Position numbers and translations under genes: made by a program
Source of the DNA: Marinobacter profundi
GTDB lineage: Bacteria > Pseudomonadota > Gammaproteobacteria > Pseudomonadales > Oleiphilaceae
Direction: 5' to 3'
DNA length: 64,000 nucleotides
Assembly (NCBI RefSeq): GCF_002744715.1
Contig: NZ_KZ319368.1
Location: 62,001 to 126,000 of the forward strand
Shown: one piece after another, positions 1 to 64,000 of the stretch
Layout of the letters: each line of letters starts with the position of its first letter
How positions within the stretch are numbered: the stretch's first letter is position 1
Notes under the pieces: generated by a model
The model's database searches: none
What the model was told of the DNA's origin: nothing
What the model saw: the letters and a program-made list of their open reading frames with translations, nothing else

Positions 1-654
1 AAGTCCCGCGTGGAAGAGTTCGCCGCAGGCTGGGACAGCAAGCTTGTGCTGCCTTGCGACGTTGCCAGCGACGAAGAGATTGATGCGGTATTCGCAGAAC
101 TGGCCAAGCACTGGGACAAGGTTGATATCATTGTTCACGCCGTCGGTTTTGCCCCTGCTCACGAGCTGGATGGCAATTACGTGGACGTTACTACCCGTGA
201 TGGCTTCCGTATCGCCCACGACATCAGCTCCTACAGCTTCGTGGCGCTGGCCAAAGGCGCCCGGAACATGCTGCACGAAGGCAGCTCACTGCTGACCCTG
301 AGCTACCTGGGTGCCGAGCGGGTACTGCAGAATTACAACGTGATGGGCCTCGCCAAGGCGTCGCTGGAAGCCAACGTACGCTACATGGCCGCCAGCCTGG
401 GTCGTGACGGCATCCGCGTCAACGGTATTTCCGCAGGGCCGATCAAGACCCTCGCCGCCTCCGGCATCAAGCATTTCCGCCGTATGCTGGCCGAGAACGC
501 CAAGCAGGCGCCGCTGCGTCGCAACGTAACCCAAAAGGAAGTCGGTAATGCGGCAGCCTTCCTGGGCTCTGACCTGTCCAGCGGGATTACCGGGGAAATC
601 ATGTACGTCGACGGTGGTTTCAACATCACCGGCATGAGCGAACTCGACGCCTGA
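1..654 (+). CDS. fabI: Enoyl-[acyl-carrier-protein] reductase (NADH), 5' truncated by window edge
   Basis: This is the last step of the fatty-acid elongation cycle, the NADH-dependent reduction of enoyl-ACP in the cytoplasm. The frame is open from base 1, so the start lies outside the window. About 217 residues remain of roughly 260; the N-terminal glycine-rich NAD-binding part is missing. The FabI-type Tyr-X6-Lys pair is present as YNVMGLAK (Tyr codon at 334, Lys codon at 355), followed by the substrate-loop region around [13 protein letters not shown] and a C-terminal [12 protein letters not shown]. This is an atypical short-chain dehydrogenase, and these motifs separate it from FabG. A clear terminator follows. 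Identification is firm; only the start is unknown. Confidence 0.95.
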
Positions 655-671
655 ACCTGCCGGGAAACCGA

Positions 672-699
672 ACGCCAGCCTGACCGGGCTGGCGTTTTT
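672..699 (+). terminator. Rho-independent terminator after fabI
   Basis: A perfect 9-bp stem (672-680 with 687-695) with a 6-nt loop is followed by a run of T. It lies 17 bases after the fabI stop and is oriented to end fabI transcription. Confidence 0.85.
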
Positions 700-870
700 G
701 TTTGGCCCGGCGGCGCTTGCCGTTGCATTGCAAAGGCCTGACAAATGGAGCAGTATTACCAACCGGCCCGGCGCGCAGCTTCGTCCGGCCGCTCATCTAC
801 ACCGCTTTGAGACTGCTGCGGATTACCCGCCAATGTCTCGGGAAAGAACAGAATCGGGGATTACAAACGC

Positions 871-1944
871 ATGTCCGGCACCAAGCTCGAAGACGTCAAT
901 GTGGCCAGTCAGGAAACATTGATCACACCTGAGGCCCTGAAGCGCGAACTGCCGCTTTCAGACCTCGCGGCAAAGACCGTTGCGGAAGGCCGTCAGGCCA
1001 TCTATGACATCATGGACGGCAAGGATCACCGGCTGTTCCTGGTAGTAGGCCCCTGCTCCATCCACGACGTCAAGGCCGCCCACGAGTACGCTGAAAAGCT
1101 GAAGGCTCTCGCTGACGAAGTCAGCGACACCCTGCTCATCGTGATGAGGGTCTACTTCGAGAAGCCACGGACGACAGTTGGCTGGAAAGGTCTGATCAAT
1201 GACCCGCACCTGGACGATACCTTTGATATCGAGAAAGGCCTGCACATTGGCCGCCGCCTGCTGCTGGACATTGCCGAGCTTGGCCTGCCCACCGCCACTG
1301 AGGCGCTGGACCCGATTTCTCCGCAATACCTGCAGGACTCCATTGCCTGGTCCGCCATCGGTGCCCGCACCACCGAATCCCAGACTCACCGGGAACTGGC
1401 CAGCGGCCTCTCGATGGCGATCGGGTTCAAAAACGGTACGGACGGCAGCCTCGATGTAGCCGTCAATGCCATGAAATCGGTGTCGAGCCCTCACAGCTTC
1501 CTTGGCCTCGACCAGCAGGGCCAGGTCGCGATTATCCGGACCCGCGGCAATGCCTACGGCCACGTGGTGCTGCGTGGTGGTGGCGGAAAACCGAATTACG
1601 ACTCGGTCAGCGTTGCCCTGTGTGAGCAGGCGCTGGATAAGGCAGGCCTGCGCAAGTCCATCATGGTGGATTGCAGCCACGCCAACTCCAACAAGGATCC
1701 CGGGCTCCAGCCTCTGGTGATGCAGGATGTAACCCACCAGATCCTGGAAGGCAACCAGTCGATCCAGAGTCTGATGATTGAAAGTAACCTGAACTGGGGC
1801 AATCAGGGCATTCCGGAGAACCTGGCCGACCTGAAATACGGCGTCTCCATTACCGACGCCTGCATTGACTGGCCGACCACCGAAAAAGCCATTCGCGAGA
1901 TGCGGGATAAACTGAAAGACGTACTGCCCAAGCGAATCGCCTGA
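871..1944 (+). CDS. aroG: 3-deoxy-7-phosphoheptulonate synthase (DAHP synthase, class I)
   Basis: It condenses phosphoenolpyruvate and erythrose 4-phosphate, the first committed step of the shikimate pathway. The 357-residue length is normal for the class I, AroFGH-type enzymes. Family motifs are in order: GPCSIHD near residue 60, PRTTVGWKGLINDP near 99, IGARTTESQTHRE near 162, GFKNGTDG near 186, and the metal-site stretch VDCSHANSNKD. Which feedback isoform it is (Phe, Tyr or Trp) cannot be told by eye, so the symbol is provisional. The ATG at 871 is preceded by GGGG about 12 bases upstream, a mediocre ribosome site. The gene stands alone, convergent with cobA. Confidence 0.93.
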   Translation: MSGTKLEDVNVASQETLITPEALKRELPLSDLAAKTVAEGRQAIYDIMDGKDHRLFLVVGPCSIHDVKAAHEYAEKLKALADEVSDTLLIVMRVYFEKPRTTVGWKGLINDPHLDDTFDIEKGLHIGRRLLLDIAELGLPTATEALDPISPQYLQDSIAWSAIGARTTESQTHRELASGLSMAIGFKNGTDGSLDVAVNAMKSVSSPHSFLGLDQQGQVAIIRTRGNAYGHVVLRGGGGKPNYDSVSVALCEQALDKAGLRKSIMVDCSHANSNKDPGLQPLVMQDVTHQILEGNQSIQSLMIESNLNWGNQGIPENLADLKYGVSITDACIDWPTTEKAIREMRDKLKDVLPKRIA

Positions 1945-1973
1945 CGCTCAGGCAGCCTACCGGATCGGCGCGC

Positions 1974-4195
<2,222 letters not shown>

Positions 4196-5554
4196 TCAGT
4201 CAGAGGAAGGAGAGTCGCCGGGATAGCGCCGCCGCTCACTGGATGCATTGCGGGCATCGAGCCGTTCACGTTTCTCGGCCAGCTTGATTTCCAGGCCACG
4301 TGGCACCGGCCGGTAATAGCGGCGCTGGTGTATCGGTTCCGGAAGGTAGTTTTCGCCGGCGGCGAAGGCCTCCGGTTCGTCATGGGCGTAGCGGTATTCA
4401 TCGCCGTGGCCAAGGCTTTTCAGCAGCTTGGTGGGGGCATTGCGCAGATGCACCGGAACCTCGTAGTCAGGATCCTGGCGAATATCTGCCATGCACTGGT
4501 TGAACGCCTGGTAGACTGCATTGCTCTTGGGGGCCATCGCCAGGTAGGTCACCGCCTGGGCCAGCGCCAGCTCGCCTTCCGGCGAACCCAGCCGTTCCTG
4601 GGCGTCCCAGGCGTCCAGTGATAACTGAAGCGCCCTTGGGTCTGCATTGCCGATGTCCTCGCTGGCGATACGAACCAGTCGACGAGCTACGTAGAGCGGG
4701 TCTGCTCCACCATCGAGCATCCGGCACAGCCAGTACAGCGAACCATCCGGATCCGACCCCCTGACCGACTTGTGCAACGCGGAGATCTGGTCATAAAACA
4801 CCTCCCCGCCCTTATCGAACCGCCGCAGGCTGGCCTGTAAAACCTGCTCAAGATGCCGCTCGGTTACTCGCGGCTGACCGGTTTCGTCAGGTTCCGCCAG
4901 GTCAGCACCCACTTCCAGGATATTCAGGGCGCGGCGAGCATCGCCGCCGCTGGCGGCCGCCATAACGGCAAGCACCTCATCGGATACCGCAACCCGGCCG
5001 GCCAGCCCCTCGGGCGCGGTCAAAGCGCGGTGGAGCAGGCTGGAGACTTCCTCCTCGGTCAGATTCTTGAGGACGTATACCCGGGTGCGGGACAACAGCG
5101 CACTGTTGAGCTCGAAGGAGGGATTTTCGGTGGTGGCGCCAATAAAGATAAAGGTGCCGTCCTCGATATGAGGCAGAAAAGCATCTTGCTGGCTCTTGTT
5201 GAAGCGGTGGACCTCATCGACAAACAGCAGGGTATCGCGGCCCTCGGACTGCTTACGGTACTTCGCCCGCTCCACCACCGCACGGATGTCCTTGACGCCG
5301 CTCAGCACCGCAGAAACCGTCTCGAAGGTCAGCTCACTCAGGTTGGCCAGCAGGCGGGCAAAGGTGGTCTTGCCAACCCCAGGCGGCCCCCAGAGAATCA
5401 TCGAATGCAGTTGTCCCTGCTCCACCGCGCGCCGCAGTGGCTTACCGTCACCCAGCAAGTGGGTCTGGCCAACATACTCGTCGAGGGATTTCGGCCGCAT
5501 CCTTGCGGCCAGGGGTGCAAATCCCCGATCGTCACCGAACAGGGAGTCCTGCAT
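4196..5554 (-). CDS. rarA: Replication-associated recombination protein A (AAA+ ATPase, MgsA/RarA)
   Basis: This clamp-loader-like AAA+ ATPase acts at stalled replication forks. The protein is 452 residues, normal for the family. The Walker A box is GPPGVGKTT at residues 56-64, Walker B is LLFVDEVHRF near 115, sensor 1 is IGATTENPSFE, and SRTRVYVLKNL follows. The C-terminal tetramerisation region contains VPVHLRNAPTKLLKSLG and the family-typical tail RYYRPVPRGLEIKL. The start is fixed by a one-base overlap with the lolA stop (TGATG), a normal coupling arrangement. Confidence 0.96.
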   Translation of the reverse strand: MQDSLFGDDRGFAPLAARMRPKSLDEYVGQTHLLGDGKPLRRAVEQGQLHSMILWGPPGVGKTTFARLLANLSELTFETVSAVLSGVKDIRAVVERAKYRKQSEGRDTLLFVDEVHRFNKSQQDAFLPHIEDGTFIFIGATTENPSFELNSALLSRTRVYVLKNLTEEEVSSLLHRALTAPEGLAGRVAVSDEVLAVMAAASGGDARRALNILEVGADLAEPDETGQPRVTERHLEQVLQASLRRFDKGGEVFYDQISALHKSVRGSDPDGSLYWLCRMLDGGADPLYVARRLVRIASEDIGNADPRALQLSLDAWDAQERLGSPEGELALAQAVTYLAMAPKSNAVYQAFNQCMADIRQDPDYEVPVHLRNAPTKLLKSLGHGDEYRYAHDEPEAFAAGENYLPEPIHQRRYYRPVPRGLEIKLAEKRERLDARNASSERRRYPGDSPSSD

Positions 5555-6201
5555 CAGGCACCGTCCCGGATGACATCAACGCCCTCCGGATACTCCAGGG
5601 TGAAGGCGTTGTTGGCGACCGCCTGGTTCAGGCGAATGTTGTGGAAGCTCAGAATGCTTTGCTGCGCCAGCGAGTCCGCCATGCGCATTTCCTGGAGCTC
5701 ACCCTTGAAAAAGGTCAGCCGCAGGGAAACAAAGAGCGAATCCGGGTTTCTGGGTTTCAGGGTGTACTCTTCCGAACTCTCGCCGAGCTTGCGGTAGCTG
5801 ACCTCATAGGTGTCCGCCAGATTGTCCACCTCACCGCTAAGCAGCAGCGCCGGCGTTGACGATACCCGCTCGTCAAGATTGTGGATGGTTACCTGCTCCA
5901 GGTCCGGGTCGTAGACCGAGACTGTGTCGCCGTCACTAACGATGAACTGGTTGAGCGGTTCGCTGGCTTCCCAGTAAAACAGCCCGGGACGCTTTGCCTT
6001 GAGGGCACCACGGGTTTCCTGCACCTTGCTGCCATCTTCGTTAACCACAATCTGGATGAAGTCGGCCTGGTAGGTTTCGTAGCCCTTGAGGGTACGAGCC
6101 AGTTGAGCAGCGGCCTCCCCATTGGCCTGGGCGACGACGGTCAGGCTGTTGAGCATGGCCAGGCCAGCGATCAGGAAAACTGCAATTCGCTTGAATGACA
6201 T
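5554..6201 (-). CDS. lolA: Outer-membrane lipoprotein carrier protein
   Basis: This periplasmic chaperone takes lipoproteins from the LolCDE complex to LolB at the outer membrane. With the start at MSFKRIAVFLIAG the protein is 215 residues with a Sec signal peptide, probably cut after about residue 26 (VVAQA). The mature part carries the family pattern: TLKGYETYQADFIQIV, TRGALKAKRPGLFYWEASEP, then DVYDP-like SVYDPDLEQVTIHNLDER and a C-terminal SFHNIRLNQAV with FTLEYPEGVDVI. An in-frame extension upstream lacks signal-peptide character and was rejected. It sits between ftsK and rarA, as in Pseudomonas. Confidence 0.95.
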   Translation of the reverse strand: MSFKRIAVFLIAGLAMLNSLTVVAQANGEAAAQLARTLKGYETYQADFIQIVVNEDGSKVQETRGALKAKRPGLFYWEASEPLNQFIVSDGDTVSVYDPDLEQVTIHNLDERVSSTPALLLSGEVDNLADTYEVSYRKLGESSEEYTLKPRNPDSLFVSLRLTFFKGELQEMRMADSLAQQSILSFHNIRLNQAVANNAFTLEYPEGVDVIRDGA

Positions 6202-6214
6202 AGGTTCGAAGCTC

Positions 6215-8845
6215 CTAGTCTCTCGGAGGTGGTGGTGCAAGCACTTCCCTTGCACCATTATGACCGGCCGGACTGACCACACCGGAGGCTTCCATCGCAT
6301 CCACCAGGTTGGCCGCACGGTTATAACCGATCTTGAATTTTCGCTGCACGGAAGAAATGGACACCCGCCTCCCTTCGGTCACGAAGGCAACGGCTTCATC
6401 ATACAAGGCGTCCCCTTCGCTGTCCCCGCCCCCTTCGGACAGAGTCGGCACCCCGGGAAGACTCTCCCCTTCGGCACCGTTAAGCACATCGTCCACGTAT
6501 TCGGGCTCGCCACGTTCCCGCCAGGCACTGACCACCCGGTGAACTTCGTCATCATCGACAAAAGCACCATGGACCCGAACCGGCAAACCCGAACCCGGCG
6601 GCAGATAGAGCATATCGCCATGCCCCAGCAACTGCTCCGCGCCACCCTGATCCAGCACCGTCCGCGAATCAATCTTGGAGGACACCTGGAACGACATCCG
6701 GGTCGGTATATTGGCCTTGATCAGACCAGTGATCACATCCACCGATGGCCGCTGGGTTGCCAGAATCAGGTGAATACCGGCAGCCCGGGCCTTCTGGGCA
6801 ATTCGCGCAATCAGTTCCTCGACCTTCTTGCCGACAATCATCATCATGTCGGCAAATTCGTCGATTACCACCACGATGAAGGGAAGTGTTCCCAGTTCCG
6901 GACGCTCCTGCTCGTCGTTGGCCAGGTATTCGTCCGGTTTCCACAACGGATCCAGCAATGGCTCCCCGGCCTCGAGCGCGTCCTTAACCTTCCGGTTATA
7001 ACCAGCAATATTACGCACCCCGAGACTCGCCATCAGCCGGTAGCGGCGCTCCATCTCGGCAACGCACCAGCGCAAGGCATTGGCAGCCTCTTTCATGTCG
7101 GTAACTACTGGTGCCAGCAAATGGGGAATACCGTCGTAGATGCTCAGTTCAAGCATCTTGGGGTCAACCATGATGAAACGCACTTCCTCGGGCGTGGCCT
7201 TGAGCAACATGCTCAACAGCATGGCGTTGACGCCGACCGATTTACCGGATCCGGTGGTACCGGCAACCAGCAGGTGCGGCATCTTGGCGAGGTTAGCCAC
7301 CATCGGATTGCCCCCGATGTCATTACCCAGGGCCAGGGTCAGCGGCGAACTGGACTCCTCGAACACCCGGGCGCCAAGCACTTCGCTGAGCCGTACAATC
7401 TCCCGCTCCTCGTTGGGGATCTCGATACCGACCACCGACTTGCCGGGGATCACCTCCACGACACGAACACTCAGCACCGCCAGGGAGCGGGCCAGATCCT
7501 TGGCAAGGTTGGATATCTTGCTGACCTTGACGCCGGCGGCAGGCTTGATTTCAAAGCGCGTGATCACCGGGCCGGGATTGACCTCCACCACTTCCACGGA
7601 GACGCCAAAGTCCGCGAGCTTTTCCTCAAGCAACCGCGACATGTGTTCCAGGGATTCTTCGGAGTAACCTTTTTCCTTATGCTCCTCCGGCGGATCCAGC
7701 AGGGAAATTGGCGGAATCGGGCTTTCCACATCTTCCAGCAGCGAGCCCTGGCCATTGCCCGCTTTCGCGGAGCGGGCATTTTCATCCCGCTTGAAGGGCG
7801 AGATCTTCACCGACTTGGGCGGCGGCGCCACCGGCTCGGGGGTGACCCGGGCACCATTCACCGGGCGCCCGGAAGGCGCTGCTTCGGCCACGTCCCGGGA
7901 CGAGAAACTTTCCAGTCGGGCGGGCTCATCATCCCGCGTGGGTACCACGCCATCAAAACCGGGCTCAATCCGCTCACGGGTCCCGGCGGGTTGTTTCACA
8001 GCCTTGCCTGAAGGTACCTTTGCCACGCTCTGCGACTTACCCGCAAAGCCTGGAATACGTCGCCACCACGGGCTACGAGCCGGCGTTTCGGCAATCGCAT
8101 CACGAACCACCGGCGGCTCAGGCCGCGACGGGCGGGCGGGCTTTTCAGCGCGAGACAGGGCCTCCGGGACTGACCCGGACGCAGGCTTTGGCTGGCGCTC
8201 AGGTTTCGGTTGCCATAACCGCCGGCAGGCCTGCCCTGCCCTCAGGGTCAGGCCGCCAACCTGATCCATGAGGCGGAACCAGGACAGCCCTACGGTCACC
8301 GTGAGAGCAAACAGGAAGATGGCCACCAGCAACAACGTGGTCGCCGGCAGGTTAAAGAAACGCACCATGGCCGAAGACACGGCGGCCCCCAGCACACCAC
8401 CGGAAGACATCGACAGACCGAACAGGGAATACAGGGACAGCAGACTGGCCGCCGACAACAGAATCAGCAGGAAGCCACCGAAGCGGACCATGAACAGGGG
8501 CCAGTGCAGGTCGAGGGACTCGTTGCGGCGGCGGATCAGCATGATCGCGTAACCGGCCACCATGACCGGAAAAAGAAAGGCGACATGCCCAAAGAAGTCC
8601 ATCATCAGGCTCGCCAGCCAGGCACCGCTGCGTCCGGCAGAGTTGGACACCCGGGTGTCATGGCCAATGCTGGCCCAGCCGGGATCTGAGGCGCTGAAAG
8701 TGACCAGCGCCATTGCCAGGTAGATGGCGAGTACAATCAGCGCGATAACAGCACCTTCCCTCGCGCCCTGGCTGACGAGGCGCCGGAAACGTTTCTGTTT
8801 CTCGGTCAGTTCCGTGGCATTTTTCGCTTTTTTGGACTCAGCCAT
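6215..8845 (-). CDS. ftsK: DNA translocase FtsK
   Basis: This hexameric DNA pump at the septum drives dif recombination and chromosome dimer resolution. The protein is 876 residues: an N-terminal membrane domain of about four to five helices (to about residue 190), a Pro/Arg-rich low-complexity linker (about 200-380), then the RecA-like motor with Walker [11 protein letters not shown] near 530 and Walker [15 protein letters not shown] near 665. [12 protein letters not shown] and the C-terminal winged-helix gamma domain (about 800-870, with [21 protein letters not shown]), which reads KOPS sites, follow. The linker is shorter than in E. coli. It is first in the ftsK-lolA-rarA-serS-cobA run, with 13 bases to lolA. 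Confidence 0.97.
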
Positions 8846-8889
8846 GAATGATCAGACGTTTCCGTTAAGTGTGTTGCTCGTATCTCGCA

Positions 8890-10110
8890 TTACTTCAGGG
8901 CTTCAATACCCCGAGCCAGATCTTTCTTCAGGTCATCCACCGCTTCAATGCCCACGGACACGCGGATCAGATTTTCGGTGATGCCTGCCTGCGCCTTGTC
9001 CTCCGGCGAGAGGCGGCCGTGGGTGGTCGTGGCCGGATGGGTGATGGTGGTTTTCACATCGCCCAGGTTGGCGGTAATCGAAATCATCCGGGTGGCATCG
9101 ATAAAGGCCCAGGCCTGCTCCCGACCACCCTTGACGCAGAAGGACAACACGCCGCCGAAACCCTTTTGCTGGCTTTTTGCCAGTTCGTGATGAGGATGCT
9201 CCGATAAACCAGCGTAGTACACCTCTTCAATCTCCGGCTGTTGTTGCAGCCATGCCGCCAACTCTAACGCATTCTCACAGTGTGCGCGCATACGAATTGG
9301 TAAGGTTTCCAGCCCCTTAAGAAACACCCAGGCATTGAAGGGACTCATCGTGGGGCCGGCGGAGCGCAGGAACCCGTAGATTTCCTCCAGTAACTTCTCC
9401 GGGCCAACGACCACTCCACCAACGCACCGACCCTGGCCATCCAGGTACTTGGTGGCGGAATGGACCACGATGTCTGCCCCCAGTTCCAGCGGACGCTGCA
9501 GGACCGGGGTGCAGAAACAGTTATCCACCACAAACAGTGCGCCAGCGGCTTTTGCGAGAGCAGCCAGGGCCCGCACATCAGCAACTTCACCCAGCGGATT
9601 CGAGGGCGTCTCGATGAACAGCATCCGCGTTTCCGGGCGCACGGCAGCCTGCCACTCATCCATGCGGGTCAGGCTGACAAAGCTGGTAGTGACACCAAAT
9701 TTCGCCATGTATTTCTGGAACAAGACGTTGGTGGTGCCGAACACGCCCCGGGAACAGACAACATGATCACCAGACTTCAGCAAGGCCATGCAGGTACTGA
9801 GAATAGCAGCCATTCCCGAGGCCGTGGCAACAGCCCGCTCGCCACCCTCCATCGCCGCGATCCGACCCTCGAATGCCTGCACGGTGGGATTGGTAAACCG
9901 GCTGTAGATGTTGCCCGGCTCATCCCCCCCGAACCGCGCCGCAGCCTGCGCCGCACTGCCGTAGACGAAACTCGAGGTGGGGAAGATCGGGTCACTGTGC
10001 TCCAGCTGACCGGTCCGGATCTGCCCTGCCCTCACCGCGAAGGTGTCAACTGACATACCTTCCAGGTCAGACTCGGGAATCATCAGATGTTCTTCGCGGC
10101 AATGTGTCAT
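8890..10110 (-). CDS. metZ: O-succinylhomoserine sulfhydrylase
   Basis: This is a PLP enzyme of direct sulfhydrylation, making homocysteine from O-succinylhomoserine and sulfide. The protein is 406 residues. Cys/Met-metabolism family motifs are seen: YSRFTNPTVQAFEGRIAAMEGG, ATASGMAAI, the PLP-lysine stretch VVHSATKYLDGQGR near residue 215, and SLGDVKT-like ANLGDVKTTITHPATTTH. Assignment to MetZ rather than MetB or MetC rests on the purF-metZ neighbourhood seen in Pseudomonas and on overall sequence flavour. The start at 10110 is supported by AAGGA 6 bases upstream; an internal ATG nine codons later is the alternative. Confidence 0.9.
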   Translation of the reverse strand: MTHCREEHLMIPESDLEGMSVDTFAVRAGQIRTGQLEHSDPIFPTSSFVYGSAAQAAARFGGDEPGNIYSRFTNPTVQAFEGRIAAMEGGERAVATASGMAAILSTCMALLKSGDHVVCSRGVFGTTNVLFQKYMAKFGVTTSFVSLTRMDEWQAAVRPETRMLFIETPSNPLGEVADVRALAALAKAAGALFVVDNCFCTPVLQRPLELGADIVVHSATKYLDGQGRCVGGVVVGPEKLLEEIYGFLRSAGPTMSPFNAWVFLKGLETLPIRMRAHCENALELAAWLQQQPEIEEVYYAGLSEHPHHELAKSQQKGFGGVLSFCVKGGREQAWAFIDATRMISITANLGDVKTTITHPATTTHGRLSPEDKAQAGITENLIRVSVGIEAVDDLKKDLARGIEALK

Positions 10111-10141
10111 GTCAGATCCTTACCAGGCTGGCAAAAGCAGT

Positions 10142-11659
10142 TCAGTCTTCGTCATTATGCAGGTCAATGATGCCGTTATCGGCGTTATCACCGGCCTCAA
10201 AGCGGCTCTCATCCTTGCGCAGGTCTTCCAGTTTCCGCAGATAGGCTTCATCCACATCCCCGGTAATGTAACTACCGTCGAACACGGAGCACTCCCACCC
10301 GTCGATATCCGGATTCACGTCACTGACACAGGTCACCAGGTCTTCCAGATCCTGGTAAATCAGCCAGTCTGCGCCAATCTGGTCACGGACGTCCTCAATG
10401 CTACGATCATGGGCGATCAGTTCGCTCGCCGATGGCATGTCGATACCATACACATTGGGGAAGCGCACGGGGGGCGCTGCGGAGGCAAAATAGACGTTGC
10501 GGGCGCCGGCATCCCTGGCCATCTGGACTATTTCCTTACAGGTGGTGCCCCGCACAATGGAGTCATCCACCAGCATCACATTCTTGCCGCGGAACTCCAG
10601 ATCGATGGGATTCAGCTTCTGGCGAACGGACTTCTTGCGCATCTTCTGGCCGGGCATGATGAACGTGCGACCGATGTAGCGGTTCTTGATAAAGCCTTCA
10701 CGGAACTTGACGCCAAGGCGATGCGCCATCTGCAGGGCTGAGGTACGGCTGGTATCGGGGATCGGCATGACGACGTCGATATCGTGGTCCGGGCGTTCCT
10801 TCAGAATCTTGTCAGCCAGGGTCTCGCCCATGCGCAGACGGGCTTTGTAGACGGACACCTTGTCGATAATGGAGTCGGGGCGGGCGAAATAGACGTGCTC
10901 GAAGATACATGGCACCAGCTTCGGATTCTCGGCGCATTGCTGGGTGTACAGGGTGCCGTCGGTTTCAATGTAAACCGCTTCGCCTGGCGCGATGTCCCGC
11001 ACCATTTTGAAGCCGGCCGCACTCAGTGCCACACTCTCGGAGGCAATCATGTACTCGGTGCCCTCCTCGGTTTCCCGCACGCCGTAGCACGCCGGACGGA
11101 TGCCATTCGGGTCCCGGAAGCCGACAATGCCATAGCCGGTCACCATGGCGATAACGGCGTAAGCACCTCGGCAGCGTTGGTGAACCGCACTGACCGCGGC
11201 AAAAATCTCGTCCTTGGTGGGGTCCAGCTTGCCCAGCTTCTGCAGTTCGTGAGCGAAGACGTTCAGCAGCACTTCCGAGTCGGAGTTGGTATTGATATGG
11301 CGCAGGTCGGTGCGGAACAGGTCCCGGCTCAGGTCGTCCGCATTGGTCAGGTTGCCGTTGTGGGCCAGGGTAATGCCGTAAGGACTGTTGACATAGAACG
11401 GCTGTGCCTCGGCCGAGCTTGAGCTGCCAGCGGTCGGATAACGAACATGGCCGATACCTACGTTACCGACCAGACGGCGCATGTGACGGGTGCGGAAGAC
11501 ATCCCGGACCAGCCCGTTATCCTTGCGAAGGTAAAAACGGTCGTCCTGGAACGTGACGATACCCGCAGCATCCTGGCCACGGTGCTGCAGGACGGTCAAG
11601 GCGTCATAAAGCAGCTGGTTCACGTTAGATGTACTGACTATACCGACAATGCCACACAT
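10142..11659 (-). CDS. purF: Amidophosphoribosyltransferase
   Basis: This is the first step of purine synthesis: it uses glutamine to turn PRPP into phosphoribosylamine. The protein is 505 residues, the same as the E. coli enzyme. It begins MCGIVGIV, giving the N-terminal nucleophile Cys2 of the Ntn glutaminase domain after Met removal. The glutaminase half shows [18 protein letters not shown] and LAHNGNLTN. The C-terminal PRTase half shows the PRPP loop [18 protein letters not shown] near 360-377. It lies between cvpA and metZ, the classical cvpA-purF pair. Confidence 0.97.
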
Positions 11660-11694
11660 GGATACGGTGATCTCCGAAGTGTTAAAACTGAATG

Positions 11695-12276
11695 TTAGCG
11701 ACTCGCTGGCGCGGACTCCACGCTGCTTTCCTGGGCTTCGGCCTGCTCCCTGACCTGTTGCGGGTCCCCGGCTCCCGGCGGCGAACCCAGAAAACGGGCA
11801 AATTCATCGCCGAAGGTCCTCCGGGACCAGTCCTCGACCACCGCCAGACGATCAATCATTACCGACGTTCGCCACCAGGTGTCGTCGGCCAGCGGGGTGT
11901 AACGGGTAAACGCGATCGCTACGATCACCACTACCACACCTCGCAGCAGGCCGAAAGCCATCCCGAGCACCCGATCGGTGGCGGTCAGCCCGGTTGCCCT
12001 GACCAGGTGACCAATCATGTTATTGATTATCGCACCAACAATGAGGGTCCCGAAAAAAAGAATCGCAAACGCGGCGATCAGCCGAACCAACGGCGTCTCC
12101 ACGCTTTGCTCCAATAATGTCTGCATCTGGGGATGAAAAGTGCGCGCCAGGATGAAGGCCGCAACCCAGGTAACCAGTGACAGGGCTTCCTTGACGAACC
12201 CGCGCTTCAGGCTGATAAGAGTTGAAACGGCGATCAGGGTTATGATGACCCAGTCAATCCAGATCAGCGCATCCAT
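11695..12276 (-). CDS. cvpA: CvpA family inner-membrane protein
   Basis: This inner-membrane protein is needed for colicin V production and linked to envelope stress tolerance in E. coli; its molecular role is not settled. The protein is 193 residues with about four hydrophobic helices. The first starts at [18 protein letters not shown] and is followed by the family signature [18 protein letters not shown] later motif, [16 protein letters not shown], is also typical. The C-terminal 40 residues are polar and poorly conserved. It is 35 bases upstream of purF and probably cotranscribed. Confidence 0.92.
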
Positions 12277-12359
12277 GGGTGGCCCGGTGTTAAAAAAGGA
12301 AGCGCGAATTCTAGCAGGAATCCGCCTTACACCAAACCGCTAAACCGCCTGATATGTAA

Positions 12360-12379
12360 ATTTGCGGAGCCCCGCAAAT
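12360..12379 (-). terminator. Hairpin at the end of the SPOR gene
   Basis: An 8-bp stem (12360-12367 with 12372-12379) with a 4-nt loop overlaps the TGA of the SPOR gene and, read on the minus strand, is followed by a short TTTACAT. It could attenuate transcription into cvpA-purF rather than stop it fully. Confidence 0.45.
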
Positions 12380-13053
12380 CACTTGTCACCGGAGGTGACC
12401 AGGCTGTTCAACCCGAAAGCCTTGTCGAGTACCTGCTTGGCTCGCTCGGCCTCTGCCTTCTCGGCAAAGGGGCCGCTGAACACCCGAACGAGGGTCTGTT
12501 CGCCACGCACCACCTCCTGAAGGTGGGAATTGTAGCCGCGCTCCCGAACGTCATCGCGCAGCCGACGGGCATTGTCAGCATTACCGAAGCTGCCCAACTG
12601 CACCACCCAGGCTCCCGCCAGGGACCGGGTGTATTCCGCCGAAGCGGTGCTCTCAGCAGGTGCGGGTGTGGAAGACGGAGGGGTACTCTCCTGTGTCCGG
12701 GGCTGCTCACGGGGCGCCGGTTCGGGCTTCGGGGCGGCAGGCTCTGCAGCGGCTGCCGGCTGCTCGATGGCGGGCGCGGCTTCACCCTGCATCGCAGGGG
12801 CCACCTCAGTTGCGGGATCGGGCTGTTCCAGTACCGGCGCTGAACCGCCGGCGGACTCCTCGATGTGGTAGGACGGTGCCTCAATACTCACCGGTTCCGG
12901 TGCTTCAACTTCCGGGAACGGCGGCTCCTCAGGCAGCTTGATAGTGGTGGAGGTCCGCTCGGAATGAGGTTCATCAAACAACATTGGAACAAAGATTACA
13001 GCCAGCGAAACCAGCACCAGCGCACCAATTACCCTTTGTTTGAGTCCATCCAC
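12379..13053 (-). CDS. SPOR domain-containing membrane protein (DedD-like)
   Basis: This is a probable septal-peptidoglycan-binding protein of the inner membrane. The protein is 224 residues: a short cytoplasmic stub, one membrane helix (about 7-25, VIGALVLVSLAVIFVPMLF), a long Pro/Ala/Glu-rich periplasmic linker (about 30-140), and a C-terminal SPOR domain (about 148-222) beginning WVVQLGSFGNADNARRLRD. The start is GTG at 13053, preceded by a G-rich stretch; the nearby ATG at 13049 is out of frame. It lies between folC and cvpA, as the SPOR gene does in Pseudomonas, and resembles DedD in layout. Confidence 0.9.
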   Translation of the reverse strand: MDGLKQRVIGALVLVSLAVIFVPMLFDEPHSERTSTTIKLPEEPPFPEVEAPEPVSIEAPSYHIEESAGGSAPVLEQPDPATEVAPAMQGEAAPAIEQPAAAAEPAAPKPEPAPREQPRTQESTPPSSTPAPAESTASAEYTRSLAGAWVVQLGSFGNADNARRLRDDVRERGYNSHLQEVVRGEQTLVRVFSGPFAEKAEAERAKQVLDKAFGLNSLVTSGDK

Positions 13054-13164
13054 GTTTACCCGCCCCCTGTTTCAAAAACCTGAATCGTCGCCCACTTAAC
13101 ACAGAGCCGATACTAACCGGCAACCTTCAAGAACTCAAAACCACCGACATCAGATGACGGATAT

Positions 13165-14472
13165 TTAAGACGACTCGCCAAGCACTGACGCTCTCGCCTC
13201 GGCCACCGTGAAAAAGGACCCGAAAATCACGATAAGGTCATCAGCTTGCGCTTTTTCCCTGGCAGAAGACAGCGCCGCAGTCACCGTCGGCGCCTCGCGG
13301 ACAACCAGTTCGGGGTGACTGACCGCCAGACGCGCCCGCAACTCTGCTGCAGAAAGCCCGCGATGGCAGTCCAGCCCGCCGATAAACCAGTCATCGACAA
13401 CATCCGCCAGGGCATCAACCACGCCGGAGGAATCCTTGTCTGCCAGGCACGCGTAGACCGCGTAAACCTTATTACGGAGAGGCTTGCGAGCCCGGATCCT
13501 GTCAGCCAGCCAGCGGGCCGCATGGGGATTGTGCCCGACATCGACGAAAATCTCGGGTGACGACGCCAGACACTCGAAGCGGCCCGCCAGGCGAACCTCA
13601 CCGAGCGCCTCGGTGATCGCCAGATTATCCAGCTCCGGCTGCAGCATCAGCGCCGCAACAACAGCCGCTGCCACGCTGTTGCGCGGCAGCGGTGTCGCTG
13701 GCAGCGTCAGGGTCCGGGAGGGCGACATCAAGGTCAGCTCCATGCCCTCTCCGGCATCCGTAATCCGGTAATCCACCCCCAGCCTCTTCAGCGGAATCCG
13801 CTGGGCAGCTACCTGCTGCAATACCGAACGGGGAGGATCAATATCCGCATAGATCGCCGGCCGCCCCTGGCGCAGGATACCGGCTTTTTCAAAACCAATG
13901 GTTTCCCGGTCTCCGCCCAGGAAATCCACATGGTCGATGTCCACCGAGGCAATGACGGCCAGGTCCGGATCCATGACATTGACAGCATCCAGCCGCCCGC
14001 CCAGACCAACCTCGAGAATCCAGTCCTCCACGCCGGCATCGGCAAACACCTGGAACGCGGCCAGGGTTCCAAACTCGAAATAGGTCAGCGTGACATTACC
14101 GCGCGCCGCCTCGACCCGTTCAAAGGCCGTTACCAGCTGGTCATCGGTTGCTTCGGTACCATTTATCCTCACCCGCTCGTTATAGCGATACAGATGAGGC
14201 GACGTGTAGGCACCGGTGGCGCGACCTGCCCGACGCAACAGACTTTCGAGACAGGCAACGGTGCTGCCCTTGCCGTTGGTGCCGGCTACGGTAATGACCC
14301 GAACCCGGGGGCGATTACGGAACAATCGGCGCAGAACCGTGAGCACCCGGTCAAGGCCGAGATCGATTTCTGCCGGATGGATGGATTCCAGATAAGACAG
14401 CCAGGTGGCCAGAGAGGCGTTCGCGCCCGGAGCAACCGGGCGCGAGGAGACAGGGTCAGTGCGTCGGGGCAT
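13165..14472 (-). CDS. folC: Bifunctional folylpolyglutamate/dihydrofolate synthase
   Basis: It adds glutamate to dihydropteroate (giving dihydrofolate) and then to tetrahydrofolate. The protein is 435 residues. Mur-ligase family motifs are visible: the P-loop [13 protein letters not shown] near residue 60, [15 protein letters not shown], the catalytic-region [33 protein letters not shown], and [16 protein letters not shown] in the C-terminal ligase domain. The start at 14472 overlaps the end of accD by 17 bases, the usual accD-folC arrangement. The first 15 residues look poorly conserved, so a slightly later start is possible. Confidence 0.95.
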
Positions 14473-15382
14473 CGGTTTGAGGTCTTTCGGTCACTTCAAA
14501 CTCGATCGGCTCTTCTGTTCCCGGACGATCGAGACCGCCGAACTTCGCCAGTACGTGAGCGATGCGCTCACGCATCTGGTGGCGATGAAGAATCATATCG
14601 ATGGCCCCGTGTTCCAGCAGAAACTCGCTGCGCTGGAAACCTTCCGGGAGTTTTTCACGCACCGTCTGCTCGATGACCCGCGGTCCGGCAAAACCGATCA
14701 GGGCATAGGGTTCAGCGATGTTGAGATCGCCCAGCATGGCCAGACTGGCTGACACACCACCGAACACCGGGTCCGTCAACACCGAAATGTAAGGGATGCC
14801 TTCCTGCTTCATGCGCTCAAGCACCGCCGCGGTTTTGGCCATTTGCATGAGCGACAGAATCGCCTCTTGCATCCGGGCGCCGCCACTGGCAGAAAAACAC
14901 ACCAGCGGAATACGCTCTTCCAGGCAGATATTGGCCGCCTGGACGAATTTCTCGCCCACAACCTGCCCCATCGAACCACCCAGGAAGTTGAATTCGAAGG
15001 AACACGCCACCAGGGGCACACCCATGGTTGTGCCGCGCATGGCAACCAGAGCATCTTTCTCACCCGTGGCCTTCTGGGCCTGGGACAGACGATCCTTGTA
15101 GCGCTTGCTGTCCTTGAACTTCAGCCGGTCGGTGGGCTCAAGCTCGGCACCGATCTCTTCACGACCGTCCTTGTCCAGAAAAATATCCAGACGGCGGCGG
15201 GCGGAAACACGCAGATGGTGATTACACTTCGGACAAACATCCAGGTTTTTGTCCAGCTCCGGCTTGTAGAGAAACGCACCGCATTTCGGGCACTTCTTCC
15301 AGAGGCCTTCCGGCACACCGGTCCGCTGTCTTGACTCCGAGCGGATCTTGCTCGGCATGATTTTATCCAGCCAGTTACTCAT
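14456..15382 (-). CDS. accD: Acetyl-CoA carboxylase carboxyltransferase subunit beta
   Basis: This is the beta half of the carboxyltransferase that makes malonyl-CoA; it pairs with AccA, which is not in this window. The protein is 308 residues. A four-cysteine zinc ribbon is present (Cys31, Cys34, Cys50, Cys53). The carboxyltransferase core follows with [46 protein letters not shown] and [20 protein letters not shown]. The ATG has AGGA 9 bases upstream. It lies 45 bases downstream of trpA and overlaps folC, giving the widespread trpFBA-accD-folC order. Confidence 0.97.
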
Positions 15383-15427
15383 GATGTCATCCTGTCCTTC
15401 GATGCCCGCCCGTCAGGAGCCTCCCGT

Positions 15428-16240
15428 TCAGGAGGCAAGACTGTCCAGAGCTTCACGCATTGGGTGTAGCAGATCCGTCAGCGCGCGCTTCAGCTGCGCC
15501 GGATCCGTCTGATTTCTGGCTATTGTATCGACCAGGACACTCCCCACAATTACACCATCGGATACCCGACCGATGGCCGCAGCGGTTTGCGCATCCCGGA
15601 TACCGAAGCCGACACCGACGGGAACTGCCGTCAGGGCGTGAATATGAGCGACCTTGGCAGCCACCTCGTCCACATTGATCTCGGCCGAACCGGTAACCCC
15701 TTTCACAGAAACATAGTACACATAGCCCGATGAGTGTTCCGCAATCGCGCGAATCCGGTCATCGGTTGTGGTGGGAGCAAGCAGAAATACCGGATCGAGA
15801 TTGCGCGCCGCAAACAGTGGCGCAACATCGTCCGCCTCTTCGGGAGGCAGATCGACCGTCAGTATGCCATCCACACCGGCGTCCAAAGCGGCATCGGCGA
15901 ACGCCTCGTAGCCCATGGCTTCCATGGGGTTGAGATAGCCCATCAGCACAATCGGGGTAGCCTGGTCGGTTTCACGAAAGGTCTTGACCATCCCCAGCAC
16001 CTGACGCAGCGAGGTACCATGCTTGAGCGCACGCTCGCAGGCGAGCTGGATGACCGGGCCGTCTGCCATCGGATCGGAAAAGGGAACACCCAGTTCGATA
16101 ATGTCTGCGCCAGCCTCAACCAGGGTGTGCATCAGGCCGACCGTCTGACCTGGCTCGGGATCACCCGCGGTAATATACGGAATCAGTGCCTTGCGACCCT
16201 GCCCTTTCAGAGTTTTCATAACCCCTTGAATTCGACTCAT
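15428..16240 (-). CDS. trpA: Tryptophan synthase alpha chain
   Basis: It cleaves indole-3-glycerol phosphate to indole, which tunnels to TrpB. With the start at [11 protein letters not shown] the protein is 270 residues, the usual size, and this ATG has an AGGAG ribosome site; the 16 extra in-frame codons upstream are rejected. The catalytic Glu lies in [17 protein letters not shown] (E. coli Glu49 and Asp60 equivalents). [11 protein letters not shown]-like [38 protein letters not shown] and VGVGFGIRD complete the TIM-barrel pattern. Confidence 0.97.
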
Positions 16241-16303
16241 GCCTGCTCCTGTTAATCCTTGCCTGGCAGCGCCTTCGGGCGCTGCCATGATCGCTGTCGC
16301 GAC

Positions 16304-17524
16304 TCAGAGTTCAATGCCATCCAGGGTTGCAATGGTGTGGATATCCTTGTCACCGCGCCCCGAGACATTGATGACCAGCATCTTGTCCTTGTCCATGGTT
16401 GCCGCCAGTTTCACGGCATAGGCAACGGCATGGGAAGACTCGAGCGCCGGCATGATACCCTCCACCCGGGTCAACTTGCGGAAGCCGTCCAGTGCTTCGT
16501 CATCGGTGACCGACACGTAGTGCGCCCGCCCGATATCTTTAAGCCAGCTGTGCTCCGGCCCTACGCCAGGATAGTCCAGACCCGCGCTCACCGAGTGAGT
16601 GCCGGCAATCTGGCCGTTCTCGTCTTCCATCAGATAGGTACGGTTACCGTGGAGCACCCCCGGCCGGCCGGCGCACAACGGTGCCGCATGCTGGCCTGTT
16701 GCGATGCCCAGACCACCAGCTTCCACACCGTACAATTCAACGGATTCGTCGGTCAGGAACGGGTAGAACATACCGATGGCATTGGAACCACCGCCAACAC
16801 AAGCGACCAGGGCATCCGGCAAGCGCCCGGCCTGCTCCAGGGACTGGGCCCGGAGCTCGCGACCGATGACCGCCTGGAAATCACGAACCAGCAGCGGATA
16901 CGGATGCGGGCCGGCGACCGTTCCAATGATGTAGAAGGTTTCGTCGACATGGGTTACCCAGTCGCGCATGGCGTCGTTCATCGCGTCCTTGAGGGTTCGG
17001 GTTCCGCTTTCGACGGCATGGACCTGGGCACCCAGCAATTTCATCCGGTAAACGTTGAGCGACTGCCGCTGAACATCCTCAGCGCCCATGAACACGTGAC
17101 ATTCAAGACCGAGACGGGCACATACCGTCGCCGTCGCCACCCCATGCTGACCGGCACCGGTTTCGGCAATGATTCGTTTCTTGCCGAGGAAACTCGCCAG
17201 CAAGGCCTGACCGATCGTGTTATTGATCTTGTGAGCCCCGGTGTGGTTGAGGTCTTCGCGCTTCAGCCAGATCTGGGCACCACCGGTTTCCCGGGTCAGC
17301 CGTTCGGCAAAATACAGCGGGCTCGGGCGACCGACGTAATGGGCCAGATCCTTGTCAAATGCAGCCTGGAACTCTGGATCCTGCTTCAGCCGCTGGTATT
17401 CGTCCTCAAGAGTCATGAGGGAGTCCATCAGGGTTTCGGACACAAACCGTCCGCCGTAGGCACCGAAATGGCCCCTTGCGTCAGGCAGGGTGCTCAGCAT
17501 CTCTTCAGTCAGTTTGATCGACAC
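16304..17524 (-). CDS. trpB: Tryptophan synthase beta chain
   Basis: This PLP enzyme joins indole and serine to form tryptophan. The protein is 406 residues. The PLP lysine is in [13 protein letters not shown], and the phosphate loop is [20 protein letters not shown] and the C-terminal [13 protein letters not shown] are also family motifs. The start is GTG at 17524 with GAGG 6 bases upstream; it lies inside the last codons of trpF, a 20-base overlap. It lies between trpF and trpA. Pseudomonas keeps trpBA elsewhere with trpI, so the arrangement here is the more general gammaproteobacterial one. Confidence 0.97.
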
Positions 17525-18134
17525 GGTGAACCTCGTTCATAAAATCAGTGATTTTGGAGACGTCTTTGATGCCCTTGTGGCTCTCAACACCACCACTGAC
17601 ATCCACGGCCCAGGGCTTTACCTGCGCAATGGCGCGGGCTACGTTATCAGAAGTCAGGCCACCGGCCAATATCAGCGGCACCGGTCGCGCCGCCGGTAAC
17701 AGCGCCCAGTTGAAGGACTGGCCGGTACCACCGTAAAGGGCCGGATCGTAGGCGTCAGCCAGCAAACCGCAGGCATTCCGGTAGCGGTCGAACGCCAGCT
17801 CGACATCCTGCTGTTCCCGGACCCGAATAGCCTTAATCCAACGTTTGCCAAACTGGCTACAGAACTCCGGCGACTCGTCGCCGTGAAATTGCAGCAGATC
17901 CAGCGGCACAGCTGTGAGCGTCTCGCGAACCTGGGCCTCGATCGGGTTCACGAACAATCCAACTACACCCACGAAGGCGGGTAACGCCCTGACGATCTCC
18001 GCCGCGGCGCTGTTGGTCACATACCGCGGACTGGATTCGTAGAATACCAGGCCGATGGTATCCACGCCGGCGCGGGCCGCTGCCAGACCGTCCGCAACAC
18101 GGGTAATTCCGCATACCTTGACACGGGTTCTCAT
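17505..18134 (-). CDS. trpF: Phosphoribosylanthranilate isomerase
   Basis: This is the third tryptophan-pathway step, an Amadori rearrangement of phosphoribosylanthranilate. The protein is 209 residues. The catalytic Cys is in KVCGITR at residues 6-12, and the general-acid Asp is in [30 protein letters not shown] and [14 protein letters not shown], followed by [15 protein letters not shown], form the phosphate-binding end of the barrel. It overlaps truA by 4 bases (ATGA) and trpB by 20, so it is likely translated in a coupled chain. Confidence 0.97.
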
Positions 18135-19036
18135 GACTCAGGCCTGTGTTTACGATGAATTTTACGCATGGGCCGCGGACGATTGTCCGCCTCGCTGAAC
18201 CACGGACGCAAAAACCCCGGGCCACACAGGGCAGCCGGCACACCAAACTCCTCGGGATACCCGACATCGACCAGGTAAAGACCGAAAGGCGGCGCCGTTA
18301 CCCCTGCAAGCTTGCGATTCCTCGCCTGCAGTATCTCACGAATCCAGCTCGTTGGCCGCTCACCACTACCTACCGCCATCAGGCCACCGGCAATGTTCCG
18401 CACCATATGGTGCAGGAACGCGTTGGCCTGAATATCAATTACGACGTAATCGCCCTTTCGGGTTACCTCAACAAACTCGACATAGCGCTGCGGCGTACGG
18501 GACTGGCATCCAGCCGCCCGAAAGGAGGTGAAATCATGCTCGCCAACCAACGCCTGCGCGGCTTCGTGCATTTTGTCCGCATCAAGGGGACGAAACGTCC
18601 AGCTGACCTGGCCACGCAGAATACCGGGGCGTACCGGGTTGTTGTATATCACGTAACGATATCGACGGTAGATCGCCGAAAAGCGCGCGTGAAAATCCCC
18701 CTGCCCCATACCAGCCCAATGCACCGCAATCGAGTAAGGCAAGGCCGTGTTGATTCCCATTACCCATGAACGCAGGTTTCGTACAGCAGGCGTATCAAAG
18801 TGGACAACCTGGAAGCTGGCGTGAACACCGGCATCGGTGCGCCCCGCACACACCAGGTCCACCGGGTGATCGGCCACTTTGCTGATTGCCTGCGTGAGCT
18901 CCCCCTCCACCGACCGGACGCCGGACTTCTGGATCTGCCAGCCGTGATAGCCATGCCCATCATATTCAAAAGCCAGGGCAACCCGGCCGGCGCCGATTTC
19001 GTTTTCGGTTGTTAGCGGAAGCGGATCAAGAAACAA
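18131..19036 (-). CDS. truA: tRNA pseudouridine(38-40) synthase
   Basis: It makes pseudouridine at positions 38-40 of the tRNA anticodon arm. The protein is 301 residues from a TTG start. Motif [16 protein letters not shown] begins near residue 20, the catalytic Asp is in [12 protein letters not shown], and [13 protein letters not shown] and [13 protein letters not shown] are also family-specific. No ATG or GTG exists in frame between the TTG and the conserved domain, and the N-terminal extension then matches the length of other TruA proteins; a clear ribosome site is not seen. It follows the fimV terminator closely and leads the truA-trpF-trpB-trpA chain. Confidence 0.93.
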
Positions 19037-19061
19037 GGGATCATCCGGAAGACAAACTGAC

Positions 19062-19113
19062 TGAAAAGCAAAACGCCGGCTTGTGGTCCGGGCAGTTCCG
19101 GAAGCCGGCGTTT
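19062..19113 (-). terminator. Rho-independent terminator after fimV
   Basis: A perfect 12-bp stem (19071-19082 with 19102-19113) encloses a 19-nt loop that can itself fold on ccgg repeats. On the minus strand it is followed by TGCTTTTC. It lies 27 bases after the fimV stop and only about 35 bases before the truA start. Confidence 0.8.
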
Positions 19114-19139
19114 GCTCGCTGATGAGCGATTATAACGAA

Positions 19140-22100
19140 TCAGGACATTTTTTTAAGAAGATCCTGAGCTTCCAGCTTCTGGCTGTCGCTACCCTCGAGG
19201 GCAACTTCTTCCAGAATATCCCGGGCACCGTCGTTGTCACCCATCTCGATGTAGGCTCTGGCCAGATCGAGCTTGGTGGCCGCCTCGTCGGTACCGGAAA
19301 GGAAGTCAAAGTCGTCATCCTCGCCGATATCTGCCTCGTCAAACTCGACAGACCCCGCCGAACGGGCGGTTTCCTCGGCCTGAACTCCGGCCTCCGGCGA
19401 AGTCAGGGGAATGTCGTCCTCCACATCTTCGGCTACCGGCACTTCATCGCTCAACAGCGAACCATCATCTGCGAGCGAGTTCTCCAGATCGAGATCGTCG
19501 TCCAGCGCCCCGAGATCAGAACCGCCCTCAGAAACCTCTTCCATCAGTGCAAGATCCTCGTCTGACACGTCGAGCTCAAGCTCTTCCAGACCACCATCGT
19601 CCAGGTCGTCTTCGAAGCCGTCTTCAGCGCCGACCTTGTCCAGCTCGGCGTCGAGCTCGTCCAGGAAGGACTCGTCCAGCATGCCGGTATCTTTGTCTGC
19701 GAGAGACTCGGCTGATTCGCTGTCGGTTGCCAGGCCACCCAGATCTGTCGCGGTGTCGGTATCAAGGTCATCCAGTTCCAGCGAACTGAAATCGTTGTCC
19801 AGGTCACTATCCGATTTCCCGGTGAGATCCGCCGAATCCCGATCAAGATCCAAACTGGAAGTTTCTTCACTACCAGCGCTCTCACCCAGATCAAAGTCCA
19901 CGGTCAGATCATCCTGTTCCTCAACCGCTTCCGGAATTTCGAAGTCCAGAGAAAAGTCATCCTGCTCTGCTTTTTTCGCTTCGTTGTCCGGAATCACATC
20001 GGAACCGGCATCCACATCGAGATCAGACAGATCGAAATCGAAGGATTCAGCCTCTGTTCCTGTTTCGGCACCTGCAGCCTTGGCGAGTTCATCCTCGTCG
20101 AGATCAAATGCCTCGTTACCTGACTCGAAGTCAAAATCGGCGGCAAGTTCGTTATCTTCAGGGCGCGCTGCATACTCTTCCGCCACCGTTTCGTCGGTCG
20201 GATGCAGACTGCTCTCATCTGTCCCCGAATCATTGCCGAAGGAACCGGAGCGCAGCTGGGATTCCAGATCATCAATACTGGGAATATCCTCTGCTTCGTC
20301 CAGGCGGGATCTCAGAGCGACAGCCTCGGCCATCACCTGCTCATCCTCCATGGCTTCCAGTTCCCGGAACTGCTTGTCAAATGCACTTCGATCCTGGGTG
20401 TCGGCATAGACCGTCAACAATTTCAGGCGCAGATCGGACCGGCTAGGCTCGCGGGAGATGGCTGCCTCCAGGCTCTGCCCGGCCTGTTCGTAGCGACCCT
20501 GCCCGATCAGTGCATCCGCTTCGGCGAGAGCGTCGACTTCAGCCTCGACAGCGCCACCTTGCGCCCCTACCGGCAGATCGAAGGAATCTTTCTCATCACC
20601 GGCTTCCGCGTTCAGCTCGTCATAGAACGCCTTTTCGCGACTGGCATTGCGACGGGCCAACAGCAGCAGTATCAGCAGCAACAGAACCAGGCCGCCACCA
20701 AGGGCCACCTGATACAGGAAGTTGTTGGTGATGGCGTCAATAAAATTACCCGGAAACCCCTTGTCCGCCTTGGGCTGAGACGCCGCTACCGGAGCCGGCT
20801 CGGTGGGCGCAGGCTGTGCAGACTGCTGAAGCGGCTGTGGTTCCGGAGCCGCCTCACTGGCTGGTTCGGCAGTGCCACCAAACGCATCGTCAGCCACTCC
20901 GCCTGCGGCCTCATCGGAGGCCATCTCATCGGTGCCAGCGCCGGCGGCTGCATCGGTCGACAGTCCTTCCGCGGCATCCCGGGAATCTGTCGCATCCGCA
21001 CCCTCTTCCGGAGCGCCGGCTTCCGCAGCACCAACTTCCGGATCGCCGGCGTCATCGCCAACGTCTGAGCCGTCAGCTCCAGCCACCGCAGCGTCAGCAG
21101 ATTCGGCGGATTGCAGCTCAGCAGTGCCGGCCTCCGCACCGCTGTCGGCAGTCACTTCGCCAGTTCCGGTAACCGGTGCCTGCTGCAAGGCACCGTCAGC
21201 ACCATCGGCGTTCAGGCTCTGGATCTCCGCCAACTGGCTGTTCTTGAGCTCCAGCAGACGCTGCAGGGTTTCCACCTGACTTTGCAGGTCCTCGACCCGG
21301 CCACTCAGATCTTCATTTTCACGACGAACCTTGTCCAGTTCCTCCATCGCCACGGCGCTGCCCGCATCGGCGGTACCACCGGTACGGCCATCGCCGGCAG
21401 CGGAACCGCCGTCTTCACTGGCACGACTGCCGGAATCTTCCGACACCAGCAGTTTCAGCTCATCAGGTGCGGGCGCCGTACCAGGCGCAGCTGCCGGAGC
21501 CTGAGGTTGGACGCCCTCGGCGGAAGCTGTCGCGTCAACCTCACGACGGGGAGCTGACAGGGCTTCGTTCTGGGCAACCACTTCCCTGACCGCCTGGGCC
21601 GGGGTGCGGGACCGAATCTGTTCGGCCGTGGGGATGCGCAGCACCTGGCCACGCTTGAGCTTGTTGATGTTGCCGTCGATGAAGGCATCCGGGTTCAGAT
21701 CCTGGATAGCGAGCATTACCTGCTGTGGACTCAGGCTGCTGTCCGGACGTACTTTGATTGCTATGCCCCAAAGGGTATCTGACTGCCCCGTCGGACCAAA
21801 CGTGGTCCTGCTGTACGCAGTATCACCCGCCGCTGAAGCGGGTGCGGAGGATCTTGTGGCGGCAGGGCGACTTGGGGAGGCGGTAGTCCGGGTCGCCGTT
21901 GAGGCCGCAGGCGCGACAACCTGGCGCTCGCCGGATTCTTCGGCGTACACAGGCGGATCGACCAGCAAGGAATATTCCCGCATCAGCCGGCCGCTGGGCC
22001 AGGTCACCTCAAGCAGGAAATTGAGATACGGCTCCCGCAAGGGCTCGCTGGAAGAGACGTTGACAACGAGGTTGCCATCCGGCGCGGTGGTTACATTGAA

Positions 22101-22343
22101 TCTGAGCTTGGTAAGGAAGTAATTCCGGCTGATACCAACCCGGTTGTAATCCGCTTCCGAAGCAATGTTAACGAATACTTCGTCTGGGCTTACGCCAGTA
22201 CTTTTACGCAGATCAATTTCTGCATCCAACGGCTCGTTGAGGAAAGACTGTAATTCAATTTCTCCCAGCCCCAAAGCGTGTGCAACGCTGGAACCCAGCC
22301 CTCCCGCCAGAGCCAGGGCAACCGCAAGCTTGCGTACCTTCAT
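19140..22343 (-). CDS. fimV: Type IV pilus assembly/polarity hub protein FimV
   Basis: This large inner-membrane protein organises the cell pole and type IV pili and binds peptidoglycan. The protein is 1067 residues. A Sec signal (1-23, ending SVAHA) is followed by the FimV N-terminal domain with SFLNEPLDAEIDL, then a LysM domain (about 185-245, DTLWGIAIKVRPD) and a coiled coil (about 325-375). After an Ala/Glu-rich spacer comes one membrane helix (about 550-570, GGGLVLLLLILLLLARR) and a very acidic cytoplasmic region rich in Asp, Glu and Ser. A C-terminal TPR-like FimV cap (about 1015-1066) contains TKLDLARAYIEMGDNDGARD. The ATG has AAGGA 6 bases upstream. Confidence 0.95.
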   Translation of the reverse strand: MKVRKLAVALALAGGLGSSVAHALGLGEIELQSFLNEPLDAEIDLRKSTGVSPDEVFVNIASEADYNRVGISRNYFLTKLRFNVTTAPDGNLVVNVSSSEPLREPYLNFLLEVTWPSGRLMREYSLLVDPPVYAEESGERQVVAPAASTATRTTASPSRPAATRSSAPASAAGDTAYSRTTFGPTGQSDTLWGIAIKVRPDSSLSPQQVMLAIQDLNPDAFIDGNINKLKRGQVLRIPTAEQIRSRTPAQAVREVVAQNEALSAPRREVDATASAEGVQPQAPAAAPGTAPAPDELKLLVSEDSGSRASEDGGSAAGDGRTGGTADAGSAVAMEELDKVRRENEDLSGRVEDLQSQVETLQRLLELKNSQLAEIQSLNADGADGALQQAPVTGTGEVTADSGAEAGTAELQSAESADAAVAGADGSDVGDDAGDPEVGAAEAGAPEEGADATDSRDAAEGLSTDAAAGAGTDEMASDEAAGGVADDAFGGTAEPASEAAPEPQPLQQSAQPAPTEPAPVAASQPKADKGFPGNFIDAITNNFLYQVALGGGLVLLLLILLLLARRNASREKAFYDELNAEAGDEKDSFDLPVGAQGGAVEAEVDALAEADALIGQGRYEQAGQSLEAAISREPSRSDLRLKLLTVYADTQDRSAFDKQFRELEAMEDEQVMAEAVALRSRLDEAEDIPSIDDLESQLRSGSFGNDSGTDESSLHPTDETVAEEYAARPEDNELAADFDFESGNEAFDLDEDELAKAAGAETGTEAESFDFDLSDLDVDAGSDVIPDNEAKKAEQDDFSLDFEIPEAVEEQDDLTVDFDLGESAGSEETSSLDLDRDSADLTGKSDSDLDNDFSSLELDDLDTDTATDLGGLATDSESAESLADKDTGMLDESFLDELDAELDKVGAEDGFEDDLDDGGLEELELDVSDEDLALMEEVSEGGSDLGALDDDLDLENSLADDGSLLSDEVPVAEDVEDDIPLTSPEAGVQAEETARSAGSVEFDEADIGEDDDFDFLSGTDEAATKLDLARAYIEMGDNDGARDILEEVALEGSDSQKLEAQDLLKKMS

Positions 22344-22489
22344 GCTTATTCCTTACCAGTCTCCGTTATTCGTTACTGCTGCAGTGCCAGCAGAATCGGA
22401 CGAGGATGGATGACTTTTGTCTTACGTAAATTCGTCTGGATTATGTCGTTATTATGTCAATTCTTTAATTTCCGGCCAGCCAAGTATTG

Positions 22490-22511
22490 TTGATAAAGTG
22501 AGTTTTATCAA
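22490..22511. promoter_or_regulatory. Dyad symmetry upstream of fimV, possible operator
   Basis: Arms TTGATAAA and TTTATCAA (22490-22497 and 22504-22511) are perfect inverted repeats 6 bases apart, in an AT-rich region about 150 bases upstream of the fimV start. The geometry suits a dimeric regulator site. No known consensus was matched with certainty. Confidence 0.35.
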
Positions 22512-22655
22512 TCAATCAGCTTCAATGCTTATACCATTTCTTTATCATTCTTCCGGAACGTGCTGTTCCTTCAACGCCACTCAAAACCACTCCCGGCCAT
22601 CCCGCTTCGAAGCTGAGTCTAGCCCACGTTCGGCACAAGGGGAACCAATCATCTC

Positions 22656-22696
22656 TGAAAATAACAGGGGCGGAGACTGAAATCAGCCTCCGCCCC
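22656..22696 (-). terminator. Rho-independent terminator after asd
   Basis: A perfect 9-bp GC stem (22667-22675 with 22688-22696) with a 12-nt loop is followed on the minus strand by TGTTATTTTCA. It lies about 60 bases after the asd stop and closes the leuCDB-asd run. Confidence 0.75.
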
Positions 22697-22754
22697 CAAC
22701 CGGTTATCGGAAACCGGACACAGTTGGCATTAACCAGCCTGCATTGGACTTCCC

Positions 22755-23870
22755 TCAGCGTTCCTGAAGGATGCGCAGCATCCGCCGCAGCGGTTCCGCA
22801 GCACCCCACAGCAACTGGTCACCGACGGTAAACGCCGAGATATACTCCGGCCCCATGGCCAGCTTGCGAATCCGGCCGATCGGAATCCCCAGGGTTCCGG
22901 TCACCCGTGTCGGGGTCAGTTCCTGCATGGTGGCGTCCCGATCGTTCGGGATCACTTTCACCCAGTCGTTGCCCTTCGCCAGAATGCCTTCGATTTCCTC
23001 AACCGACAGGTCCTTTCGCAGCTTGATGGTCAGCGCCTGGCTATGGGAACGCATGGCGCCAATCCTGACACAGATTCCGTCAATGGGAATCGGATTGCCA
23101 CTGCGACCGAGGATCTTGTTGGTCTCTACACCGGCCTTCCACTCTTCCTTGCTCATACCGTTATCGAGCTGCTTGTCGATGAACGGAATCAGGCTGCCCG
23201 CCAGCGGCACCCCGAAATGCTCGGTCGGGAAGTCCCCGGAACGCATGGTTTCAGTCACCTTGCGATCGATTTCCAGGATGGCCGAGGCCGGATCTTCCAG
23301 TTCTGCACGAACACTGTTATGCAATTCGCCCATCTGGCTCAGCAGCTCACGCATGTTCTGGGCACCGGAACCGGAAGCCGCCTGATAAGTCATCGGCGAA
23401 ACCCACTCAATCAGATCCTGCTCCAGCAGTCCGCCGAGGGCCAGCATCATCAGGCTGACGGTGCAGTTACCACCGATGTAATCCTTGACGCCCTTTGCCA
23501 GCGCCGCATCGATAACGTTGCGGTTAACCGGATCCAGCACGATGACCGAGTGGTCGGCCATCCGCAGGGTGGAGGCTGCATCGATCCAGTAGCCTTGCCA
23601 GCCTGCATCGCGCAGCTTCTGATAAACCTCGGTGGTGTAGTCGCCACCCTGGCAGGTCACAATGACATCCAGGGTTTTCAGGATGTCGATATCAAACGCA
23701 TTCTGCAGCGGCGGAATGCCTTCCTTGCCTACGTCCGGGGCCGGCTTCCCGGCCTGGGAAGTGGTAAAAAACACCGGATCGATATCGGCAAAATCGTTTT
23801 CTTCACGCATGCGCTGCATGAGGACCGAGCCCACCATGCCACGCCAACCTACAAGTCCAACTCGCTTCAT
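22755..23870 (-). CDS. asd: Aspartate-semialdehyde dehydrogenase
   Basis: It reduces aspartyl phosphate to aspartate semialdehyde for lysine, methionine, threonine and diaminopimelate. The protein is 371 residues. The NADP-binding start is [17 protein letters not shown], and the active-site cysteine is in [12 protein letters not shown]. The later motifs [17 protein letters not shown] and [16 protein letters not shown] carry the catalytic His region. It has AAAGG upstream of the ATG and lies 128 bases after leuB. The product also feeds homoserine, linking it to metZ. Confidence 0.97.
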
Positions 23871-23998
23871 GTGCGACCTTTGAACCTCGCTTTATGCCCG
23901 CCCGCAACCGTTATCGCTGGCAGGGACAGGATGGATGATCCCGCGGCAACCGCATCCTGTTGCCGTCGGGTCTCAAAACTACTGAACCGGTAAGGGCC

Positions 23999-25072
23999 TC
24001 AAAGCGCTGCGAGAACTGCCTCACCCATTTCAAGGGTAGACACTTTCCTCGCGCCCTCAGACATAATGTCTGCGGTGCGCAGCCCCTGATCCAGCACTGT
24101 GCTGACGGCTGCCTCGATAGCTTCGGCAGCTTTTTCCTCGCCCAGACTGTACCGCAACATCATGGCGGCACTGAGAATGGTGGCCAGCGGATTGGCAATA
24201 CCCTGCCCGGCAATATCCGGCGCCGAACCGTGACAGGGCTCGTACATGCCCTGTTTTTCGGCGTTCAGCGACGCCGACGGCAGCATGCCGATAGAGCCGG
24301 TGAGCATAGCCGCTTCGTCCGAAAGGATATCACCAAACATGTTTCCGGTCACAATCACATCGAATTGCTTGGGTGCGCGCACCAGCTGCATGGCCGCGTT
24401 GTCGACGTACATATGGGACAGTTCGACATCCGGATACTCCTTCGCCAGCTCGGTCATTACTTCCCGCCACAGCACCGTCACTTCGAGCACGTTGGCCTTG
24501 TCTACCGAGCACAGCTTTTTGTTGCGCTGACGGGCCGCCTCGAAGGCCACCCGGCCGATGCGCCGGATCTCCGACTCGGAGTAAACGTAGGTGTTGTAGC
24601 CCTGTCGCTCGCCGCCCTCCAATTCCCGGACACCACGGGGCTGACCGAAGTAGATGCCGCCGGTCAGCTCACGGACAATCATGATATCCAGGCCGGACAC
24701 CACTTCCGGCTTCAGCGAAGATGCCGACGCCAGTTGCGGGTACAGAATCGCCGGCCGCAGGTTGGCGAACAGCTGCAGATTTGAACGCAGGCCGAGCAAG
24801 CCTTTCTCCGGCCGCCGCGCCATTTCAAGCTGGTCCCATTTGGGGCCGCCCACCGCGCCAAGCAGGATGGCATCCGCCTGACGGGCTTTGTCGAGAGTCT
24901 CGTCAGGCAGCGGGATACCGGTTGCATCGATAGCAGCGCCACCCACCAGAGCCTGCTCGAACGTCAGTCCGAGGTTGAATTTTTCGTTGACCTTGTGCAG
25001 AACCTTTTCGGCCTCCGCAACAATTTCCGGGCCAATCCCGTCGCCCGGGAGCATCAATACCGTCTTGGACAT
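23999..25072 (-). CDS. leuB: 3-isopropylmalate dehydrogenase
   Basis: This is the third leucine-pathway step, the NAD-dependent oxidative decarboxylation of 3-isopropylmalate. The protein is 357 residues. [17 protein letters not shown] opens the Rossmann-like family fold, [14 protein letters not shown] is the substrate loop, and [18 protein letters not shown] with [19 protein letters not shown] completes the metal and cofactor site. AGGAA precedes the ATG. A weak GC hairpin (23944-23950 with 23959-23965) follows the stop. Confidence 0.97.
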
Positions 25073-25096
25073 GTCAGATTCCTGATTAACTTGATC

Positions 25097-25747
25097 TTAC
25101 TGGTTTACTGAATTGAACAGCCAGGGCGCAGTCTTGCGCCGGGCGTCTTCGTAGGCCCGGATCTGCTCGGCATCCTCAAGGGTCACGCCGATATCGTCGA
25201 GACCGTTCAGCAGGCAATGGCGGCGAAAGTTGTCCACCTCAAAGCTGAAGGATTCGCCTGACGGCGTCGTTACGGTTTGCGCTTCCAGATCCACAGTCAG
25301 CTGATAACCTTCAGTAGCCTCAGCTTCCCGAAACAGTCGGTCAACCTGTTCTTCTTCAAGAACAATGGGTAACAACCCGTTCTTGAAGCAGTTGTTGTAG
25401 AAAATATCCGCGAAACTTGGGGCAATAATCACCCGGAACCCGTAATCCTCGAGCGCCCAGGGGGCGTGCTCGCGACTGGAGCCACAACCGAAGTTGGCAC
25501 GAGCCAACAGTACACTGGCGTCCTTGTAACGGGCCTGGTTGAGTACGAAGTCCGGATTGAGCGGACGCTGTGAACTGTCCTGGTCGGGCTTGCCCTCATC
25601 GAGGTAGCGCAGCTCGTCAAACAGGTTCGGGCCGAAGCCGGTACGCTTGATAGACTTCAGGAACTGCTTGGGAATGATCATGTCCGTGTCCACATTGGAC
25701 CGGTCCATGGGGGCAACGATGCCCTGGTGTTGCGTGAATGCGCGCAT
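25097..25747 (-). CDS. leuD: 3-isopropylmalate dehydratase small subunit
   Basis: This is the small subunit of isopropylmalate isomerase. The protein is 216 residues. Family motifs are [33 protein letters not shown] and [22 protein letters not shown]. It is 17 bases downstream of leuC with an AGGAG ribosome site, and 24 bases upstream of leuB, so leuC-leuD-leuB is a tight operon. Confidence 0.97.
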
Positions 25748-25764
25748 GGTCTCTCTCCTGTGGA

Positions 25765-27183
25765 TCAGTTCAGCAATTCGCGGACGTCGACGAAGTGGCC
25801 GGTTACCGCAGCGGCAGCCGCCATCGCCGGGCTGACCAGGTGAGTCCGGCCGCCGAAGCCCTGACGGCCTTCGAAGTTACGGTTGGAGGTGGACGCACAA
25901 TGCTCGCCCTGCCCCAGTTTGTCCGCATTCATCGCAAGGCACATGGAGCACCCCGGATCACGCCATTCCAGGCCGGCTTCGATAAAGATCTTGTCGAGAC
26001 CTTCCTGCTCCGCCTGGGCCTTGACCAGGCCGGAACCCGGCACAACCATTGCCTGCTTGAGGCTGGCAGCGACCTTGCGGCCCTTGACCACGGCGGCAGC
26101 TTCACGCAGGTCTTCAATCCGGCTATTGGTACAGGAGCCGATGAATACCCGGTCGAGCTGGATGTCGGTGATCGCCTGGTTGGGTTGCAATCCCATGTAT
26201 TTCAGGGCGCGAACAATACCCTCGCGACGGATGGGGTCCTCTTCCTTCGCCGGATCAGGCACCTGGCCATCCACGTCGGCGACCATCTCCGGTGACGTCC
26301 CCCAGCTCACCTGGGGCTTGATGGCCGCGCCATCGAGTTCCACGACCTTGTCGAATACGGCGTTATCGTCGCTGTGCAGGGTGCGCCAGTAGGCAACGGC
26401 GGTGTCCCACTGTTCACCGATGGGGGAAAATGGACGGCCTTTGACGTATTCGATGGTGGTGTCATCCACTGCGACCATGCCGACCCGGGCGCCAGCTTCA
26501 ATGGCCATGTTGCAGATGGTCATCCGCCCTTCCATGCTCAGGCCACGAATCGCCTCGCCGCCAAATTCGATGGCGTAACCGGTACCGCCGGCGGTGCCGA
26601 TCTTGCCGATGATGGCCAGCACCACGTCCTTGCCGGTCACACCGCGGCCCAGTTTGCCGTTGACCTTGACCAGCATGTTTTTCATTTTCTTCTGCACGAG
26701 GCACTGGGTGGCCAGCACATGCTCGACTTCGGAGGTGCCGATACCGTGGGCCAGGCAGCCGAAGGCGCCGTGGGTGGAGGTGTGGGAGTCACCACAGACG
26801 ATGCTCATGCCCGGCAAGGTGGCACCCTGTTCCGGCCCGATGACGTGGACGATGCCCTGGCGCTGGTCCTTGATCTTGAATTCCAGGATGCCGAATTCGT
26901 CGCAGTTCTTGTCGAGGGTTTCAACCTGGGTGCGGGAGACCGGGTCAACAATTCCGTCGATACCTTTGTCGCGATCGGTGGTCGGTACGTTGTGGTCGGG
27001 TGTTGCCAGGTTAGCGTCGATGCGCCAGGGCTTGCGGCCGGCCAGGCGAAGGCCTTCAAAGGCCTGCGGCGAGGTTACTTCGTGGAGCAGCTGCCGGTCG
27101 ATGTAGATAAGGGCTGAGCCGTCGTCCCGCTGCTTGACGAGATGGTCGTCCCACAATTTGTCGTATAAGGTCTTGCCCGCCAT
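25765..27183 (-). CDS. leuC: 3-isopropylmalate dehydratase large subunit
   Basis: This is the Fe-S large subunit of isopropylmalate isomerase (aconitase family). The protein is 472 residues. [25 protein letters not shown] carries the substrate residues. Cluster cysteines lie in [17 protein letters not shown] and [13 protein letters not shown]. It is the first gene of leuCDB-asd. The upstream gap to a divergent LysR gene contains a large inverted repeat. The ribosome site is weak (GAGAG), so expression may depend on the leader. Confidence 0.97.
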
Positions 27184-27322
27184 GGTTCGCTCTCACTCTC
27201 TGGGGGTTTCTGGTTTTGACTACACTGCGGGTTATCTTACTCTCCCGCATTACATAACCTCAATTCATGTTTTTTATTCTTTGCATTACTGAATGGCATA
27301 TCTTACTTTGGGTTCATGGCCC

Positions 27323-27426
27323 GGGTTGAGCTGGCTTTCCAAAACCCGCTCCTGGCGGCACATCCCTGTGGCGCTTGAGCTCCGCCATCCATGGCTCCGC
27401 ACAGTTTTGGAAAGCCAGCTCAACCC
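27323..27426. repeat. Perfect 23-bp inverted repeat with 58-nt spacer (stem-loop element)
   Basis: Bases 27323-27345 are the exact reverse complement of 27404-27426. The spacer has a second 6-bp stem (27353-27358 with 27382-27387) inside it, so the whole element can fold as a nested hairpin. It occupies the leuC/LysR divergent gap, 45 bases before the LysR start and about 140 bases before leuC. It has no coding potential I trust and no transposase nearby. It resembles non-autonomous intergenic repeat elements. Confidence 0.8.
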
Positions 27427-27470
27427 AACCCCCGGACCTGTGAATGCCACCAAACAGGAATTAGACGAAA

Positions 27471-28343
27471 GTGGATTCCAACTATCTGCGTGCTTTTCTC
27501 ACCATCGTCGACCAGGGTTCTTTTTCTGAAGCGGCCGAGGTCCTCCACCTTACGCAACCGGCGATCAGTAAACGCCTGGCTGCTCTTGAAAACCAGCTTG
27601 GGACGAAACTGATTGATCGCAGCCATCGGGAGATTCGCCTGACCGATGCGGGCACCCGGTTGCTGCCCCACGCCCGCAAAATCCTCGACGAGATCCATAA
27701 TGCGCGAGTCGCGCTGACGTCGGACACCGGCCGAATTGAAGGGGAGCTGCAGATTATCGCCAGCCATCACATTGGCCTCCATCATCTGCCCAACTGGTTG
27801 CGACGATTCACCCGGGAGTACCCCGATGTGTCACTCAATTTCCAGTTCATGGAGTCCGATGCGGCGTACGAACAGATGCGAAAACGTAACGCCGAGCTGG
27901 CCTTTGTCACACTTAGTGACAGTATGGCGGGCCACTTCATGGTATATGAACAGTGGCCGGATCCCATGGCCTTTGTAGCGGGTCCGGAGCATTTGCTGGC
28001 GGGAATGAATTCACCAACCCTGGCAGACCTTGCTGACTATGCAGCGCTGTTGCCGGACACCACGACGGCGACCTACCGGGTGGTAAGCAGGTTGTTCCTG
28101 GAGGCAAATCTGCCTCTGAATCCACAGATGCCGACCAACTATCTTGAGACCATCAAGATGATGACCAGCGTTGGCCTTGGCTGGAGCGTGTTACCCCTGA
28201 GTATGGTGGATGACAGTATCCGGCGGCTGAACATCGGTTTCCCGGTGACTCGTGTGCTGGGAGCCATTGGTCTCACCGGCCGGCAATTGAGCAGTGCGGC
28301 GCGGGCGCTGCTTGAGGTGGTACGGGATGAAGAAGGCGGCTGA
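27471..28343 (+). CDS. LysR family transcriptional regulator
   Basis: The protein is 290 residues. The N-terminal winged helix-turn-helix (1-60) is clear: YLRAFLTIVDQGSFSEAAEVLHLTQPAISKRLAALE. It is followed by a periplasmic-binding-like effector domain (about 90-285). The start is GTG at 27471 with AGGAA about 10 bases upstream. It is divergent from leuC, where Pseudomonas also carries a LysR gene, so leuCDB is the natural first target, but the effector is unknown. The large inverted repeat lies between the two genes. Confidence 0.92.
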   Translation: MDSNYLRAFLTIVDQGSFSEAAEVLHLTQPAISKRLAALENQLGTKLIDRSHREIRLTDAGTRLLPHARKILDEIHNARVALTSDTGRIEGELQIIASHHIGLHHLPNWLRRFTREYPDVSLNFQFMESDAAYEQMRKRNAELAFVTLSDSMAGHFMVYEQWPDPMAFVAGPEHLLAGMNSPTLADLADYAALLPDTTTATYRVVSRLFLEANLPLNPQMPTNYLETIKMMTSVGLGWSVLPLSMVDDSIRRLNIGFPVTRVLGAIGLTGRQLSSAARALLEVVRDEEGG

Positions 28344-28407
28344 CGGCACCGGGGCCGGACCGCTGGCAGCGCGAAACCAACTGAACTGAGGATATTGGGG
28401 AATTTAA

Positions 28408-29556
28408 ATGGGGTTTGACGATTTTCTGAAGATTCTGGCCAAGAATGACGGCTCGGACCTGTACCTGAGTACCGGCGCACCACCCTGCGCCAAATTCCAC
28501 GGCACACTCAAGCCGATCGACCGTAACCCCATGGCACCGGGCACTATCAAGGAAATTGCCTACCAGATCATGGACGAAGAGCAGATTGCCGAATTCGAGC
28601 AGGAGCTCGAGATGAACCTGGCCTACAGCATCCGTAATGTGGGCCGGTTCCGCATCAATATCTTCCGCCAGCGCAATGAAATCTCCATCGTCGCCCGCAA
28701 CATTGTCACCGAAATTCCTAACGCCGATGATCTGGGACTGCCCCCGATACTGAAAGACGTGGTGATGGCCAAGCGCGGACTGGTGCTGTTTGTTGGTGCA
28801 ACCGGCTCCGGCAAGTCCACTTCGCTGGCCGCCCTGATCGATTATCGTAACAGCAACTCCAGCGGCCACATCATCACCATTGAAGACCCGGTGGAGTACA
28901 TCCACCGTCACAAGAAGTGCATCGTGAACCAGCGCGAAGTCGGCGTCGATACCCGCAGTTTCCACAAGGCCCTGAAGAACACCCTGCGTCAGGCACCGGA
29001 TGTGATCCTGATTGGCGAGATCCGCGACCGGGAGACCATGGAACACGCCCTCGCCTTTGCCGAAACCGGCCACCTGTGTATTTCAACGCTGCACGCCAAC
29101 AACGCAAACCAGGCGCTGGACCGGATCATCAACTTCTTCCCGGAGGAGCGGCGGCCACAGCTGCTGATGGATCTGTCGATGAACCTGCGGGCGTTCGTGT
29201 CCCAGCGGCTGATTCCCACCGTCGACAAGAAACGTTGCGCGGCGATCGAGATCCTGCTGGGCACACCGACCATTTCCGAACTGATCCTGCGGGGCGAGAT
29301 TGACGGTATCAAGGAGATCATGGAGAAGTCGGCTAACCTCGGCATGCAGACCTTTGACCTGGCCCTGTTCAAACTCTGGAAGGATGGCAAGATTACCGAG
29401 GACGAAGCCCTCAAGAACGCCGATTCTGCCAACAACCTGCGCCTGAAAATCAAGCTCCATGGCCAGGATGGCAGCAAACCGGATGCAGCAAGCTCCGGCA
29501 GCAGCGGATTCTCGCTCAAGCTTGAGGATGATGAAGACGAGGAAAGCGGCGAGTAA
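28408..29556 (+). CDS. pilU: Twitching-motility ATPase PilU
   Basis: This PilT-like hexameric ATPase assists pilus retraction. The protein is 382 residues, matching PilU. The Walker A box is GATGSGKST at 130-138, followed by the Asp box ITIEDPVEYIHRHKKC, Walker B DVILIGEIRDRETMEHA and the His box STLHANNANQALDRIINFFP. The long, acidic C-terminal tail ending in DDEDEESGE favours PilU over PilT. pilT is not beside it; usually the two are adjacent. It follows the LysR gene by 64 bases but probably has its own promoter. Confidence 0.93.
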   Translation: MGFDDFLKILAKNDGSDLYLSTGAPPCAKFHGTLKPIDRNPMAPGTIKEIAYQIMDEEQIAEFEQELEMNLAYSIRNVGRFRINIFRQRNEISIVARNIVTEIPNADDLGLPPILKDVVMAKRGLVLFVGATGSGKSTSLAALIDYRNSNSSGHIITIEDPVEYIHRHKKCIVNQREVGVDTRSFHKALKNTLRQAPDVILIGEIRDRETMEHALAFAETGHLCISTLHANNANQALDRIINFFPEERRPQLLMDLSMNLRAFVSQRLIPTVDKKRCAAIEILLGTPTISELILRGEIDGIKEIMEKSANLGMQTFDLALFKLWKDGKITEDEALKNADSANNLRLKIKLHGQDGSKPDAASSGSSGFSLKLEDDEDEESGE

Positions 29557-29580
29557 CCCTGCACTGACTGCTGCAATTCT

Positions 29581-30726
29581 CTAGCTTGCCTGCGGCGGGG
29601 GATTCAACCCCCGCCAGCTCACCGCCAGCGCCACTGCCATGGCAACGGCCCCGCCCCAGAATGCCGCCGATGTGCTGATCCCCTCGACCAGGAAACCGGA
29701 AATCCAGGCTCCGGCTGCGCCACCCGCACCAAACGTCAGCCCGCTGTACAACGCCTGGCCCTGGCCGTGGTGATGCTGGCCGAAGTAACCCTGGATGTAC
29801 TGCACCGAAACCGCATGGAGGGCGCCGTAGGAGGCCGCGTGCAGCAACTGGGCAAAGATCAGCACCGGAAGCACTGCGGTGAGTTCTGCGATCAGGATCC
29901 AGCGAATGAGGGTCAGCGCCAGCGCGGCCAGCGCAATCTGGCGCACGGTAAACCGGCGCACCAGGCGGTGCATGACCAGGAACAGACCAATTTCCGCAAG
30001 CACCCCGAGCGACCACAACAGGCCGATGGCCAGCTTGCTGTAACCGTACAACTCCAGGTGAATACTAAAGAAGGTGTAGTAGGCCCCATGGGATACCTGG
30101 AGCAGAAAATTCATCAGGAAGAAGGCCACCACGGCGGGATGGCTCAGTATCTGCCGCAAGCTGCCGCTGGGTGCCGGCGGTTTGCGTACGCCCCGCTCTG
30201 AACGGATCAGGAAGGCGGAAACGACTATCCCGGCAAACACCGGAAGCAACAGCCACGGCAGGCCGCGGATCGGCACCAGTTCCAGTACCCCCCCCACTCC
30301 GGCCACCGCACCGATGAAGCCCACCGAGCCCCATAGCCGGACCTTGCCATAGCGGTCCTTCCGGCGGCCGAGGGTTCGCAGGGTGATCACCTCATAGAGC
30401 GGCAGAATGGCGTTCCAGAAAAAGGTGAACGCCAGCATAACCAGCAGCAACCCGTAAAACCCGGGCTCGAGGAATACCCCGGCGAAACAAAGCGAACCGG
30501 TAACGGCACCAAAGCGCACCAGCCGGACCCGCTGGCCGGTGCGATCCCCGAGGTGGCCCCAGACACTGGGCGCGACAATCTTGGTAAGCTGGATGGTCGC
30601 CATCAGGGTGGCGATCTGAAGATAGGAGAACCCCTGGCCCTCAAGGTAGAGCGACCAGTAAGGCAGGAGCCCTCCTAGCAGGGCAAAAAACCAGAAGTAG
30701 AGGTTTGAAAGTCGCCAGTAAATCAC
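29581..30726 (-). CDS. MFS transporter, HcaT-like (MFS_1-like family)
   Basis: The protein is 381 residues with about 12 membrane helices. The N-terminal YFWFFALLGGLLPYWSLYLEGQGFS and GHLGDRTGQRVRLVRFGAV match the family of small MFS carriers containing 3-phenylpropionate transporter HcaT and nucleoside:proton symporter-like proteins. The substrate is unknown. The start is GTG at 30726 with AAGGAG 5 bases upstream. It is 34 bases from aroC, an MFS-aroC neighbourhood also known in Pseudomonas, so it may be cotranscribed with aroC. Confidence 0.88.
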   Translation of the reverse strand: MIYWRLSNLYFWFFALLGGLLPYWSLYLEGQGFSYLQIATLMATIQLTKIVAPSVWGHLGDRTGQRVRLVRFGAVTGSLCFAGVFLEPGFYGLLLVMLAFTFFWNAILPLYEVITLRTLGRRKDRYGKVRLWGSVGFIGAVAGVGGVLELVPIRGLPWLLLPVFAGIVVSAFLIRSERGVRKPPAPSGSLRQILSHPAVVAFFLMNFLLQVSHGAYYTFFSIHLELYGYSKLAIGLLWSLGVLAEIGLFLVMHRLVRRFTVRQIALAALALTLIRWILIAELTAVLPVLIFAQLLHAASYGALHAVSVQYIQGYFGQHHHGQGQALYSGLTFGAGGAAGAWISGFLVEGISTSAAFWGGAVAMAVALAVSWRGLNPPPQAS

Positions 30727-30760
30727 TGCGCTCCTTAGCTCCGGCGCGGGCGGCGGAAGG

Positions 30761-31855
30761 TCAGAGCTGACCGAGCACCGGCGTATCTACCTCCACGTCT
30801 CCGTTCTGGCCGCGGTGCCGCAGGTAATGGTCCATCAGCACAATGGCCATCATTGCCTCGGCGATGGGGGTTGCCCGAATACCGACACAGGGATCGTGAC
30901 GACCGGTGGTAATAACCTCCACCGGATTACCATGGACATCAATACTGCGACCAGGCAAACGAAGGCTGGACGTCGGCTTGAGGGCGATGCTCGCGACAAT
31001 TGGCTGACCCGAAGAGATCCCCCCCAGCACACCACCGGCGCTGTTGGACAGGAAACCGTCCGGCGTCATTTCGTCGCGATGCTCGGTGCCTTTCTGCTCC
31101 ACACAGTCAAAGCCGGCCCCGATTTCAACACCCTTCACCGCGTTGATGCTCATCAGGGCATGGGCCAGGTCAGCATCCAGCCGGTCAAAAATGGGCTCCC
31201 CCAGCCCCGGAGGGACACCCTCGGCGACCACGTTGATCCGGGCTCCGATGGAGTCGCCTTCCTTGCGCAGTGCGTCCATATAGGCTTCCATTTCCGCCAC
31301 CTTGTCGGCGTCCGGACAGAAGAACGGATTCTGGTGAACCTGGTCCCAGTCGAGCTTTTCAGCGCGAATCGGACCAAGCTGCGAGAGGTAACCGCGAATG
31401 GTGATCCCCAGGCGCTGCTCCAGGTATTTGCGGGCCACCGCACCGGCTGCCACCCGCATCGCCGTTTCCCGGGCGGAGGAACGACCGCCACCCCGATAAT
31501 CCCGGAAGCCGTATTTGTGGGTATAGGTATAGTCAGCGTGGGCCGGACGGAACTGTTCGGCAATCTTGGAGTAATCCTTGGAACGCTGATCGGTATTCTC
31601 GATCAGCAGGCCAATAGGTGTTCCAGTGGTCTTGCCCTCAAAGACGCCCGACAGGATCCTCACTTCATCCGGCTCACGCCGCTGGGTGGTGTGACGGGAG
31701 GTGCCGGGCTTGCGGCGATCCAGGTCGGCCTGCAGATCGGCCTCAGTCAGTTCCAGCCCCGGAGGACACCCATCAATAATGCACCCCAGGGCGACGCCGT
31801 GGCTTTCCCCGAATGTGGTGACCGTAAACAGTTTTCCGAAGCTATTTCCTGACAT
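30761..31855 (-). CDS. aroC: Chorismate synthase
   Basis: It makes chorismate from EPSP using reduced FMN, the last step of the shikimate pathway. The protein is 364 residues. Signature motifs: [57 protein letters not shown] and [18 protein letters not shown]. No good ribosome site precedes the ATG, so it may rely on coupling from prmB 36 bases upstream. Chorismate feeds pabB and the trp genes in this window. Confidence 0.97.
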
Positions 31856-31891
31856 GATTCAGTTTGTTATCCCGTTTTTGCAGAATTCAGT

Positions 31892-32794
31892 TCAAGCTTT
31901 GCCTTGCCAGTTCAGCAGATCTTCCGCTGTCAGCAGGAACACGCCTTCGCCACCGTTTTCAAACTCCAGCCAGGTGAACGGCAGGTCCGGGTAGGCCTCT
32001 TGCAGGGCCACCCAGCTATTCCCTACTTCAACGATCAGCAGGCCGCCAGGATTGAGGTGGTCGGCGGCCTCGGCGAGGATTCGGTGGGCGATATCCAGTC
32101 CGTCATCCCCCGCCGCCAGACCGAGTTCCGGCTCATGGCTGTACTCTTCGGGCATGGACGCGAGATCCCGCGCATCCACATAGGGCGGATTGCTCAGAAT
32201 GACGTCGTAGTAGCCCTCGAGGCTGTCGAACAGGTCGGAGTACACGGTACGCACCCGCTCACCAAGCTCATGGTATTCAATATTGGACCGGGCCACCTCC
32301 AGGGCATGCTCGGAAATATCCGCCAGCTCCACTTCGGCATCTTCAAACACGGTGGCCGCCGCGATACCGATACAGCCGCTGCCGGTGCACAGATCAAGAA
32401 TACGATAGGCTGCCTTGCTGCCCAGCCAGGGCTGGAGCCCGTTCTGGATCAGCTCACCCAGCGGTGAGCGCGGCACCAGTACCCGATCGTCAACGTGGAA
32501 GGGCAACCCCATGAACCAGGCTTCACCCAGCAGATAGGCCAGCGGCACCCGCTCGTTTATCCGCCGGTTCATTCGCTCGATAATCAACTCGCGCTCTTCC
32601 CGCACCAGCCGGGCATCCAGAAACACGGCATTGTTTTCCAGTGGCAGGTTCAGGCTCCGCATCACCAGCTGTACCGCTTCATCCCAAACATTATCGGTGC
32701 CGTGACCGAAATACAGTGGCGACGCAGCAAACTTTGAGGAGACGTATCTCAGGTAATCGCGGACGGTATGCAGATCATCGATAACGCTGGTCAC
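31892..32794 (-). CDS. prmB: 50S ribosomal protein L3 N5-glutamine methyltransferase
   Basis: It methylates a glutamine of ribosomal protein L3 using S-adenosylmethionine. The proposed product is 300 residues. The PrmB-specific [18 protein letters not shown], the SAM motif [14 protein letters not shown] and the catalytic NPPYVDARD are clear. I place the start at GTG 32794, which has AAGGA about 9 bases upstream and lines up with the start of related proteins as I recall them. An ATG 12 codons earlier (32830) has no ribosome site and sits in a 13-bp tandem repeat. Confidence 0.9.
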
Positions 32795-32814
32795 AGGCAG
32801 GTATCCTTGTTGCT

Positions 32815-32853
32815 CATGTGTGCTGGACATGTGTGCTGGAATAGTGTGCTGAA
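32815..32853. repeat. 13-bp tandem repeat at the prmB 5' end
   Basis: Two exact copies of CATGTGTGCTGGA (32815-32827, 32828-32840) are followed by a third, degenerate one (32841-32853). On the minus strand each exact copy carries an ATG. Because 13 is not a multiple of 3, the two ATGs are in different frames. Confidence 0.8.
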
Positions 32854-32940
32854 TGTATCGGTCCGAAAGCGCCGATTATACGCGCTTTCAGCTGCCACCT
32901 GCAGCCCCTCGTTGACGGTAGACGGTAGATCGTTAACGGT

Positions 32941-33999
32941 TCACACCGACAGCGGTCCGGAACTGCTGTGGTCCGTCTCGAAGCGGTCCAGGGCTGCGGC
33001 CATCCGTTCCCGACCCAGCTGAATCAGTTCGGGGGCCTTGTGATAGTCATAACTGCGGCAGGCATTCTTGGGAATGTTGACCAGCAGGTCCGGCGGGTAG
33101 CCGGCAATCTTGTACTGGACCAGGGCACTCTGCATGGTTTCGATCGTCAGGTTCATAACGTCGAACTTGCCTATCCCCAGCTTGTCCCAGTCAATGGTGT
33201 TGGCGTCATCGTGGTTCTTCCTGACCACAGCCTTGCTGATTTTCTGTTCAGGGTGTTCCCCGTCGGGAACTACCGGGTGGCCATTCTCGCGCTTGCCACC
33301 CAGCGTCTTGAGAGTGTCCCAGTCAAACCAGCGCGACGCCTTGTCCCGAACCTTGTCGACCCACTCTTCCATATCCGAGTCCGGGTGTCCGGCAAAGGCA
33401 GCATCCGGAATACGCTGGCTGCGATCGTCCTCACCGCTGAGATTGACCGCAACCACCAGGTCGGCATGGGACGAAATTGTGGGGATGATCGGCAGCGGAT
33501 TCAACAGGGCACCGTCCACCAGCACGCGCCCATTCAGGACCAGGGGCGTGACCACACTGGGAATGGCGACGGAGGCGCGGATTGCCTGGTCAAGGGGGCC
33601 TTCCTGGAACCAGACCTCCTTGTGCGCCAGCAAGTCTGTCGCTACTGCAGTATAGGCAATCGGGAGATCCTCGATGCGGGTGTCCCCCAGCATTTCCCGG
33701 ACCACCGAGAAAATCTTTTCGCCCCGGATTGCGCCAATGGAGCTGAAAGTGACGTCCAGGAGTTTCAGCACGTCAAACTGGCCGAGCCCCGTGACCCAGT
33801 CTTTGTAGTCATTCAACCTGCCGGCGGCGTACACGCCACCGATAAGCGCGCCCATGGAGCACCCGGAAATGGCAATGATGTTGTAGCCACGCTCCTTCAG
33901 CACCTCAATGGCACCGATGTGGGCATAGCCCCGCGCCCCGCCACTGCCAAGGGTCAGGGCAACAGTCTTGCCTTCAGCCGGCGTCTCTGGGGGGTTCAT
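32941..33999 (-). CDS. Patatin-like phospholipase, RssA-type
   Basis: This is a probable serine lipid acyl hydrolase. The protein is 352 residues. The oxyanion loop is GSGGARGYAHIGAIEVL (residues 18-34). The nucleophile is Ser48 in GCSMG, and the catalytic Asp is in VDGALLNPLP near 162. There is no signal peptide, so it is probably cytoplasmic or membrane-associated. The C-terminal half (about 200-350) is not recognised by me. GGAGGT gives a strong ribosome site. It is only 3 bases after the DUF4892 gene, within a tight three-gene unit. Confidence 0.87.
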   Translation of the reverse strand: MNPPETPAEGKTVALTLGSGGARGYAHIGAIEVLKERGYNIIAISGCSMGALIGGVYAAGRLNDYKDWVTGLGQFDVLKLLDVTFSSIGAIRGEKIFSVVREMLGDTRIEDLPIAYTAVATDLLAHKEVWFQEGPLDQAIRASVAIPSVVTPLVLNGRVLVDGALLNPLPIIPTISSHADLVVAVNLSGEDDRSQRIPDAAFAGHPDSDMEEWVDKVRDKASRWFDWDTLKTLGGKRENGHPVVPDGEHPEQKISKAVVRKNHDDANTIDWDKLGIGKFDVMNLTIETMQSALVQYKIAGYPPDLLVNIPKNACRSYDYHKAPELIQLGRERMAAALDRFETDHSSSGPLSV

Positions 34000-34002
34000 C
34001 GG

Positions 34003-34893
34003 CTACCTCCTGACCACCACGATTTCGACCCGGTTACCCTGGCGACCGGGGTCGGCCAGCTTCACCGCCGGCCCGATGGTAATGATCTCGATCTGTTCCC
34101 TGCGGATTCCGGTCTTGCCAAGCACAGCAGCCAGTGACTCGGCAGCTGCCCGGGCGCGATCCATGGCATCAGTCAGGGACTCGTCCCCTTCAAGTACAGA
34201 ATAGCTTGCCAGCACTACTTTACTACCGTCTTCGGCAGCCCAGTCATTCAACCGGCGCCGGTCATTGGCCGTCCAGTCAAACCGGTAGGTCACCCCGCCG
34301 GTCCAGGAGATAACCAGCGGGCCGACAATACGGTGTTGTCCGCCGTCAAGGCCGGGCACCACCGCACCCTCGCCCAGCGCCAGGTGCTCCACCCAGACGT
34401 ATTCCCGCTGGTTACCGCGGGTCACGGTATACACCAGCGTCAGCCAGGTGCGGCTGTCCTCGCCGATGTAGGCGGCTGCGAGATAGTCCTGGTCGGCGTC
34501 CCGGCCATAGAGTGTGGACTGGTTGAACACCTGGTTCGCCCAGACGTTACTGCGACCACAGGCCACACCGGCGCACTGGTAAAGGATGGTGGCATTACGG
34601 GACTGCAGCGTGCGCAGGTAAAACTCACGGGCTTCCTTCCGGCCGGAATCGCTGATCACTTCAAACAACTGGCCGGTGCCTTCCACCGGAACCCTGGCGA
34701 TGACGTTGGAGCGGATCTCGTCATTGATCTCTCGGACCGGGCTCAACAACACCCGGTGCGCCGGTGAGCGGATCTCGACTTCGGTTTGCAGCACCGACAA
34801 GGGAAACCTGGGCATCACTTCGGCCCAAACCGGCCCGGCCAGCAACAGTGAGGCCAGCAACAGAGCGGCCAGATTGATCCGTTTATTTCCCAT
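34003..34893 (-). CDS. DUF4892 exported protein with OmpA-like C-terminal tail
   Basis: Function is unknown. The protein is 296 residues with a signal peptide cut near residue 24 (AGPVWA). The middle shows the pattern I associate with DUF4892: RVLLSPVREINDEIRSN, LYQCAGVACGRSNVWANQVF and STLYGRDADQDYLAAA. The C-terminal 70 residues, with DAMDRARAAAESLAAVLGK and ending GRQGNRVEIVVVRR, resemble the end of an OmpA-like peptidoglycan-binding domain. It overlaps the hydrolase gene upstream by 11 bases and nearly touches the patatin gene downstream, suggesting a shared periplasmic or envelope-lipid task. Confidence 0.78.
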   Translation of the reverse strand: MGNKRINLAALLLASLLLAGPVWAEVMPRFPLSVLQTEVEIRSPAHRVLLSPVREINDEIRSNVIARVPVEGTGQLFEVISDSGRKEAREFYLRTLQSRNATILYQCAGVACGRSNVWANQVFNQSTLYGRDADQDYLAAAYIGEDSRTWLTLVYTVTRGNQREYVWVEHLALGEGAVVPGLDGGQHRIVGPLVISWTGGVTYRFDWTANDRRRLNDWAAEDGSKVVLASYSVLEGDESLTDAMDRARAAAESLAAVLGKTGIRREQIEIITIGPAVKLADPGRQGNRVEIVVVRR

Positions 34894-35788
34894 CAGTCAG
34901 AAACTTCCTGATTGCAGCAACCACAGGCGAAATATCTCCTTCCAGGTGACAGTGATGAGAGCCGGGCACCTCAACATGGGTGAGCGAAGCTATGGCCCGG
35001 ATACGCGCATCCCACTGGGGCCGGCGCGATAGCAGGCCGTTCCGGGCTTCGACGAACAGCACCGGCGGAGCCACCCGCGCCAGCGCCGCCAACACCTGCT
35101 GCTCATCCATCATCAGCATGGAGGGATGGCGCAGGCGCGCATCGGTACGCCAGGCAAACCCGCCATCCACCGCCTTCATACTCCGGGATATCAGCAGCAT
35201 CGCCGCCTCATGGGAGAGCGGTATCATTCCCTGGGCACGTACCCGGGCGGCACTTTCATGGTCCGGATAGACGGCCGGATGCCCCGACCCGCTGAGCCGT
35301 TTCCTGATACTACGTCGCAGCTGGTCCACCAGTTCTTCCGGCGGTTTGCTGATCGGACCAAGGCTGTCGATCATCGCGACCTTGCGCACTTTCTCCGGAA
35401 AGGCCGCGGCAAAAAGAATCGAAACAATGCCGCCAAGTGAGTGTGACACCAGGTCAACTGGCCCGCTGAAGTGGCTGTCCAGCAACTCCGCCAGGTCGGC
35501 GACATACTCCATTAATGGATAGCCCTGCCCCGGCGGACGATGGTCGGAATGACCGTGACCGGCAAGGTCCACCGCGTAGACGTCGCCAAGATCAGTCAGT
35601 TCCGGCGCGAGGCGGGCGAAGGAGCGGCAGTTATCCAGCCAGCCATGCAGCGCGACGATGGGCGGACGTTCACCCTGCGGCTGGCTGGCTGGCCAGTGTT
35701 CTCCCGCGAGGGTCAGGTGCCGCAAGGGCCAGCGGACTTCATGACAGCCCAGCGGATCACGGGCAATCATTACGGCCGGATCATTCAT
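34883..35788 (-). CDS. Alpha/beta-fold hydrolase
   Basis: The protein is 301 residues. The oxyanion motif is ALHGWLDN (about 46-53). The nucleophile Ser117 is in SHSLGG, and VDLAGHGHSDHRP is the strand-loop typical of the fold. The catalytic His is probably in GSHHCHLEGD near residue 280. No signal peptide is seen, so it is likely cytoplasmic. The substrate is unknown; epoxide hydrolase, esterase and carboxylesterase relatives share these motifs. It is the first gene of the unit with DUF4892 and patatin. Confidence 0.85.
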   Translation of the reverse strand: MNDPAVMIARDPLGCHEVRWPLRHLTLAGEHWPASQPQGERPPIVALHGWLDNCRSFARLAPELTDLGDVYAVDLAGHGHSDHRPPGQGYPLMEYVADLAELLDSHFSGPVDLVSHSLGGIVSILFAAAFPEKVRKVAMIDSLGPISKPPEELVDQLRRSIRKRLSGSGHPAVYPDHESAARVRAQGMIPLSHEAAMLLISRSMKAVDGGFAWRTDARLRHPSMLMMDEQQVLAALARVAPPVLFVEARNGLLSRRPQWDARIRAIASLTHVEVPGSHHCHLEGDISPVVAAIRKFLTDGK

Positions 35789-35812
35789 AACTAAACCTTC
35801 ACGGAACCAGGG

Positions 35813-36163
35813 TTACATCGTGTGTGTAGGACGATCCGAACTCAGCGCTCCGGCCAGGTAGGATTCGATCTTGGTACGTGCGGTCTCGTCGTCACCGGTG
35901 AACTGCACGCCAATGCCGGCCGCGCGATTACCCTGCGCGCCCTTCGGGGTAATCCACACCACTTTGCCCGCTACCGGAATCTTCTCCGGCTCGTCCATCA
36001 GGTTTAACAGCAGGAACACTTCATCCCCCAGCTGATACTGCTTCTGGGTCGGGATGAACAGGCCACCCTGCCGGATATAAGGCATGTATGCGGCGTATAA
36101 CACCGCCTTGTCTTTAATTGTCAGGGTCAGAATGCCACTGCGAGCACCGAATCCAGGCCCCAT
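35813..36163 (-). CDS. pilZ: Type IV pilus protein PilZ
   Basis: This small cytoplasmic protein is required for pilus assembly through PilB and FimX-type partners. The protein is 116 residues, near the usual 118. The PilZ fold is seen as LTLTIKDKAVLYAAYMPYIRQGGLFIPT followed by VAGKVVWITPKGAQGNRAAGIGVQF. It lacks the RxxxR and (D/N)xSxxG c-di-GMP-binding motifs, which is characteristic of PilZ itself. The holB-pilZ order matches Pseudomonas. A 3-copy tandem repeat lies upstream. Confidence 0.93.
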   Translation of the reverse strand: MGPGFGARSGILTLTIKDKAVLYAAYMPYIRQGGLFIPTQKQYQLGDEVFLLLNLMDEPEKIPVAGKVVWITPKGAQGNRAAGIGVQFTGDDETARTKIESYLAGALSSDRPTHTM

Positions 36164-36208
36164 ATCAACACCTTTTCTACGTTCGTTGTTATGAAAATCA
36201 GCTAACCG

Positions 36209-36250
36209 CTTGAAGACTATAGTTTGAAGACCACAGTTTGAAGACTATAG
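36209..36250. repeat. Three tandem copies of a 14-bp repeat upstream of pilZ
   Basis: Units at 36209-36222, 36223-36236 and 36237-36250 have the consensus TTTGAAGACTATAG. The first differs at one base and the middle one at two. They sit in the holB-pilZ gap, 46-87 bases upstream of the pilZ start. Confidence 0.8.
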
Positions 36251-36324
36251 CAGCCGGCAGCCCTGGCGCCCACGCCAACGGACAGGTCACCCGTCCAGCT
36301 GCGGGCTTGCTCAGGCCATTACAG

Positions 36325-37356
36325 CTACCGCGCCGCCGTGCGCCTGACGGGCATCAACGCCTGCCACTGCATGAGCAGGCGCTCGGCCTCCAGCTCAGGG
36401 TTCACATTATATACCCCGGCGGCCCTGGCTTCGTGAATCGCGTCCAATAACTGGTGCGCTTTCCAGGGCGGATTGTTCTGCGCCAGGTAACGCAGCATAT
36501 CCTCAGCCTCGGCATCCCGACCGGCACCACCGGCCGCCAGCCGGGCCAGGTCCGCCGCCCAGCCCTCCAGCAGCCACAGAGTTTCTTCCAGGCCAATGGT
36601 CTTGAACGGTCTGGCCGCCTCGCCCAAGGTGATTTCCGACTTCATGAAACGGCGAAAGCTATCCAGGGCATCCCGGCGTTGCTGGAGAAAGTCCCCGGTA
36701 ACATATTCCAGTGCCAGTCGCGGGGCACCTCCGGCCAGTTCAAGGGCCGTTATACAACTGGCCGCATCCGGCCTGTCTTCTTCAGCCAGCAGCGCGATCT
36801 GTTCTGCCAGCCAGCGTGCCGCGGCCTCGTGATCCGGGGTTCGCAATACCATGCCCTGGCAGCGGGAACGCAGGGTGGGCAGGATCGGCCGACCCGCTTC
36901 CTGCAACAGAATCAGCACCACGTCGGCAGAGGGTTCTTCCAGGGTTTTCAGCAAGGCGTTGGCAGCGTTGATGTTGAGCTGGTCCGCCCGGTCAACCACG
37001 ATCACCTTGCGATGGGCCACCTGAGGGGACCCCACGGCAAAGGCAGACAGCGCCCGCACCTGGTCCACCCGGATCATGCGGGATTTCTCCGGAGCATAGA
37101 AGCGGATGTCCGGATGGGTTCCGGCCAGGGTCAGCGCACACTGCTTGCACTCCCCACACGGCTCTTCCGGCACCGGGGCGGCTAGCACCCGGTCGCAGAC
37201 CAGCAGCGCGGCAACCGCTTCGGCAAAGTCCCGCTTACCAACCCCCTGCTCGCCTGTTACCAGCAGCGCGTGAGGCAGCCGGTTGTCATTGAGGCGATCG
37301 CGGATGGCCTGCCAGGGCTCCTGAAGCCATGCCATGTTACGCACGGTTGTCTGCAC
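36325..37356 (-). CDS. holB: DNA polymerase III subunit delta'
   Basis: This clamp-loader subunit is part of the DnaX-HolA-HolB complex. The protein is 343 residues from GTG 37356, which has GAGG 6 bases upstream and overlaps tgpA by 20 bases. An ATG seven codons later has a poor ribosome site. The P-loop region is GEQGVGKRD (35-43), altered after the Lys, as expected for delta', which does not hydrolyse ATP. A four-Cys zinc module is CDRV..EPCGECKQC. ANALLKTLEEPSADVVLILL and TLRSRCQG are typical of the family. Confidence 0.94.
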   Translation of the reverse strand: MQTTVRNMAWLQEPWQAIRDRLNDNRLPHALLVTGEQGVGKRDFAEAVAALLVCDRVLAAPVPEEPCGECKQCALTLAGTHPDIRFYAPEKSRMIRVDQVRALSAFAVGSPQVAHRKVIVVDRADQLNINAANALLKTLEEPSADVVLILLQEAGRPILPTLRSRCQGMVLRTPDHEAAARWLAEQIALLAEEDRPDAASCITALELAGGAPRLALEYVTGDFLQQRRDALDSFRRFMKSEITLGEAARPFKTIGLEETLWLLEGWAADLARLAAGGAGRDAEAEDMLRYLAQNNPPWKAHQLLDAIHEARAAGVYNVNPELEAERLLMQWQALMPVRRTAAR

Positions 37357-39445
37357 CTGTTACCTCGGTCTGGGTGGGTTGGCGGTTCAGTTGCCTGCGC
37401 AGGGTCACCAGCAAGCGTTTCATTCTTGTCAGGTCGCCGGCGGCTTCCGGGCCTGCAGGCGGACCATAGTAATGATTGTTGACCAGTCGGGCAAAGGCTT
37501 GTGCCGAGGACGCCACATCCGGCCGTGCCCGTTCCAGCCGCAGTGCCAGCTGATCCGGCGTCTCCCCCTGACGCACCGGCACACCGGCGCGCTCACAAAG
37601 TCGATGCCAGCGGCCCACCGCCGCCATCCAGGGGTCCCGGCCTACAGGGCCACGGTGCTGCCACGCTGCCAACAGGCCCGCCACCAACAACGCCACACCG
37701 ATCAGCCCGGCGGTCAGGTATCCGAGTTCACGCAACCCGAAACCACCCGGCAGGCGGGACATCAGGTCCATCTGGGACTGCCCCTGATATCCGACCACCC
37801 AGCGTTGCCACTGATAGTTAAGCCGGTCCACCTGCAGGCTGGCCCACTGGACCAGGGCCATATCCCCGTACTTCTGGGGCGACGCCCAGTTGTTCTCGAG
37901 GAATGAGCCCTCCCCGGCCACCGCCTCCCTCAGGCCGCTTTCGATGCGGCTGGGCGCGATGGCCGCCGTGGGATCAAACCGCACCCAGCCCCGATCGGGC
38001 AGCCAGGCCTCTACCCAGGCATGGGCATCGTACTGGCGAACAATCAGATAATCGCCACCGGCACCGGTTTCGCCCCCCTGATATCCCACCACAACCCGGG
38101 CTGGAATACCGGCTGCCCGCAGGACGAACGTCATGGCACCGGCATAGTGGGCACAGAAGCCACGCCGGGAATCAAACAGCAGATCATCAATGCCGTTGTC
38201 GGGCATGGCCGGTGGCCGAAGGGTGTAATAGTACTCCTGCTCCCGGAAGCGCCGCAGCAACCCGCTGATGAGCACTTCCGCTGAGGGCGCCGCGGCCGCC
38301 AGTTCGTCCGCCAATACCCGCGCCCTCGGGTTGCCGGATGACGGCAACTGGAGGTACCGATACCGGTCGGCGCGACCCAGCGGCCCGGGGGCCGGATTCT
38401 GAGTCCGCTGGCCACCCGCTCCGGACTCGAAAGCGAGCCGGTAGCGAACCGCGCTGTCCGCCGGGCGGCGGAAGCGGAACAGCTGATCCTCATTCAGATA
38501 CACGTTATCCGATACCGCCACCGAATCATCCAGCGCGAAGGCCCAGCGCTGGTCGGTGGGCTCCAGCAGGACGTCGTATTCATCGTTCGCCAAGGTGCCA
38601 ATACCACCGTCATTGGCGACCCGACCTGGCCGGCGGAAGGGTTCCGGCTGGCGCTGACTCCAGGTTTCGCCATCAAAACTGTCCAGAATCAGCCCCCGCC
38701 AGTAGCGCAGCCGCGGCGGTGGTATCTCGCCGCCAAAACTTGCCCGGAACGCCCGTTCACTGCTCTGGGCGAGACTGGAGATATCACCCGGCGTCATGGC
38801 ATCGCTGATCCCGGTGCGTGCTTCGCCCGACACCAGCGGGACACTCCACAACGGTGCCATTCGCGGAAAGAAGACAAACAGCAGCACCACCACCGGCAGG
38901 GTTTTCAGCAACATCATTCCCAGCCGCTTCCAGCCGGCCCGGATCGCCCCCGGGGCACTCGGCGCATTGGCAACCTGCAGGCCAATCAGCAGAAACACCA
39001 CCCCGGCCAGGTTCAACAGGGTCCAGAAAATTCCCTGCCGGAACAGAAAGTTTACCGTTGCCAGGTAAGTAAGTATGAAGAACAGCACGTAGAAATCACG
39101 GTTGGAACGGGTCTCCAGCCATTTCAGCCCCACCGCAAGCACAAAGAAAGAAGCGGCGGTATCCACCGAGAACCGGCCCTGCACAGTAGCCACATAGACC
39201 GCCACCAGCGTCAGCATCAGCCCGCTCCGCAGCCAGCGCCCCGGCAACCTCAGCCGCCCGGTCTGTGCCAGCCAGCGCCAGCCGGCCAGGACAACGCAGG
39301 CCACCAGCAACCAGACAGGGAGACGATCCCACTGGGGTGCCAGCAGAACCGCGAAGCTGGCAATCAGCCAGGCCAGTGCCCGACCAGGGACCTGAATCAG
39401 CGAGCTGTCCGCGCCGGTGAGCGCGCCCCGTGTCGCCCTCTTCAT
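37337..39445 (-). CDS. tgpA: TgpA-type transmembrane transglutaminase-like protein (DUF3488 + transglutaminase + DUF4129)
   Basis: This inner-membrane protein has a periplasmic transglutaminase-like core; the Pseudomonas aeruginosa homologue TgpA is essential, but its reaction is unclear. The protein is 702 residues from ATG 39445; a GTG seven codons earlier is possible. About six N-terminal helices (to about 210) are followed by the core with Cys in GFCAHYAGAMTFVLRAAG, His in YDAHAWVEAW and Asp in RFDPTAAI. One more helix (about 590-612) and a cytoplasmic tail follow. It pairs with the DUF58 gene upstream, 52 bases away. Confidence 0.9.
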   Translation of the reverse strand: MKRATRGALTGADSSLIQVPGRALAWLIASFAVLLAPQWDRLPVWLLVACVVLAGWRWLAQTGRLRLPGRWLRSGLMLTLVAVYVATVQGRFSVDTAASFFVLAVGLKWLETRSNRDFYVLFFILTYLATVNFLFRQGIFWTLLNLAGVVFLLIGLQVANAPSAPGAIRAGWKRLGMMLLKTLPVVVLLFVFFPRMAPLWSVPLVSGEARTGISDAMTPGDISSLAQSSERAFRASFGGEIPPPRLRYWRGLILDSFDGETWSQRQPEPFRRPGRVANDGGIGTLANDEYDVLLEPTDQRWAFALDDSVAVSDNVYLNEDQLFRFRRPADSAVRYRLAFESGAGGQRTQNPAPGPLGRADRYRYLQLPSSGNPRARVLADELAAAAPSAEVLISGLLRRFREQEYYYTLRPPAMPDNGIDDLLFDSRRGFCAHYAGAMTFVLRAAGIPARVVVGYQGGETGAGGDYLIVRQYDAHAWVEAWLPDRGWVRFDPTAAIAPSRIESGLREAVAGEGSFLENNWASPQKYGDMALVQWASLQVDRLNYQWQRWVVGYQGQSQMDLMSRLPGGFGLRELGYLTAGLIGVALLVAGLLAAWQHRGPVGRDPWMAAVGRWHRLCERAGVPVRQGETPDQLALRLERARPDVASSAQAFARLVNNHYYGPPAGPEAAGDLTRMKRLLVTLRRQLNRQPTQTEVTGADNRA

Positions 39446-39497
39446 ACCGCGCAGTCCATACCGCACACCCCAAACACCGCAACGCCTACCGGGTCTC

Positions 39498-40529
39498 TCA
39501 TACCGATTCTCCCGGTTGTGCTACGGCAGCCGCCGGCTCTCCGGTGCGACTGCCATATGCCGCAACAGTAGCCTCCCGGGGCCGCTCAAGGCCGCAGGTG
39601 GCCAGTGCCCGCAGGCAGCGCTGGACGTGAAGCTGGCCATTATCCGGCTCAATTGTCTGGCCCGGGAGGCGGAGTCCGAACGCCGCATTGCCGTTTGCCC
39701 GAGCGATAACCAGCGAGGTCAGGTAACTGAGCCGCAGCTCCCGGTCAACGCCGCTAAAGGCGTCGTAATCCAGCCAGTGCGGACTGCCCTGCTCACCTTC
39801 CCAGTCGGCAATAACCATATCGCCGGTGCGGGCAAAACGCTTCCAGAGCACTCGCTGGGACATGTCGCCCTGCCGCCAGGGCCGCAGATCGGCGTGGTCC
39901 TGGCCCTCTGTCTCACGGGTTTCATCCACCTCACCATCATCCACCACGGAACTGCCCACTTCCGGCGCGGCGATTGGCCGGGGGTACACCAGCCCAGCGG
40001 AGGCAGGTCGCAGCCAGGACCAGGCCACCAGCAAGCCAAACGGAAAACGGGTTTCCACCCGGATTCGCGTCGGCACCAGATATCCGCGGGCGCGGGAAGG
40101 CACCAGCACCTGCATGTCCAGCGGCTTACCCGCCAGCACATGCTGCTGGTCCACCCGGGTCTGATCGTGGCTCAGAGTGATCGCCAGTGCGTCGTGATTC
40201 GGCGCCGATGCCCGGAAGACGAACGGGATGGCGTCCCCGGCGAACCCTTCCCCGGCTTTGACAAGCGTGATCTGCAGGCCGGTCAGGTTGCGGTGGGTCT
40301 GGTGCATCGCCGCCACGAACACCGTCCCCAACAGAAAGGTAAGCAGGTAGATCAGGCTGTTCTGATAGTTGATTCCGGTCAGCAGCATGACCAACAGCAG
40401 CAAACCGAACACGACACCGGCAGCGGACGGCAGAATGAAGATGTTCTTCTGCCCGAATACACGGGTATCGTCGCGGGGAACCCGCCGATCGACCCAGTTC
40501 TGCCAGTAGGCGGTTACTGCTTTCAACAT
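39498..40529 (-). CDS. DUF58 domain-containing protein
   Basis: The protein is 343 residues from ATG 40529, chosen because AAGG lies 7 bases upstream; an ATG five codons earlier (40544) is the alternative. Two membrane helices (about 35-80, GVVFGLLLLVMLLTGI and SLIYLLTFLLGTVFVAA) precede a DUF58 (von Willebrand A-like) domain with VYPRP and the family hallmark LRPWRQGDMSQRVLWKRFARTG. DUF58 proteins usually work with a MoxR AAA+ ATPase. No moxR is found here: upstream is a divergent gene for an exported protein. Confidence 0.9.
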   Translation of the reverse strand: MLKAVTAYWQNWVDRRVPRDDTRVFGQKNIFILPSAAGVVFGLLLLVMLLTGINYQNSLIYLLTFLLGTVFVAAMHQTHRNLTGLQITLVKAGEGFAGDAIPFVFRASAPNHDALAITLSHDQTRVDQQHVLAGKPLDMQVLVPSRARGYLVPTRIRVETRFPFGLLVAWSWLRPASAGLVYPRPIAAPEVGSSVVDDGEVDETRETEGQDHADLRPWRQGDMSQRVLWKRFARTGDMVIADWEGEQGSPHWLDYDAFSGVDRELRLSYLTSLVIARANGNAAFGLRLPGQTIEPDNGQLHVQRCLRALATCGLERPREATVAAYGSRTGEPAAAVAQPGESV

Positions 40530-40730
40530 AAGCTGCCTTATCATCCTGAACGGAAATGCCTGCCACGGTATCAGACAATACCGGACATCCACGGATATCG
40601 ATCACAAACCCGGCACCACGCGCTTGAAAACCCCTGGCCTGAGGCGAATACTTTAACAAATACGGGACGCTCTGACTGACGTTTGTTCAGAAGTGCCTCT
40701 GACACCGGACGCAGACAAAGAGGCCTGACC

Positions 40731-41357
40731 ATGAGCCTGACCATCAAGCACCAAACCGCACTGGGGATCCTTCTGGCCGGCGCCGCAGGCACGCCCGCAC
40801 TGGCCGGAGTGCAATCCCTGTCCCAGGAAGAAATGGTAGACACCTACATCAAGGATTCTGCGGTAATCATCGTACCGAGGGAAAAACGCAAGTCAGAGGC
40901 CGACCGGCGACGGATCATCCGCGCGCTGACCATTTCTCCGGGCGAACCGGTCATCAGCGAAGCCGAAGAGGAAGCGGACCGCGATGCCCTGCAACGCTAT
41001 CTCGAGGAGAGTAATGAAGATGCCCTGGCCGCTGCGGAAGAAGAGTTTATCCGCAAGGCCCTGCTGTTGCCGACGGATCAGCTGAGCCAGGTAGTGCCCC
41101 CCGTCGACTTTACCCCGCTGATTCCGCCGATCATTTTCGGCCAGCAAGCCGAAGTTCCCGAGGAACCCTTCACCCAGACTTTCCTCAACGACCAGCTCGG
41201 CCTGGCCTTTGATGGCCAGAATCTGACCTTTTCAATCGGCAACCCGCCCGGCATTGACCAGATCAGACTGCCACAAGGCATCAACGAGGGACCGATCCAG
41301 CTGACACCGCGGCCCGGCGGCGGGTTCGACCTGTCAATTGCGGTGCCCGAGCAGTAA
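40731..41357 (+). CDS. Uncharacterised exported protein (208 residues)
   Basis: I do not recognise this protein. The ATG at 40731 has GAGG 8 bases upstream and starts a signal peptide (about 1-26, ending TPALAG). The mature protein has a charged N-terminal part with KRKSEADRRRIIRAL, an acidic helical stretch (EEEADRDALQRYLEESNED), a Pro-rich centre (VVPPVDFTPLIPPIIF) and a C-terminal part ending TPRPGGGFDLSIAVPEQ. No cysteine is present. It is convergent with a DUF6160 gene and divergent from the DUF58 gene, and has its own terminator. Confidence 0.7.
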   Translation: MSLTIKHQTALGILLAGAAGTPALAGVQSLSQEEMVDTYIKDSAVIIVPREKRKSEADRRRIIRALTISPGEPVISEAEEEADRDALQRYLEESNEDALAAAEEEFIRKALLLPTDQLSQVVPPVDFTPLIPPIIFGQQAEVPEEPFTQTFLNDQLGLAFDGQNLTFSIGNPPGIDQIRLPQGINEGPIQLTPRPGGGFDLSIAVPEQ

Positions 41358-41383
41358 CAGCCCGAGCCTTCCTGTCGATTGCG

Positions 41384-41413
41384 ATGCCGGAGCAACAGTC
41401 TCCGGCATTTTTC
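41384..41413 (+). terminator. Rho-independent terminator after the 208-residue exported protein
   Basis: A 9-bp perfect stem (41384-41392 with 41400-41408) with a 7-nt loop is followed by TTTTTC. It begins 27 bases after the stop codon. Confidence 0.85.
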
Positions 41414-41462
41414 TGGTCAGTTGTCGGTCATCGTTACGGACTTTTTGCTGGTTATCCGCTGT

Positions 41463-41496
41463 AAAAAAAAACGCCCCGCAATTGCGGGGCGTTTCT
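41463..41496. terminator. Terminator palindrome after the DUF6160 gene
   Basis: A perfect 22-bp palindrome (41471-41492), extended by A/T pairs, is flanked by a run of nine A on the left. On the minus strand this gives a strong stem plus U tract, placed 22 bases after the DUF6160 stop. On the plus strand TTTCTT follows, so it may act both ways. Confidence 0.9.
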
Positions 41497-41517
41497 TCAG
41501 GCGGGGTTCAGGTCAGA

Positions 41518-42363
41518 TTAGTGACCGTATACCGCCAGCTTGGTGTTGGTGATTGCCAGGTTGTCGATGGCAAGGGAACCAATGGAGGTACCGCCGATCT
41601 CGACCCCACCGATGGCCATATCCAGGTAGACGTTGTTCACGTCAACGCGGAGCACATCAACGGCGGTGGATGCGCCCAGGCCTACGCCCTTGTAGACATC
41701 CAGGTTAACCGCAGCGAACATACCCGCCGGGGTGGTCGGAGCAGCGCTTCCGCCGCCAGCAACACTTGCCGCAACCTCTTCGAAGAACGCAGCGCCCATG
41801 ACCTTCATGTCACGGATACCGATGCCCATGAACTCAACATCGAAATCCATGTCGACAACGTTGAACGCGGTGGCGATATTCAGGTGGTCAGTTGCGGTGT
41901 CCACGGTGATATCCAGCTGCGCCAGGTTACCGTAACCACTCAGGTTGGAAATCAGGGTGGTGCTGTCGGTACCGGTGGAGCCGGCCAGCAGCTCCATGGA
42001 GCCCACGGTCATACCCCAGTCGATGGGAAGCCCATCAAGGGTGCCCACGTGGATGCTGGCGTCACCGTCATCCAGTACGTCGATGTCAATCTTCAGCTGG
42101 TCCAGCAGAGTGTTGTAACCTGCAGCCGCGCCGTCGGCTGTCACACCGGCACCACCAAGTACGATGTTGTTAACCGCGAAGGAGCCTTCGTCGGTGTACT
42201 TGAACTGACCGATGCTTACCTGGGTTTCCAGCTCGATGGTGACACCGGCCTGACCGGTGACGTTGCCCATGGCGCTGTCATTCATGGCTTGCAGTTCCGC
42301 GTGAGCGGCGAACGGTGCGGCAGCAACGGCGGCTACCAGAGCGATTTTCTTCAGGCCTTTCAT
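41518..42363 (-). CDS. DUF6160 family exported protein (FilA-like)
   Basis: This protein of unknown function is related to the putative pilus-system protein FilA of Acinetobacter. The protein is 281 residues. A signal peptide (1-22, ending AAHA) is followed by the family hallmark LQAMNDSAMGNVTGQAGVTIELETQ. The rest is a long run of short beta strands rich in Gly, Asp, Val and Ile, such as IGQFKYTDEGSFAVNNIVLGG, with no cysteine, like a surface beta structure. It has a strong ribosome site (AAGGAG), a long leader with a hairpin, and a powerful terminator, all suggesting high, monocistronic expression. Confidence 0.82.
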   Translation of the reverse strand: MKGLKKIALVAAVAAAPFAAHAELQAMNDSAMGNVTGQAGVTIELETQVSIGQFKYTDEGSFAVNNIVLGGAGVTADGAAAGYNTLLDQLKIDIDVLDDGDASIHVGTLDGLPIDWGMTVGSMELLAGSTGTDSTTLISNLSGYGNLAQLDITVDTATDHLNIATAFNVVDMDFDVEFMGIGIRDMKVMGAAFFEEVAASVAGGGSAAPTTPAGMFAAVNLDVYKGVGLGASTAVDVLRVDVNNVYLDMAIGGVEIGGTSIGSLAIDNLAITNTKLAVYGH

Positions 42364-42418
42364 TCTTATCTCCTTATAAACCCGTTTTGTTGTTATCCGG
42401 GCCTTATTGGTTTTGTGT

Positions 42419-42437
42419 GTGGGGCGTCTTACCCCAC
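42419..42437 (-). promoter_or_regulatory. Small hairpin in the DUF6160 gene leader
   Basis: A 6-bp GC stem (GTGGGG with CCCCAC) with a 7-nt loop lies about 55 bases upstream of the start codon. It may stabilise the leader mRNA or help control translation. Confidence 0.4.
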
Positions 42438-42488
42438 GAATCCATTTAAGATTGTTTTACAGTCTGGTTCCGTGACTCCATTCACAGT

Positions 42489-42518
42489 TATTTACCGGCC
42501 GGTTACGAGCTGAAACAA
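42489..42518 (-). promoter_or_regulatory. Candidate sigma-70 promoter for the DUF6160 gene
   Basis: On the minus strand, TTGTTT (-35 like, 42513-42518) and TAAATA (-10 like, 42489-42494) are separated by 18 bases, about 125 bases upstream of the start codon. This was read by eye only. Confidence 0.3.
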
Positions 42519-42538
42519 ACGTCGAAAAGTTCTCATTT

Positions 42539-43153
42539 TTAGCCGCCAGATGCGGGTAAATCACCGCGATCGTCGTAAAACATCTGGAACGGCTTGTCCC
42601 GGGTCACCGCCTCACCAAAGGCCACGGTGCCGGCCTCGACCTGGTAAGGCACGATTTTGTTGCCGGAGATACCCAGGCGATGTTCGTGCTCGATGACCAG
42701 CACACGGGTGTCACTGTCCGCATCCACCTTGCCGGTATAGAGAATCACCGCCGCGTGGATCTTGCCCCGGCGGGCGATGGATTTGAGAGCCGCCCGGTAC
42801 ATCAGGATCTTGACGTTGGCGGGGGCGTCGACCGCCTGACCGTCCAGGTTGAGCTGCTTGATGGTCTTGCCATCCTCGAGCAACATCCAGGCCGCGGGCA
42901 CGGGCGTCGCCGCTGCACCCAGCCCTGCGGTATATTCATCAACCGCCTGCTCGGTCAGCTTGACCAACTGCTGCTGACCGGCAACCGCAGCAACCGCCAG
43001 CTCCTCGCGGGTGAGCTTGCCGTCAGCCAGCGGATCGTAGGGCTGACTGGCGGGCGAGCCGGCTTCCTCGGCCGCCGCGTAGGGCCCAGGCAGTGCAAGG
43101 AGGGCAAGCAGGGCAAGGGTCAGACTACGGGTAAGGGATCTTGTTATTGGCAT
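42539..43153 (-). CDS. Uncharacterised exported protein (204 residues)
   Basis: I do not recognise this protein. A signal peptide (about 1-28, with LALLALLALPGPYAAA) starts at an ATG with AGGAA 6 bases upstream. The mature part has DGKLTREELAVAAVAGQQQLVKL, a Met-rich middle (MLLEDGKTIKQLNLDG) and a basic segment (MYRAALKSIARRGKIHAAVILYTG) followed by HEHRLGISGNKIVPYQVEAG. No cysteine is present. It lies between the DUF6160 gene, same strand, and divergent pabB. The candidate DUF6160 promoter sits just after its stop. Confidence 0.7.
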   Translation of the reverse strand: MPITRSLTRSLTLALLALLALPGPYAAAEEAGSPASQPYDPLADGKLTREELAVAAVAGQQQLVKLTEQAVDEYTAGLGAAATPVPAAWMLLEDGKTIKQLNLDGQAVDAPANVKILMYRAALKSIARRGKIHAAVILYTGKVDADSDTRVLVIEHEHRLGISGNKIVPYQVEAGTVAFGEAVTRDKPFQMFYDDRGDLPASGG

Positions 43154-43351
43154 GGTCGTTCCTGCTGATTCTGGAGAGATTTCCTCAGTTCGGCCGGCGC
43201 AGTCCGGTGAGAACTCCGGTAAAATACCGTGCTATCACGCCAGGATAACCGGGCCAGCCCATTGGCCTTTCATTAGATCAGCGGGTATCTCCCGGCAGCA
43301 ACGCCCGTTTTGTGCCCTGATTATCATTCTTTCAAATTGACCGAGGATGTT

Positions 43352-44719
43352 TTGAGCCTGTCCACTGTGCCACCGCTATCCGAACTCGATCACCCCCGGT
43401 TCCTCCGCCTGCTGGAGTGGAGCAGCCGCGAACCGGATTTTGCGTTTCTTGGCAGCCTGGGAGCCGGAATGGAGCGTGGGCGCTACACGGTGTTTTCTGC
43501 CCTGGCCACAGCAAGCCATGACATTCCCGCCGGCGACGACGGCTCATCCACCGGCCGCGCCCATCGCCTGGAACCGGATATGGCCGCCACCATGGCGCCC
43601 TATGGCGACAGTTCCTGGCCAGAGCACCTGCCGTTTCCGGGAGGCTGGGTGGGCGTTATCAGCTATGAATACGGTTACCTGACCGAAAAACGGCTGGCGC
43701 CGCTGGCCCCGGCGATGCCCTACCCGCTGTTCAGCGCCCGCCTCTACCTGTGGTGCGCTTGGCAAGACCGCAAAGAAGGCAGCTTCCACCTCTGGATCCA
43801 CCCCGGCTGCCCGGCAGACCAGCGAGCGCAGATCGAGCACTGGCTGGGTAACCCGCCGGTCAGCAACGACCGCCACTGGCAGCTCACCGACCCGTTCCAG
43901 CCCCGCCAGCCCCACGAAGCGTTTCTCGCCAGCGTGCGGAATATCCGGGACTATATCGAGGCGGGGGACTGCTACCAGGCCAACCTGTCACAGGAATTTG
44001 AGGGCCGCTACCAAGGTGAGCCGTGGCGCGCCTTCACCGAGCTCACCGCAGCCAACCCTACCCCCTACGCGGCGTTCCTGCGCACGGGCGAGTGGAGTGT
44101 GCTGTCGGTTTCCCCCGAGCGCTTTCTGGAGATTCGCGAGGGGGTTGTCCGCACCAGCCCCATCAAGGGCACCCGCCCCCGCGGCGCGACGCCGGAGGCG
44201 GACCAGCAGCTCGCCGCCGAGCTGTGCAACTCCGAGAAGGACCGGGCAGAAAACCTGATGATCGTGGACCTGCTGCGGAACGACCTGAGCCACTATGCCA
44301 GGCCCGGCAGCGTGGTGGTCGAGGAATTGTTTGCCCTGGAGTCTTACCGCAATGTCCATCACCTGGTAAGCCATATCCGGGCCGAGCTGAACGACGGCAT
44401 ATCCCCGATGGCGGCATTGCTGAGCGCCTTTCCGGGAGGCTCCATTACCGGAGCGCCGAAAGTCCGCGCCATGGAGATTATCCGGGAGCTGGAACCACAC
44501 TGGCGCGGACCCTATTGCGGGTCGGTGTTTTACTGGGGGCTGGACGGACGGCTGGACAGCAGCATTGCGATCCGCACCCTGCTCTGCAACAGCCGTGACC
44601 GGTCGATAAGGTGCTGGGGGGGCGGTGGAATCATCGCCGATTCCGATCCAGAGGGGGAGTACCAGGAAACGCTGACCAAGGTCAGGCCGTTGATGGCCTT
44701 CCTGGAAAGCCTGCGGTAG
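43352..44719 (+). CDS. pabB: Aminodeoxychorismate synthase component I
   Basis: It converts chorismate to 4-amino-4-deoxychorismate for folate, together with PabA. The protein is about 455 residues from a TTG start at 43352, supported by GAGGA 5 bases upstream; no in-frame ATG lies before the conserved region. The chorismate-binding domain shows GDCYQANLSQEFEG, VLSVSPERFLEI, SPIKGTRPRGATPE near 268, RAENLMIVDLLRNDLSHY and SITGAPKVRAMEIIRELEP near 363. PIKGTRPRG, with Lys in place of Ala, is the PabB-type active-site lysine and separates it from TrpE. Confidence 0.93.
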   Translation: MSLSTVPPLSELDHPRFLRLLEWSSREPDFAFLGSLGAGMERGRYTVFSALATASHDIPAGDDGSSTGRAHRLEPDMAATMAPYGDSSWPEHLPFPGGWVGVISYEYGYLTEKRLAPLAPAMPYPLFSARLYLWCAWQDRKEGSFHLWIHPGCPADQRAQIEHWLGNPPVSNDRHWQLTDPFQPRQPHEAFLASVRNIRDYIEAGDCYQANLSQEFEGRYQGEPWRAFTELTAANPTPYAAFLRTGEWSVLSVSPERFLEIREGVVRTSPIKGTRPRGATPEADQQLAAELCNSEKDRAENLMIVDLLRNDLSHYARPGSVVVEELFALESYRNVHHLVSHIRAELNDGISPMAALLSAFPGGSITGAPKVRAMEIIRELEPHWRGPYCGSVFYWGLDGRLDSSIAIRTLLCNSRDRSIRCWGGGGIIADSDPEGEYQETLTKVRPLMAFLESLR

Positions 44720-44728
44720 CTGGCTTGA

Positions 44729-44794
44729 AGGACAGACCAGAGGCCAGTCCCTTTGACTCCGAATCGGGGACAGACCCAAGGTCTGTCCCCTTTT
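44729..44794. repeat. Hairpin repeat of the GGGACAGACC type with a decayed upstream copy
   Basis: A perfect 11-bp stem (44766-44776 with 44780-44790), a 3-nt loop and a following TTTT make a good terminator for pabB. The preceding 37 bases (from 44729) look like a degenerate copy of the same unit: GGACAGACC is repeated, as is TCCCTTT-GAC. Hairpins of this sequence type are dispersed repeats in many gammaproteobacterial genomes. Confidence 0.7.
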
Positions 44795-44829
44795 GACGCT
44801 GCTCGATCCCGAACCCGGCGGGGTCGAGG

Positions 44830-45444
44830 TCAGTTGCTGTGAACAGCGCTCGCCTTGAGGAATTCCTGCTTGAGCTCCTCGAAGGTATGCACGGATGGGA
44901 ACTGCGGGAATTCGTCGATGACGTTCTGGGGCGCATGGAACAGGATGCCCGCTTCCGCCTGGGACAGCATGGTGGTGTCGTTGTAGGAATCGCCGGTGGC
45001 AATGACCCGGTAGTTCAACAACTGGAAGGCACGCACAGACTGGCGCTTGGGGTCACGCTGGCGCAGCAGGTAGTTGGTGATGCGGCCCTGCTCGTTCACT
45101 TCCAGCTTGTGGCACAACAACGTGGGGTAGCCCAGCTTGGCCATCAGCGGCATGGCAAACTCGTAAAAGGTATCGGACAGGATCACCACCTGGAAGCGCT
45201 CGCGCAGCCAGTTCACAAAATCCTGGGCGCCCGGCAACGGGTCGAGAGTGCCGATGACTTCCTGGATTTCCGGCAGCCCGTAACCATGCTCGTCGAGCAG
45301 GCGCAGACGCTGACGCATCAGCACATCATAGTCGGGAATGTCGCGGGTGGTTGCCTTGAGCTCCTCAATACCCGTTTTTTCCGCAAATGCGATCCAGATT
45401 TCCGGGATCAGTACTCCTTCAAGGTCAAGGCACGCGAGTTCCAC
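44830..45444 (-). CDS. thrH: Bifunctional phosphoserine phosphatase/homoserine phosphotransferase
   Basis: This is a HAD-family enzyme; P. aeruginosa ThrH dephosphorylates phosphoserine and can move the phosphate to homoserine. The protein is 204 residues from GTG 45444, which has AGGAG 7 bases upstream. Motif I is CLDLEGVLIPE with nucleophile Asp7, motif II is VVILSDTFYEF, the Lys motif is RQRDPKRQSV, and motif III is GDSYNDTTM. FHAPQNVIDEFPQFPSVHT closely matches the Pseudomonas protein as I remember it. The longer in-frame N-terminus upstream is not conserved and was rejected. Confidence 0.94.
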   Translation of the reverse strand: MELACLDLEGVLIPEIWIAFAEKTGIEELKATTRDIPDYDVLMRQRLRLLDEHGYGLPEIQEVIGTLDPLPGAQDFVNWLRERFQVVILSDTFYEFAMPLMAKLGYPTLLCHKLEVNEQGRITNYLLRQRDPKRQSVRAFQLLNYRVIATGDSYNDTTMLSQAEAGILFHAPQNVIDEFPQFPSVHTFEELKQEFLKASAVHSN

Positions 45445-45644
45445 AATTGTCTCCTGAATGCGATGGCGGGCAACCGGTGGTCCGGCCGGCCCTTGATTGG
45501 GGTTTCCGGCGCGTATGATAGAAAAATCCACCGCCGAATGCACCGGGGATCTGCCCTGCTATAACGATATGAACGCTGATTCCTTCTGCGCCGGCCCGGT
45601 CAATGGTAGATTTATCACACATTTACAGCAGGCCCGAGCGCACT

Positions 45645-46367
45645 ATGACGGACATTACCCAACTGCAGCAGGAACTGGAAGGCCAGAGCCCCCGCGCCAT
45701 TCTCAAGGCGGCGCTGGCCCACTACGACAATCTCGCGATTTCGTTCAGCGGTGCCGAAGACGTCGCCCTGATCGAACTGGCCCACAAGCTGACGGACCGC
45801 CTGCAGGTCTTCACCCTTGATACTGGCCGTCTGCACCCCGAAACCTACGAGTTTATCGACCGGGTCCGTGACCACTACAACCTCGACATCGAGGTGCTGT
45901 TCCCGGATGCCGCCGAAGTAGAAGCGCTGGTCCGTAAAAAGGGCCTGTTCAGCTTCTATCGGGATGGTCACTCCGAGTGTTGCGGTATCCGCAAGGTCAA
46001 TCCGTTGCGACGCAAGCTTGCCACCCTGGATGCCTGGGTTACCGGCCAGCGCCGGGACCAGAGCCCCGGAACCCGCAACCACGTTCCGGTCGTGCAGCTC
46101 GACGAGGCGTTTTCCACCGACGGCCACCCACTGATCAAGTTCAACCCGCTGGCGAACTGGAGCTCCAGGGAAGTCTGGGATTACCTGCGGGTGTCCGAGG
46201 CCCCCTACAACAAGCTTCATGAACAAGGGTTTATCAGCATTGGTTGCCAACCCTGCACCCGCCCCGTGCTGCCCGGCCAGCACGAACGGGAGGGCCGCTG
46301 GTGGTGGGAAGAAGCCACCAGGAAGGAATGCGGCCTGCACGCCGACAACCTGATCACCCGCCAGTAA
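45645..46367 (+). CDS. cysH: Phosphoadenylyl/adenylyl-sulfate reductase (assimilatory, Fe-S type)
   Basis: It reduces adenylyl sulfate to sulfite in sulfate assimilation. The protein is 240 residues. [14 protein letters not shown] is the PP-loop, and [17 protein letters not shown] and [12 protein letters not shown] bind substrate. Cluster cysteines are paired at Cys112-Cys113 (SECCGIRK) and Cys201/Cys204 (GCQPCTRP), indicating a 4Fe-4S APS reductase as in Pseudomonas. The catalytic Cys229 is in KECGLH. The start codon is not well supported by a ribosome site; an ATG 14 codons earlier (45603) is possible. cysB is convergent next to it. Confidence 0.94.
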
Positions 46368-46369
46368 GC

Positions 46370-46400
46370 AAAAAGTCCCGGGATCCGCTGGATGACCGGG
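46370..46400 (-). terminator. Terminator after cysB, between convergent cysB and cysH
   Basis: On the minus strand an imperfect stem (ATCC/GGAT plus CCCGG/CCGGG with a small internal bulge) is followed by ACTTTTTG. It lies just after the cysB stop and just after the convergent cysH stop. Confidence 0.6.
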
Positions 46401-46421
46401 GCTTCAGTGGGCACACCGCCG

Positions 46422-47399
<978 letters not shown>

Positions 47400-47674
47400 T
47401 TACCCCGTCGCTCCCCTGTTGAAATCGGCAGGTAGCCTGCCAGACGTTGCATTGCGCTCGCCAGCTTCACGCTGAGGGCCAAAGCGCCTCCTTAGAATAC
47501 GCATAAGGAAACATTTTTTCATTCTTTTTTAATATACAAGATCCCGTGTTAATCAGTTTAGACCAAAACTGAATTTGCGCGTCGCGCTTAAGCACAAAAA
47601 CGGCCCGCCGCCCTTGACTTGACGGTAACAAAGCACACAATCCGGTAACGTAATCCACGGCTGCTTAAACCAAC

Positions 47675-50434
47675 ATGCTGCTCACCACCAAATTCCTCAG
47701 GCCCACGGCAGACCCCCGGGCAGTCGCCCGCGAACGGTTGCTGCACCTGCTGGAACCCGGGGATACCCGCCGGCTCAACCTGATTGTGGCGCCCGCCGGC
47801 TTTGGCAAAACCACCCTGGCCAGCCAGTGGTGCTCAACCACCACCTGGCCAACGCCTTGGCTGTCGCTGGACGAGCATGACGATGAGCCTCGGCGGTTAT
47901 GGCAGTATGTCACCGGGGCTTTCAGCCACGGCGGCCTGGCAGGGCTCGAGGACATCCGCAAGCAACTCGCCCGCTGCAGCACTGAAGAGCTCGAAGGTCC
48001 GGTTACCGGCCTGATCAACACCCTGGCTGCCGATGGCGGGCAGTGGGGCCTGGTGATTGACGATTACCACCTGATCCGCGACCGCAGGATCCATCAGCAG
48101 CTGTGCTATTTCATCGACTACCTGCCCCCCGGCGTCACCGTCACCCTGCTGTCCCGCACCGAGCCGGACCTGCCCATCGCGCGCTGGAAAGTCCGCCAGT
48201 GGGTAGCCGAGATCCACCCGTCCCTGCTGGCCTTCTCCGAGGAAGAATGCCGGCGTTTCTTCAGTGACTACATGGCGCAACCGCTGTCTCCGGAACAGGC
48301 TCGCAAGGTCTGGGAGAAAACCGAGGGCTGGGTCGCGGCGATGCAGCTGTCAGCCCTGGCCGGGGGCAGCGACAACCGACCCTCCGGCGCGCCGTCCAGC
48401 GGGGCAACCCTTGATGGCCGCCGGATCAGCGACTACGTGCTGAGCGAAGTACTCGAGCAGCAACCACCCGAGGTCCGCCAGTTCCTGCTGGAAACCGCAG
48501 CATGCCCGCGGCTTTGCTCCCGGCTGTGCGATGCGGTACGCGACGCCAACGACAGCCAGCGCCTGCTGGAGCGCCTGCTGCGGGATAATCTGTTTGTGGT
48601 TCCCCTGGACACCAACGGCGCATGGTTCCGCTATCACGACCTGTTTCGGGAGGCTCTCCTGCAACGGGCCGTACAGCTGGATGCTGATCGCTTTGCCAGG
48701 GGGCGTATCCGCGCCATCGAGTGGTTGCTGACCCATGAAAATGTCCAGGAAGGCATCAGCCAGATTGTCGATCTTGACGATAAGGAGTGGCTGGCCCAGG
48801 TCCTGGAGCTGCATGGCAACAACCTGATCCACAGCGGCTTCCACCTCCCCGTGCTGGACTGGCTGACCCGGTTACCCGTTGAGGCCATCCAGCAAAGTCC
48901 GCGGCTGATGATGCTGCGGGTGTGGGCGCTGTTCTTTGCCAACCGGGTAGAGCTGATCGCTCCCCTGCTCACCGAACTGGAAGACCTGCTGGATTGCCGG
49001 GTGGCAGAATCCCACCCCGACGCCGAAGGCGCGCTTGGCCTGCACAGTGAGATCTCGCTGATCCGCTCTTACCTGGCCCGCACCCGTAGCGACGACAAGA
49101 GCGCATCCGACCTGACTCGTCAGGTTCTCCAGGACATTGACCACACCCGCATTCCACTCAAGTCGGTGACCTATTACAGCCTTGGCCTGGACTACTACGG
49201 CAAGGGAGAACTGGCGGCAGCGGAAGACGCCCTGCGTTCCGCCGTGCAGTACGGCCAGCTGGAACGCAAACCCAGTACCCTGTTGTCCAGCGGCGGCCTG
49301 ATGGCCTGGATCCAGTACAACCGGGGCGACATCGACCTGGCGCTGGAAACCAGTACCAGTGTGCGGCAGTGGGTGGACGAACATTTTGGCGACCCCCGGC
49401 AGCCGCGCCTGATCTCATGCTGGCAAAACAGCGCGATGACTGAAATCTACCGCGAACGTAACGAACCCGAGCTGGCAACCGCCTGTCTGGCTCCGCTCCT
49501 GGAGCACGTCCGTAACGGTACCGAGCCGGGCCAGCACGTCATCATCCAGCACGTGCGGGGGCACCTCGCGTTCAGCCAAGGCCGCTATGAGGAGGCTCTG
49601 GACGCCTTGCGGGATGCCGAATCCGTTGCTCGCCGGCGGCGGGAGCATATTGTCTTCGAGCCACCGGACAGCGGTGCACTGATGGCTCGCTGCTACCTGG
49701 CCATGGCCAATCTCGGGCAGGCCAGGCAGTGGCTGGACACCGCCAGCCCGGAGCGCTTCCGCAACCCGCTTAACCGGGAGCAGAGCCAGACCAGCGCGGC
49801 GCGGGTACTGGTGGCACTGGGGCGCCCAGACGAAGCGATTGAGCGGCTGGCACCCCTGCAGGCGGCTGCCGAGCGAGACCAGCACAACCGCCAGCTGACC
49901 GAACTGCTGGTGGTTCACGCCACGGCCAAGCTGGCACTGGGCGAGTCCGCGGATGCCGCCCTGCTGATTGGCCAGGCACTGTCGCGGGCCGCAGAAGCCG
50001 GCTTCCTGCGATTGTTCGCCGAGGAACCGGCCGCCGTTCGCGAGCTGATCCTCGGCTTGCCGGAAATCCACGCGCCGCAATCCTGGGTCAACCGCCTGCG
50101 GGCCATGTTGGCGGAGCTTGACGAGCCATCCTCCTCATCCTGCATTACCGGTTCCACTAAGCCGATGCGGCCCGAGAAAACGGGATCGGTTGCAAACCCG
50201 GACGCCACGGACGGCGAAAAACCGCGCAACAGCGCCTTGCCCGACTCGCTCAGCCAGCGGGAAGTGGAAGTGCTCGGTCTGATCAATGAAGGTCTGGCAA
50301 ACAAGGAAATCGCTGCCGCCATGGGGGTCGCCGCGACCACCGTCAAGGCCCATATCCGCAATCTATACAGCAAGCTGGCCGTGGGAAGTCGTACCGAGGC
50401 ACTGGCCCGTGCACGTCAGTTGGGCCTGCTCTGA
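47675..50434 (+). CDS. MalT-like LuxR-family transcriptional regulator (LAL/STAND ATPase)
   Basis: This is a large ATP-dependent activator. The protein is 919 residues: an N-terminal STAND NTPase with P-loop APAGFGKTT (39-47) and VIDDYHLIRD as Walker B, a winged-helix region, a long TPR-like helical sensor domain (about 400-800), a low-complexity linker, and a C-terminal LuxR HTH (about 852-915) with LSQREVEVLGLINEGLANKEIA. Relatives include MalT and AlkS. No inducible operon lies beside it, so its target and inducer are unknown. The ribosome site is weak. Confidence 0.88.
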   Translation: MLLTTKFLRPTADPRAVARERLLHLLEPGDTRRLNLIVAPAGFGKTTLASQWCSTTTWPTPWLSLDEHDDEPRRLWQYVTGAFSHGGLAGLEDIRKQLARCSTEELEGPVTGLINTLAADGGQWGLVIDDYHLIRDRRIHQQLCYFIDYLPPGVTVTLLSRTEPDLPIARWKVRQWVAEIHPSLLAFSEEECRRFFSDYMAQPLSPEQARKVWEKTEGWVAAMQLSALAGGSDNRPSGAPSSGATLDGRRISDYVLSEVLEQQPPEVRQFLLETAACPRLCSRLCDAVRDANDSQRLLERLLRDNLFVVPLDTNGAWFRYHDLFREALLQRAVQLDADRFARGRIRAIEWLLTHENVQEGISQIVDLDDKEWLAQVLELHGNNLIHSGFHLPVLDWLTRLPVEAIQQSPRLMMLRVWALFFANRVELIAPLLTELEDLLDCRVAESHPDAEGALGLHSEISLIRSYLARTRSDDKSASDLTRQVLQDIDHTRIPLKSVTYYSLGLDYYGKGELAAAEDALRSAVQYGQLERKPSTLLSSGGLMAWIQYNRGDIDLALETSTSVRQWVDEHFGDPRQPRLISCWQNSAMTEIYRERNEPELATACLAPLLEHVRNGTEPGQHVIIQHVRGHLAFSQGRYEEALDALRDAESVARRRREHIVFEPPDSGALMARCYLAMANLGQARQWLDTASPERFRNPLNREQSQTSAARVLVALGRPDEAIERLAPLQAAAERDQHNRQLTELLVVHATAKLALGESADAALLIGQALSRAAEAGFLRLFAEEPAAVRELILGLPEIHAPQSWVNRLRAMLAELDEPSSSSCITGSTKPMRPEKTGSVANPDATDGEKPRNSALPDSLSQREVEVLGLINEGLANKEIAAAMGVAATTVKAHIRNLYSKLAVGSRTEALARARQLGLL

Positions 50435-50648
50435 CCCGGCTTGAAATGTGAACGCCATCACATTTTGGCGAGAGAAAAAATCAGGACTACGCCCTTTGGA
50501 CGATCCGGCTACGCCCCGCTACGCCCTATCATGGTCTCAACGGTGAAGGAGCCCTTCACCAGGAATTCTGAAACTTCAGGCCTTCAGATTCCTTGTTCCG
50601 CGTTGTTTCGACGCCCCGGGATCACACACTGCTGGATCCCCTTTTGAC

Positions 50649-50682
50649 AAGAGCCGCCCCGCCGGGACTGGCTCTTTTTTTT
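50649..50682 (+). terminator. Plus-strand terminator about 215 bases after the MalT-like gene
   Basis: A 7-bp stem (50649-50655 with 50670-50676) and a 14-nt GC-rich loop are followed by eight T in total. It points away from the MalT-like gene, leaving a long 3' region (50435-50648) that also holds a perfect 8-bp hairpin at 50542-50560. There is no T tract on the dinG side. Confidence 0.75.
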
Positions 50683-50712
50683 GGCTTTTTTGGGGCCCTT
50701 CGACAGGCGCCC

Positions 50713-52869
50713 TCAGCGCTCGATGAGCCGGCGGAATGGCGGCAGGGCATCCAGCAGCAGCTGGCCATAGCGCCGCGCCACGATCCGACGATCCAGGATG
50801 GTAACCCGCCCGGTATCGGACTCGGTACGCAACAGTCGTCCCACGGCCTGGACCAGCCTGACAGAGGCGTCCGGCACGGTAATCTCCATGAACGGATTGC
50901 CACCGCGACTGGTAACCCATTCGGCAAGGCTGGCGTCGATAGGATCGTCGGGCACCGCAAACGGCAACCGGGTGATGATCACATGACCCAGGTAATGCCC
51001 GGGCAAATCGATACCCTCGGCAAAACTGGCAACACCGAACAGTACGCTCGGCCGGCCGGCGTCCACCCGCTGGCAATGCTGGCGCAGCACTTCGCCCTTG
51101 GCCATGTCGTCCTGGGTAATGATGAGATCCGGGTGCTCCGGAGCCAGCGCATCCCGCACGCTCAGCATCTGGCGGCGAGAGGTGAACAGGACGAGCGTGG
51201 CCTTGTCCCCTGCCCACAGATCCGGCAGCCGTTTGACCAGGGCATCGCCGAATGCGTCATCCGTCGGCATCGCCGGCATGGCCGGCACCTCAACGGTTGC
51301 CATCTCCGCATAGCGGAAGGAACTCGGTACCACCATGTAGCGGGTCGCCTCCGGCAATCCGGCCCGGGAGCGGAGCCGGTCAAACCGGCCCAGTGCAGTC
51401 AGGGTGGCACTGGTCAGCACGGCGCCATAGGCCCGCGACCACAACCTCGCATACAGCAGGTTATCTGCCAGCACCGGACTGCTGTAAAAGGTGATGTCCT
51501 CGGCATGATCCCAGCGCTGACGCACCGCCCACCGCGCAGGGGGCGGGCTGGTCACCGGTTTGTCCTCCTGGGGCTCCGGGGGCTTCTCACACCAGGCGAC
51601 CCACAGTCGCAACTGGTCTTCGGAGCGGCTGTGGAAGGAGCCGATCACCGGGTACCACGCATCGGCAGTTTCACGATCGACATCGTGCTCCTTGCGTTCG
51701 TCAAACGCCTTCTGGAGCTCGTCAGCCAGCACGCCCAGCTGGCGCACAAGTGCGGCGGTGGCGGTTTGCGCGGTAAACGCCAGCTCGGCCAGGGTATCCG
51801 GCAACTGCCCCTCGGGATACCGCCACTGGGCGGACCGGCGCTCTTCGCTGAACTCCCAGCTGGTGTTCTGTTCGGCCTCACCATAGACCTCGGCAAGCAC
51901 GATATCGAGCTCACGGGCAGCCGTGCTGATCTTGTCCACCGTCTTGGCGGCCAGGGTACCGGGCGCCAGGAACGGCGGTATCTTGGCCAACGCCTGGGAA
52001 AGCTGCTTCAACCACTGCCGGGTGGAATTCACCGGAACCGAGGCGGCAAAGTGGCTTAGCGCCTTGTCCGGAAGGTGGTGGGCCTCGTCAAAAATGAAGA
52101 TGGCATTCTCCGGCTCAGGCAGGATCGCGCCGCCACCCAGCGCCAGGTCGGCCAGCACCAGGTCGTGGTTGGCAACCACCACGTCGGCGTCGTCCAGCTC
52201 TTTACGGGCATCGAAAAACGCACAGCTGTCAAAGTAGCTGCAATGGCGGTTGGTGCACTGGCGGTGGTCCGTGGTGACCTGCCGCCAGGTCTCGTCAGGA
52301 ATCTGCGACGGCCAGTGATCGCGGTCGCCGTCCCACTCGCGGGAACCATAGCGCCCCAGCATGTCTTCAAAAAACGCCCGGGTACCCGGTTCATCGTCCC
52401 TCGGCTCATCGAGCAGAAACAGCGGCATGGTATCGCTGTCACCGACGCCTTCGTCGTGCAGACGGGCCTCGAGGCGGGACATGCACAGGTAACGGCCGCG
52501 GCCCTTCGCCAGTGTCCAGCTGAAGTCCATGCCGGTATGCTTTTTCAGGTCTGGCAGGTCCTTGTGGACAATCTGGTCCTGCAGGGCAACGGTGGCGGTG
52601 GAGATCACCAGGGTTTTCCCAAGAGCGCGGGCGATGGGAATGGCCGCAACCAGGTAACCCAACGTCTTACCGGTACCGGTCCCCGCCTCCACGACGCAGG
52701 TCGCTGGCGGAGACGTCCGCAAACCATCATCGGCGGTAATGTCGCCCAGGTAGCGGGCAATTTCCGCAATCATCAGGCGCTGGCCGTAACGGGCCTTGAC
52801 CGACTTCCCCGTCAGCACATCCCGGTAGGCCTGCTGGATTTCCTGTTTAACCTCTTCTGAAAGTGCCAT
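50713..52869 (-). CDS. dinG: ATP-dependent DNA helicase DinG
   Basis: This is an XPD-like 5'-3' Fe-S helicase that removes R-loops and DNA-RNA conflicts. The protein is 718 residues. Walker A is EAGTGTGKTL (61-70), and the cluster cysteines are in RGRYLCMSRLE and CTNRHCSYFDSCAFFD. The DEAH-type box is FIFDEAHHLPD, and later motifs are LFTSRRQML, FGVASFAEGIDLPG and QAVGRLLRTESDTGRVTILDRR. The stop of gspB/start of dinG junction shares one base. It may be cotranscribed with gspA-gspB. Confidence 0.95.
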   Translation of the reverse strand: MALSEEVKQEIQQAYRDVLTGKSVKARYGQRLMIAEIARYLGDITADDGLRTSPPATCVVEAGTGTGKTLGYLVAAIPIARALGKTLVISTATVALQDQIVHKDLPDLKKHTGMDFSWTLAKGRGRYLCMSRLEARLHDEGVGDSDTMPLFLLDEPRDDEPGTRAFFEDMLGRYGSREWDGDRDHWPSQIPDETWRQVTTDHRQCTNRHCSYFDSCAFFDARKELDDADVVVANHDLVLADLALGGGAILPEPENAIFIFDEAHHLPDKALSHFAASVPVNSTRQWLKQLSQALAKIPPFLAPGTLAAKTVDKISTAARELDIVLAEVYGEAEQNTSWEFSEERRSAQWRYPEGQLPDTLAELAFTAQTATAALVRQLGVLADELQKAFDERKEHDVDRETADAWYPVIGSFHSRSEDQLRLWVAWCEKPPEPQEDKPVTSPPPARWAVRQRWDHAEDITFYSSPVLADNLLYARLWSRAYGAVLTSATLTALGRFDRLRSRAGLPEATRYMVVPSSFRYAEMATVEVPAMPAMPTDDAFGDALVKRLPDLWAGDKATLVLFTSRRQMLSVRDALAPEHPDLIITQDDMAKGEVLRQHCQRVDAGRPSVLFGVASFAEGIDLPGHYLGHVIITRLPFAVPDDPIDASLAEWVTSRGGNPFMEITVPDASVRLVQAVGRLLRTESDTGRVTILDRRIVARRYGQLLLDALPPFRRLIER

Positions 52870-53600
52870 CAGCGCGGGCTCACCCAGTCACGGACCACCC
52901 CGACACGGAACCGGCGTCCGTCCTTACTGAGCTCGACGCCGTCTTCGGTGATCCGGTCAACACGGATTCCGGAGAAGCGATCTCCCACTCTCAGGTAGCT
53001 GTTATTGATCATCACCCGGCGTGCAGCCGGATCCGAAGCATAAATATGGCTGTTAAAGACCAGGTCTGGAACCGTCCGCTGAAACGACAACGGCAGCTCG
53101 ACAAGATGGGGAACCCGCTCCGCCGGCGCCTCATTCAGGTCGACAGTCTCCGCTTCCGGGACGGCGATATTACGGGTCGGCACGATGATGGTCGGTCGTT
53201 CCCTGAGCGCCTCGGAGGTTTCCGGCATGTCCTGCATTGCCATCGCGGGTTCAGCCGGTTCGGTTTCGGGCGCCGCTGCAGACGCACTGCTCGCCTGGGA
53301 AACAGCAGGCCCGGGCGCCGCGACGGTCGGCGCAGGGGCCGGGCTACTGGCGGGCACCGCCGCCAGGGTATCGGCGTCACCCCCTGCCATAGCGCGGTCA
53401 CCGCGCAGTCCGCCAGCGGGCCAGAACAGCACCGCCAGCACCACCGCATTGAGTACGAGGCCAGCAGCCACCCACACCGAGACCGGTGTTTTCTTGCGCC
53501 GGGGCGGGTGAATCAGCTGCACCTGCTGACCGAGATCCGGTACCTGGCCCTGCCGCCGTTCGGATTCTGATTTGCGCAATGCGTCCAGGATGTAGGACAT
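52869..53600 (-). CDS. gspB: General secretion pathway protein B (GspB/ExeB-like)
   Basis: It helps place the type II secretin together with GspA. The protein is 243 residues: the family start MSYILDALRKSESERRQGQVPD, one membrane helix (about 39-60, VSVWVAAGLVLNAVVLAVLFW), an Ala/Pro/Glu-rich periplasmic linker (about 65-150), and a C-terminal T2SSB domain with VPHLVELPLSFQRTVPDL, FNSHIYASDPAARRVMINN and a YLRVGDRFSGIRVDRI end. It is one base after gspA and overlaps dinG by one. No other T2SS genes are nearby. Confidence 0.9.
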   Translation of the reverse strand: MSYILDALRKSESERRQGQVPDLGQQVQLIHPPRRKKTPVSVWVAAGLVLNAVVLAVLFWPAGGLRGDRAMAGGDADTLAAVPASSPAPAPTVAAPGPAVSQASSASAAAPETEPAEPAMAMQDMPETSEALRERPTIIVPTRNIAVPEAETVDLNEAPAERVPHLVELPLSFQRTVPDLVFNSHIYASDPAARRVMINNSYLRVGDRFSGIRVDRITEDGVELSKDGRRFRVGVVRDWVSPR

Positions 53601-53601
53601 G

Positions 53602-55353
53602 TCAGTTTGCGCCTCCGTTGACCATTCCGGCCTCCACTATTCCGGCGTCCGAAACCTTTCCGGAGGCCCTTGCCACGGACAGTCTCGGGGTGCCCGGATC
53701 AAGTTCGTTACTGACCTGGATCAGCGTCATGGCGCCGGCAATGCCGTCAACCACCAGGCCTTTCTGCCCCTGGAACCAGCGGATCTGCTCCGCCAACGGC
53801 AGGGATTTAATCTGTGCACTGGCCCCGCTGTCGGCGGTCAGCGTGTCGGCAAGCTCCATCAGGCGGGCACTGAGCCATAGCTGGTCACCGTTCTGCTCGC
53901 CGTATACCCCCTCCCCCGTCATGTAGGGCGGCAATTGCCAAAGCACCGTGAATTCGCCAAACCAGAGCTTTTCAATGGCCGCAAAAGGCAGGGAGATTTC
54001 GCCCCGGGACGAACGCACCAGAGCATTATCGCCGCCCAGTTGCTCAAGGGTCAGAAAACGGATCTCTCCCTGATCATCCCGCAACTGCAGGACGGCCGGG
54101 CGGTCAAGCTGCTCGAGACTGCGCCGGGTTCCCTGCCGCTGCAGGCAACCCAGGCCGGCCTGGGGGGCGAAGTCACAGGGCGCAACCCCGGAACCGGGTT
54201 GGTAATCGCGATTCCAGATCGCGTATAACCGGGCAAAAGCCCGCTCGGATCCGGATGCCAGTAGCCAGGGACTCGGCGTTGCCGCGGCCTGCTGCGCCGG
54301 ATCAGGGCCGGGCGGTGCTGCAGTGTCGGTAGCGCTCTCACCCGCACCCGCCGGCCCGGCATCGTTTGCGCCCCGCACTACGGCACCGGAGGTCAATGCC
54401 TCTGCCATCGGCCACTCTAGCCCGGTTTGCCCCGGGCCACGCTCGACCCACCATAAGCCAAGTCCGGAAACTACCACCAGACCAAGCGCCCAGGCCAGAG
54501 CAGCCATGCCTCCCGAACGGGGGCGAGTCAGTGGCCGCTGTGCCGCGCTGGTGCCACTGACCTCCCGCGCCGCGGCGCGAATGTGGCGGGCAGTAATCAA
54601 GTGTTCGCCCTCGGCGTAGCCCCCCAACAGGGCCCGGTCGCTGATCAGGTTAATCAGCCTCGGGATGCCGCCGCTGACCCGGTAAAGCGCCCGGATGGCC
54701 GACTCGGAAAAGATTTCGCCACGCTGGCCGGCAACACTGATGCGGTAGCGGACATAGGCCTGCACCTCGCTGCGATCAAGCGCCTCGAGGTGATAACGGG
54801 CAGTCACCCGCTGGTTAAGCTGGCGCAGCTCCGGACGCGCCAGCAACTCCTGGAGCTCGGGCTGGCCAAGCAGGACAATCTGCAACAGCTTTTTCTCGGC
54901 CGTTTCCAGATTGGTCAGCAGCCGCAGTTGCTCCAGAACGTCAGCGGACAGATTCTGCGCCTCATCGATCATCAGCACCTTGTGACGACCGGCGGCGTGG
55001 GCCTTCAGCAGGTCCTGGTTGATCAGGTCCACCAGGCGCTTGATGGTGGACCCCGCCGGGTGCGCAATGCCAAGTTCATCGCATATGCTGGACAGCAATT
55101 CACGGGCCGACAGCCGTGGATTGAGGATCAGGGCTATGTCCACATGGTCCGGTACATTCTCAATGAAGCACCGGCTCATCGTGGTTTTTCCGGTGCCCAC
55201 CTCGCCGGTAATCACAATGAAGCCACCCTGCCCCTGAATGCCATACATCAGGTGCGCCAGGGCTTCCTTGTGGCGTTCGCTGAGGTAGAGGTAACGGGGG
55301 TCCGGTGCGATGGAAAACGGTGGTTCCCGAAAACCGAAAAAGTCGTAGTACAT
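53602..55353 (-). CDS. gspA: General secretion pathway protein A (GspA/ExeA-like AAA ATPase)
   Basis: This membrane ATPase binds peptidoglycan and works with GspB. The protein is 583 residues. The start MYYDFFGFREPPFSIAPDP is the ExeA hallmark; Walker A is GEVGTGKTT (50-58) and the second AAA motif is VLMIDEAQNLS. A single membrane helix (about 287-303, WALGLVVVSGLGLWWV) leads to a periplasmic region with a peptidase-like stretch and a C-terminal peptidoglycan-binding domain (about 525-570, EQIRWFQGQKGLVVDGIAG). It leads the gspA-gspB-dinG cluster. Confidence 0.9.
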   Translation of the reverse strand: MYYDFFGFREPPFSIAPDPRYLYLSERHKEALAHLMYGIQGQGGFIVITGEVGTGKTTMSRCFIENVPDHVDIALILNPRLSARELLSSICDELGIAHPAGSTIKRLVDLINQDLLKAHAAGRHKVLMIDEAQNLSADVLEQLRLLTNLETAEKKLLQIVLLGQPELQELLARPELRQLNQRVTARYHLEALDRSEVQAYVRYRISVAGQRGEIFSESAIRALYRVSGGIPRLINLISDRALLGGYAEGEHLITARHIRAAAREVSGTSAAQRPLTRPRSGGMAALAWALGLVVVSGLGLWWVERGPGQTGLEWPMAEALTSGAVVRGANDAGPAGAGESATDTAAPPGPDPAQQAAATPSPWLLASGSERAFARLYAIWNRDYQPGSGVAPCDFAPQAGLGCLQRQGTRRSLEQLDRPAVLQLRDDQGEIRFLTLEQLGGDNALVRSSRGEISLPFAAIEKLWFGEFTVLWQLPPYMTGEGVYGEQNGDQLWLSARLMELADTLTADSGASAQIKSLPLAEQIRWFQGQKGLVVDGIAGAMTLIQVSNELDPGTPRLSVARASGKVSDAGIVEAGMVNGGAN

Positions 55354-55453
55354 GAAAGTCCAGTCAGGTTCTTTGCGAGGGTTTCCGGAAGCCGGCTTCA
55401 GGCCAGGGGCTTACCACCGGGTATGATACCGCCGAGGTCTCCGGCCTGTCATC

Positions 55454-56941
55454 TCAGTTTCCCGGCGGCTCCGCGGCACTGACCAGCCGCAATTCGGCGC
55501 CGGAGCGACGCTGCTGGTCTTTCAGGCGGCCGATGCAGCGTTCCAGGGTCTCGGCAATCCGGGCATGGGAACGGATCATCGAGATTTTCGGCCAGGTTGC
55601 CCGCTCCCCTTCCAGGATCAGCTGACGGACGAATTCAGGATCCGGATCGGACAGCATGCGGGCGTAATGCTTCAGGCTGTACCGGGGAGCAATGGTGACA
55701 TCGCCATAATACCGCTGGGCCATGATGGTGTAGAGATGACCGGACACCTGGCGCAGCAATTCCGGCCGCACCCGCTTACGCAGAAAGTCGAACAGGCCCT
55801 GGCTATGGAACTGGAATTCGGTTTTCAGCAGGTGCATTGGCAGGCCGGAAATGCTCATTTTCTCGTCCCGTCCCTTGCCCGTCAGGAAAGGTACCACGTG
55901 GGGGTTGGTCTGGCTGACGATGGTGAAATTGACGTCATACAGATGCATCAGGCGTTCGATGGGTAAATCACTGACCACCGAGCCATCGACGAATTTGACC
56001 TTGGGCATATAGGGCAGGACATTGCCCTGAATGTCCTTTTTCATCAGCGTCACCGGCGGAAAGATCCCCGGCACCGCGGCGCTCGCCAGGACCGCACTCC
56101 ACACCAGCAGGTAGGGCGATGTGTAGCCACACAGCAGGCGTGCTTTTTGATTGACCTGGACAGGCGACACGCTGACGTTGATGGAGCGGCCGGAGTGCTG
56201 GTACGCCTCTTCGAAGGTGTATTCGCCAATGTTGGCCCGCAGGCAGGCTTTGAGCTGGTCCTGATCCATCAGGCCGTCGCCGCGGATCGCGCTCAACAGG
56301 CCGCGCCATTTCCAGGCCTTGAGGTTATGATTCTCCGGCACCAGCATTTCCGGCACCTCGGCATCATTATGGACCCCGAGGATTCCGGCAATAATGGCGC
56401 CGACACTGGAGCCCGCCACCACCTGGGGCAGCAGCCCCTTTTCCCAGAGCGCCTTGATCACCCCGAAATGAAACATACCCAGGGTGGCACCACCACTGAG
56501 CAGCAGCGTGGGGCGCCCGTAGCTGGTCAGGGTATCACGGAAAAACTGGAGCTTTTCGACTACGCCAAACCCCGGCACCGGCCGATCGCACAGATAATTG
56601 AGGGATTCACAGACCTGGTTGATGTATTCCTCAATCAAGTGCTTGGTACCAACCCGGGAGCGGGTATAGAGCGCGGGGTTTCCCATGTTGCCCAGGTCGT
56701 GATGCAGCCCCTCCCGGAGGGCCCGCTTCAGGCGTTCATGGTCGTGCTGCTGGTGATACTGCCGCAGGTTGCTGAGCCGGTCGTAGATCAGCTCGTAGTG
56801 ATAGAGGTCCGAAACGAACTCTTCTTTCCACTCGACATTACCCTCAAGGTAATCCAGCTCCAGGGCAGCGGCTTTCCACACCTCGTAATTGGGCGCTTCA
56901 GCCAGCATCTTGCGGAACTTCCTGATTCGCTGGTCCTGCAT
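55454..56941 (-). CDS. DUF3336/patatin-like lipase (TGL-type)
   Basis: This is a probable triacylglycerol lipase or phospholipase of the patatin family with an N-terminal DUF3336 domain, the layout of yeast Tgl3/4/5. The protein is 495 residues. DUF3336 (about 1-120) includes YEVWKAAALELDYLEGNVEWK. The patatin part has the oxyanion loop LLSGGATLGMFHFGVIKAL (148-166), nucleophile Ser179 in GSSVG, and catalytic Asp in DGSVVSDLP near 322. No signal peptide is seen. A storage-lipid role would fit a Marinobacter-like host but is an inference. Confidence 0.88.
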   Translation of the reverse strand: MQDQRIRKFRKMLAEAPNYEVWKAAALELDYLEGNVEWKEEFVSDLYHYELIYDRLSNLRQYHQQHDHERLKRALREGLHHDLGNMGNPALYTRSRVGTKHLIEEYINQVCESLNYLCDRPVPGFGVVEKLQFFRDTLTSYGRPTLLLSGGATLGMFHFGVIKALWEKGLLPQVVAGSSVGAIIAGILGVHNDAEVPEMLVPENHNLKAWKWRGLLSAIRGDGLMDQDQLKACLRANIGEYTFEEAYQHSGRSINVSVSPVQVNQKARLLCGYTSPYLLVWSAVLASAAVPGIFPPVTLMKKDIQGNVLPYMPKVKFVDGSVVSDLPIERLMHLYDVNFTIVSQTNPHVVPFLTGKGRDEKMSISGLPMHLLKTEFQFHSQGLFDFLRKRVRPELLRQVSGHLYTIMAQRYYGDVTIAPRYSLKHYARMLSDPDPEFVRQLILEGERATWPKISMIRSHARIAETLERCIGRLKDQQRRSGAELRLVSAAEPPGN

Positions 56942-56993
56942 TACCGGACGACCTCCTGCTCGATTTCCCTGTTCGAAGACAGCGATGCCAGGA

Positions 56994-57785
56994 TCAGAAA
57001 TCCTCCAGCATCAGGTCGTCATCATTACCGGAAGCGAAGGGATCTTCAACGATCTGGCCGTCATTTACGAGAAATTCACGGCGCTGGAGGTAGGCATTAC
57101 GGAGGAAAATATAGTTATCCCCCGATATGAAGCCTTCTGCCGGGATCAGGTCAGCACGTTTGTCGACAATCTGCAGGGCCCGGGCGTAATAAACCTCCGG
57201 GGATTCCGCCAGGTTCCACAGCGAGGGCATCACAAACCCGTCGGTGGCCAGGCCGGTAAAGTCCCGTGGCGTGGACGGCCCGAGCAACGGCAACATCAGG
57301 TAGGGCCCCGAGTCCAGCCCCCAGTACCCCAGGGTCTGGCCGAAATCCTCCGGCTGCTCCGGCAACTCGAACGCGGTCGCCACATCAATCAGTCCGCCGA
57401 GCCCGAACACCGTGTTATAGGTGAACCGCCCTGCGGCAACTACCGCCGACTCACCTTTCAGTTGCAGCAGGCTGTTGGTGAAGTTGCGCAGTTCCGACAG
57501 GTTATTGAAAAAGTTGGTCACCGCCTTATCGGCAAAACCCGGCATGACGGCGCGATAACTCCTGGCGACGGGCTTGAGAAACCAGCGGTCGATAAATTCG
57601 TTAAACCCGAACACCTTGCGGTTCCAGTTCTCGTAGGGGTCTTCCACCGAGGTGGGAGCAGCCGCCACCGGGAACGGCTCTGCCCCTGAAACAGGTTCAC
57701 TGGATTGCCCGAACGCCATACCGGTCCAGAGCAGCAGAAAAGCAACAACCGCCAGGACAGCGGCGTGCGGGGATCTGTGAGTCAT
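56994..57785 (-). CDS. mlaA: MlaA/VacJ family protein without a lipobox cysteine
   Basis: This family removes misplaced phospholipids from the outer leaflet of the outer membrane. The protein is 263 residues. VEDPYENWNRKVFGFNEFIDRWFLKPVARSY, PVARSYRAVMPGFADKAVTNFFNNL, DFGQTLGYWGLDSGPYLMLPLLGPS and RDFTGLATDGF are the family hallmarks. The N-terminus is a signal sequence (1-26), but it contains no cysteine, so it cannot be lipidated like E. coli MlaA. The fold is nonetheless intact. No mlaBCDEF genes lie nearby. Confidence 0.93.
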   Translation of the reverse strand: MTHRSPHAAVLAVVAFLLLWTGMAFGQSSEPVSGAEPFPVAAAPTSVEDPYENWNRKVFGFNEFIDRWFLKPVARSYRAVMPGFADKAVTNFFNNLSELRNFTNSLLQLKGESAVVAAGRFTYNTVFGLGGLIDVATAFELPEQPEDFGQTLGYWGLDSGPYLMLPLLGPSTPRDFTGLATDGFVMPSLWNLAESPEVYYARALQIVDKRADLIPAEGFISGDNYIFLRNAYLQRREFLVNDGQIVEDPFASGNDDDLMLEDF

Positions 57786-57891
57786 TATCAGGCCTGAGGT
57801 TGTGTTATCAGTTTCTATTCGTCGAAAATAGCGGAGCCCGCTCAGGGTCTGGAATAATTGTTGTTAATAACCCACTGTTTGAGGAACCCGC

Positions 57892-58299
57892 ATGTCCGTA
57901 CCCGGGAATCTGGTCCATAGTATAACGATGCCGCTCCGCTGGGGCGACATGGATGCATACGGCCACGCCAACAATACGGTTTATTTCCGTTTCTTCGAGG
58001 AGGCCCGGATTGTCTGGCTGAGCTCCCTGGAGCTGGGCGCGAAGGACGAACCCACCGGGCCGGTCATCATCAAGACCAGCGCAACCTTCCTGAAAGAACT
58101 GGCCCATCCTGCGACGGTGGAAGTGAAGACCTATGCGGACAAGGCCGGCAACACCAGCCTCGACACCTATCACACCCTGACGGACGTGGACACCGGGGAG
58201 CTCTATGCCGAGGGATACGCCAAGATCGTCTGGTTTGACCGCGGCAGCCGTACCTCCACCCGCCTGCCAGACAAACTGCGCGCCCTGGCAACCGGGTGA
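57892..58299 (+). CDS. YbgC/4HBT-family acyl-CoA thioesterase
   Basis: This is a small hotdog-fold thioesterase that hydrolyses acyl-CoA. The protein is 135 residues. The family signature MPLRWGDMDAYGHANNTVYFRFFEEAR (split here by position, residues 13-39) carries the catalytic Asp20-region residue and the conserved His. FLKELAHPATVEVKTY and GYAKIVWFD follow. The ATG has GAGG 9 bases upstream. It is divergent from mlaA and convergent with the KAS III-like gene, so it is probably monocistronic. The substrate chain length is unknown. Confidence 0.88.
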   Translation: MSVPGNLVHSITMPLRWGDMDAYGHANNTVYFRFFEEARIVWLSSLELGAKDEPTGPVIIKTSATFLKELAHPATVEVKTYADKAGNTSLDTYHTLTDVDTGELYAEGYAKIVWFDRGSRTSTRLPDKLRALATG

Positions 58300-58315
58300 G
58301 GCAACAGCAAGGGCC

Positions 58316-59437
58316 CTATCGGCGGCGCACGACCACGCTGCCGATGGAGTAACCGGCACCGAACGAGCAGATAACGCCCAGATCACCGGATACCAGGTCA
58401 GCCTTGTGCTTGTGGAAGGCGATGATCGAACCGGCCGAAGAAGTGTTGGCGTATTCGTCCAGAATCACCGGGGCTTCGTCTTCTGTCGCATCCCGCCCCA
58501 GAACCTTGCGGGCAATGAGCTGGTTCATGTTGAGGTTGGCCTGGTGCAGCCACATACGACGCACGTTGTCCGGTGCCAGGGAGAGACTCTCAAGATGCCC
58601 CTGAATGGTCTCGGCCACCATCGGTGAGACTTCCTTGAACACCTTGCGGCCCTGCTGGATAAACAACTTGTCGGGTTGACCGATGCCGCTTTCATCCGCC
58701 CGGTTGAGGAAGCCGAAGTTATTGCGGATGTTGTTGGAGAAAGTGGTTTTGAGGCGGGTGCCCAGGATATCAAAGCCCTGACCGGCGCCGACATTCTCTT
58801 CCCGCTCCACCAGAATGGCGGTGCAGGCGTCACCGAAAATAAAGTGGCTGTCACGGTCGCGGAAGTTGAGGTGACCGGAACAGATTTCCGGGCTTACCAC
58901 CAGCACCGCCCGTGCCGAACCGTTCTCGACGGAGTTGACTGCCGCCTGAAGGCCGAACGTCGCCGAGCTGCAGGCCACATTCATATCGTAGGCAAAGCCG
59001 TCGATACCCAGCGCCTGCTGCACCTCGATGGAAATGGCCGGGTAAGCCCGCTGCAAGTTCGAACAGGCAACGATAACCGCATCCACGTCGGCAGCGGTCT
59101 TGCCAGCCTGGGCCAGGGCCTCGTTACAGGCCACAACCGCCATATCACACTGCACCGACGGCTCGTCGTTACTGCGCTCGGGAATGTGGGGGCACATGCG
59201 TTGCGGGTCAAGGATACCTTCCCGGTCGATCACGTGGCGGCGCTTGATCCCCGAGGCTTTTTCAATGAACGCGGAGGAAGATGGCTGCAAGGGCGCCAGC
59301 TCGCCAGCGGCAATGGCCTCGGCATGCTCGTTGTTATAAAGCTCGACAAAGGCATTGAACGCCTCCACCAGCTCGTCGTTGTCGATGGTTGCAGGCGGAG
59401 TGTACAGTCCGGTTCCGCTAATGACGGCTTTAATCAC
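58316..59437 (-). CDS. 3-oxoacyl-[ACP] synthase III family protein (FabH-like)
   Basis: This is a condensing enzyme of the thiolase superfamily. The protein is 373 residues, about 50 longer than canonical FabH. The catalytic Cys156 is in NVACSSATFG, His in WLHQANLNMNQL near 298, and Asn in YANTSSAGSI near 330, so the triad is complete. An insertion after residue 30 (ELYNNEHAEAIAAGELAPLQ, then FIEKASGIKRRHV) sets it apart from housekeeping FabH. It stands alone rather than in a fab operon, so a special chain-starting or secondary lipid role is possible. Confidence 0.87.
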   Translation of the reverse strand: MIKAVISGTGLYTPPATIDNDELVEAFNAFVELYNNEHAEAIAAGELAPLQPSSSAFIEKASGIKRRHVIDREGILDPQRMCPHIPERSNDEPSVQCDMAVVACNEALAQAGKTAADVDAVIVACSNLQRAYPAISIEVQQALGIDGFAYDMNVACSSATFGLQAAVNSVENGSARAVLVVSPEICSGHLNFRDRDSHFIFGDACTAILVEREENVGAGQGFDILGTRLKTTFSNNIRNNFGFLNRADESGIGQPDKLFIQQGRKVFKEVSPMVAETIQGHLESLSLAPDNVRRMWLHQANLNMNQLIARKVLGRDATEDEAPVILDEYANTSSAGSIIAFHKHKADLVSGDLGVICSFGAGYSIGSVVVRRR

Positions 59438-59548
59438 GCTAACCCCACGTCATGGTCGTTAAAATCAGAAATGCTGCAGGAATACTAACACATTATCCGG
59501 TTTGTGCCTGTGCCGCCCCGACTGCGTCGCTCAGCCCTCACGGCCAGA

Positions 59549-62500
59549 TTATACCCGCACCTTTTCCCACTGCCGGTCAAGCCGCTGCACCGAAACCGGC
59601 ACCGCTGTGCCTAACTGCTGGGCAAAGAAGGACACGCGGAATTCCTCGAGCATCCAGCGGTAGCTGACCAGCTCGGGGTCCCGCACACCCTGGCGCTGCT
59701 GCTCGTCTCTCTTGCGGGCATAGCGCGACCATAAAGGTTCGATAGTGTGGAGAAATTCCCGCTCGCGACCCAGCTCCCGAGGCATCTTCTCGAGACGGAT
59801 GGCCGCCGCCTCGAAATAACGGCCGAAGTGCTCAAGCCACTCCGGCAGTGTTGCCACCAGGAACCCGGGGTAAACCAGGTTTTCCAGCTGGAACTTGAGG
59901 TCGGCCATACTGTTGGCCAGCGCCAGGTTAATCTTCCCCTTGAGTTGCTTCATGATGCGGTGATAACCCTGCATCGCCTCAAAAAGCCGCTGGTCAGCCG
60001 CCTCCAGGGCAGCAATAAAATCACCCCTGCCCTGCTGAAACAGGGTCTCGAAGTCCTCCGCCGAACGCGGCAACGGACCCGGGGCGAAATGCTGCATGGC
60101 GGTGGCCAGTAACAGGTCGTCCAGCAACACCCGGGCCTGCCCCATCGGGGCAAACAACAAGCCCGACGACTTGAACCGCGGCAACCGGCGCTCAATATCC
60201 TCCAGCACGTTGCCCAGCCGGTTCAGTGCCAGCCGCCCGACGCCCCGGCGGGTTGATTCGTCCGCCGTGACCCGGTCCAGGAAACGGGAGACCCGGACCT
60301 TGTCACCCAGATCTTCCAGCCCCGGGTAGACCGTCACCTGCATGCCCGCCTTTTCGGTGCGAACCGATTCCTCAAGGGTGCCGAACTGCCAGTCGCGATA
60401 CTCCGCGGGCGAACTGCCTTTCTTTTCTTTCCGGGTGGCGCTGGACAACGCCTCCTCGGCCCGTCCCTCCAGCTTGTGCTGCAGGCTGTCGATTTCGCGG
60501 CCTTCGCCAATCACCTTGCCGGCATCGTCAATCACCCGGAGATTCATTCGCAGGTGGCGCGGCAACTCCTCATCCGGCCAGGCCTGCGGATCAATCTGCA
60601 CACCGGTCATGCGGCGCAACTGGGCTGCCAGGCTGACCGTCAGCGGTTCGTTACCCGGCGTCATGCTGGCGAGCGCCGCATCGACGAAATCCGGAACCGG
60701 TACAAAGTTGCGACGCAGGGATTTGGGCAGCCCTTTCACCAGCGCAATGCATTTTTCCCGCAGCAGGCCGGGCACCAGCCATTCCAGCCGCCGCGCCGGC
60801 AACTGGCGCAGCGCCATCAGCGGGACTTTCAGGGTGACGCCGTCATCCTCTTCGGTAGGCTCGAACTGGTAACTGAGGGGATAACGCACCCCCTCCCACT
60901 CCAGATAGTCCGGATACAGCCCGGCCGCCCCGGCGTCCGCCGGACGCTGCAGGATATCGGCTTCGGTCAGTTCCATGGCCCGCAGCTGTTCGGCGCTGAG
61001 GCCCTTCCACCAGCTCTCGAAATGTCGACCGCTGACAATATCCGCCGGCAAACGCTGATCGTAGAACTCAACCAGGGCCTCATCCTCAACCAGCAAGTCC
61101 CGGCGCCGGGTCTTGCGTTCCAGGTTCTCGACGGTATCCAGCAGTTCCTGGTTACGGGCGATGAACGGTGCCTTGGTCCGGTAATCGCCTTCCACCAGGG
61201 CACGACGGATGAACAGCAGGCGGGACTCCACCGGATCCACCTTGGCGTAGGGAATGCGTCGGCGCGGAATCACGTCCAGACCGTAGAGGGTCACTTTTTC
61301 ATACCCCATCACCTGGGCGCGTTTCTGCTCCCAGTGGGGTTCGAAATAATGACGCTTCACCACATGTCCAGCCAGGGGCTCGATCCATTCCGGCTCGATC
61401 CGGGCCACCATCCGGGCAAAGACCCGGCTGGTCTCGACAATCTCTGCCGCCACCAGCCACTTCGGCCCACTCCTGGCAACCTTCGAGCCGGGAAAGATCA
61501 TTACCTTGCGGTTACGGGTGGCAAGGTATTCCCGCTTCTCCACTTTCACCGCCACCTGCCCCAGCAAACCGGCCAGTATGGCTTTATGCAGGCTGTCATA
61601 GGTGGCGGGCTCCCGGTTGAGTGCCAGTTTCTGCTCCCGGCAGATCACCGCGAGCTGGCGGTGGATATCCCGCCACTCCCGCATCCGCATCCAGGACAGG
61701 AAGCTCTTCTGGCACAGCTTCTTGAGCTGGTTCTGGGACAGCTCCTGCCGCTGCTCCTCGTACCAGTTCCAGATATTCAGCAGGGTGGCAAAGTCCGATT
61801 CCTTGTCGTTGAACGGGGCGTGGGCCTGATCCGCAGCCTGTTGCTTGTCCTGGGGACGGTCGCGGGGATCCTGGACACTGAGACCGGCAATGATCACCAG
61901 GGTCTCCGCCAGACTGCCCTGGTCTGCAGCGGTAACCAGCATCCGGGCAAGTCGGGGGTCCAGTGGCAGCCGTGCCATGGTCCGACCGAGCGGGGTGACC
62001 TTGCGCCGGTCGTCCACGGCGCTGAGCTCCTCCAGCAGCTTGTAGCCGTCATTGATCAGCCGGCTGTCGGGCGCCTCGAGAAACGGAAAATGACGGATCT
62101 CCCCCAACCCGGAGGTAGCCATCTGCAGAATGACGGAGGCCAGGTTGGTACGGAGGATTTCGGGATCAGTGAATTCCGGCCGGTTAAGGTAGTCGGATTC
62201 GTCGTACAACCGGAAGCAGATCCCCGGTGCCACCCGGCCACAACGCCCCGCGCGCTGGTTGGCACTGGCCTGGGAGACCGGCTCTATGGGCAGGCGCTGG
62301 ATCTTCGAGCGCACGCTGTAGCGACTTATGCGGGCCACGCCCGTATCGATGACATAGCGGATGCCCGGCACCGTAAGGGAGGTTTCCGCCACGTTGGTGG
62401 ACAGCACAATGCGGCGGCCGCGATGGGACTGGAAAACCCGGTTCTGTTCCTGGTTACTCAACCTGGAGTACAGGGGCAGCACCTCGGTGTGCTGCAACTC

Positions 62501-63475
62501 GGCATGGCGCAGGGTCTTGCTCAGGTTACGGATTTCCCGCTCCCCGGGCAGGAACACCAGTACATCTCCGGGAGGCTGCTTGTTGGCCCGCTCGTGGGCC
62601 ACAATCTCATCCAGGGCAGCCAGTACCCCGTCGTTCCAGCCCTGATCGCGATCATCCTCATCCCCGGTGAGCGGCCGATAACACACCTCGACCGGATAGG
62701 TCCTGCCGCTCACCTCAATAACCGGCGCATTGCCGAAGAACTGACTGAACCGCTCCACCTCGATGGTGGCGGAAGTAATGATCACTTTCAGGTCCGGCCG
62801 CCTGGGCAGTAACTGCTTCAGGTAACCCATCAGGAAGTCGATGTTGAGGCTGCGCTCATGGGCCTCGTCAATGATCAGCGTGTCGTACTTGTCGAGAAAG
62901 CGGTCATGCTGAATCTCCGCCAGCAGGATGCCGTCGGTCATGACCTTCAGCCGCGTCTGGGGCGACGTGGTGTCGGTGAAGCGAACCTGATAACCCACCT
63001 GCTGCCCGGTTTGCTCACCGAGCTCCTCGGCAATACGGGATGCCACGCTGCGGGCGGCAATCCGCCGGGGCTGGGTATGGCCGATCAGGCCCCGGATGCC
63101 CCGCCCGTTGTTCAGGCAAATCTTCGGAATCTGGGTGGTTTTACCGGAGCCGGTCTCGCCGGCGATGATCACCACCTGGTGCTCGGTCAACGCCCGGGTG
63201 ATGTCCTCCACCCGGCCGGACACCGGCAGCCCGTCAGGAAAACTGGCCGGGCGGTGAAGAGCCAGGCGGTCCCGCACGGTTGCAAGACCACGCTCAAGCC
63301 ACCCGCCGATCTGCTCCAGATCACGGGTGCCCGGGCGTCCCTTACGGCTGGCAATGCGCTTGCGAATCCGTGCCGCTTCGAGCTGGTTGCAGGCATCGAG
63401 CTGCTCGATGATCGCTGCGACGGCAGCTTGAGGATCCGATAGCGAGGTTGTTTTGTCCGCGGGAGTATCCGTCAT
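59549..63475 (-). CDS. hrpA: ATP-dependent RNA helicase HrpA (DEAH-box)
   Basis: This is a large DEAH-box helicase involved in mRNA processing and ribosome rescue in E. coli. The protein is 1308 residues, close to the family's usual 1300. Walker A is GETGSGKTTQIPK (106-118), and the box is LIIDEAHERSLN. FLPGEREIRNL, VLSTNVAETSLTVPGIRYV and QRAGRCGRVAPG are helicase motifs IV-VI. The C-terminal HA2, OB-like and DUF3418 regions fill the rest (about 600-1300). There are no close neighbours on its strand besides the fadD-like gene 162 bases upstream. Confidence 0.96.
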   Translation of the reverse strand: MTDTPADKTTSLSDPQAAVAAIIEQLDACNQLEAARIRKRIASRKGRPGTRDLEQIGGWLERGLATVRDRLALHRPASFPDGLPVSGRVEDITRALTEHQVVIIAGETGSGKTTQIPKICLNNGRGIRGLIGHTQPRRIAARSVASRIAEELGEQTGQQVGYQVRFTDTTSPQTRLKVMTDGILLAEIQHDRFLDKYDTLIIDEAHERSLNIDFLMGYLKQLLPRRPDLKVIITSATIEVERFSQFFGNAPVIEVSGRTYPVEVCYRPLTGDEDDRDQGWNDGVLAALDEIVAHERANKQPPGDVLVFLPGEREIRNLSKTLRHAELQHTEVLPLYSRLSNQEQNRVFQSHRGRRIVLSTNVAETSLTVPGIRYVIDTGVARISRYSVRSKIQRLPIEPVSQASANQRAGRCGRVAPGICFRLYDESDYLNRPEFTDPEILRTNLASVILQMATSGLGEIRHFPFLEAPDSRLINDGYKLLEELSAVDDRRKVTPLGRTMARLPLDPRLARMLVTAADQGSLAETLVIIAGLSVQDPRDRPQDKQQAADQAHAPFNDKESDFATLLNIWNWYEEQRQELSQNQLKKLCQKSFLSWMRMREWRDIHRQLAVICREQKLALNREPATYDSLHKAILAGLLGQVAVKVEKREYLATRNRKVMIFPGSKVARSGPKWLVAAEIVETSRVFARMVARIEPEWIEPLAGHVVKRHYFEPHWEQKRAQVMGYEKVTLYGLDVIPRRRIPYAKVDPVESRLLFIRRALVEGDYRTKAPFIARNQELLDTVENLERKTRRRDLLVEDEALVEFYDQRLPADIVSGRHFESWWKGLSAEQLRAMELTEADILQRPADAGAAGLYPDYLEWEGVRYPLSYQFEPTEEDDGVTLKVPLMALRQLPARRLEWLVPGLLREKCIALVKGLPKSLRRNFVPVPDFVDAALASMTPGNEPLTVSLAAQLRRMTGVQIDPQAWPDEELPRHLRMNLRVIDDAGKVIGEGREIDSLQHKLEGRAEEALSSATRKEKKGSSPAEYRDWQFGTLEESVRTEKAGMQVTVYPGLEDLGDKVRVSRFLDRVTADESTRRGVGRLALNRLGNVLEDIERRLPRFKSSGLLFAPMGQARVLLDDLLLATAMQHFAPGPLPRSAEDFETLFQQGRGDFIAALEAADQRLFEAMQGYHRIMKQLKGKINLALANSMADLKFQLENLVYPGFLVATLPEWLEHFGRYFEAAAIRLEKMPRELGREREFLHTIEPLWSRYARKRDEQQRQGVRDPELVSYRWMLEEFRVSFFAQQLGTAVPVSVQRLDRQWEKVRV

Positions 63476-63568
63476 TGCTAGGCTTTACCGTTGATGTTCG
63501 ACCGGTCCGGTTCAGTGGCTTGTCTTCAGGGTGAGCCAGTCTAACGGGATCCATCCGGTCTTGAAACG

Positions 63569-63591
63569 AAAAAACCCCGCCGGAGCAGGGT
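63569..63591 (-). terminator. Rho-independent terminator after the fadD-like gene
   Basis: On the minus strand a 7-bp stem with one G-U pair and a TCCG tetraloop is followed by six T. It lies about 47 bases after the fadD stop and separates fadD from hrpA. Confidence 0.8.
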
Positions 63592-63637
63592 CTGTTCTGC
63601 AACCGCCAGAGCCGTTCACCGGCCCTGGCAATCGATT

Positions 63638-64000
63638 TTACTGGTTGGCGGCTTCGTCGCGCAGCTCGCGGCGGAGGATTTTGCCAACGTTGGTTTTTGG
63701 CAGCTCTTCGCGGAACTCAAACAGCTTGGGCACCTTGTAAGCGGTCAGCCGCTCGCGACAGAACTCTTTCAGCTCATTCTCCGTCAGGTCCGCGGACTTG
63801 GGCACCAGGTATACCTTGACCGCTTCGCCACTCTTGGCATCGGGCACCCCAACCGCTGCGCACTCGACCACTTTCGGGTGGCTGGTAACCACGTCTTCAA
63901 TTTCGTTGGGGAACACGTTAAAGCCGGACACAATGATCATGTCCTTCTTACGGTCCACGATACGGATATAGCCGTCTTCCTGGATCAGTGCGACGTCACC
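63638..64000 (-). CDS. fadD: Long-chain acyl-CoA synthetase, C-terminal part (cut by window edge)
   Basis: It activates fatty acids to acyl-CoA via an acyl-adenylate. Only the last 120 residues are inside the window; the start lies beyond base 64000. The fragment shows [20 protein letters not shown] at the hinge, then [18 protein letters not shown] and the final [15 protein letters not shown] with the catalytic lysine, all of the ANL adenylating family. [10 protein letters not shown] and the AYKVPK stretch favour FadD over acetyl-CoA synthetase. A clear terminator follows. Confidence 0.9.

Follow-up and report, generated by a model that had tools for sequence, protein, structure and literature searches.

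Three neighbouring genes encoding exported proteins in Marinobacter profundi, here called A, B and C, probably encode the subunit and the accessory proteins of a Fil-type surface fibre (pilus), with the export genes located about 220 kb away. The locus, situated in the window (the whole stretch of 64,000 nucleotides that was analysed), appears to be the pilin locus of a little-studied Fil fibre system in which export relies on a C39 peptidase and a protein like FapF. This view sharpens an earlier reading of the letters alone, according to which the trio could contribute to a surface fibre or to an envelope system, with a relation to the Acinetobacter fil genes. That idea is supported, as presence and absence of the trio follow those of the unlinked filB-filC-filD genes and as the only solved sequence relative of B is a pilus-like filament. 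DUF6160, a family of unknown function to which B belongs, is now connected with a peptidase of the C39 type and with a channel resembling FapF; an exact candidate cleavage site is offered for B, and two protein families, those of A and C, are added.

The locus and its signals

The three open reading frames are present as previously described. Gene A (positions 40731-41357 of the window, forward strand) encodes 208 amino acids, gene B (41518-42363, reverse strand) 281 amino acids and gene C (42539-43153, reverse strand), upstream of B and on the strand of B, 204 amino acids. All three products are free of cysteines and possess signal-peptide-like N-termini as judged by eye, in agreement with the initial description. 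The left border of the slot is formed by a reverse-strand gene (39498-40592), which we take to be of the DUF58 type and which adjoins pabB where the trio is absent, and the right border by a forward-strand gene (43310-44719), presumably of the pabB type, the same neighbour as at the fil locus of another genome of the order (G127).

Of the expression signals proposed earlier only a part is retained. Stretches resembling ribosome sites precede B (AAGGAG) and C (AGGAA), and a weaker one precedes A. Likewise, of two supposedly powerful terminators, the palindrome 3' of B between the convergent genes A and B (41455-41505, reverse strand) is indeed strong, with -32.1 kcal/mol, a z of -7.3 and a U run after the hairpin on the strand of B, but the terminator-like hairpin 3' of A (41383-41409, forward strand) is weaker, with a z of -2.6. 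The candidate promoter and the leader hairpin could not be upheld. Promoter-like sites occur near chance (2 found versus 0.8 +/- 0.9 expected, one of the two falling within B) and the 147-base stretch preceding B shows no unusual degree of structure (z -1.7; 5 of 200 shuffles equally stable), so that the high and controlled expression deduced from these signs is unsupported. No tRNA genes were found within the window.

Protein B and its solved relative

The assignment of B to DUF6160 is confirmed, with a Pfam match (PF19657) of 2.1e-37 and 127.7 bits versus a gathering cut-off of 27. B aligns over residues 3-281 with the NCBIfam model for FilA (NF050077; E 1.9e-10), at 40.7 bits versus a curated cut-off of 220, and is thus regarded as a FilA-like pilin precursor. 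The curated NCBIfam cut-offs for FilA to FilD look as if they had been set for Acinetobacter. In structure prediction, B folds with confidence as a single beta protein (pLDDT 85); for this model Foldseek gave no hit at E 0.001.

A profile built from 49 relatives of B found a sole PDB sequence at E values up to 10, 9xfv (E 7.1e-6), which was found again by a second DUF6160 profile (E 1.8e-5) and was not recovered from the PDB by B alone or by two single relatives. The profile match consists of two segments at opposite ends of the chain, which are individually weak (0.045 and 1.6). The entry, a 'Pilus-like-alpha' filament from a karst cave deposited as 'bacteria pilus (like)', contains 25 chains of 173 residues each, in contrast to the 243 residues of mature B. 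Superposition of the B model with 9xfv has an rmsd of 2.5 over 96 residues with 24% identity and a Z of only 4.7, and ranks 42nd for the model, with beta-barrel rows ranking higher at large rmsd; alignments by sequence and by structure are concordant at the N-terminal end and discordant in the C-terminal half. Nothing on 9xfv was found in the open literature searched. By analogy with this filament and with FilA of Acinetobacter Tol 5, which is called the Fil pilus subunit and has been detected by mass spectrometry (PMC11784438, excerpt), B may form extracellular filaments. DUF6160 as such is merely named in a list in the accessible part of PMC11687729.

The Fil export genes

In the genome of the window, FilB, FilC, FilD and a lipoprotein are encoded in a row at C2:325.7-330.4 kb, on the same contig as the trio. 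FilB, a C39 peptidase (E 1.2e-81), FilC, a FapF-like protein (6.7e-102), and FilD, a FadL-like protein (1e-164), fall below the NCBIfam curated cut-offs of 475, 630 and 970 bits, respectively. FilB matches Pfam Peptidase_C39 with 69.3 bits versus a cut-off of 22, and the catalytic His and Asp are conserved without exception in 35 FilB sequences; the Gln and Cys are likewise present in 35 of 35, but both are required by the search pattern. The lipoprotein in the place of FilE has DUF4124 and MalM domains and no NCBIfam match.

The resemblance to the Acinetobacter Fil system (FilA-FilF; A1S_0690-0695), listed as 'putative type III pili' in the available text of PMC4256060, lies in the end-to-end alignment of B with FilA and in the presence of FilB, FilC and FilD relatives in the same genome as B. 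In contrast to Acinetobacter, the Marinobacter genes do not form one operon but two loci, A and C are extra, no FilF was seen in the stretches read of the genome of the window, and all proteins score below the curated cut-offs of the Acinetobacter Fil models. G127, which belongs to the same order but to another family, harbours a single fil-like cluster beside the same pabB-thrH-cysH genes; its operon encodes FilF-, FilD-, FilC- and FilB-like proteins together with four DUF6160 genes, and an unassigned 324-aa protein occupies the place of FilE.

Gene order and joint absence

The co-occurrence of the three genes across related genomes, on which the sequence-only reading had staked its case, is conserved. 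Among the best 80 of 102 loci encoding an A relative in named genomes, with 73 of the 80 titles saying Marinobacter, 76 retain the order A> <B <C, 68 of them as A> B< C< and 8 as A> B< B< C<. The scan of named genomes also located the locus in M. algicola DG893. Three of the four exceptions are contig ends (L224 and L246 stop just after A, L289 within B); the true exception is a Halospina locus (L293), in which B is further off and no C was found by profile. Elsewhere in the family the slot is variable: other genera have several DUF6160 copies or sizeable exported proteins separating A from B, and in three loci (L099, L105, L110) A adjoins the DUF58 gene and B is absent.

The same 121 genomes of the bacterial family were searched for A, B, C, FilB, FilC and FilD. 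Matches were obtained for A in 108 (fragments in G006, G062 and G094), for B in 107, for C, with a single-sequence query, in 70, for FilB in 112, for FilC in 110 and for FilD, at 1e-60, in 104. Eight FilB matches (1.6e-22 to 3.1e-34) and six FilC matches (4.6e-13 to 1.8e-17) are weak, all in genomes without B, and the case looked at (G075) is of the Fap type. Fourteen genomes have no B match (G012, G040, G062, G074, G075, G081, G086, G089, G093, G094, G095, G099, G108, G120), and strong FilB, FilC or FilD was found in none of them. A was not matched in 12 of the 14 and is represented by fragments only in G062 and G094. As B was searched in these genomes with one query sequence, distant DUF6160 paralogues may remain. 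Exceptions to the joint pattern are G017, G024 and G030 (74, 85 and 97% complete), which possess A and DUF6160 without FilB, FilC and FilD, G014 (88% complete), which has everything but A, and G013 with a FilC fragment only (3.5e-30).

Wherever the slot is readable in the loss genomes (13 of 14), the DUF58 gene directly adjoins pabB and the trio is gone (13 of 13); remnants of A are seen in G062 and G094, and in G086 the contig ends. On a tree of 51 genomes based on five flanking proteins (2031 columns), the 14 absences need at least seven changes by Fitch parsimony, which as a method does not separate loss from gain; as A and B are widely present in the family, loss of the trio is likelier than gain. 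Co-loss of A, B and C is expected since the genes are neighbours, but it is not expected that they should repeatedly be missing together with genes at a distance of 220 kb.

Beyond the family, DUF6160 was detected in 6 of 274 gammaproteobacterial genomes (G000, G127, G130, G258, G330, G371; the match in G130 falls below the Pfam cut-off). FilC at 2.1e-58 or better is present in exactly these six, and in 23 further genomes of the 274 at 9.5e-25 or weaker, so that DUF6160 goes with the Fil channel. A occurs in G000 only and is absent from the 273 other genomes of the class by single-sequence and profile searches, and therefore belongs to this bacterial family. The link among the three genes, previously described as positional only, is consequently stronger for A and B, in view of the kept order, the co-variation with the unlinked filB-filC-filD and the pilus-like relative 9xfv. 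For C the earlier caution stands, as C adjoins B and its co-loss could be passive.

The accessory proteins A and C

C has no Pfam or NCBIfam family match above chance. Its model is a confident alpha/beta protein (pLDDT 84.4) with a long helix ahead of the sheet, and the closest solved fold, too weak to claim, is that of the type IV minor pilin 7o5y_D (Z 7.3, rmsd 3.5, 103 aligned residues), followed by the next row at Z 5.3; the Foldseek search had no hit with an E value under 0.38, and none of the VIA rows reached Z >= 8. By profile search, C was detected in every one of the 28 loci L311-L338, all of which bear the trio, and in 10 of 20 loci of the set L097-L116, one of the 20 being a loss genome, and was found neither in that genome (L116) nor in any of 12 loss loci (L299-L310; L304 cut by a contig end).

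That B is the Fil pilin and A part of the system, with C as a passive neighbour travelling with B, is possible though unlikely. The position of C between B and pabB, from which it would go with any deletion of the slot, its fast divergence, to which the 70 matches in 121 genomes with one sequence testify, and the failure to find it in 9 of the 19 loci with a trio slot from other or related genera, the loss genome excluded, speak in favour of a passenger. On the other hand, C is exported, is encoded on the strand of B, and keeps its position in 76 of the 77 named loci that could be read (among the best 80 of 102) and in the 28 further loci. C is probably an accessory factor of the Fil system, and might act as a folded helper or be a minor component of the fibre.

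Mature A comprises 183 residues with 32 D/E, 15 K/R and 18 P and is thus acidic and proline-rich. In the alignment, a block at the N-terminus is conserved, and a motif rich in glycine lies at the C-terminal end. No Pfam or NCBIfam family was matched above chance, and the best PDB sequence match, to a phage capsid protein, has an E of 0.25. We propose A to be a dedicated accessory factor of the Fil system, which would help in the periplasm or at the surface; a role as chaperone or gate is a guess by analogy with FapA of the Fap system, described as a disordered chaperone (PMC12822426, excerpt). Two other assignments of A were discarded. An identity as FilC was ruled out by an hhalign probability of 0.1%. 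The segment after the signal peptide of A resembles the B leader but lacks Gly-Gln, and the comparison of A with DUF6160 gave an hhalign probability of 53% over signal peptide and leader; a mimicry of the B leader was dropped, as A is not distinct from 204 exported-like control open reading frames, of which a fraction of 0.04 to 0.55 (25 sequences) scored above A with the DUF6160-leader matrix.

The second leader of B and its candidate cleavage site

The N-terminal 38 residues of B (42250-42363, reverse strand) consist of a signal peptide and a second leader that extends to Thr36-Gly37-Gln38, and the precursor is predicted to be cut before Ala39, after Gly37-Gln38. Thr36, Gly37 and Gln38 are invariant in 49 aligned sequences; in a wider set of 24 sequences Gln38 is invariant and Gly37 nearly so. 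The leader carries hydrophobic residues at -15, -12, -7 and -4, a register of the type found in leaders cut by C39 peptidases (double-glycine leaders). The leader pattern, which fixes hydrophobic residues at -12, -7 and -4 and Gly at -2, so that these positions are no independent counts, matched 84 of 86 proteins, the remaining two carrying Ala-Gln; one of the rows (G127_c) is a spurious upstream match. Of 60 distinct leaders, 58 have Gly-Gln at the predicted cut, versus Gly-Gly or Gly-Ala of double-glycine leaders. When five isolated leaders were compared with NCBIfam, no bacteriocin-leader model was matched and FilA alone was found, for B; the likeness to double-glycine leaders therefore rests on the register.

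The solved filament begins at the corresponding point. Residue 2 of the 9xfv chain aligns with Gly40 of B, which places residue 1 at the position of Ala39, and in the structural alignment the entry residues 38-210 account for all 173 residues. Thus, as predicted for mature B, the chain of 9xfv starts at the position following Gly-Gln, as do both its deposited sequence and its numbering. Some DUF6160 precursors have the Gln of Gly-Gln at residue 37 and not 38, which fits a numbering from residue 38. As the chain begins at the Ala39 position, the deposited subunit seems to be devoid of the signal peptide and of the segment up to Thr-Gly-Gln.

FilB is most likely the protease that cuts B after Gly-Gln. 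We consider it distinctly unlikely that another protease performs this cut or that the start of 9xfv reflects modelling into the map and not cleavage. Such a reading could draw on the cleavage sites of C39 peptidases given as Gly-Gly or Gly-Ala, with Gly-Gln not among them, in the accessible part of PMC5557850, on the isolated leaders that match no bacteriocin-leader model and on the lack of a paper on 9xfv in the open literature searched. It is countered by the register of the B leader, by the deposited sequence and numbering of 9xfv, which both begin at this very point, and by the presence of DUF6160, which tracks FilB.

Assembly of the Fil fibre and relation to Fap

With FilB as the processing enzyme, B as a FilA-type pilin would cross the inner membrane by Sec and its second leader would be removed in the periplasm; mature B, with the beta strand from Ala39 first, would then exit via the FapF-like channel FilC, together with FilD, and polymerise into a filament. 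A broader proposal, which we regard as evenly balanced, is that Fil fibres represent a separate pilus class of folded pilins with a Sec signal and a second leader in double-glycine register, in which cleavage after Gly-Gln by a periplasmic C39 peptidase would free a beta strand at the N-terminus, and this strand would drive polymerisation beyond a FapF-like channel, with several leader-bearing subunits per genome and lineage-specific A and C controlling assembly.

The export route has its counterpart in the Pseudomonas Fap functional amyloid system (fapABCDEF), treated in PMC5557850, PMC6173800 and PMC3792158 (excerpts), the C39 peptidase of which is periplasmic and needed for secretion (PMC5557850, excerpt). 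FapD is a relative of FilB (1.4e-35) and the outer-membrane channel FapF a relative of FilC (3.9e-22), with the equivalog cut-offs not reached (122.6 versus 330 and 78.6 versus 700 bits, respectively), whereas B is unrelated to the Fap subunit and the FadL-like FilD is extra. Despite the relationship of peptidase and channel, it is highly doubtful that B is exported unfolded to form cross-beta fibrils like FapC, as B is predicted to be confidently folded, its solved relative is called pilus-like and the FapD and FapF cut-offs are missed.

In the open literature searched, no link of Fil to Fap was found, nor, in the texts as far as accessible, an account of Fil fibre assembly. The tie between FilB and DUF6160 bears on the question of the FapD substrate, called undetermined in a 2018 review (PMC6173800, excerpt), FapD being only thought to process FapE and FapF according to a 2025 review (PMC12822426, excerpt). 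Fil fibres also turn up in Acinetobacter biofilm proteomics, with FilF raised in pellicles (PMC3203104, excerpt) and FilC and FilF present in the biofilm of SDF (PMC8792954, excerpt).

In the genome of the window, a row of four consecutive exported proteins (801, 183, 364 and 401 aa; locus L144 on contig C20, 3102-8368), possibly minor or tip pilins, adjoins a gene for what by eye are a BirA-like and a CoaX-like protein. DUF6160, the domain of the FilA-like pilin precursor, is matched in three of the four; the domain scan found no such match in the 364-aa protein, which still has the same type of leader, with Gly-Ala at its end. Elsewhere in this genome, the lipoprotein in FilE's place (locus L211 on contig C2, 6694-7836) combines DUF4124 and MalM domains according to the domain scan.

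Dispersed DUF6160 matches occur in two genomes of another gammaproteobacterial family (15 in G258, 17 in G371), both of which also hold a strong FilC match. They mostly cover the N-terminal 40 residues of the domain, within open reading frames about 100-270 aa long (for example L149:8273-8617), and perhaps represent many small exported substrates with a common leader.

In other genera, A, a proposed accessory factor, is separated from the DUF6160 genes by exported proteins 820-898 aa long that by eye resemble lipoproteins (L102:8528-11059, L109:6098-8557, L098:2866-5559 and L111:2961-5633); domain scans of two of them gave weak matches to Calx-beta and SBBP. The same place is taken in L104 by an 829-aa protein, esterase-like by eye.

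Among the 14 family genomes lacking a match to the pilin precursor, the flanking transglutaminase-type gene is apparently broken in two, as judged from split matches (G075:C1:3317513-3319508 and G108:C8:588734-590769). G075, which is without Fil, carries a Fap-type cluster of a FapF-like, a FapD-like and a large low-complexity exported protein (L216, 5876-10731). The 252-aa protein adjoining its peptidase contains the motif IHRDEMGEMRGGF at a position that fits the C39-leader register, and is a candidate FapD substrate.
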